The position numbers and the translations under genes were made by a program. The notes beneath the pieces were generated by a model, which was given only the letters and a program-made list of their open reading frames with translations, did not search any database and had not been told where the DNA came from. From a virus, in IMG/VR virus record IMGVR_UViG_3300042516_002461, positions 1 to 26,291 of that record: 26,291 nucleotides of DNA. The stretch is one strand, 5' to 3'. Below are positions 1 through 26,291 of this stretch, one piece after another (position 1 is the stretch's first letter; every line of letters begins with the position of its first letter).

Positions 1-2
1 GG

Positions 3-24
3 CGCCCCCCCCCCCGTGGGGGGG
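3..24. repeat. C-run/G-run hairpin at the window edge
   Basis: A run of 11 C (5-15), then GT, then 7 G (18-24) can fold on itself. If the genome is circular, this lies inside the last codons of the gene that crosses the window edge and encodes Pro and Gly. Such a homopolymer pair is also where an assembler might break a circular genome or miscount bases. No function is assigned. Confidence 0.5.
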
Positions 25-37
25 CGGGCCCGCGACC

Positions 38-301
38 GTGACCGAGGAGCGCGGCAAGACCTACGGCCCACCAGCGGAACACTTCGAGCGGACGGTGCGG
101 GCGGCCTATGCCCTGATGCCCGACCTGTTCGCTCGGCCGCCGGAGCCCGAGGACTGGGGGAAACTCATGTGCATCGACAAACTGGCCCGCGACGCGGAGG
201 TGGCCAAGGCCGACAACATGATCGACCTGGCGGGCTATGCGGCGTGTGTGCACGAATGTCGGTCCGTGGATCAAGCGACCGACACTTCCTCACAAATGTA
301 G
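38..301 (+). CDS. DUF6378-like phage protein
   Basis: An 87-residue protein starting at GTG 38. It shows YGPP near residue 10, then KLMCIDKLARDAEVAKADN and IDLAGYA. This matches my memory of the DUF6378 pattern: a YGxP-F block, then a helix with KxxR, then KxDNxIDxxGY. The family is common in phages and its biochemical role is not known to me. No clear ribosome-binding site precedes the GTG and the frame is open to the left edge. The 4-nt overlap seen when the window is closed into a circle favours this start. The next gene starts 27 nt downstream. The last ten residues or so are outside the recognisable domain. Confidence 0.65.
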   Translation: MTEERGKTYGPPAEHFERTVRAAYALMPDLFARPPEPEDWGKLMCIDKLARDAEVAKADNMIDLAGYAACVHECRSVDQATDTSSQM

Positions 302-328
302 TCAGTTCGATCCAACGGCAAGGACGCC

Positions 329-2239
329 ATGCCAGACACCGTTACCGCTGAGGTCGAGGCTGCGATGCAGCTGCTCGGGTTCATCTTCGAGCCCGGCGAC
401 CTGATCGAGTTCCGCACCATCGGAACCAAGCCAAGCCAACACTGGGCGATGCTGCAAGATGCATCAACTTGCATCAACTTGCTGCAGGCGTACCCGGCTG
501 GCACGCACGTGTACTTCGGAGCCAACCCACGCAGGGAGCGCGGCGGCAAGGCCGAGCACGTCGGGCTGGCCCGCTGCCTGTTCGCCGACTTCGACGGTGG
601 CGTCGGCGTCGAGGAAGCCCGGCGTCGGTGGACCGAGGCCCTGATCCCCGAGCCCACCGTGATCGTCTCCACCGGCGGCGGCGTGCACGCCTGGTGGCGG
701 TTGCTCGAGCCCATGGAGGACCTGAAGGCGTGGACCGCACGACAGAAGGCGCTGGCCATCCGGCTCGGGTCGGACCAGGCCGTGACCGACGCACCCCGGA
801 TCATGCGTCTGCCGGGTTTCAGGAACTGGAAGTACCACCACCAGCCACTGTGCGTGGTCGAGGCGTGCGAGCCGGACAACGTGTACGACCTGGACGAGTT
901 CCCCGACCCGGTGCAGTTCGCGGCCGAGGCACCGGACGAGCACGTGGCCCCCGGCTCGCTGTCGGACCTGTCCCAGCGGTTCTTGCACGAGGGCTTCGTG
1001 ATGCGGGCCGGGCGGCGGCAGACGATCTTCACGGTCGCCTGCGACCTGCGGGCCCGAGAGTGGGACCAGGGCGACGCCGAGCGGGCCATCATGAAGCGTG
1101 CCCGCCTGCTGAGGCTGGAGCCGGACGAGTTGGCCGACGTGCCGCGTCAGGTCCGCAACGCGTTCAAGGGCGACAGGGCGCCCTGCAGGGGCCGGGCTGA
1201 GGACGTGGAGGTGGCCGAGGAGGTCGAGCCGGTGAGCCAGCCGGTGGGCATCCTGGACCTGATACGGGCCAACCCGGCCATGAGGCGGCCCCTGGTGCAC
1301 GGCCTGCTGCGGTCCGGCGAGACCATGAACATCATCGCCGCGCCCAAGACGGGCAAGAGTTGGATGGTGCTGGACCTTGCCCTGTGCGTGGCGACCGGGC
1401 GGGCGTGGATGAACACGTACAAGGTCGAGCGGTCCAAGGTCCTGCTGGTGGACAACGAGCTGCACGAGGAGACCCTGGCCGAACGCCTCCAGCGGGTCGC
1501 CCAGGCCATGGGCATACCGGTGGCGGAACTGGACGGGTGGCTGGAGGTCAAGAGCCTCCGCGGTGCCCTGCAGTCGTTCGAGACTCTGGACAAGGGCATG
1601 CTGGCACCAGTGCAGCCCGGCCACTACGGGCTGGTGATCTTCGATGCGTTCTACCGGTTCAACATCGGGGACGGCGCCGACGAGAACGACAACGCCTACA
1701 TGGCCAGCACCTACAACCGGCTGGACGCCATCGCCAAGCGGCTGGACGCGGCCCTGGTCTGCATCCACCACACGAGCAAGGGCAGCCAGGCCGAGAAGGC
1801 GGTGACCGACGTGGGCTCAGGGGCCGGGTCCATGAGCCGTGCCGCGGACACCCATCTGGTCCTGCGGGAGCACGAGCTGGAGAAGCACCTGGTGATCGAC
1901 GCCGCCTGCCGGTCGTGGGCACCGATCGAGGCCGCCGTGGTGCGGTTCGAGTACCCGCGGTTCTACCCGGAGCCGATGGCCGATCCCAAGATGCTGAAGA
2001 AGGCTCGGAAGGGCAAGGATGACGGCTGGGACGTGGACCGGTTCGTGAACGAGTTCTTCCCAACCCCGGCGATTGAGTTGTCGCACAGGGATCTGGAGGC
2101 TTCTGGCATCGAGGCTGGGCTGACGAAGAACCGCATCCGGACCTTGAAGGAGCAGGCGGTCGCCAAGACACCCAGGCGGAGACCCCTCTTGGAGCGGGTT
2201 GGAGAAGCCCGTTCGACCAAGTATCGGAGGGCATCGTGA
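329..2239 (+). CDS. PrimPol-type primase fused to RepA-like helicase ATPase
   Basis: A 636-residue two-domain replication protein. Residues 1-200 look like an archaeo-eukaryotic primase (PrimPol/RepB type): FADFD with acidic D87 and D89, STGGGVHAWW at 114-123, then RIMRLPGFRNWK near 157-168. After a linker, residues 305-550 look like a RepA/AAA_25 hexameric helicase ATPase: Walker A APKTGKS near 338-344, Walker B VIFDA at 436-440, a CIHHTSKG segment near 478-485 and GSMSRAAD near 500-507. Fusions of this kind make primers and unwind DNA in phages and plasmids that have no separate primase. ATG 329 follows AAGGA (320-324). A 10-bp tandem duplication at 461-480 keeps the reading frame. Directly downstream lies the repeat cluster that may be the origin. 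The polymerase activity of the primase domain is not predictable by eye. Confidence 0.85.
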   Translation: MPDTVTAEVEAAMQLLGFIFEPGDLIEFRTIGTKPSQHWAMLQDASTCINLLQAYPAGTHVYFGANPRRERGGKAEHVGLARCLFADFDGGVGVEEARRRWTEALIPEPTVIVSTGGGVHAWWRLLEPMEDLKAWTARQKALAIRLGSDQAVTDAPRIMRLPGFRNWKYHHQPLCVVEACEPDNVYDLDEFPDPVQFAAEAPDEHVAPGSLSDLSQRFLHEGFVMRAGRRQTIFTVACDLRAREWDQGDAERAIMKRARLLRLEPDELADVPRQVRNAFKGDRAPCRGRAEDVEVAEEVEPVSQPVGILDLIRANPAMRRPLVHGLLRSGETMNIIAAPKTGKSWMVLDLALCVATGRAWMNTYKVERSKVLLVDNELHEETLAERLQRVAQAMGIPVAELDGWLEVKSLRGALQSFETLDKGMLAPVQPGHYGLVIFDAFYRFNIGDGADENDNAYMASTYNRLDAIAKRLDAALVCIHHTSKGSQAEKAVTDVGSGAGSMSRAADTHLVLREHELEKHLVIDAACRSWAPIEAAVVRFEYPRFYPEPMADPKMLKKARKGKDDGWDVDRFVNEFFPTPAIELSHRDLEASGIEAGLTKNRIRTLKEQAVAKTPRRRPLLERVGEARSTKYRRAS

Positions 2240-2258
2240 GCCCTGATAACTACCCGGA

Positions 2259-2400
2259 GAATCTTGGGGCGAGAATCGTGGGGCCCCGAGATTACCCCGC
2301 AAGATTGGGCAGGAGAATCTTGTGGGGAATCCCTAACGGGATTCCCCCACAAGATTCGTCCTGCTGCCTTGAGGGACCCCGAGAATGACCCCCAAGATTC
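2259..2400. repeat. iteron-like cluster of GAATCTTG(N)GGGG units
   Basis: About six copies of one motif in both orientations. Plus-strand copies: GAATCTTGGGG at 2259-2269, GAATCGTGGGG at 2273-2283 and GAATCTTGTGGGG at 2315-2327. Minus-strand copies, read on the plus strand: CCCCGCAAGATT at 2295-2306, CCCCCACAAGATTC at 2344-2357 and CCCCCAAGATTC at 2389-2400. A weaker inverted copy, CCCCGAGATT, sits at 2284-2293. The last copy overlaps codons 2-6 of the next gene. The array fills the 145-nt gap directly after the primase-helicase. An origin with iterons or a multi-site operator are the obvious readings; the sequence does not decide between them. Confidence 0.75.
2310..2362. repeat. long near-perfect hairpin within the iteron cluster
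   Basis: Two opposed repeat units (2315-2333 and 2338-2357) plus flanking CAGGA/TCCTG form a stem of about 24 bp with two single-base bulges and the loop TAAC at 2334-2337. No T-run follows on either strand, so it is not a typical terminator. A cruciform at an origin, or an mRNA leader structure ahead of the next gene, are possible. Confidence 0.7.
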
Positions 2401-2741
2401 GGGTGGCGGGAAAGGCGGACCTTGTTCTCCGGGCTCTGGTCTGGCTGGAGGAAGGCCACGACTCGGGCAAGGCCCTGGCGTCGGTCAGGCAGACCGCCAG
2501 CCGGGACCACCGCAGGCTGGCCCTGTACCTGACCCTGCTGCACCGGGTCGGCCAGATCACCAGGCACGCCGCCTGCCGATGCCTGCGCCAAGACTGGCCC
2601 CGCTGTCGCTGGGCCCTCGAACGCCACGAACCGCCCCAGGAGGAGGTCACGGAGTGGGCTCGGCTGGTGCACGACGCGCTCGTGGTCATGGAACAGCAAC
2701 GCAGGGCCGCGACAATGCGAGCATGCAGGAGACCGTCCTGA
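2385..2741 (+). CDS. small basic protein of unknown function
   Basis: A 118-residue, Arg-rich, mainly helical protein that I do not recognise. ATG 2385 follows GAGGGA (2371-2376) at a suitable distance. Its first codons lie inside the last iteron-like repeat, so a protein bound there would also cover this start. It has WP and CRC segments (CRCLRQDWPRCRW, about residues 69-81) but no clear zinc-binding spacing or helix-turn-helix. Its place between the primase-helicase and a nuclease suggests replication or regulation, by context only. The end overlaps the next gene by 19 nt. Confidence 0.6.
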   Translation: MTPKIRVAGKADLVLRALVWLEEGHDSGKALASVRQTASRDHRRLALYLTLLHRVGQITRHAACRCLRQDWPRCRWALERHEPPQEEVTEWARLVHDALVVMEQQRRAATMRACRRPS

Positions 2742-2965
2742 GATGGGGGCCATGCGACGGGGACACCGTGACCGTCGAGGAGGACACCCGCGAGATCCGG
2801 GTGCCGGTGTTGTGCGGCACTTGCCTCGACGAGTTGCCGGCCAATTTGTCCAAGGACGTGTACTCGGAGGCCCTGTACCTGCCCGACCCAGCCTCGGGCA
2901 CGTGGATCTATTCGGGGCGGTTCCGCTACGGGTCGGATGGTCACCCCTACTTCCACCGGGCTTAG
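2723..2965 (+). CDS. small acidic protein with CxxC and HxxxH
   Basis: An 80-residue protein I do not recognise. It contains CGTC (C31, C34) and near its end GHPYFH (H74, H78), which could bind zinc, although the spacing is unlike a classical finger. The same frame is open far upstream, but the residues before M1 read as low-complexity translation of the iteron cluster. ATG 2723 is therefore the reasonable start; it overlaps the preceding gene by 19 nt and lacks a clear ribosome-binding site, so it is probably translationally coupled. A 43-nt gap follows, holding a motif that recurs at 9406. Confidence 0.55.
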   Translation: MQETVLRWGPCDGDTVTVEEDTREIRVPVLCGTCLDELPANLSKDVYSEALYLPDPASGTWIYSGRFRYGSDGHPYFHRA

Positions 2966-2967
2966 GG

Positions 2968-2982
2968 GTGGTCCTTGTTTCG
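2968..2982 (+). promoter_or_regulatory. 15-nt motif shared with the capsid upstream gap
   Basis: GTGGTCCTTGTTTCG starts just after the stop codon at 2963-2965. It recurs with one change just after the protease stop, at 9406-9420. Both sit in real intergenic gaps, which are rare here. A shared promoter element or activator site is an inference; no good -10 hexamer is visible at this copy. Confidence 0.35.
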
Positions 2983-3008
2983 CGGGTCGAAATCTGGAGG
3001 ATGAGGAC

Positions 3009-3395
3009 ATGGGCAAGCGCAGCCGGGACAAGGGCAAGCGCGGCGAGAGGGAGGCCGCGGCCATGATCGCCCACCATTGGAACGCCACCGGAGCACGCCG
3101 CGCCGTGCAGTTCTGTGGCCGATCTGGAGACGCGGACCTGACCGGCGTGCCGGGCCTGCATTGCGAGGTCAAGCGGTACGCCCGTATCTCGGCTCTGGAC
3201 TTCCTCCAGCAGGCCGAGATGGACGCCAACCCGGACACCGTGCCCGTGGTGCTCATGCGTGAGGACACCAGCACCGAGTGGGTGGTCATGCTGCGGGTTT
3301 CGGATGCCCCGGAGTTCGCCAGGCGTCTGCTGCAGATGGTCGGCGAGCCGGGCCCGATCACGAATCCCGACGCGTATGCGGGGGGTTTGGAATGA
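3009..3395 (+). CDS. PD-(D/E)XK nuclease, resolvase-like
   Basis: A 128-residue protein starting at ATG 3009, eight bases after GGAGG (2996-3000). The fold signature is visible: the KGKRGERE helix with an acidic residue at 13-15, GDADLTGVPG with D43, then EVK (E53, K55). This is the D-x(9)-ExK arrangement of PD-(D/E)XK enzymes, here resembling Hjc-like Holliday junction resolvases and short phage nucleases. It would act on branched DNA made during replication or recombination, so that the terminase receives unbranched DNA. The stop overlaps the next start as ATGA. Exact substrate is not predictable. Confidence 0.75.
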   Translation: MGKRSRDKGKRGEREAAAMIAHHWNATGARRAVQFCGRSGDADLTGVPGLHCEVKRYARISALDFLQQAEMDANPDTVPVVLMREDTSTEWVVMLRVSDAPEFARRLLQMVGEPGPITNPDAYAGGLE

Positions 3396-4375
3396 GTAAG
3401 AGGCGACAGGGTGCCGTGCTCAACCCGGGCGAGATCATTGCCCCGCCAGCACGGCAACGCCTGCCCGACAGGCCGCGACGCTGGAGCGTCGAGCATCACG
3501 GTCGCAATGTCCACGCGGTCAAGATCGCCAGACCGAACAGCAAGGACTTCAGCCAGTGGATTCTCCTGATCGCCGACAACCACATCGACTCGACGGCGGC
3601 CCGGAACGACATCCTCACACGCCTGCTGGCCGAGGCCGTGCAACGGGATGCCGTAGTGATCGGGGTAGGTGACCAACTCGACCTAATGCAGGGCGTTGCG
3701 GACAAGCGGGGCAGCAAGGCGGCGCTACGAAGCACACTGCTATCGGACAACTACTTCGACCGCGTGATCGACCAGGCGGCGGACCTGCTCGCGCCGTATG
3801 CCAGCCACATCGCGGTTCTGGCCGACGGAAATCACGAAACTAGTTGGCGGCGATTCCACGAGAGTTGCCCTACCACGAACCTAGTCCGGGCGATCAAGGA
3901 CAGGGCACACTCGCCCATCGGGCCCGGCGGCTACGGCGGCTGGATCGTGTTCCAGATCAAGCTGGGCAACCTGAACATGACCTACCGCGTGCGCTACCAA
4001 CATGGCACCGGCGGTGGCAATGCGTTTGCCTCGATGGGCCTCTTGGATGCCCGGCGCATGTATTCGTGGATTGAGGGCGCTGACTCCATCATCATCAGCC
4101 ACAACCACGCCAGCAATGTCGCGGGCATCGCACGCGAATATCTCTCCACGCAGAACGGCATCTACAAGGTCGAAACGCGGTACGCGGACTTCATCCGGGT
4201 GGGAACAACCAAGGCCGCGTGGGAGAAGTCAATGGGCGCGGCGGGCTGGGAGATCGAGAAGGGATTTGGACCGTCGCCCATCCGGCAGAAGTGGATTCGC
4301 CTTTACCTGCAATGGGACACGAGTACCGGGCACGGCAAGCCGCGAATGGCATGGGATGTCCACGATGCCCAGTGA
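3392..4375 (+). CDS. calcineurin-like metallophosphoesterase
   Basis: A 327-residue protein whose motifs follow the metallophosphoesterase order: ADNHID (D62, H64, D66), GDQLD (D94), GNHE (146-149), a histidine at YQHG (204) and SHNH (236-239). The first motif is DNH rather than the usual DxH, which still provides D and H. Members cleave phosphodiesters or phosphomonoesters with two metal ions. Phage copies adjoin replication genes and may act on DNA ends or nucleotides; the substrate here is unknown. Start ATG 3392 overlaps the preceding stop by 4 nt. The end overlaps the SprT-like gene. Confidence 0.8.
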   Translation: MSKRRQGAVLNPGEIIAPPARQRLPDRPRRWSVEHHGRNVHAVKIARPNSKDFSQWILLIADNHIDSTAARNDILTRLLAEAVQRDAVVIGVGDQLDLMQGVADKRGSKAALRSTLLSDNYFDRVIDQAADLLAPYASHIAVLADGNHETSWRRFHESCPTTNLVRAIKDRAHSPIGPGGYGGWIVFQIKLGNLNMTYRVRYQHGTGGGNAFASMGLLDARRMYSWIEGADSIIISHNHASNVAGIAREYLSTQNGIYKVETRYADFIRVGTTKAAWEKSMGAAGWEIEKGFGPSPIRQKWIRLYLQWDTSTGHGKPRMAWDVHDAQ

Positions 4376-4643
4376 CTACCGCACCAGGATCAACGGCCGC
4401 ACGTGGCGGGTGCAGTTCGTTGAGGCCAAGGCCATGGGCAAGGCGTGGGGCCTGTGCGATCACCCGCCAGGCAGGCACCCCACCATCAGCATCCGCCGCA
4501 GCCTCAAGCCGCAGGCCATGCTCGACACGCTGGTGCATGAGGTTCTGCACGCGGCTCGGCCCGAGCTGGATGAAGAGGCTGTGGACACCACGGCTACGTC
4601 CATCGCCAAGGCCCTGTGGCGTGCGGGCTGGAGGCAGGCATGA
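4365..4643 (+). CDS. SprT-like zinc metalloprotease-type protein
   Basis: A 92-residue protein with HEVLH at 58-62, preceded by LDTLV and followed by DEE (69-71), which could give the third zinc ligand. This is the minimal SprT/WLM-type HExxH core. Cellular relatives degrade DNA-protein crosslinks. Phage copies of this size are common in packaging neighbourhoods but their targets are unknown. It overlaps the phosphoesterase end by 11 nt. An in-frame ATG at 4356 would add three residues; neither start has a strong ribosome-binding site. Confidence 0.7.
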   Translation: MPSDYRTRINGRTWRVQFVEAKAMGKAWGLCDHPPGRHPTISIRRSLKPQAMLDTLVHEVLHAARPELDEEAVDTTATSIAKALWRAGWRQA

Positions 4644-4972
4644 GGCAGCGTCCGCCCAGGCTGCGTGTCGGCCCAGCACCGACGCCACGGCTGATCACCC
4701 ACCAGGCCGAGGACCGAGGCACCACGCATGAGCGTGGCTACGGTCGCCACTGGCAGTTGCTGCGTGAGGTGGTGCTGAACGAGGAGCCGCTGTGCAGGCG
4801 GTGCAGCAGTCGAGGCCGCACCACTGCGGCGTCGCTCGTGGATCACATCAAGCCGCTGCGTGATGGCGGCGACAACGAGCGGAGCAACCTGCAGCCGCTG
4901 TGCGTCGACTGTCACGCGGTGAAGACGAAGCAGGACATCCGGGCGAGAAGACCGGGGGGGCTGACGAAATGA
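4640..4972 (+). CDS. HNH endonuclease
   Basis: A 110-residue protein with a zinc knuckle and HNH core: LCRRC (C52, C55), VDHI (D68, H69), N83 and PLCVDCH (C88, C91, H92). ATG 4640 follows GGAGG (4630-4634) and overlaps the previous stop as ATGA. HNH proteins of this size beside the terminase genes, as in HK97-like phages, stimulate terminase cleavage at packaging. The position directly before the small terminase supports that role over a homing endonuclease. Confidence 0.85.
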   Translation: MRQRPPRLRVGPAPTPRLITHQAEDRGTTHERGYGRHWQLLREVVLNEEPLCRRCSSRGRTTAASLVDHIKPLRDGGDNERSNLQPLCVDCHAVKTKQDIRARRPGGLTK

Positions 4973-5028
4973 CGCAATATCGGCATGACCGACACCGGGC
5001 CCGTCGTACACGCGGCCGAGGGTTGTGA
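4969..5028 (+). CDS. possible 19-codon Arg-rich leader peptide
   Basis: ATG 4969 overlaps the HNH stop (ATGA), and its TGA (5026-5028) overlaps a GTG at 5025 in the small-terminase frame. The peptide is mostly Arg and His. The tile-like overlaps match the style of this genome, but it is so short that chance cannot be excluded. If translated, it could couple the HNH gene to the terminase. Confidence 0.2.
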   Translation: MTQYRHDRHRARRTRGRGL

Positions 5029-5042
5029 AGAGGGAGGCTTAT

Positions 5043-5522
5043 ATGGGACGCAGAGGACCGAGACCAACACCAACATCCGTTCTGACGCTGCGCGGCAGTT
5101 CACTGCTGCCGCAACGCGTTGACGAGCCGAAGGGAACCGACGGGCCGGCGCTGCTGCTTCCGTTCGTTGTCGCTGACGAGCGGGCTCGCTGGTACTTCGA
5201 TCGCTTGATCGAGGACCTGCGCCGGCTCGGCGTGTACGCGGCCGAGGACTACGCCGCGCACAACCGCTGGGCCGCGCTCATGGCTGAGATGGAGCGTGCG
5301 GATGCGGAGGTGCGGCAGACCGGGCTGGTCGTTGAAACGGCCCAGGGCAAGTGGCAGAATCCGATGAAGAAGGTCAGAGACGATGCCTGGGCTGAGGCGT
5401 CGAAGTTGGGCAGGGAGTTTGGGCTGACTCCTGCGAGCAGGGTGGGTCTCGTTTCGTCGAGAAAGCAGCAACAGGGGGATGCCTCGGGCATCGACGCGCT
5501 CCTCAAACCGAAGTTCGCCTAA
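5043..5522 (+). CDS. terminase small subunit, P27-type
   Basis: A 159-residue protein beginning GRRGPRPTPTSVLTLRGS, the usual N-terminus of P27-family small terminases, with a C-terminal GLTPASR segment also typical of the group. It binds the packaging site and recruits the large subunit. ATG 5043 follows GGGAGG (5032-5037) with good spacing. A GTG six codons upstream (5025) is possible but less well supported. The gene overlaps the large-subunit start by 44 nt. Confidence 0.85.
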   Translation: MGRRGPRPTPTSVLTLRGSSLLPQRVDEPKGTDGPALLLPFVVADERARWYFDRLIEDLRRLGVYAAEDYAAHNRWAALMAEMERADAEVRQTGLVVETAQGKWQNPMKKVRDDAWAEASKLGREFGLTPASRVGLVSSRKQQQGDASGIDALLKPKFA

Positions 5523-7113
5523 GCCACGTCTGGCACCCGTCGCGGGTTTCAGCGCATCGGCCACCCGTCGAAAGGGTGACTGGTTTGACGTGGAGGAACT
5601 GCAGCGGCTGGAGACCTTCTTCGGGCTGCTGCGTCACACCAAGGGCATCTGGGCGGGCCGCCCCTTCGATCTGCTGCCCTGGCAGCGGGACCTGCTCGGT
5701 GCCCTGCTGTGCTGGAAGCGTGCCGACGGTACGCGTCGATTCCGCAGCGCGTACATCGAGATTCCCCGCAAGAACGGTAAGAGCACCCTGCTGGCTGCGA
5801 TCGGGTTGTACATGCTGCTGTGCGATCACGAGCAGGGAGCCGAGGTGTACTGCTGTGCCTCGGCGCGGGACCAGGCGGCGATCGTCGGCGACGCCTGCAG
5901 GCAGATGGTGCAGAGCAACCCGGAACTTGCGGCCAAGGTCGAGGTGTTCCGCAACGTGATCACGTTCGGCACGTCGAAACTGGAGGTGCTGAGCAGCGAC
6001 GCGGGGACCAAGCACGGCAAGAACGCCAGTTGTGTGATCTTCGACGAGGTGCACACCTTCGCGGACCGCGACCTGTACGACGCGATGGTCACGTCCATGG
6101 GTGCCCGTCAGCAGCCGCTGCAAGTCTGCATCACGACGGCTGGCCATGACCGAAACAGCCTTTGCTGGGAACTGCACGATTACGCGGAGAAGGTGCGGGA
6201 CGGAGTGATCGAGGACCACGCCTTCATGCCGGTGGTGTTCAGCGCGCCCAAGGATGCCGACTGGAAGAGCCCCAAGGTCTGGCGGGCCTGCAACCCATCG
6301 CTGGGCGTCACCGTGACCGAGGAGTTTCTGCGGGCCGAGTGCGACAAGGCGAAGGAGCTGCCGTCCTACGAAACCACGTTCCGCCAGCTCTACCTGTGCC
6401 AATGGACTGAGGCCAAGACGGTTTGGATCAGCAGCGACGCCTGGAAGGCGTGTGCGTCGAGCGCGGCCGACCCCGACAGCCTGCAGGGTCGGGAGTGCTG
6501 GGGCGGGCTGGACCTGTCCACCACCACGGACCTGTCCTCGCTGGCGCTGGTGTTCCCATCCGCAGACGGGTCGGTGGACGTGCTCAGTTGGACGTGGTGC
6601 CCCGAGGAGGGCATCCGCCGACGCAGCCGCACGGACCGAGCGCCGTACGACGTGTGGGCGAGCAAGGGCCACCTGTTCCCGACGCCGGGCTCGGTGGTGG
6701 ACTACGACCACATCGCGGCCCGAATCCGCGACGTGTTCCGCCGCTACCAGGTGCGGCACATCGGCTACGACCCGTGGAACGCCACGCAGCTGGCGAGCGG
6801 GCTCTACACCGAGGGCGTGCCCATGCTGGAGGTGCGGCAGGGCTTCCGCACGCTCAGCGAGCCGTGCAAGCGGCTCGAAGCCCTCGTGACCAGCCGGAAG
6901 ATTCGTCACCCCGACAACTGCCTACTGAACTGGGCAGTCAGCAACACGGTCGTGGATCAAGACCCCGCCGGGAACTTGAAGCCATCGAAGTCGAGCAGCA
7001 CGGAGCGCATTGACCCGCTCGCTGCTCTTGTCACCGCGCTCGCCACCTGGCTGCACCAGCGTGAGGAGCACGGCCCCAGCGTCTACGAGGAAAGGACCAT
7101 CACATGGGTCTAA
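5479..7113 (+). CDS. terL: terminase large subunit (ATPase and nuclease)
   Basis: A 544-residue packaging motor of the Terminase_1/HK97-like type. The N-terminal ATPase has Walker A IPRKNGKST (95-103) and Walker B CVIFDE (185-190). The C-terminal RNase H-like nuclease has GLDLS (D345), GYDPWN (D431) and an acidic D512 near IDPLAAL. Length is normal. ATG 5479 lies inside the small-subunit gene and is the only good in-frame start; its ribosome-binding site is poor, since GGGGG directly abuts the ATG, so coupling to the small subunit is likely. The end overlaps the portal start by 10 nt. Confidence 0.95.
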   Translation: MPRASTRSSNRSSPKPRLAPVAGFSASATRRKGDWFDVEELQRLETFFGLLRHTKGIWAGRPFDLLPWQRDLLGALLCWKRADGTRRFRSAYIEIPRKNGKSTLLAAIGLYMLLCDHEQGAEVYCCASARDQAAIVGDACRQMVQSNPELAAKVEVFRNVITFGTSKLEVLSSDAGTKHGKNASCVIFDEVHTFADRDLYDAMVTSMGARQQPLQVCITTAGHDRNSLCWELHDYAEKVRDGVIEDHAFMPVVFSAPKDADWKSPKVWRACNPSLGVTVTEEFLRAECDKAKELPSYETTFRQLYLCQWTEAKTVWISSDAWKACASSAADPDSLQGRECWGGLDLSTTTDLSSLALVFPSADGSVDVLSWTWCPEEGIRRRSRTDRAPYDVWASKGHLFPTPGSVVDYDHIAARIRDVFRRYQVRHIGYDPWNATQLASGLYTEGVPMLEVRQGFRTLSEPCKRLEALVTSRKIRHPDNCLLNWAVSNTVVDQDPAGNLKPSKSSSTERIDPLAALVTALATWLHQREEHGPSVYEERTITWV

Positions 7114-8894
7114 AGGACATCGTGCTCCGCTATCTCGGAGCCCCCCCGCCGCGCTCGGACTTCGAGGAGACGGTGCCCATCGGGCAGCCGGTCTCGGGTT
7201 CCGTGCAGTCGTACATCCAGACGTACTCCTACACCGGCGAGGTGATCACGCCGACGCGGGCGCTGGAGGCCCCGAGCGTGTTCAGTTGCGTGCGTCTGAT
7301 CGCGGGCTCGCTGGCCCGGCTGGAGTGGCAGGTGATGCGGGAATCTGCCGATGGGCAGGTCGCCGAATCCGCCCACCCGCTCTACGGCCTGCTGAACTAC
7401 GAGCCCGGCGAGGACTACACCGCGGTCTCGTTCCGCGAGGCGCTGATCACGAACGCGCTGCTGGCGGGCAACGGCTACGCGTACATCCAGCGTGATGCAG
7501 CCGGTCGTGCCGTGGCCCTGGAACTGCTGCGGCCGGACTACGTGAGCATGTACCGCGACGAGGCCAACCAGCCCTACTACCAAGTCTTCAGCGGCCGGTA
7601 CACCGGGACCGATCCCGAGAAGTCGGCTCGTCGGTTCCGGGCCTACGACGTGTTCCACCTGACTGGTCCCACCATGGAGGGCGTGCTCGGCGTGCCGCCG
7701 ATCCACCTGATGCGTGACATCATCGGGCTGGAGTTGGAGGTGCAGCGGTACGTCACGACGTTCTACGCGAACAACGCGGTCCCGGCTGGCACGTTGCAGA
7801 TGCCGGGCCGACTGAGCCCCGAAGCGTCAAAGCGTCTGCGTGAGGCGTGGCAGGCGGCACATGGCGGCGCGAGCCGGGCCGGTCGCGTGGCCGTGCTGGA
7901 GGACGGGCTCAAGTACGACCCGATCAGTCCCAACTTCAAGGACGCGGACCTGATCGAGATGCGGAAGTATTGCCGCCAGCAGATCGCGGCGGCGTTCGGC
8001 GTGCCGAGCCACAAGGTCGGCGACACCGACGCCACCAGCTGGAACAGCGCCGAGCAGGCCGACAGCGAGTTCGTCAAGCACACCCTGAGCAGCTGGGCCA
8101 CGAGGCTCGAGCAGGAGGCCAGCCGGAAGTTGATCCCCCGCGGCGAGGCGTTCTGCACCCGGATCAGTTTCGACAGCCTGCTGCGGGCTGACATGAGCAC
8201 CCGGTTCAACGCGTACGCGGTCGGCATCACCAACGGCATCCTGACAGTCAACGAGGCCCGTGCTCTCGAGGGTCGCCCCGCTGTCGAGGGCGGCGACCAG
8301 ATCCGCGTGCCGATGAACACCGAGGCCCCCGGCCAGCAGCCCGCTGAAGGGCCTAGCGCGCCCGCTGAGGCGCCCGCTGCCGAGGAGCCATCCGTAGACC
8401 TTGAGCCGGAGGAAATCGACCTTGAGCCATCCAGCGCGCCGGAGGAGCCCGAGGCCGAGGACACCGAGGCCGAGGAGGCCGAGGACCGGGCCGCTACGGC
8501 TCAGGTCGCCATTGCTGCCGTACTTCCTGCGGTCGAGGCCGCCTACCGGCGACACCTAGCCCGGATCTCGGACTACCTGGTGCGGCAACGCACCCAGGCC
8601 AAACTCGACAAGTGGGCGCCGCCCATCGACTGCCTCGACGCGGACCTGCGGTCGGTCGTGGCCGGGCTGGGCCGCCTGCTCGGCGACGAGGAACGGGCGG
8701 TAGCCGTGCTCGACGCCGACCTGGTGCGGCACGCGCGCATGCTGCGGAGCCACATCGGCGACATCAAGACCTTGAGCGAGCAGCTGGACGGGCTGCGGTC
8801 CATGCCCGGATCGGCCGCGGCCGCCCTGCTCGACCTGCTCAAGGTGACCCTGCTGAACCTTCCCCTTCTGGAGACCAACAATGCACAAGCGTGA
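7104..8894 (+). CDS. HK97-type portal protein with C-terminal extension
   Basis: A 596-residue protein. Residues 1-400 read as an HK97-family portal, with AFGVPSHKVGD followed by a helix and ITNGILTVNEARALEG. The portal is the dodecameric ring through which DNA enters. AAAGGA precedes ATG 7104. The protein is far longer than the usual 400-450 residues: an acidic, Pro/Glu-rich linker (about 405-463) leads to a helical domain of about 130 residues with no family I recognise. The extension could face the capsid interior or bind scaffold or ejected proteins. The end overlaps the protease by 14 nt. Confidence 0.92.
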   Translation: MGLKDIVLRYLGAPPPRSDFEETVPIGQPVSGSVQSYIQTYSYTGEVITPTRALEAPSVFSCVRLIAGSLARLEWQVMRESADGQVAESAHPLYGLLNYEPGEDYTAVSFREALITNALLAGNGYAYIQRDAAGRAVALELLRPDYVSMYRDEANQPYYQVFSGRYTGTDPEKSARRFRAYDVFHLTGPTMEGVLGVPPIHLMRDIIGLELEVQRYVTTFYANNAVPAGTLQMPGRLSPEASKRLREAWQAAHGGASRAGRVAVLEDGLKYDPISPNFKDADLIEMRKYCRQQIAAAFGVPSHKVGDTDATSWNSAEQADSEFVKHTLSSWATRLEQEASRKLIPRGEAFCTRISFDSLLRADMSTRFNAYAVGITNGILTVNEARALEGRPAVEGGDQIRVPMNTEAPGQQPAEGPSAPAEAPAAEEPSVDLEPEEIDLEPSSAPEEPEAEDTEAEEAEDRAATAQVAIAAVLPAVEAAYRRHLARISDYLVRQRTQAKLDKWAPPIDCLDADLRSVVAGLGRLLGDEERAVAVLDADLVRHARMLRSHIGDIKTLSEQLDGLRSMPGSAAAALLDLLKVTLLNLPLLETNNAQA

Positions 8895-9402
8895 GACACG
8901 AGACAAGGGCACCCTGAGCGGCGGCGAGGGCCTGCGCGTCATCGGGTACGCCGCGACTTGGGACACCTACGACATGGGCTCATTCGAGGAGCGGCTGGAC
9001 CCGGCCGCGTTTACCCGTGCCCTCGAGCAAGCCGACGAGATCGCCCTGCTGTGGAACCACGACACCGGCAAGCCGCTGGCCCGCGTTCGGGCTGGCAACC
9101 TGCGTCTGTGGGCCGACGAGACGGGGCTGGGCTTCGAGGCCACCCTGCCCGACACCCAGAGCGGCCGCGAGGCGTACGAACTGGTGAAGAGCGGCGTGGT
9201 GACCCAGTGCAGTTTCGGGTTCCAGGTTCGTGACGAGACCTACGAGAAGGGCGCGGTCAAGCCGCTGCGGATCATCCGAGACGCCGACCTTCTGGAGATC
9301 AGTCTGGTCACGTTCCCGGCGAACGAGGGCACCAGCGTCGAGGCCCGGGCTGAGGCCCAGCCAGCGCCGGTCAAGCGTCTGCGGATGTTTCCCCCGGCCT
9401 GA
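8881..9402 (+). CDS. HK97-type prohead protease
   Basis: A 173-residue serine protease of the U35 type. It has the starting pattern GYAATWD, the catalytic histidine in WNHD (H60), the serine in CSFGF (S111) and the late LLEISLVTFPAN block. It removes the scaffold (delta) domain of the major capsid protein before maturation. The major capsid gene has such a domain, while the paralogue between them does not. It overlaps the portal by 14 nt and is followed by the largest clearly non-coding gap. Confidence 0.93.
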   Translation: MHKRETRDKGTLSGGEGLRVIGYAATWDTYDMGSFEERLDPAAFTRALEQADEIALLWNHDTGKPLARVRAGNLRLWADETGLGFEATLPDTQSGREAYELVKSGVVTQCSFGFQVRDETYEKGAVKPLRIIRDADLLEISLVTFPANEGTSVEARAEAQPAPVKRLRMFPPA

Positions 9403-9405
9403 GTT

Positions 9406-9420
9406 GTGGTCCTTGATTCG
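9406..9420 (+). promoter_or_regulatory. second copy of the 15-nt intergenic motif
   Basis: GTGGTCCTTGATTCG lies just after the protease stop and differs at one base from 2968-2982. It overlaps the -35 of the promoter candidate at 9413-9440. Confidence 0.35.
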
Positions 9421-9440
9421 AGATCGTGAACTGCTCTAAT
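9413..9440 (+). promoter_or_regulatory. candidate promoter for the capsid genes
   Basis: TTGATT (9413-9418) and TCTAAT (9435-9440), spaced by 16 nt, resemble sigma-70 -35 and -10 elements. They lie in the 226-nt gap (9403-9628) before the two capsid genes, where extra transcription makes sense. The rest of the gap shows no convincing gene: the frame in front of ATG 9629 stays open but reads as unrelated sequence. Confidence 0.4.
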
Positions 9441-9527
9441 GATGCCGACAACTCATACCTCCGCTCCCAGCAGCCCCTGCCTAGTGCACGCTGACTGACG
9501 AGCGAGCGGTCCTCCGTGCAGCCCGTG

Positions 9528-9593
9528 TGGCGCACTGGCCCGAACTGCGGATGTCCACGACGAACGACAACCGCCGGGTCAGTGCGCCATTTT
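9528..9593 (+). terminator. stem-loop with T-run upstream of capsid genes
   Basis: TGGCGCACTGGCCCG (9528-9542) pairs with CGGGTCAGTGCGCCA (9575-9589) with only one G-T pair, and TTTT follows. The 32-nt loop contains GCGG/CCGC, which may extend the fold. It looks like a terminator or a stabilising leader. Placed between the promoter candidate and ATG 9629, it could stop upstream transcripts or regulate entry into the capsid genes. Confidence 0.45.
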
Positions 9594-9628
9594 GCTGCGC
9601 AGTCTCGGCGCTAACCCCGGAGACTGTG

Positions 9629-10879
9629 ATGGCAACCAAGACAACCCTGGACCGCGGCGGCGACGAGTACCGCCACCTGTTCCAGACTTACCTGCGTCGG
9701 GGCGTGAACGCCCTGAGCGAGACCGAAGTGCGTGCCCTGAGCCTAGCGGGCTCGGGCCTCGGCAGCGGAATCGCTCCGACGAGCTGGAACGACTACATCG
9801 ACACGGCGATCACCCAGGACGCGATCCTCAGTCGCGTCCGGATTGTGCAGAGCGCGGAGAAGTTCACCGCTCCCATCTACGTCGGCGCGGACACGCTGAA
9901 CAACACCAGCGTGGTCGCTCGCATCGACGTGACGGCCGGCGGCTCGGGCTACACGTCGGCCCCGACCGTTGCGATCACTGGCGGCGGCGGCAGCAGCGCC
10001 ACCGCCACGGCGACCATCAGCGGCGGTGCCGTGGTCAGCGTAACCGTGACCGCGGCCGGCTCAGGCTTCACCTCCGTGCCGACGGTCGCCTTCTCGGGCG
10101 GCGCTGGCTCTGGTGCAACGGCGACCGCGGTTCTGGGCACCGAGGGCCTGCGGACCGAGAGCTACACCAGCGGCACGCAGTTCGCCCTGCCGCAGCAGGG
10201 TTCAGGCGGCAGCACCACCTACACCTTCGGACTCAAGAAGGTGCATTCCTGGTGCCGCGTCAGCAACGAACTGCTGGAGGACTCGGCGTCGGCAGCCAGC
10301 GTCGAGGCGTTCCTGATGAAGGAACTGGTCGATGCCCTGAAGACCGAGATCAATCGGCAAATCATCATCGGCAACGGCTTCAGCGAGTGCCAAGGTGCAT
10401 TCAACTCGGCCAAGGCGTACAGCCGCACGGCCAGCACTGGCGTGGCCACGACCAACAAGGCCAGCGACGTGCTGGCTGCAGCGTGGGCCTCGACCAACTC
10501 GGCCCTGTCTCCAATGGCGTTCGAGAGCTGGGTCAACAGCGTGGCGGTGATCAACAGCCGCCTGACTGCCTCGTTCGACGCGACCTTCTATCCGCCGCTG
10601 TTCCCGGTCTTCATGGGCAACATGAAGCAGGGCACGACGGTCGAGGGTCTGCCGACGATCTACCACCGCCTCAGCAACACCAACCCGACCAGCGGCGACA
10701 CGCTGGTCATGTTCTTCGATCCCAGCAAGTACCTGCTCGTGACCAACTTCGCGGGCTTCACGGTGACCCGCCTGGGCGAGCGTTACAGCGATTCGGACAG
10801 TACGGCCTTCGTCGCCAGCGTGCGGGCGGACGGGGCTCTTCTCCATTCCTCAGGCGTGTTGAACGTCAACCGATCCTGA
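9629..10879 (+). CDS. second HK97-fold capsid protein with repeat insertion
   Basis: A 416-residue protein aligned by eye to the next gene. [13 protein letters not shown] (13-25), TEVRALS and GLGSGIAPT match EYRDAFDAYLRRG, TEQRALS and GLGDVIAPT there. It starts directly at the mature capsid region, so it lacks the roughly 100-residue N-terminal scaffold domain. Residues 100-170 hold two copies of a Gly/Thr/Ser-rich unit ([16 protein letters not shown] and [15 protein letters not shown]), inserted just before TEG, where HK97-type proteins have the E-loop. It may occupy special positions such as pentons, or carry a surface display domain. GGAG precedes ATG 9629. The frame upstream is open but non-homologous. 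Confidence 0.75.
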
Positions 10880-10902
10880 GCCCGCACAGAAAAGGAAACG
10901 AC

Positions 10903-12228
10903 ATGGACGACAAGAAGGACACCTACCGAGGGCTCGTCGAGAAGATGGGCGCCCTCTACCGCGAGATGCAAGCGATGATCGACGCGGCAAACGAGAAGGA
11001 CGGCGACATGAGCGCCGAGGACACCAAGCGCTTCGACGCGATGCAGGCCGAGTACCGCCGGCTGCAGGAGCAGCGGGAGCGGAACGTGGCCCTGATGAGC
11101 CTCGCTCAGAAGGATCATAACCTCGGCTGGACCGAGGTGAAGGACGCCCCCGAGCGTCGGGCTTCCAAGGGTGTGAAGGCCGAGAAGGCCACCCGTTGGG
11201 GTGCGTACGCGGACACCGAGGAGTACCGCGACGCGTTCGACGCCTACCTCCGCCGCGGCGAGCTGGTCGGCCCGACCGAGCAGCGTGCCCTGAGCGAGGG
11301 CGGCACCGGCCTGGGCGACGTGATCGCCCCCACCGAGTTCAGCGACAAGATCTTCGAGCAGCTGCAGAAGGTCGTGACCCTGCGCAAGCTCGCGCAGATC
11401 ATGCCGATGGGTTCGTGGAAGCGTGACCTCGTGATCGAGAGCAACATCGCCAGCGTCAACTGGACGACCGAAGGCAACTCGATCACCGACTCGCTGCAGA
11501 CCAACCCCACCTTCAGCAGCGTGGTGCTGAGCGCCCGGAAGCTGGCGGGTCTCGCCAAGGTCAGCCGCGAGCTGGCCGAGGACGCCCCTGCCCGCGGCCC
11601 TGGCTTCAGCCTGGAGAACATCCTGACCAACTCCTTCGCCAAGGGTTTCGCGGAGAAGGAAGAGCAGGGCTTCCTGGTGGGCACCGGCGCTTCCGGCCAG
11701 CCCACGGGCATCCTGACGGTCGGACCGTCCGCCTCGACCCCATCGACCGGCCCGGCGGTCGGCGCTCAGCTGGCGGCCAACACGGCCGTGACTGTCGCCA
11801 AGATGCAGGAGTGGATCTACAGCCTGCCGCGTCAGTACCGCCAGCACCCGAGCTGTGCGATCCTCGTCAGCGACAAGGTGCTCTCCTACATCCGCGCGCT
11901 GCCCGTGATTTCCAGCTCGACGACCACGTACTACTGGCAGCCCTCGGGCATCCTCGGCGAGCCCGATCGGTTCATGGGCATCCCGATCTACGCGTCGCAC
12001 TACGTGCCTGATCCTGCGACCACCTCGCAGGGCTACACCAGCGGCGGCATCTGCGGTCTGATCGGTGCGTTCGATTACCTCGTGATCGGCCAGCGCAGCC
12101 AGTTCAGCCTCCGCGTGCTGAACGAGCGCTACGCCGACGAGGACAACATCGGCATGGTGTGCACGAGCCGCGTCGACATCAAGTACACGCAGACCGATGC
12201 GTTCCGGTTCCTGCGTGGCTCTGCCTGA
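10903..12228 (+). CDS. major capsid protein, HK97 type
   Basis: A 441-residue major capsid protein. Residues 1-100 form a charged coiled-coil scaffold (delta) domain. The mature part begins near EYRDAFDAYLRRG (107-119), and a cleavage site for the protease is expected before it. GLGDVIAPTEF, VNWTTEG (E-loop side) and the C-terminal LNERYADEDN-to-end stretch are typical. AAGGA (10891-10895) precedes ATG 10903. A GC-rich terminator-like hairpin follows. The paralogue upstream suggests duplication and divergence. Confidence 0.93.
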   Translation: MDDKKDTYRGLVEKMGALYREMQAMIDAANEKDGDMSAEDTKRFDAMQAEYRRLQEQRERNVALMSLAQKDHNLGWTEVKDAPERRASKGVKAEKATRWGAYADTEEYRDAFDAYLRRGELVGPTEQRALSEGGTGLGDVIAPTEFSDKIFEQLQKVVTLRKLAQIMPMGSWKRDLVIESNIASVNWTTEGNSITDSLQTNPTFSSVVLSARKLAGLAKVSRELAEDAPARGPGFSLENILTNSFAKGFAEKEEQGFLVGTGASGQPTGILTVGPSASTPSTGPAVGAQLAANTAVTVAKMQEWIYSLPRQYRQHPSCAILVSDKVLSYIRALPVISSSTTTYYWQPSGILGEPDRFMGIPIYASHYVPDPATTSQGYTSGGICGLIGAFDYLVIGQRSQFSLRVLNERYADEDNIGMVCTSRVDIKYTQTDAFRFLRGSA

Positions 12229-12247
12229 TAGGTGACTGTGACTCAAC

Positions 12248-12279
12248 CCCCTGGGGAGGGAAACCTCCCCAGGGGATTT
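12248..12279 (+). terminator. GNRA-loop hairpin after the major capsid gene
   Basis: CCCCTGGGGAGG (12248-12259) and CCTCCCCAGGGG (12264-12275) form a perfect 12-bp stem with a GAAA tetraloop, followed by ATTTCC. The T-run is short, so termination would be partial. The AGGGG at the end of the stem is the only plausible ribosome-binding site for ATG 12282, so the same hairpin could also limit translation of the next gene. Confidence 0.65.
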
Positions 12280-12281
12280 CC

Positions 12282-12482
12282 ATGAAGGTCAAGATGCTGC
12301 AGACCGTTGGGATGGCTGACGAGGGCTACGGCGAGGGCCAGGTCTACGACCTCCCCGAACCGCGTGCCCTTGAGTTCCTGTCCCTTGGATGGGCGGAGCG
12401 GGCCGAGTTCCACCCCGACCATCCGGAGGCGTGCGTGAAGCCCGACTGCTGCCGGGCTGTGAAGAAAGGGGCGCGGCGATGA
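12282..12482 (+). CDS. small head-region protein of unknown function
   Basis: A 66-residue protein with KVKMLQT, then GYGEGQVYDLPEPRALEFLSLGWAE. The pattern of a short beta strand, GxGEGxxxDLPxxxAxxxxxxGxAE recurs in small phage proteins placed after the capsid gene, but I know no proven role. Two cysteines lie near the end (PDCCR). Translation probably depends on opening of the hairpin just upstream. The stop overlaps the next start as ATGA. Confidence 0.65.
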   Translation: MKVKMLQTVGMADEGYGEGQVYDLPEPRALEFLSLGWAERAEFHPDHPEACVKPDCCRAVKKGARR

Positions 12483-13639
12483 AGGCCAACAAGTTCGTGC
12501 CATTCATGCTGCGTCGCGGCGACGGCTCCACGCTGTCGCTCGACTTCACGGCGATGAGTTCTCTGGACTCGCGGTTCACATTCTCGCGGTCCAGCACGGC
12601 GACCTTCATCAACTCCGCGGGGTTGGTGACGAGTGCCAGCACGAATGTCCCCCGCTTCGACCACGACCCGACCACGCTCGCGCCTCGCGGGCTGCTTTTG
12701 GAGGGCAGTGCGACGAATCTGCTGACCTACAGCGAGGACTTCAACGCGGCGGCGTGGACGGATACAAGCATCACGCGAGCCACGGGCAATACTGACCCGG
12801 CGGGCGGCGCGACAGCGGTTCGATTCACCGCATCATCTGGCAACGCGACGGTGATTCGTGCTGCGGCCATCGGCACGACAACAACGCGAACCTTCAGCAT
12901 CTTCCTGCGTCGCGTGACGGGCACGGGCAACATTGACTACACGCTGAATAACGGCTCGACCTACACCACGCAGGCGATCACGGGTTCGTGGGTGAGATAC
13001 ACATTCACCGCGACATCCGCGAACCACCAAGTCGGCATCCGCATCGTGACGAGTGGCGATGCCATCGAAATGTGGGGCGCACAACTTGAAACCGCCTCCG
13101 GTGCCTCCTCGTACATCCCGACGGGCAGCGGCACCGTGCAGCGGGCGGGGGATGTTTGCTACATCACGCCGAACACATCGTGGTTCAATCTGGCCGAGGG
13201 TACGGTGTTTGAGGAAACGGCGGCGATGTTTCAAGCATCTGGATTTTCCAGATTTTGGGGTTTTGTCGAACAAACGACTGCTCCATTTTCAACGCAAAAC
13301 AACTCAATCACGCTTGGTCTGAGTGGAAGCAATGGGCGACCATTCCTCAATGTCACCGAAAACAACATCAACCGTGGCGACGCTTTCATTCCTGCTGGTG
13401 GTGCTATCTCGCAGAACACTTTCTTCAAGATGTCCTCGTGCTACAAGCAGGGCGACTACCGCATCAGTCGTGCAGGGACATCGGGCACGCTGACATATTC
13501 CGCAACCTACCCGACCAGCCTGCCAACCTTGCATTTTGCTGGCATCAATGGCGCACACATCTCCGCTGTTTGGTACAAGAGTTGGAAGTATTTCCCCACG
13601 CGCCTACCCAACGCGCAGATGGACGCATGGAGCGCATGA
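12479..13639 (+). CDS. spike or fibre-like beta-rich virion protein
   Basis: A 386-residue, Ser/Thr/Asn-rich, beta-type protein. The segments FSRSSTATFINSAGLV (35-50), NVPRFDHDP and GLLLEGSATNLLTYSEDF (71-88) form a pattern I associate with phage head-spike or tail-spike proteins carrying carbohydrate-binding or lectin-like domains. It probably sits on the virion surface and may bind the host. Its position is within the head genes rather than behind the tape measure. From about 13200 to 13560 the DNA is visibly more AT-rich than its neighbours, a sign of recent exchange. Translation starts at ATG 12479, overlapping the previous stop. Confidence 0.65.
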   Translation: MKANKFVPFMLRRGDGSTLSLDFTAMSSLDSRFTFSRSSTATFINSAGLVTSASTNVPRFDHDPTTLAPRGLLLEGSATNLLTYSEDFNAAAWTDTSITRATGNTDPAGGATAVRFTASSGNATVIRAAAIGTTTTRTFSIFLRRVTGTGNIDYTLNNGSTYTTQAITGSWVRYTFTATSANHQVGIRIVTSGDAIEMWGAQLETASGASSYIPTGSGTVQRAGDVCYITPNTSWFNLAEGTVFEETAAMFQASGFSRFWGFVEQTTAPFSTQNNSITLGLSGSNGRPFLNVTENNINRGDAFIPAGGAISQNTFFKMSSCYKQGDYRISRAGTSGTLTYSATYPTSLPTLHFAGINGAHISAVWYKSWKYFPTRLPNAQMDAWSA

Positions 13640-13640
13640 A

Positions 13641-13967
13641 ATGATCGACTACTACCTCCGCACCGACACCGAGGCCCAGATGCGCGCTGCGTTCGCGGCG
13701 GCTGGCATCAACATCCTCAACGAGGACGGCGGCGTGACGGATGGCACCGTCACCGACTACAACGGCACGCGGCTCGACATCGGCTGGCTTGGCCCCGTCA
13801 CCATGCCGATCACCACGGGCGAAGATCCTGACATCGTGGAGGAACCCATCGTGGACCCGCGATTCCATGCGAACCTGCGAGTGTCGGGTGAACTGCCGCA
13901 GGAGGTGCTGGACCTGCTTCCAATTCTCGACCCTGCACCGAGCCAGCCAGTGAGGACGTGGGCATGA
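13641..13967 (+). CDS. small partner of the spike-like protein
   Basis: A 108-residue acidic protein, starting MIDYYLRTDTEAQMRAAFAA, with a repeated VEEP/PRF region and a Pro-rich end. I recognise it only as the type of short protein found directly after fibre or spike genes in tailed phages. It starts one nucleotide after the spike stop. A role as chaperone or minor structural protein of the spike is inferred from adjacency. The stop overlaps the next start as ATGA. Confidence 0.55.
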   Translation: MIDYYLRTDTEAQMRAAFAAAGINILNEDGGVTDGTVTDYNGTRLDIGWLGPVTMPITTGEDPDIVEEPIVDPRFHANLRVSGELPQEVLDLLPILDPAPSQPVRTWA

Positions 13968-14548
13968 TCACCACCCTCTCCGACACCGGCGCGGCCACCG
14001 CGGCCACCAGCCTCGCAGATGCGAAGACGCATTGCCGGGTCTATCACACCCAGGATGACTCGTACCTGACCACGCTGATCCTTGCGGCCACCGACGCCAT
14101 CGAGCGTGAGACCAAGCGGGCCTTGATCAACCGCACCTTCGCCTACCAGCTGGAGGCGTTCCCGGCCAATGGCGTGATCGAACTGCCCCGGTCGCCCCTG
14201 CAGAGCGTCACCAGCGTGACCTACGTGGACTCGGCGGGCGCCAGCCAAACGCTCTCCGCCGGCGACTACGTGGCGTACTCGGTCAACGGCATCGGCCGCG
14301 TGCAGCTCAAGAGCACGGCCGCCTGGCCATCCACCCAGGGCACCGGCGGGCTCGACGTGACCGTGACCTTCGTGGCCGGATACGGCGCTGCGGCGGTCAA
14401 CGTGCCCGCCCTGCTGCGTCAGGCCGTTCTGCTGCAGACCGCGCATCTGTACGACCAGCGGGCCCCCGTCGGCCCGCAGGCCATGCACGAGATCCCGCGC
14501 ACCGTCGAACGCCTGATCGTGCAGTACCACAGTGGGGACTATGCATGA
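13964..14548 (+). CDS. head-tail connector, gp6/phiE125 gp8-like
   Basis: A 194-residue protein with SLADAKTHCRVYHTQDDSYL, then IERETKRALINRTF and ELPRSPLQSVTSVTYVD. This matches the DNA-packaging or connector family that forms the ring beneath the portal: an N-terminal helix pair, then the LPRxPl block. ATG 13964 has GAGGA (13952-13956) upstream; a GTG two codons earlier is possible. It opens a run of ATGA/GTGA-overlapped connector and tail genes. Confidence 0.85.
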   Translation: MITTLSDTGAATAATSLADAKTHCRVYHTQDDSYLTTLILAATDAIERETKRALINRTFAYQLEAFPANGVIELPRSPLQSVTSVTYVDSAGASQTLSAGDYVAYSVNGIGRVQLKSTAAWPSTQGTGGLDVTVTFVAGYGAAAVNVPALLRQAVLLQTAHLYDQRAPVGPQAMHEIPRTVERLIVQYHSGDYA

Positions 14549-14889
14549 ATCCGGGATATATGCGAACTCCACTTACCATTTACAACCCGACCGATACGAC
14601 GGACGAGTTCGGTCAGGTCACCAGCACGAAGACCAGTGCGGGTGCAACGGTGTTTGCCGCAATCAACGAGGCCAGCGCCGATGAGCGGATGAATCACCGC
14701 CAACTGAATCAGGTGGTGACCCACCGCATCCGCTGCCGCTGGCACCCTGACATCGGGCACCGCACGCAGTTGCGGACCGTGGCCAGCGAGCAGGGCAAGG
14801 CCACGGCCACGTGGGAAGTGGTCACCTGCATCGACTGGCAGGAGCGGCGTCAGTACCTCGACCTCGTTTGCAGGCAGATCGTCACATGA
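14545..14889 (+). CDS. head-tail adaptor / head closure protein
   Basis: A 114-residue protein of the SPP1 gp16/HK97 gp7-like closure group. Key stretches are RTPLTIYNPTDTTDEFGQV, the THRIRCRWHPDIGHRTQL core and the terminal WQERRQYLDLVCRQI. It closes the connector after packaging. Position between the connector and the gp10-like gene, and a 4-nt overlap on both sides, support the call. Confidence 0.85.
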   Translation: MNPGYMRTPLTIYNPTDTTDEFGQVTSTKTSAGATVFAAINEASADERMNHRQLNQVVTHRIRCRWHPDIGHRTQLRTVASEQGKATATWEVVTCIDWQERRQYLDLVCRQIVT

Positions 14890-15404
14890 GCCAGGTGCAG
14901 GGGCTAACCGAGTTCCGCAAGGCCATGGAGACCTTGACGCGGGACGAGACGCACCGCGTTCTGAAGAAGGTGCTCCGCAAGATCGGTGCACCCTACGCCG
15001 CCGAGGTGCAGCAGCAGTACTACACCCGCCCGGGCAAGCACGATAACGAGACCATGGAGCAGGCTCTCCAGCACCGCTGGTGGAACAAGGCAACCCGCCG
15101 CGGCCTGCCCGTCCGTTTCAGCCGCATGAAGACCCTGCGGAACCTGCTCAAGTACGGGCTCACCGTCCGCGGGCTGCGTCGATCCAGCGGCGTGCTGTTG
15201 CGACTGAAGATCAGCGGCAACGCGGTGCACCTGATGGAAAAGGGCCGAAAGAGGGGAAACAGGACGTACCGCGGCTGGATGGATGGCGTGAACACGCTCA
15301 AGCGGTTCGCGGCGTCGGCCCAAGCCCAACTGGATCAGCTGCTGCCGGGTGAGATGCAAAAGGCGATTCAGAAGGCGGCCGCCGCTGCGGGGGTGAAGCA
15401 GTGA
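14886..15404 (+). CDS. HK97 gp10-like neck/tail protein
   Basis: A 172-residue, strongly basic protein that starts with GLTEFRKAMETL and a long helix, then GAPYAAEVQQ, and contains HLMEKGRKRG near residue 120. These fit the HK97 gp10 family of head-tail joining proteins. Order and overlap with neighbours agree. The C-terminus is helical and Ala/Gln-rich. Confidence 0.75.
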   Translation: MSQVQGLTEFRKAMETLTRDETHRVLKKVLRKIGAPYAAEVQQQYYTRPGKHDNETMEQALQHRWWNKATRRGLPVRFSRMKTLRNLLKYGLTVRGLRRSSGVLLRLKISGNAVHLMEKGRKRGNRTYRGWMDGVNTLKRFAASAQAQLDQLLPGEMQKAIQKAAAAAGVKQ

Positions 15405-15883
15405 GCGCCGTGATCGCCGCAGTCGTGCGTGACGCCCTGCTGTCAACGGCCGGCGTCACCAATCTGGTCGGGGCCCCCAACGTGGCCCGGATCTTCGTTT
15501 CGTATCGCGACATCACGGGCTACCCGTGCATCGTGCTGCAGTACAACGACAACACGGACGTAAGCCCCGCGCTCGACCGCACCGACCAGCTGCGTCGCCT
15601 GCAGGTCGACATCGACTGCCTGGCCACCACGGCCAAGGGATCGCTGGCCCTGGCGGAAGCCGTGCGGGTTGGCGTGCACGGAGCAAAGGGCACCAGCCGC
15701 GGCACGACGGTCATGGAGATCCGCGTAGCCCGCGAGAGCACAACGTACGACGTGGGGGCCGAGGGCGACGAAGGCGGCTACCACATCACCAGCGTGGGCG
15801 TCGATGCGTATTACCGCAGCGCCGCCGTTTCACCTTCGACCATCTATCAGGGCGGCGTGAATCCAAACCCGCCAAGTCCATAA
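15401..15883 (+). CDS. tail terminator / completion protein, DUF3168-like
   Basis: A 160-residue protein with an N-terminal helix (AVIAAVVRDALLS), then IFVSYRDITGYPCIVLQYN and a RLQVDIDCLA strand followed by a helix with AEAVRVGVHG. This is the pattern of gpU/gp17-like tail completion proteins, which form the ring that joins tail to head. GTG 15401 overlaps the previous stop. The next gene is the tail tube, as expected for this order. Confidence 0.75.
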   Translation: MSAVIAAVVRDALLSTAGVTNLVGAPNVARIFVSYRDITGYPCIVLQYNDNTDVSPALDRTDQLRRLQVDIDCLATTAKGSLALAEAVRVGVHGAKGTSRGTTVMEIRVARESTTYDVGAEGDEGGYHITSVGVDAYYRSAAVSPSTIYQGGVNPNPPSP

Positions 15884-15895
15884 GGAGCATCACAC

Positions 15896-16360
15896 ATGCC
15901 AGCAATCGCATCATGGGGCACGACCCTGAAGTACGGCAGCGCCGGTACGGGCTGCACCTACACCGGCACCCCCACCACCACCGTCGGAAACGTCACCAGC
16001 CTCAACGTGGACGGCATCAGCCTGACCATGATTGACGTGACTACGCTGACCGATCGCTTCCGCAAGTTCGTCGGCGGCCTGGTTGATTCGGGCAGCCTGT
16101 CCCTCGAGGTCAACCTCGACACGGACAGCGGCGCGAACCAGCAGACCCTGATCGACGATCTCGACGCCAGCCTCACGGGCGCAAACACGTGCCGGTCTTT
16201 CCTGCTGGAGTTCGGCGAGGCCACCAACAACAAGGGCAGCACGATCCAGTGCGCCGGCTACGTGCAGCAGTTCAGCATTCGCGGCGGGCTTGACAGCGCC
16301 GTCACGGCCAGCATGACGATCAAGCTCAATGGCTCCGTGGCCATTGCGGACGTGGCGTAA
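15896..16360 (+). CDS. major tail tube protein
   Basis: A 154-residue beta-rich protein, starting after a strong AAGGAG (15882-15887). DVTTLTDRFRKFVGGLVDSG and GSTIQCAGYVQQFSI fit siphovirus tail tube subunits. Its strong ribosome-binding site suits an abundant protein. It stands directly before the tail assembly chaperone. It is short for a tube protein and has no C-terminal Ig-like domain. Confidence 0.85.
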   Translation: MPAIASWGTTLKYGSAGTGCTYTGTPTTTVGNVTSLNVDGISLTMIDVTTLTDRFRKFVGGLVDSGSLSLEVNLDTDSGANQQTLIDDLDASLTGANTCRSFLLEFGEATNNKGSTIQCAGYVQQFSIRGGLDSAVTASMTIKLNGSVAIADVA

Positions 16361-16716
16361 TGAGCGACCTCAAGGCGAGCCTGTTGGGCCTTCGGGCGAC
16401 CGTCCCTTCGGAGATGGTCACGGTGCCTGGCGTCGGTGAGGTCGAGATCCGCGGCCTCACCGCCGCCGGGCGTGACGAGTGGGAGCAGCGGATCGTGTCG
16501 GCCCGCGGCAAGACGGTCCGCAACGTCCGGGCTTCCCTCGTCGCCCTGTGCGTCTACGCGGACGGCAAGCCCGTCTTCACCAGCGGCGACATCGAGGCGA
16601 TCGGCGAGCTGCCGGCGCAGATCGTGGACCGCCTCTACGACGTGGCGAGCCGCCTGAGCGGACTGGGTGCGAAGGACCAGGAGGAGCTCGAGGGAAACTC
16701 CGAGAGCGCCCGCTGA
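16360..16716 (+). CDS. tail assembly chaperone, short form (gpG-like)
   Basis: A 118-residue protein beginning just at the tube stop (TAATG overlap). VPGVGEVEIRGLTAAGRDEWEQ, ALCVYADGKPVF and the DIEAIGELPAQIVDRLYD helix are the familiar shape of gpG-type chaperones that coat the tape measure during tail assembly. Near its end lies a perfect GGGAAAC slippery site (16692-16698) that shifts ribosomes into the longer product. Confidence 0.88.
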   Translation: MSDLKASLLGLRATVPSEMVTVPGVGEVEIRGLTAAGRDEWEQRIVSARGKTVRNVRASLVALCVYADGKPVFTSGDIEAIGELPAQIVDRLYDVASRLSGLGAKDQEELEGNSESAR

Positions 16717-17021
16717 GGCAGTTCCTGTTTCGGCTGGCGCTGGCGTTGGGGCGGACGGTGGCAGAGCTGGAGGCGAGCATGAGCAGTCGTGAACTCAGCG
16801 AATGGATGGCGTACGAGGCGATCGACGGCCCGGTCGGACCGCAGCGTGATGACCTGCGGGCTGGGGTGGTCGCCGCCACGATGGCCAACTGCCACCGGGC
16901 CAAGGGTCCCGCGTTCAAGCCTCAGGACTTCATGCCCTACTACGAGCGGCCTCGGACCAATCCGGACGCCGCCCTTGACGCCCTGCGTGTCGCGTTGAAC
17001 AAGGCGAAGGGAGCCCGCTGA
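16360..17021 (+). CDS. tail assembly chaperone, -1 frameshift product (gpGT-like)
   Basis: Reading shifts by -1 at GGGAAAC: GGA AAC are the zero-frame codons, and translation resumes with CTC CGA at 16698. The extension is 107 residues to TGA 17019-17021, giving about 220 residues. It contains RQFLFRLALALGRTVAELE, SRELSEWMAYEAIDGPVG, DDLRAGVVAATMANCHR and FKPQDFMPY. These are typical gpT extension motifs, so this part is certainly translated. There is no good start codon for it alone, which supports frameshifting. Confidence 0.88.
16692..16698 (+). other. -1 ribosomal frameshift site GGGAAAC
   Basis: G_GGA_AAC is a perfect X_XXY_YYZ heptamer in the zero frame. A 6-bp stem, AGCGCC (16705-16710) with GGCGCT (16736-16741), starts 6 nt downstream and may act as a stimulatory structure. 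Confidence 0.85.
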
Positions 17022-18046
17022 TGGCGACGGTCGGAAACATCAAGGCAAAGATGATCTTGGAGACCGCCGAGTACATGGCTTCGGCGGACAAGGTGGTCGG
17101 CAAGGCCCAATCGATGGGCTCTCGGCTGTCCAAGGAACTGAGCAAAGCCTCCCAGCAATACGCCAACTCGTTCAAAGCCGCCGCAATGGGTGCGGTGAGC
17201 GTCGTCAGCGTGTCTCGCGTGCTGGGCGACATCGGCGAGCAGCTGACCAACTTGGACTACCGCAACGTCACGGGCTTAGCCGACGCGTTCGAGAAAGCCA
17301 ACATCAGCGTAGACGGCATTATCAAGAAACTCCCCTTGCTGGGCGACTTTTTCAAGTTTGGCGAGGGCATTGGCATGGCCCTCAACCTTGGCGGGGTTCA
17401 GGATGAGGCTAACGCCCAGCGCTCAGCGGATGAGCGTAACGCGGCACTACGCGAGGCTGGCCGGCTGCAAAACCTCAAGGAACAGGCCGCCGCTCAAGAG
17501 AAGATCAAGCAGATCGAAGCGGATCGCCTGAAGATCGCCCGCGAGCGAGAGCAGAACGAAGCGATGTTCGAGCAGATGATGCAGCAGCAGAAAGAGGCAC
17601 TGCTCTTCATCAAAGGCGGCGAGGAAGAGGTGCTTTTCAACCGCATCAACCGCATGGTGCTGGAGAAGAAACTTACCGCCGAGCAGGAAGACCAGTTACG
17701 GGCTGCGTACCGCCGGGTGCAGGTCGCTCGGGAAGAGAAGGAGCAGCGGGAAAAGGCGATCCGTGACGCCGAGATCGCCCGGGATATTGCTGCGGAGCGA
17801 GCCGCCGAGGATGCCAAGGCTGCTGAAGAGGCTCAGAAGCGTGCCCAGGCCGAAGCCCAAGCCGCCGCCACGCGTGCCATGGAGTTCAGCAACGTGGAAA
17901 GCCTCAGCACCGCCATCGGCGGCGTGAAGGTCGCCGGAATGACCGACAACAGCCTGGCCCGGCTGGTGCCGACCCAAGAGGCAATGAAGAACTACCTAGC
18001 ACAGATCGAGAAGAACACCCAGGCACACGCCGGAGGCGCACCGTAA
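17021..18046 (+). CDS. short tape measure candidate (coiled coil)
   Basis: A 341-residue protein directly after the chaperone pair, the fixed place of the tape measure gene. Residues about 135-290 are a long charged coiled coil rich in Ala, Glu, Lys and Gln. The N-terminus (TVGNIKAKMILETAEYMASADKV) resembles the start of tape measure proteins. No peptidase domain or clear membrane segment is visible. At about 0.15 nm per residue it would specify a tail near 50 nm, much shorter than common siphovirus tails. If it is not the tape measure, the phage lacks one in this window. Confidence 0.65.
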   Translation: MATVGNIKAKMILETAEYMASADKVVGKAQSMGSRLSKELSKASQQYANSFKAAAMGAVSVVSVSRVLGDIGEQLTNLDYRNVTGLADAFEKANISVDGIIKKLPLLGDFFKFGEGIGMALNLGGVQDEANAQRSADERNAALREAGRLQNLKEQAAAQEKIKQIEADRLKIAREREQNEAMFEQMMQQQKEALLFIKGGEEEVLFNRINRMVLEKKLTAEQEDQLRAAYRRVQVAREEKEQREKAIRDAEIARDIAAERAAEDAKAAEEAQKRAQAEAQAAATRAMEFSNVESLSTAIGGVKVAGMTDNSLARLVPTQEAMKNYLAQIEKNTQAHAGGAP

Positions 18047-18948
18047 TGGCCATCGTGATCAATCAGAAGCCTTCGGGCGTCAGCATCGGGTTCGATCGCG
18101 GCAAGTGGTCGGGCACCGCTGCGTACGTCATCACGGACGACGCCGGGGCTCGCATCGACAGCAGCCAAATCCTCGGCACGTCAGCCGTTGCAAACAAGCT
18201 GGGTCCTACAGAGTTCGGCGGAAGCAGCGGCGCGCTCAGTGACCTGGGCTCATACTGGAGCTCGCGTCTGCGGCAGGTCTCGATGGACTTGCGGCAGGTC
18301 GATGACGGCGGCTACGTGTGGGAGGCGGTGGTCGGGTTCGACTCTGGCGTCGGCTCAGGCATCACTGTCGGCACGCCGGTCGATCAGAAGAACGAGGGGC
18401 AGGACGGATTCACGGCGATCGAGTACCAGCTCAGCGGCGAGGCCGTTGACATATGGCGGACGGGTGCGACATTGCCGACAGGCGGAAACATCGACAACCC
18501 GACGGACGTGGACATCGCGGGCACCAAGGTGGACAGCGGCGGCGAGCCCATCACGACCTTCGTGAACATCGCTCGGGTAACCGTGCGAAACGTGGTGATC
18601 GGTCGCCCCACCCCACCGCTAAGCCAGGTCAACACGCGAAACAGCGCCAGTTTTGCCATTGGTCCGTTCACGTTTGCCGCTCGCACTCTGCTCTTCACCG
18701 GCTGCGCTATCAGCCGCGTCGGCGTGGGGACCTACGAGATCGCCTATTCGTTCGCGTACGACGCGGATTTCCACCTGCGGCAGGTTGCGCAGAAGAGCCC
18801 GCACACCCAGGGCGTGATCCTCGGTGCCAAGACCGATACGTGCACGGGCACGCCCACGAGCGCCGACCAGGGCTACGCGTTGTGCGTCTATTACCGCCAG
18901 CCCTTCCCCAGCACGTCCGCCTTCAGCAGCCTGGGCATCGTGACATGA
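18046..18948 (+). CDS. tail protein of unknown type
   Basis: A 300-residue, beta-rich, Gly/Thr/Ser-rich protein behind the tape measure candidate, probably part of the tail tip. I do not recognise its family. Segments such as VSMDLRQVDDGGYVWEAVVG and GFTAIEYQLSGEAVDIWRTG suggest repeated beta strands. Start ATG 18046 overlaps the preceding TAA. Context alone favours a distal tail or baseplate role. Confidence 0.6.
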   Translation: MAIVINQKPSGVSIGFDRGKWSGTAAYVITDDAGARIDSSQILGTSAVANKLGPTEFGGSSGALSDLGSYWSSRLRQVSMDLRQVDDGGYVWEAVVGFDSGVGSGITVGTPVDQKNEGQDGFTAIEYQLSGEAVDIWRTGATLPTGGNIDNPTDVDIAGTKVDSGGEPITTFVNIARVTVRNVVIGRPTPPLSQVNTRNSASFAIGPFTFAARTLLFTGCAISRVGVGTYEIAYSFAYDADFHLRQVAQKSPHTQGVILGAKTDTCTGTPTSADQGYALCVYYRQPFPSTSAFSSLGIVT

Positions 18949-19481
18949 GGGTCAACGGTGCCACCAAGAAGCCGCTCGGGCCGTGGTCGCCGATTCAGGT
19001 GCGCACCATTGCGGATGCTGTCAACTCGTACAACGAGGAACGCCGGGCCGGCAACGTCCGCTCGACCGTGGTGCCTGTCCTGATCATGGCACGCATCACG
19101 GGCTCGCACGCGATCAGTGGAAAGACCGCGACGGTGGGCGGCGTGGCCAGCACGCCCATCGCTTGGCTGTACGACTGGGAGGAGACCTTCCTCAACGGTT
19201 CGGGGGCCTATCAGAACTCCAAGACATTCCGCCGAAAGAGCAGCCTGAGCAGCAGCACGCTCGGTCGTGCGTTCAACGGATGCGAAGGTCCGCAGATCAT
19301 GGCCGGGTCCCCCACCGTGCTCGGGCCTGGCATCACCATCGCAAACATCCCCGCCGGGTTCACGATCAAACCGATTGCCAATGACACGGTGGTACTCATG
19401 TACGCGCTGGGCCGCGACAACGGGCAGCCGCTCTTCTTCTTCTCTTGCCCAAACGCGATCGACGGGGAGTGTGGCGAATGA
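18945..19481 (+). CDS. tail-tip protein candidate
   Basis: A 178-residue protein without a family I recognise. It has an N-terminal helix (QVRTIADAVNSYNEERRAGN), then beta segments and VVLMYALGRDNGQPLFFFSCP. The design, a helical anchor followed by a beta domain, is common among small tail-tip or fibre-attachment proteins. It overlaps both neighbours by 4 nt. It is the last gene before the membrane-protein cluster. Confidence 0.55.
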   Translation: MRVNGATKKPLGPWSPIQVRTIADAVNSYNEERRAGNVRSTVVPVLIMARITGSHAISGKTATVGGVASTPIAWLYDWEETFLNGSGAYQNSKTFRRKSSLSSSTLGRAFNGCEGPQIMAGSPTVLGPGITIANIPAGFTIKPIANDTVVLMYALGRDNGQPLFFFSCPNAIDGECGE

Positions 19482-19759
19482 CACCGATCGGACCACGACA
19501 TCAAACCCACCCGCAGCTGGCGTTTGCCATCAGCATCATGCAGCTCTTCGTGCTGGTGGTCGGGGTGGCTGGCGTGTTCGTCACGCTGGGCCGCAAGGAC
19601 GCCATCCTGGAGCGGCAGGACCGCGATATCAGCGAGCTTCGGTCAATCGCCCAGGACCTGGTGAAGGCTCAGGTGCTGGGTGCCGCAAACGATCAGAAGC
19701 ACACCGAAGCACTCAGCGCCGTCGCGGTTCGGCTGGACCGGCTGGAGGCCCGACGGTGA
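19478..19759 (+). CDS. single-span membrane protein with coiled coil
   Basis: A 93-residue protein with one hydrophobic segment (about 14-37, LAFAISIMQLFVLVVGVAGV) followed by a charged helix (DAILERQDRDISELRSIAQD). This layout, an inner-membrane anchor with a coiled coil, occurs in inner-membrane spanins and some holin-like phage proteins. It overlaps a predicted lipoprotein gene, a typical spanin pairing, which supports a role in lysis. ATG 19478 overlaps the previous stop. Confidence 0.55.
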   Translation: MTPIGPRHQTHPQLAFAISIMQLFVLVVGVAGVFVTLGRKDAILERQDRDISELRSIAQDLVKAQVLGAANDQKHTEALSAVAVRLDRLEARR

Positions 19760-20271
19760 GGGTGCTGATGTTCCTGATCCTGTTGGCACTGTCTGCGTGC
19801 TCGTCGGCCCGGGCGATCAGCATGTCGGCCTCGGAGATCCACGCTCGGGCTGGGGAGATCCGCCGCCTGGCTGGCGACCTCACGCCCGACAACGTGTCGG
19901 ATGCGGCCCCTTTGATCGACGCGAACGCCGAGGCAATACAGGCGAGCGTCAGTGTCATTCACCGCGAGGTGACGGGTGTAAAGGATGTCACGCCTTGGTG
20001 GGCGACGCTGCTGCAGGTCGGACTGTGGGCCGTGATCGTGGTGGCCGTGGTCGTGCTGCTGTGGCAGACGGGCATCGGGCAGGCGCTGCGGGCCGCGGTG
20101 GGTCTGATCCCGCGACGGACCAGGGCCGAGGCTCAGATGGCTGCGGCGGTACTGGACCCATCCAGGAAGGAAGACGTACGTGAGTGGATCGCTGCGCGGC
20201 GGGCGGCCGATCCTCTCTTCTCTGCAGCGTTCACCGCCGAAAAGGAATCTAGCCATGCACCTGATCGCTGA
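19756..20271 (+). CDS. lipoprotein with internal membrane segment, spanin-like
   Basis: A 171-residue protein starting at GTG 19756. Residues 1-15 form a lipoprotein signal with lipobox LSAC (C15). A second hydrophobic segment spans about 82-104 (PWWATLLQVGLWAVIVVAVV nearby). Lipid anchor plus membrane span is the topology of unimolecular spanins, which link outer and inner membranes; the roughly 65 residues after the span are unusual for that class. Alternatively it pairs with the preceding coiled-coil protein. Its function is inferred from topology and place only. Confidence 0.55.
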   Translation: MRVLMFLILLALSACSSARAISMSASEIHARAGEIRRLAGDLTPDNVSDAAPLIDANAEAIQASVSVIHREVTGVKDVTPWWATLLQVGLWAVIVVAVVVLLWQTGIGQALRAAVGLIPRRTRAEAQMAAAVLDPSRKEDVREWIAARRAADPLFSAAFTAEKESSHAPDR

Positions 20272-20380
20272 CGCATCCTCGTTCCTCGGTTCCGTTTGGT
20301 TCGGCCTGATGCTCTGCTTTGCGGGCTACATCGCCGGCAACCTGCTGCCCATCAGCCGGATCACCGGATACTTCAAGTGA
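20255..20380 (+). CDS. 41-residue membrane peptide
   Basis: A tiny protein whose ATG 20255 has AAGGA (20242-20246) at good distance. One hydrophobic stretch covers residues 9-31 (SFLGSVWFGLMLCFAGYIAG). It overlaps both neighbours. Size and cluster suggest a holin or antiholin-like role, but small membrane peptides are hard to assign. Confidence 0.5.
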   Translation: MHLIADASSFLGSVWFGLMLCFAGYIAGNLLPISRITGYFK

Positions 20381-21069
20381 GCCTGCTGCAGGCCGCGTGC
20401 TGTTGCGGTGGATGCCCGACCGGATGCGAGTGTCCGGGCGACACGGACATCCCCTCGACGGTGCTGGTCTCGTTGAGCCTGACGGACTGTTGCGGTAACG
20501 CAAGGACGTTTTCCGTGACGGTTTCGCTCGGCGGAACCGCCGGCTGTGCGTGCTTGGATTGCAGCAAGTATTCGTACCGGCCTGCTGGCGGGTCTGCGTG
20601 CCCGGATGCGTGCACTGGAGCGATCACCAGCGAGTGGAGCTGCGGAGACTTTGGCGGCACAAATTGCGAAGAGCCGCGAGAAGCGTACTTGAGGTACGTC
20701 AACATTCAGACCGACGGATGCCAGTACCAATTCTCTGCCGAGGAAGATCCCGAAGGGCTGTTCTCGCTGTATGGATACTGCCGTGCTTGGGTGCTGAGCA
20801 CCGGGATCCAGTCGTCGAGCACTGCAACGGCTCAACTGGTTGCGTCGATTGGCGACGGGTGCCCTACAGGTCCGTGCGCTTATGGCGTTGGCGACAACCC
20901 GTGCACGGCGTCGGCGATTTGCGACAACCTTAGTTACAACATGTGCAAGCAGCCCACCAGCGGCATCCCCGGCACGCCAATCGGGACCTACACAGTTTGC
21001 ACCTCTCCACTGGACTTCTGCACTAGCCCGGAAGAATGTCCCACCCTGGACACGGTGACGGTCTCGTGA
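20377..21069 (+). CDS. cysteine-rich protein of unknown function
   Basis: A 230-residue protein starting at GTG 20377, overlapping the preceding stop. It has about 25 cysteines (11 percent), with ACCCGGC near the start, then TGCEC, DCC, CACLDC and many single Cys near Gly or Pro. There is no signal peptide I can see. Disulfide or metal binding is likely, but no known fold matches. The protein is coupled to a second Cys-rich gene. It could be a virion surface or host-binding protein. I cannot name it. Confidence 0.6.
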   Translation: MSLLQAACCCGGCPTGCECPGDTDIPSTVLVSLSLTDCCGNARTFSVTVSLGGTAGCACLDCSKYSYRPAGGSACPDACTGAITSEWSCGDFGGTNCEEPREAYLRYVNIQTDGCQYQFSAEEDPEGLFSLYGYCRAWVLSTGIQSSSTATAQLVASIGDGCPTGPCAYGVGDNPCTASAICDNLSYNMCKQPTSGIPGTPIGTYTVCTSPLDFCTSPEECPTLDTVTVS

Positions 21070-21575
21070 TCACCTGCGACCACTGGTCACCGTGCACTGT
21101 CAAGGGCGGCGGCTGCTGCGCTGCGGGCCACTACGGTGGCCGGCCCAGCCTGGGCGTCTGCCGTCAGTGCCCGCACCGCGTGGTTGACAGCGAGCAGCCC
21201 ATCGGCACCACGGTCACCCACGGCGTGACCACGGCCAAGGCGATCCAGTACCTGAAGACCGAGGCTCTGCACGCCCTGAACGGGCCGGCACCAGCGGACG
21301 TGGTGGCAGCCCGCACGGCTCACTGCCGGGCCTGTGAGTTCCGGGTAGACAGCATGGAGGACAACACGGACCCTGGCGGCATCGGCTTCTGCACGAAATG
21401 CGGGTGCGGCGGGAGCCGCAGGGCGGCCCTGAGCGTCAAGCTCACGCTGGCTGGCACGAGCTGCCCGGTCGGCAAGTTCACCGCCAGCCAAGGCACCAAG
21501 GGCTCTGTAGAAAGCATGATGCAAGCCCTGCGCGGGGTGCTGACCAGCGTCGTGGACCAAGCAAAGAAAATCTAG
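21066..21575 (+). CDS. second cysteine-rich protein, zinc-ribbon-like
   Basis: A 169-residue protein. ITCDHWSPC, GGGCCAAGHYGGRPSLGVC, CPHR, HCRACEF and FCTKCGCGG show Cys pairs spaced like zinc ribbons. GTG 21066 overlaps the preceding stop (GTGA); ATG 21036 would add ten residues. Its end overlaps the tail end of the opposite-strand membrane gene by 4 nt. Function unknown; with its Cys-rich neighbour it forms a likely two-gene unit. Confidence 0.6.
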   Translation: MITCDHWSPCTVKGGGCCAAGHYGGRPSLGVCRQCPHRVVDSEQPIGTTVTHGVTTAKAIQYLKTEALHALNGPAPADVVAARTAHCRACEFRVDSMEDNTDPGGIGFCTKCGCGGSRRAALSVKLTLAGTSCPVGKFTASQGTKGSVESMMQALRGVLTSVVDQAKKI

Positions 21576-21775
21576 AACGCCCGTTTTACGAGCAGCAATA
21601 GGAATAGCAGCCCGAAAATGAGCGTTAGGGCAACGCCAACGCCCATGAGTGCGTCTGCACGGCCCTGCGCCGCCGTGTTCCATCCAGCCACAAACATGAC
21701 CATGCCGCCGAGGGTCAGGAACCCGGTGATCGCAAGCAGGAGTTTCTTGAGCACCTTGGCACGGTAACGGATCAA
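21572..21775 (-). CDS. two-span membrane protein, holin-like
   Basis: The only convincing minus-strand gene. The 67-residue product has two hydrophobic helices (about 12-32 and 42-63), separated by a short loop with Gln, Gly and Arg, and a basic C-terminus. The topology matches small class II holins. The start appears to be TTG at 21775, with AGGA a few bases before it on that strand. The plus strand shows no gene here. It converges on the Cys-rich operon and diverges from the integrase. Other membrane roles, such as superinfection exclusion in a lysogen, are possible. Confidence 0.5.
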   Translation of the reverse strand: MIRYRAKVLKKLLLAITGFLTLGGMVMFVAGWNTAAQGRADALMGVGVALTLIFGLLFLLLLVKRAF

Positions 21776-21835
21776 AACGTCCTAGATCAATGGGGGCAGG
21801 CCACAGTTTTGTGAAATCGCCTAGCCTGTTGCCCC
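21776..21835. promoter_or_regulatory. divergent control gap before the integrase
   Basis: A 60-nt gap between the minus-strand membrane gene and the integrase. It contains CACAGTTTTGTG (a short palindrome) and GGGGCA/TGCCCC flanks. No ribosome-binding site precedes ATG 21836, so integrase mRNA may be leaderless. Promoter hexamers are not convincing. Confidence 0.3.
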
Positions 21836-23179
21836 ATGGTGATCCGGGTCACCGTAGAGTTTCGTGTGGATTCAGGGCGTGCAACTCGGGGTATTTCGCT
21901 CACGGGCCTGCTTCATCAGGTCGAGGCGTGGGAGGTGTACGCCCGCGAGGTCGAGGGTCACAGTCCCGCACACGCGTCACAAGCGGCCCGCTGGGTGCGC
22001 TCGTGGCTGCGTCATGCACGCGAACACGCGACCCCCGATACGTGTGTGGCGTGGTTGCGTGACATAACACGCAAGGCTGCACTGAGCCCACAGACCATCC
22101 GCAACCGATCCAGCGCGTGCCGCCGCTTCTGTGGCTGGCTGGTTGTCCAAGGCGTGCTGGACGCCAACCCGTGGGCCAGCGTGCCCATGCCGCGAGGCCG
22201 GGCCCGCCAGGGTGCCGACGCCTTCACAGACGAGCAGGTCGCCAGCCTGATCGCCCAAGCGGAGCGGATGGCCACGGAGGGCCGCAAGCCCAGCGACCGT
22301 GCGTCAGCGGCCAACCGGGCCAACCTCTACAGGTTCCTCAGCCTGACCGGCCTGCGACGGGGCGAGGCTCGGGCCCAGCGTTGGGATGACATTGACCTCG
22401 AGGCCCGCACCATGGTGGTCACGCTGGACAAGGCCCGCCGGGCTGATCCCGTGCCGCTGTCCGTTGCAGCTGCTGGCATGCTCCGGCAACTGCTGGCACA
22501 GCGTGGCAAAAGCCCGCTGGTCTTCCCCACGATCGTGACCGACAAGGCACTCGAAGCGGACTGCCGTGCCTGCGGGATCACCGGCCGCGGCAAGTGGCAC
22601 CGCTTCCGGGTCGGCTTCGTGACCGAATCCTTCGAGGCCGGCGTGCCTCCGGAGCTGATTCAGCGGCTGGTTCGGCATCGCTCTATCGACCAGACTCACC
22701 GATACTTGCGTCACCGGGAATCCCGTTTGCGGGACGCGGTGGAAGCACGAGTTAGAAAAAAGTCTCCAGATTCATTGCGCAGCAGCGAAACTCCCGATAG
22801 GTTGCCCGTGGATTCACACATGGGCCACGGCGCGACCATCTCCGAGAGCATGAAGACGACCAGCCAGGTCGCCGCGCCATACGGCTCTGAATCCACACTC
22901 AGCCTGGCTGGTCTTCTCAATGCTCTCGGCCGCTCGGGTTCGCCTGCTACCTCGGCAAACGAAAAGGCCCGCGTCAATCGACGCGAGCCTTTCGTGAGTC
23001 GGGGTGACAGGATTTGCACCGACACCCCCACCGACGTGGGGCCCGAGCGGCTTATCCAACACGCCATGCTGCTGATGCAGCTGGCGATGCTGCAGATGCA
23101 GCAGGGAGCCGCCAGTGAGCAAGTTGCGATTCGGTCAGGTGGTCGAGGACATCGGCCTAGCAATTCAGGATCTGCGTAA
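21836..23179 (+). CDS. int: tyrosine recombinase (integrase), with unusual tail
   Basis: A phage integrase. Residues 20-110 are a SAM-like core-binding domain. The catalytic domain carries R175 (TGLRRGEA), a lysine in the LDKARR beta hairpin (K199), HRFR (H255, R258), RHRS (H281) and the nucleophile Y290 in THRYLRH. This is complete by about residue 305. At codons 307-309 lies A_AAA_AAG (22756-22762). A -1 shift there gives a stop at 22798-22800 and a 321-residue protein of ordinary XerC/D length. The zero frame instead runs on 140 residues through DNA that looks like an attP region. The short form is likely the functional integrase; the long form may be minor or read-through. The start has no clear ribosome-binding site. 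Confidence 0.88.
   Translation: MVIRVTVEFRVDSGRATRGISLTGLLHQVEAWEVYAREVEGHSPAHASQAARWVRSWLRHAREHATPDTCVAWLRDITRKAALSPQTIRNRSSACRRFCGWLVVQGVLDANPWASVPMPRGRARQGADAFTDEQVASLIAQAERMATEGRKPSDRASAANRANLYRFLSLTGLRRGEARAQRWDDIDLEARTMVVTLDKARRADPVPLSVAAAGMLRQLLAQRGKSPLVFPTIVTDKALEADCRACGITGRGKWHRFRVGFVTESFEAGVPPELIQRLVRHRSIDQTHRYLRHRESRLRDAVEARVRKKSPDSLRSSETPDRLPVDSHMGHGATISESMKTTSQVAAPYGSESTLSLAGLLNALGRSGSPATSANEKARVNRREPFVSRGDRICTDTPTDVGPERLIQHAMLLMQLAMLQMQQGAASEQVAIRSGGRGHRPSNSGSA
22756..22762 (+). other. A_AAA_AAG slippery heptamer in the integrase gene
   Basis: Six A then G, in phase as AGA AAA AAG. It fits the strongest class of -1 slippery sequences, as used in IS3-family elements and E. coli dnaX. 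Slippage adds twelve residues and ends at TAG 22798-22800. A homopolymer length error or natural indel in this run would mimic the effect. Confidence 0.7.
22842..22929. repeat. long inverted repeat behind the integrase domain
   Basis: Arm 22842-22868 faces arm 22903-22929. CCGAGAGCAT and ACCAGCCAGG are perfectly complementary on both sides (20 bp) around a 7-nt mismatched internal segment, with a 34-nt spacer. The spacer includes GAATCCAC (22889-22896), the inverse of GTGGATTC at 22808-22815. Dense inverted repeats between int and the att core fit attP arm sites. Confidence 0.65.
22963..22992 (-). terminator. intrinsic terminator beside the att core
   Basis: AAAGGC, a C/A mismatch, CGCGTC, loop AATC, GACGCG, then GCCTTT. 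On the minus strand the stem ends in a TTTT run (GGCCTTTTCGTTT), giving a good minus-strand terminator. It lies directly after a minus-strand tRNA 3'-end-like sequence, as terminators follow tRNA genes. Confidence 0.6.
22999..23041 (-). other. attP core candidate: tRNA 3'-end-like sequence
   Basis: On the minus strand 23016-22999 reads CAAATCCTGTCACCCCGA, which looks like the T-loop, T-stem and acceptor end of a tRNA such as tRNA-Pro. The 5' half of a tRNA is missing and the T-stem is poorly paired, so it is not a gene. Integrases of this class often use tRNA 3' ends as attachment sites, with the phage supplying the copy. Neighbouring GGGGTG (23001-23006), CACCCC (23023-23028) and the hairpin CCCCAC/GTGGGG (23026-23041) can form alternative stems. 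Confidence 0.5.
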
Positions 23180-23519
23180 CGAGGGGAAGGCCCTCGACGC
23201 CTGCAAGGTTGAACTGACGCTGGAGCACCACGCTGGTGACATGGTGCGTGCTCTGATGATCGCGTTCCCCCAGGGACGCCTTGAGCCGCGCTTCGTGTTG
23301 ATGGCCGCGGACGCAGTGATCAGCCGCACCACGGAGATCGTGCTTGAGCACGCGGCCAAGTTGAAGTCTGCCCCGCTGGTCAAGACGGGCCAGGGCGACT
23401 ACGTGAAGGAGACCACCGAGGCCGACGTGGTGCGTGCGGAGACCCGTGCGGCGGCTCGGCGGTGTGCTTGGATGACCATGTGCCGCCGGGCGATGGCCCG
23501 GGTCTGGGGGGTCGCATGA
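23115..23519 (+). CDS. unknown protein of the recombination operon
   Basis: A 134-residue, mostly helical protein that I do not recognise. GTG 23115 follows GGGAG (23104-23108). It begins SKLRFGQVVEDIGLAIQDL and ends in an Arg-rich helix (RAAARRCAWMTMCRRAMARV). The gene is first in a run overlapped by ATGA junctions with the sigma-like mini-gene and the exonuclease, so a role in DNA metabolism or its control is likely. It overlaps the end of the long integrase frame by 65 nt, another reason to doubt that the long frame is the main product. Confidence 0.6.
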   Translation: MSKLRFGQVVEDIGLAIQDLRNEGKALDACKVELTLEHHAGDMVRALMIAFPQGRLEPRFVLMAADAVISRTTEIVLEHAAKLKSAPLVKTGQGDYVKETTEADVVRAETRAAARRCAWMTMCRRAMARVWGVA

Positions 23520-23659
23520 GCGTCGAGGAGATCGCCCAGCGAATGAACCTCAGCACGCGCCGCGTGCAGATGATCCTGCAGGAGGCGGTGCTCAAGTTGC
23601 GGGATGCCCTGGCAAACGACCGCGTGGTGCGGGACGAGTACGAGGGGGCGGGCCGATGA
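23516..23659 (+). CDS. mini-protein resembling sigma-70 region 4
   Basis: A 47-residue protein. SVEEIAQRMNLSTRRVQMIL then QEAVLKLRDAL closely resembles sigma factor region 4.2, the helix-turn-helix that reads the -35 element, including the terminal ALxKLR helix. No other sigma region is present. It could be a small transcription activator, an anti-repressor or a DNA-binding subunit for the neighbouring recombination genes. ATG 23516 overlaps the previous stop as ATGA and its own stop overlaps the exonuclease start. Confidence 0.65.
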   Translation: MSVEEIAQRMNLSTRRVQMILQEAVLKLRDALANDRVVRDEYEGAGR

Positions 23660-24492
23660 CCTACGAAAACACGTCGGTGCCTGACCTGCCCGCGGAGCAG
23701 TATCACGCTGTCGAGGCGTTGAGCAGTACGGTGGCCCGGGATCTGCTCTCGGCCAGCCCGAGGCACGCCCTGCACCGCAAGCAGCACCGTGAAGAGACGC
23801 CAGCCATGCGGCTGGGGACTGCCCTGCATTCGGCCGTGCTGGAGCCCGAGCGTCGCATGATCGCTGTGGCACCGTACGGTGACCGCCGCACGAAGGAAGG
23901 CAAGGCCCGGTACGAGGAGTTCCTGCTAAGCAGCGAGGGCAAGATAACGCTGACTGCTGAGCAAGGTGAGTTGCTTAGTGGAATGCTGTGCGGCATCCGC
24001 CGGTGCAAGTCGGCACTAGCGCTGCTCGAAGCCGCGCCGACCAGGGAACTGTCTCTGTTTGCCCGTGATCCGGTCACCAACGTGCTGTGCAAGGCCCGTC
24101 TGGACGCGATCAGCGTGCCGGAGAAGTTCATCGTGGACGTGAAGAGCACGAGCGGGCTGGCGACGCGGGGCGAGTTCGAGCGCACCATAAGCACGCGCGG
24201 CTACGGGTTCCAGGCGGCGTTCTACATGCACGTGGCGGCGCTGCTGGGCTTCGAGGTGGACGCGTTCGCATTCGTCGTGGTCGAGTCGGAGTTTCCGCAC
24301 GAGTGTGCAGTGTTCATGCTGCAGCCCGAGGTGGTGGATCTGTACGTGCCGCAGGTCACGAAGGCGATGCGGACTTACGCCCAGTGCATTGGAAGGGCCG
24401 AATGGCCGGGTTACGAGGACAAGGTTCACGAGATCGGGGTCCCTGTCTGGCTGCGTCGGCAGCTGGAGGAAGGCATGGAGGTGGCAGCATGA
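23656..24492 (+). CDS. RecE-like exonuclease (PD-(D/E)XK)
   Basis: A 278-residue protein. GTALHSAVLEP (H58), E131, KARLDAI (D150), IVDVKST (D161, K163) and QAAFYM (Q186, Y190) match the RecE C-terminal/PDDEXK_1 exonuclease class. It would resect double-stranded ends so that the annealing protein encoded next can load. It overlaps its neighbours by 4 nt on both sides, typical of a coupled cassette. Confidence in the fold is high; polarity is inferred from family. Confidence 0.85.
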   Translation: MTYENTSVPDLPAEQYHAVEALSSTVARDLLSASPRHALHRKQHREETPAMRLGTALHSAVLEPERRMIAVAPYGDRRTKEGKARYEEFLLSSEGKITLTAEQGELLSGMLCGIRRCKSALALLEAAPTRELSLFARDPVTNVLCKARLDAISVPEKFIVDVKSTSGLATRGEFERTISTRGYGFQAAFYMHVAALLGFEVDAFAFVVVESEFPHECAVFMLQPEVVDLYVPQVTKAMRTYAQCIGRAEWPGYEDKVHEIGVPVWLRRQLEEGMEVAA

Positions 24493-25376
24493 GCATCTGT
24501 CCTTCTGATACGGCCAGTTTGGCCAAGCCCGCGTTGAGCAACATGCAGGCCATCGACCAGATCGTGGTCTCGGGTGACCTGTCGCGGCTCACGCCGGAGC
24601 AGCGTGTCGCCTACGTGCACCACGTATGCCAGTCGCTGGGTCTGAACCCGGCCACGCGTCCATTCTCGTTCCAGCAGTTCCAAGGGCGGCTGGTCATGTA
24701 CGCCACGAAGGACTGCAGCGAGCAGCTGCGTCAGATCCACGGCGTCAGCGTGCGGATCACGGGCCGGATCACGGACACCGAGGGCGGCGTCTACACGGTC
24801 ACGGTGCGTGGCATGGACAAGCAAGGCCGACGCGACGAGGCCAGCGGGTCGGTGAGCATCTCCGGTCTCAAGGGCGTCGACCTGGCCAACGCCATGATGA
24901 AGGCTGAGACCAAGGCCAAGCGCAGGCTCACCCTGAGCATCTGTGGGCTGGGCTTTCCCGACGAGACGGAGATCGGGGACAGCGGCCCTGCCCTGCAGCC
25001 TGTGCGTGCCGTGTCTTCGGACCGGCTGGCCAGGCTCAACGCGCTCACTGCTGCGGGTTCCACGTCGGAGGAACCTGCAGCGGCTCCCGTGGCCCCGGCG
25101 CTAGCGGTCCCGGAGCCGCTGGCGCCGGAGGCTGCGACCGGCACGGAGCAGGTGCCGGACTCGGCCGCCACGGACGGCGGCGAGGTGAGCCTTGAAGACC
25201 TGGCCGAGCAGGTGGCTGCGTTGGCCCACAACACGGGCCAGAAGCGCACCGGCATGCAGGCATTGGCCGCAGCCAAGAAGAAGGGAAAGACACCCAAGGG
25301 CACCAGGGCGGTCCTTGAGGAGTGGCACGAGGCCCTGAGCAATCACCCCGACAACAACAAGGAGATCCGACTGTGA
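24489..25376 (+). CDS. single-strand annealing protein candidate
   Basis: A 295-residue protein between a RecE-like exonuclease and an SSB-like gene. SLGLNPATRPFSFQQFQGRL, YATKDCSEQLRQIHGVSV and NAMMKAETKAKRRLTLSICG form a core of about 160 residues found in phage recombination operons. The AETKAKRR helix recalls RecT/Erf/Rad52-type annealing proteins. After residue 165 comes an Ala/Pro-rich linker (about 185-235) and a helical C-terminal part. The exact family is uncertain; context supports strand annealing. Confidence 0.65.
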   Translation: MSICPSDTASLAKPALSNMQAIDQIVVSGDLSRLTPEQRVAYVHHVCQSLGLNPATRPFSFQQFQGRLVMYATKDCSEQLRQIHGVSVRITGRITDTEGGVYTVTVRGMDKQGRRDEASGSVSISGLKGVDLANAMMKAETKAKRRLTLSICGLGFPDETEIGDSGPALQPVRAVSSDRLARLNALTAAGSTSEEPAAAPVAPALAVPEPLAPEAATGTEQVPDSAATDGGEVSLEDLAEQVAALAHNTGQKRTGMQALAAAKKKGKTPKGTRAVLEEWHEALSNHPDNNKEIRL

Positions 25377-25828
25377 ACATCATCTGGAACAGCAGCGAAG
25401 ACAAGCCCAAGGCAGACAAGCCCACGAACAGCGTGCTGCCCGAGGGCACGTACACCGCCGAGATCGTCAAGAGCGTGGCGAGGCAGAGCCAGTTCGACAA
25501 CGTGAAGACGCCGGATAACCCGGAGGGCTGGGAGTGGAGCCTGTGGCTGGACGTGCACGAGAATGGCACCAGGTACCGGGTGTTCGACAGCATCGCGGTG
25601 ACCCGCATCAGCCGGATCAACGAGGTCCTGCGTGCGACCGGCCGACCTGAGTTGAGGCCGGGCAAGGACCACCGGGTTGACGAGACCAGCCTTGAGGGCG
25701 AGACCGTCCGCATCCGCGTGTACATCAGCAAGGCTGGCAAGCCCCGCGTCGGCGAGTACATGAAGGCCGAGGCCGCGCCGTCCAAGCCCGCCAAGACCAA
25801 GGTGCAGGTCGATGACATCCCATTCTGA
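25373..25828 (+). CDS. SSB-like protein with DDIPF tail
   Basis: A 151-residue protein from GTG 25373, with AAGGAG (25359-25364) in front. The core (LPEGTYTAEIVKSVARQS, then a WSLWLDVHENGTRYRVFDS beta region) resembles DUF669-type phage OB-like proteins. The last five residues are DDIPF, the tail by which SSB recruits partner proteins. A binding protein for single-stranded DNA in replication and recombination is a sound inference. The end overlaps a small open frame by 17 nt. Confidence 0.75.
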   Translation: MNIIWNSSEDKPKADKPTNSVLPEGTYTAEIVKSVARQSQFDNVKTPDNPEGWEWSLWLDVHENGTRYRVFDSIAVTRISRINEVLRATGRPELRPGKDHRVDETSLEGETVRIRVYISKAGKPRVGEYMKAEAAPSKPAKTKVQVDDIPF

Positions 25829-26066
25829 TCCGCAGGCACCTGGGGTAGCGCAGGGATCGTCTAACACTCGGCCGCGCCCTGCGGCGGTTGTGCCGAGCAA
25901 GATGCCGCATACGGGCCGACGGGCTCGCGGCGATGCGGGTGCGATTCCCGCTCCCTCCCCTCGTGTCCTGCTCTGGTTCTGGCTGGGCTTCGCCTGGGGC
26001 GTTGCCGGGTGCTGTGCGTTCACGCTGGCGGCCATCGGCCGCGGCTGGGTGGAGGCGTGGCTGTGA
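25812..26066 (+). CDS. small membrane protein, start uncertain
   Basis: The C-terminal half has a convincing membrane helix (RVLLWFWLGFAWGVAGCCAF). The N-terminal half is translated through the tRNA-like element at 25850-25959 and looks like low-complexity basic sequence, so the real gene may start later (ATG 25902, 54 residues) or be an artefact. The stop overlaps the next GTG as GTGA, which speaks for a real gene end. Confidence 0.35.
   Translation: MTSHSDPQAPGVAQGSSNTRPRPAAVVPSKMPHTGRRARGDAGAIPAPSPRVLLWFWLGFAWGVAGCCAFTLAAIGRGWVEAWL
25850..25959 (+). ncRNA. tRNA-like element with abnormal interior
   Basis: GCAGGGA (25850-25856) pairs with TCCCTCC (25952-25958) except at one position, T8 follows, and GCGGG TGCGATT CCCGC (25935-25951) is a perfect T-arm. 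The outer parts match common tRNAs with GCAGGGATCGTCTAAC at the 5' end. But no D-arm is formed and the inside is about 38 nt too long: CTCGGC/GCCGAG encloses a wide loop (25867-25897), then a nested stem GCCGC...GCGGC (25904-25931). The T-loop reads TGC where TTC is normal. It may be a decayed tRNA or a tRNA mimic. Confidence 0.3.
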
Positions 26067-26291
26067 GCGACGATCCCCTATCTCAGGCTGTCGGCGAGCT
26101 GGAGTGGACGCGGGAGCGGCTGCGGCAGGCGCTGAACTGCCTGCAAATCTCTGAAGCCCGTGTCGAAACGCTTACGGCAGACCTGCAGCGCGCCAAAACG
26201 TGTGCGGCATTGGACCGCATTGCCGCGCTTGACGAGCAAGTCGGGATCTCACTGAACAGACCAGCGCCGGTCGCCGCCTCACGCATGCTGC
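26063..26291 (+). CDS. coiled-coil protein, runs over the window edge
   Basis: GTG 26063 overlaps the previous stop as GTGA. The visible 76 residues (SDDPLSQAVGELEWTRERLR onward) form a charged helix with heptad character. No stop occurs before the edge. If the sequence is circular, the frame continues through bases 1-41 to TGA 39-41, giving 89 residues with a Pro/Gly/Arg-rich end. Function unknown. Confidence 0.55.
   Translation, partial: MSDDPLSQAVGELEWTRERLRQALNCLQISEARVETLTADLQRAKTCAALDRIAALDEQVGISLNRPAPVAASRML

Follow-up and report, generated by a model that had tools for sequence, protein, structure and literature searches.

The locus studied here raises the question of why a phage integrase gene stays open far beyond its catalytic domain and into DNA that resembles an attachment site. 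The window, by which we mean the whole stretch of DNA that was analysed, comprises 26,291 nucleotides from a virus (IMG/VR record IMGVR_UViG_3300042516_002461). The initial annotation had proposed that a -1 slippery site at the end of the recombinase domain switches between a short and a long integrase, and that the long tail, running through attP-like DNA, would change its sequence in a lysogen. The gene and its neighbour are located as follows:

21836–23179, plus strand: tyrosine integrase gene (int), free-phage form of 447 aa, crossing attP; assigned from PF00589, phrog_1 and a tail open in 8 of 8 genomes
22226–22720, plus strand: catalytic (Phage_integrase) domain, residues 131–295, from the Pfam match
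23115–23519, plus strand: downstream gene of 134 aa without family match, overlapping the final 65 nt of int

The int reading frame extends from the ATG at 21836 to the TAA at 23177–23179. Its product matched Pfam PF00589 (3.8e-18) and the phrog_1 integrase family (1.3e-38), and R174, H255, R258, H281 and Y290 were invariant in an alignment with its relatives. With both domain and catalytic residues present, the protein is a tyrosine recombinase of the phage integrase type. The structure model of Int was poor (mean pLDDT 52.5) and too weak for a fold search. A small ORF at 23462–23659, just 3' of attP, matched sigma-70 region 4 (1.5e-6) and is followed by an exonuclease VIII-like gene (23656–24492).

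Six related integrases were obtained from IMG/VR searches and a seventh, the more distant L027, from a search with the att core, so that the comparison comprised eight sequences including the window. Their full-length identity to the window Int ranged from 89 down to 55%. When these integrases were compared, the zero frame proved free of stops in all eight, starting in the catalytic domain and continuing to beyond the att core. Measured from a fixed point of the catalytic domain, att lay 296, 308, 311 or 317 nt away, with identical phase throughout. Both other frames of the tail hold stops in each of the eight genomes; roughly half of the readings in the other frames met a stray stop, versus none in the zero frame (Fisher p=0.02, a rough value as the sequences are not independent). 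A neutral tail of such composition stays open with a probability of 0.07–0.18 per sequence, and since the sequences are moreover related, the openness of the tail taken alone is modest evidence, which the in-phase indels and the absence of stray stops strengthen. A search of annotated phages for related tails returned none. In L008 an early frameshift near 5110 places a stop at codon 80 of int while the tail is intact, which reflects either an assembly error or a decayed gene. The right end of the window runs on into its left end in relatives (26291 to about position 32); these joins mark the contigs as free genomes, circularly permuted and about 27 kb in size, in keeping with an intact attP. 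The contig starts with GGCGCCCCCCCCCCCGTGGGGGGGC, a strong G/C palindrome (positions 1–30), which may be the point where the assembly broke.

The proposed frameshift concerns two features upstream of the att core:

22756–22762, plus strand: A_AAA_AAG heptamer, judged a chance or A-tract feature from the relatives and from shuffles
22798–22800, plus strand: TAG of the -1 frame, within CCGATAGG, a DNA motif that is conserved and reads GAT AGG (Asp-Arg) in the zero frame

The heptamer lies in the int frame as had been described, the zero frame beyond it is open to 447 aa, and a shift to the -1 frame would end at the TAG after 321 codons. The Phage_integrase match stops at residue 295, and the last helix of the domain is predicted, with low confidence, to end near residue 307. 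A programmed -1 frameshift at this site would yield a 321-aa integrase beside the 447-aa one. The perfect heptamer recurs in L004 and L027 (3 of 8 sequences, the window included) and takes the form A_AAA_AAT in L009, and the -1 TAG sits inside a conserved motif. However, this motif is part of attP, whose DNA is conserved in any case, and L005 to L008 lack the heptamer although their anatomy is identical to that of the other phages. These four carry five A's. The initial annotation had named, as findings that would speak against its reading, reads or relatives with five or seven A's and homologues that conserve the 447-residue tail as protein; this is borne out in part, as the homologues keep the 447-residue frame open with the same att phase in all eight. 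AAAAAAG occurs once in the whole window, where 0.36 occurrences are expected, and at least one arose in 32 of 100 dinucleotide shuffles; its presence is not beyond chance. A conserved stimulator was not seen directly 3' of the heptamer, the inverted repeat described below beginning 80 nt on. Given the distribution of the heptamer among the relatives, the frameshift switch found no support. We consider it highly improbable, and the apparent signal is most likely a chance run of A's. This switch, a programmed -1 frameshift of the IS type, was rejected for its missing conservation and for the chance expectation of the heptamer.

The second suggestion, that the tail runs through attP-like DNA, proved correct, and the decisive features are:

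22996–23016, minus strand: attP common core of 21 nt (GAGTCGGGGTGACAGGATTTG), identical to the 3' end of actinobacterial tRNA-Pro, antisense on the plus strand
23015–23017, plus strand: TGC (Cys394), the predicted switch codon, which is TGA in the host tRNA; from the tRNA-Pro comparison

This tRNA-derived core lies inside the int reading frame (21836–23179) and in the same phase in all eight genomes. A BLAST search with the core returned matches to tRNA-Pro genes of mycobacteriophages. tRNA-Pro genes were fetched from Nocardia, Pseudarthrobacter and Arthrobacter records and confirmed with ARAGORN. In the tRNA-Pro of Nocardia farcinica the 21-nt core is identical, and over 25 nt the sole mismatch to the phage is the base after the core (N in GAGTCGGGGTGACAGGATTTGNACC). 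This base, at 23017, is C in the phage (TTTGCACC) and A in the host (TTTGAACC). The host A is the complement of T55, which is universal in tRNAs, and for this reason the host T-loop reads TGA. Read in the int frame, the phage has ATT TGC ACC here (Ile-Cys-Thr), the host ATT TGA. Codon 394 is TGC in all eight phages. In the IMG/VR scan, a core followed by C, G or T was found only in the seven relatives, always with C, while 38 stretches carried the core with A, many of them complete tRNA-Pro genes. The tRNA-Pro gene is presumably attB. The anatomy, an int gene that extends across attP, is well supported and very probably correct.

Two of these 38 stretches serve as controls, as they carry recombinases that end at the same place. 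The tyrosine integrase of L054 (PF00589, 1.4e-36) terminates with ...HSVGRGDRI at the T-loop TGA of a tRNA-Pro-like att, and the serine recombinase of L050 with ...LKQSRGDRI at the T-loop TGA; a complete tRNA was not detected at the att site of either. Because both end there, an integrase reading frame that stops at the T-loop TGA is workable. The window group is one base off this TGA in the free phage, and integration should restore it. The L050 gene (3641–5353, minus strand) is a large ORF for a serine recombinase, and its end falls in tRNA-Pro-like sequence; tRNA genes have been reported as targets of tyrosine integrases only (PMC4383910, Islander).

Several DNA elements accompany the core:

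21866–21874, plus strand: GTGGATTCA, candidate arm-type Int site at the int start, from repeat count and layout
22808–22816, plus strand: GTGGATTCA, candidate arm-type site, from repeat count and layout
22888–22896, minus strand: GTGGATTCA in inverted orientation, a further candidate arm-type site, 80 nt from the copy at 22808 in every case
22842–22929, no strand assigned: 27-nt inverted repeat with arms 22842–22868 and 22903–22929, from compensatory changes
22965–22990, minus strand: hairpin adjoining the tRNA 3' end, kept in 8 of 8 genomes with paired changes

The window holds three exact copies of GTGGATTCA, where 0.15 are expected; all lie inside int, and their layout is the same in seven of the eight genomes. 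The first copy is situated about 30 nt past the int start, a position from which Int may bind the start of its own gene. The inverted repeat is kept in distant relatives with compensatory changes and may represent either an attP structure or an mRNA hairpin. The hairpin adjoining the core is likely the phage copy of a tRNA terminator and would act on the minus strand.

Substitutions among six close sequences were counted by codon position in order to distinguish a tail maintained as protein from one maintained as DNA. The end of the catalytic domain showed 5/4/23 substitutions at first, second and third positions. From GATAGG to att the counts were 33/26/27, with dN/dS near 1. A strongly conserved protein domain ahead of att was rejected, since changes are even across the codon positions; this part of the tail shows no constraint at the codon level and is thus conserved as DNA, not as protein. 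Between att and the next gene, the counts of 13/8/20 display a third-position excess (p=0.03, 29 codons), a weak coding signal carried by one predicted element:

23042–23116, plus strand: predicted helix after att, residues 403–427, which would be lost on integration; from a low-confidence model and the third-position excess (p=0.03)

Where int overlaps the next gene (13/4/4), the changes sit on the third positions of the downstream gene, which dictates the last residues of Int. The C-termini vary among the relatives (...GSA, RRPRA, RRPRS, GSAD and DPAGR), and none of them gives the viral Int an evident ssrA-like tag.

Taken together, these features suggest the following course of events. In the free phage genome, translation of int would run on across the tRNA-Pro-derived core and give a protein of 447 aa, because the phage has TGC at the position of the host's TGA. 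On integration at the tRNA-Pro gene, int would be joined to the tRNA of the host in antisense, its codon 394 would become TGA, and a 393-aa Int ending ...VSRGDRI would result. When int was joined to the host tRNA in silico, the product was 393 aa long and ended ...REPFVSRGDRI before the stop. On this basis integration should shorten Int from 447 to 393 aa, a loss of 54 residues. The phage would provide the tRNA 3' end together with the terminator-like hairpin, so that the tRNA would remain functional. The expectation that the tail is altered in a lysogen is hereby supported in a specific form, a predicted change of TGC to a TGA stop donated by the host tRNA-Pro T-loop. Neither a scan of GTDB contigs with an int profile for lysogens nor a search of GTDB and IMG/VR contigs for the lysogen-junction pattern gave a hit or a host genome with attB of this phage, and since no integrated copy was found, the int-side junction is predicted, not observed.

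By analogy with the phage Mx8 and the BPs repressor, both discussed below, the most likely purpose of this arrangement would be an integration-dependent change in Int. The long viral Int would serve integration, and the short prophage Int might be of other stability or activity. We regard as probable the complete reading, i.e. an int gene with attP inside, truncated on integration by a TGC-to-TGA change, with the change in Int as its purpose. A regulatory role of the truncation appears plausible while falling somewhat short of probable. Rather unlikely, in our estimation, is a more detailed version, in which T55 supplies the stop, the 54-residue tail with its amphipathic helix is needed for integration or limits it, and the prophage enzyme differs in directionality while expression is unchanged. 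If the switch works, a universal tRNA base would act as the stop codon by which the phage reprograms its own integrase, and this would be a simple means of separating integration from excision.

The same anatomy could also result from passive read-through. Integration would then truncate Int all the same, the 54 extra residues would be idle, the TGC would have arisen by drift on that side of the crossover which the phage contributes, and chance together with common descent would account for the open tail. The evenness of changes before att is consistent with this, as no selection at the amino-acid level is seen there, and so are the variable C-termini of Int and the chance of random opening given above. 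On the other hand, the frame is open in all eight sequences with in-phase indels, set against the stray stops of the other frames, TGC never varies even though nothing would bar another base from its place, and the helix segment shows its weak codon signal. We therefore consider passive read-through a possible but not a probable explanation. A separate tail protein starting from Met329 (22820) and running across att, which integration would truncate in place of Int, is very unlikely. Met329 is invariant in seven aligned sequences and GATTCAnnnATG upstream of it is conserved, but a clear ribosome site was not recognizable and the codon signal is absent from the ATG to att. Furthermore, no zero-frame stop lies between the integrase and the ATG at 22820, and Int would for this reason include the tail anyway.

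Returning to the preferred reading, an integrase truncated by its own integration, parallels are found in several known systems. In tRNA-dependent lysogeny, a model that we rejected, cores measure ~10 bp (PMC10865867) versus the 21 nt of the present core, and a phage tRNA was not found in the window. The archaeal 'suicidal' integrases of the SSV type share an attP inside int and are split and inactivated by integration (PMC8371274), whereas in the window the catalytic domain ends about 100 codons before att and stays whole. The L054-type integrases read the 3' end of the tRNA in the same frame, with ...RGDRI at the T-loop; their TGA stop is already present in the phage, so that integration leaves them unchanged, whereas the window has TGC. 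In the Myxococcus phage Mx8, attP likewise lies within the coding sequence of a tyrosine integrase (IntP/IntX). Its int acquires a new 3' end on integration, which is reported to modify Int specificity (PMC6070905), and Mx8 has been named as a case of an integrase extending across attP (PMC4383910, Islander). Mx8 swaps in a new C-terminal sequence, whereas truncation by a single TGC-to-TGA difference is predicted here; the host groups of the two phages differ, and the likeness drawn here is one of gene layout. In the mycobacteriophage BPs and its relatives, attP at a tRNA-Arg gene lies inside the repressor gene. There a Cys codon receives a new third base on integration and turns into TGA, which leaves a shorter, active repressor (PMC9262239, Fig. 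3C; PMC4557955). In both phages, attP matches a tRNA of the host and falls within a coding gene, and a Cys codon is converted to TGA, in the window by prediction. The gene switched in BPs is the repressor and here the integrase, and the tail lost in BPs bears an ssrA-like degradation tag, unlike that of the window. If our reading is true, the trick of BPs, a Cys codon turned into TGA at a tRNA att site, arose again on a different gene. The window joins two known designs, the gene of Mx8, int, and the manner of switch of BPs.
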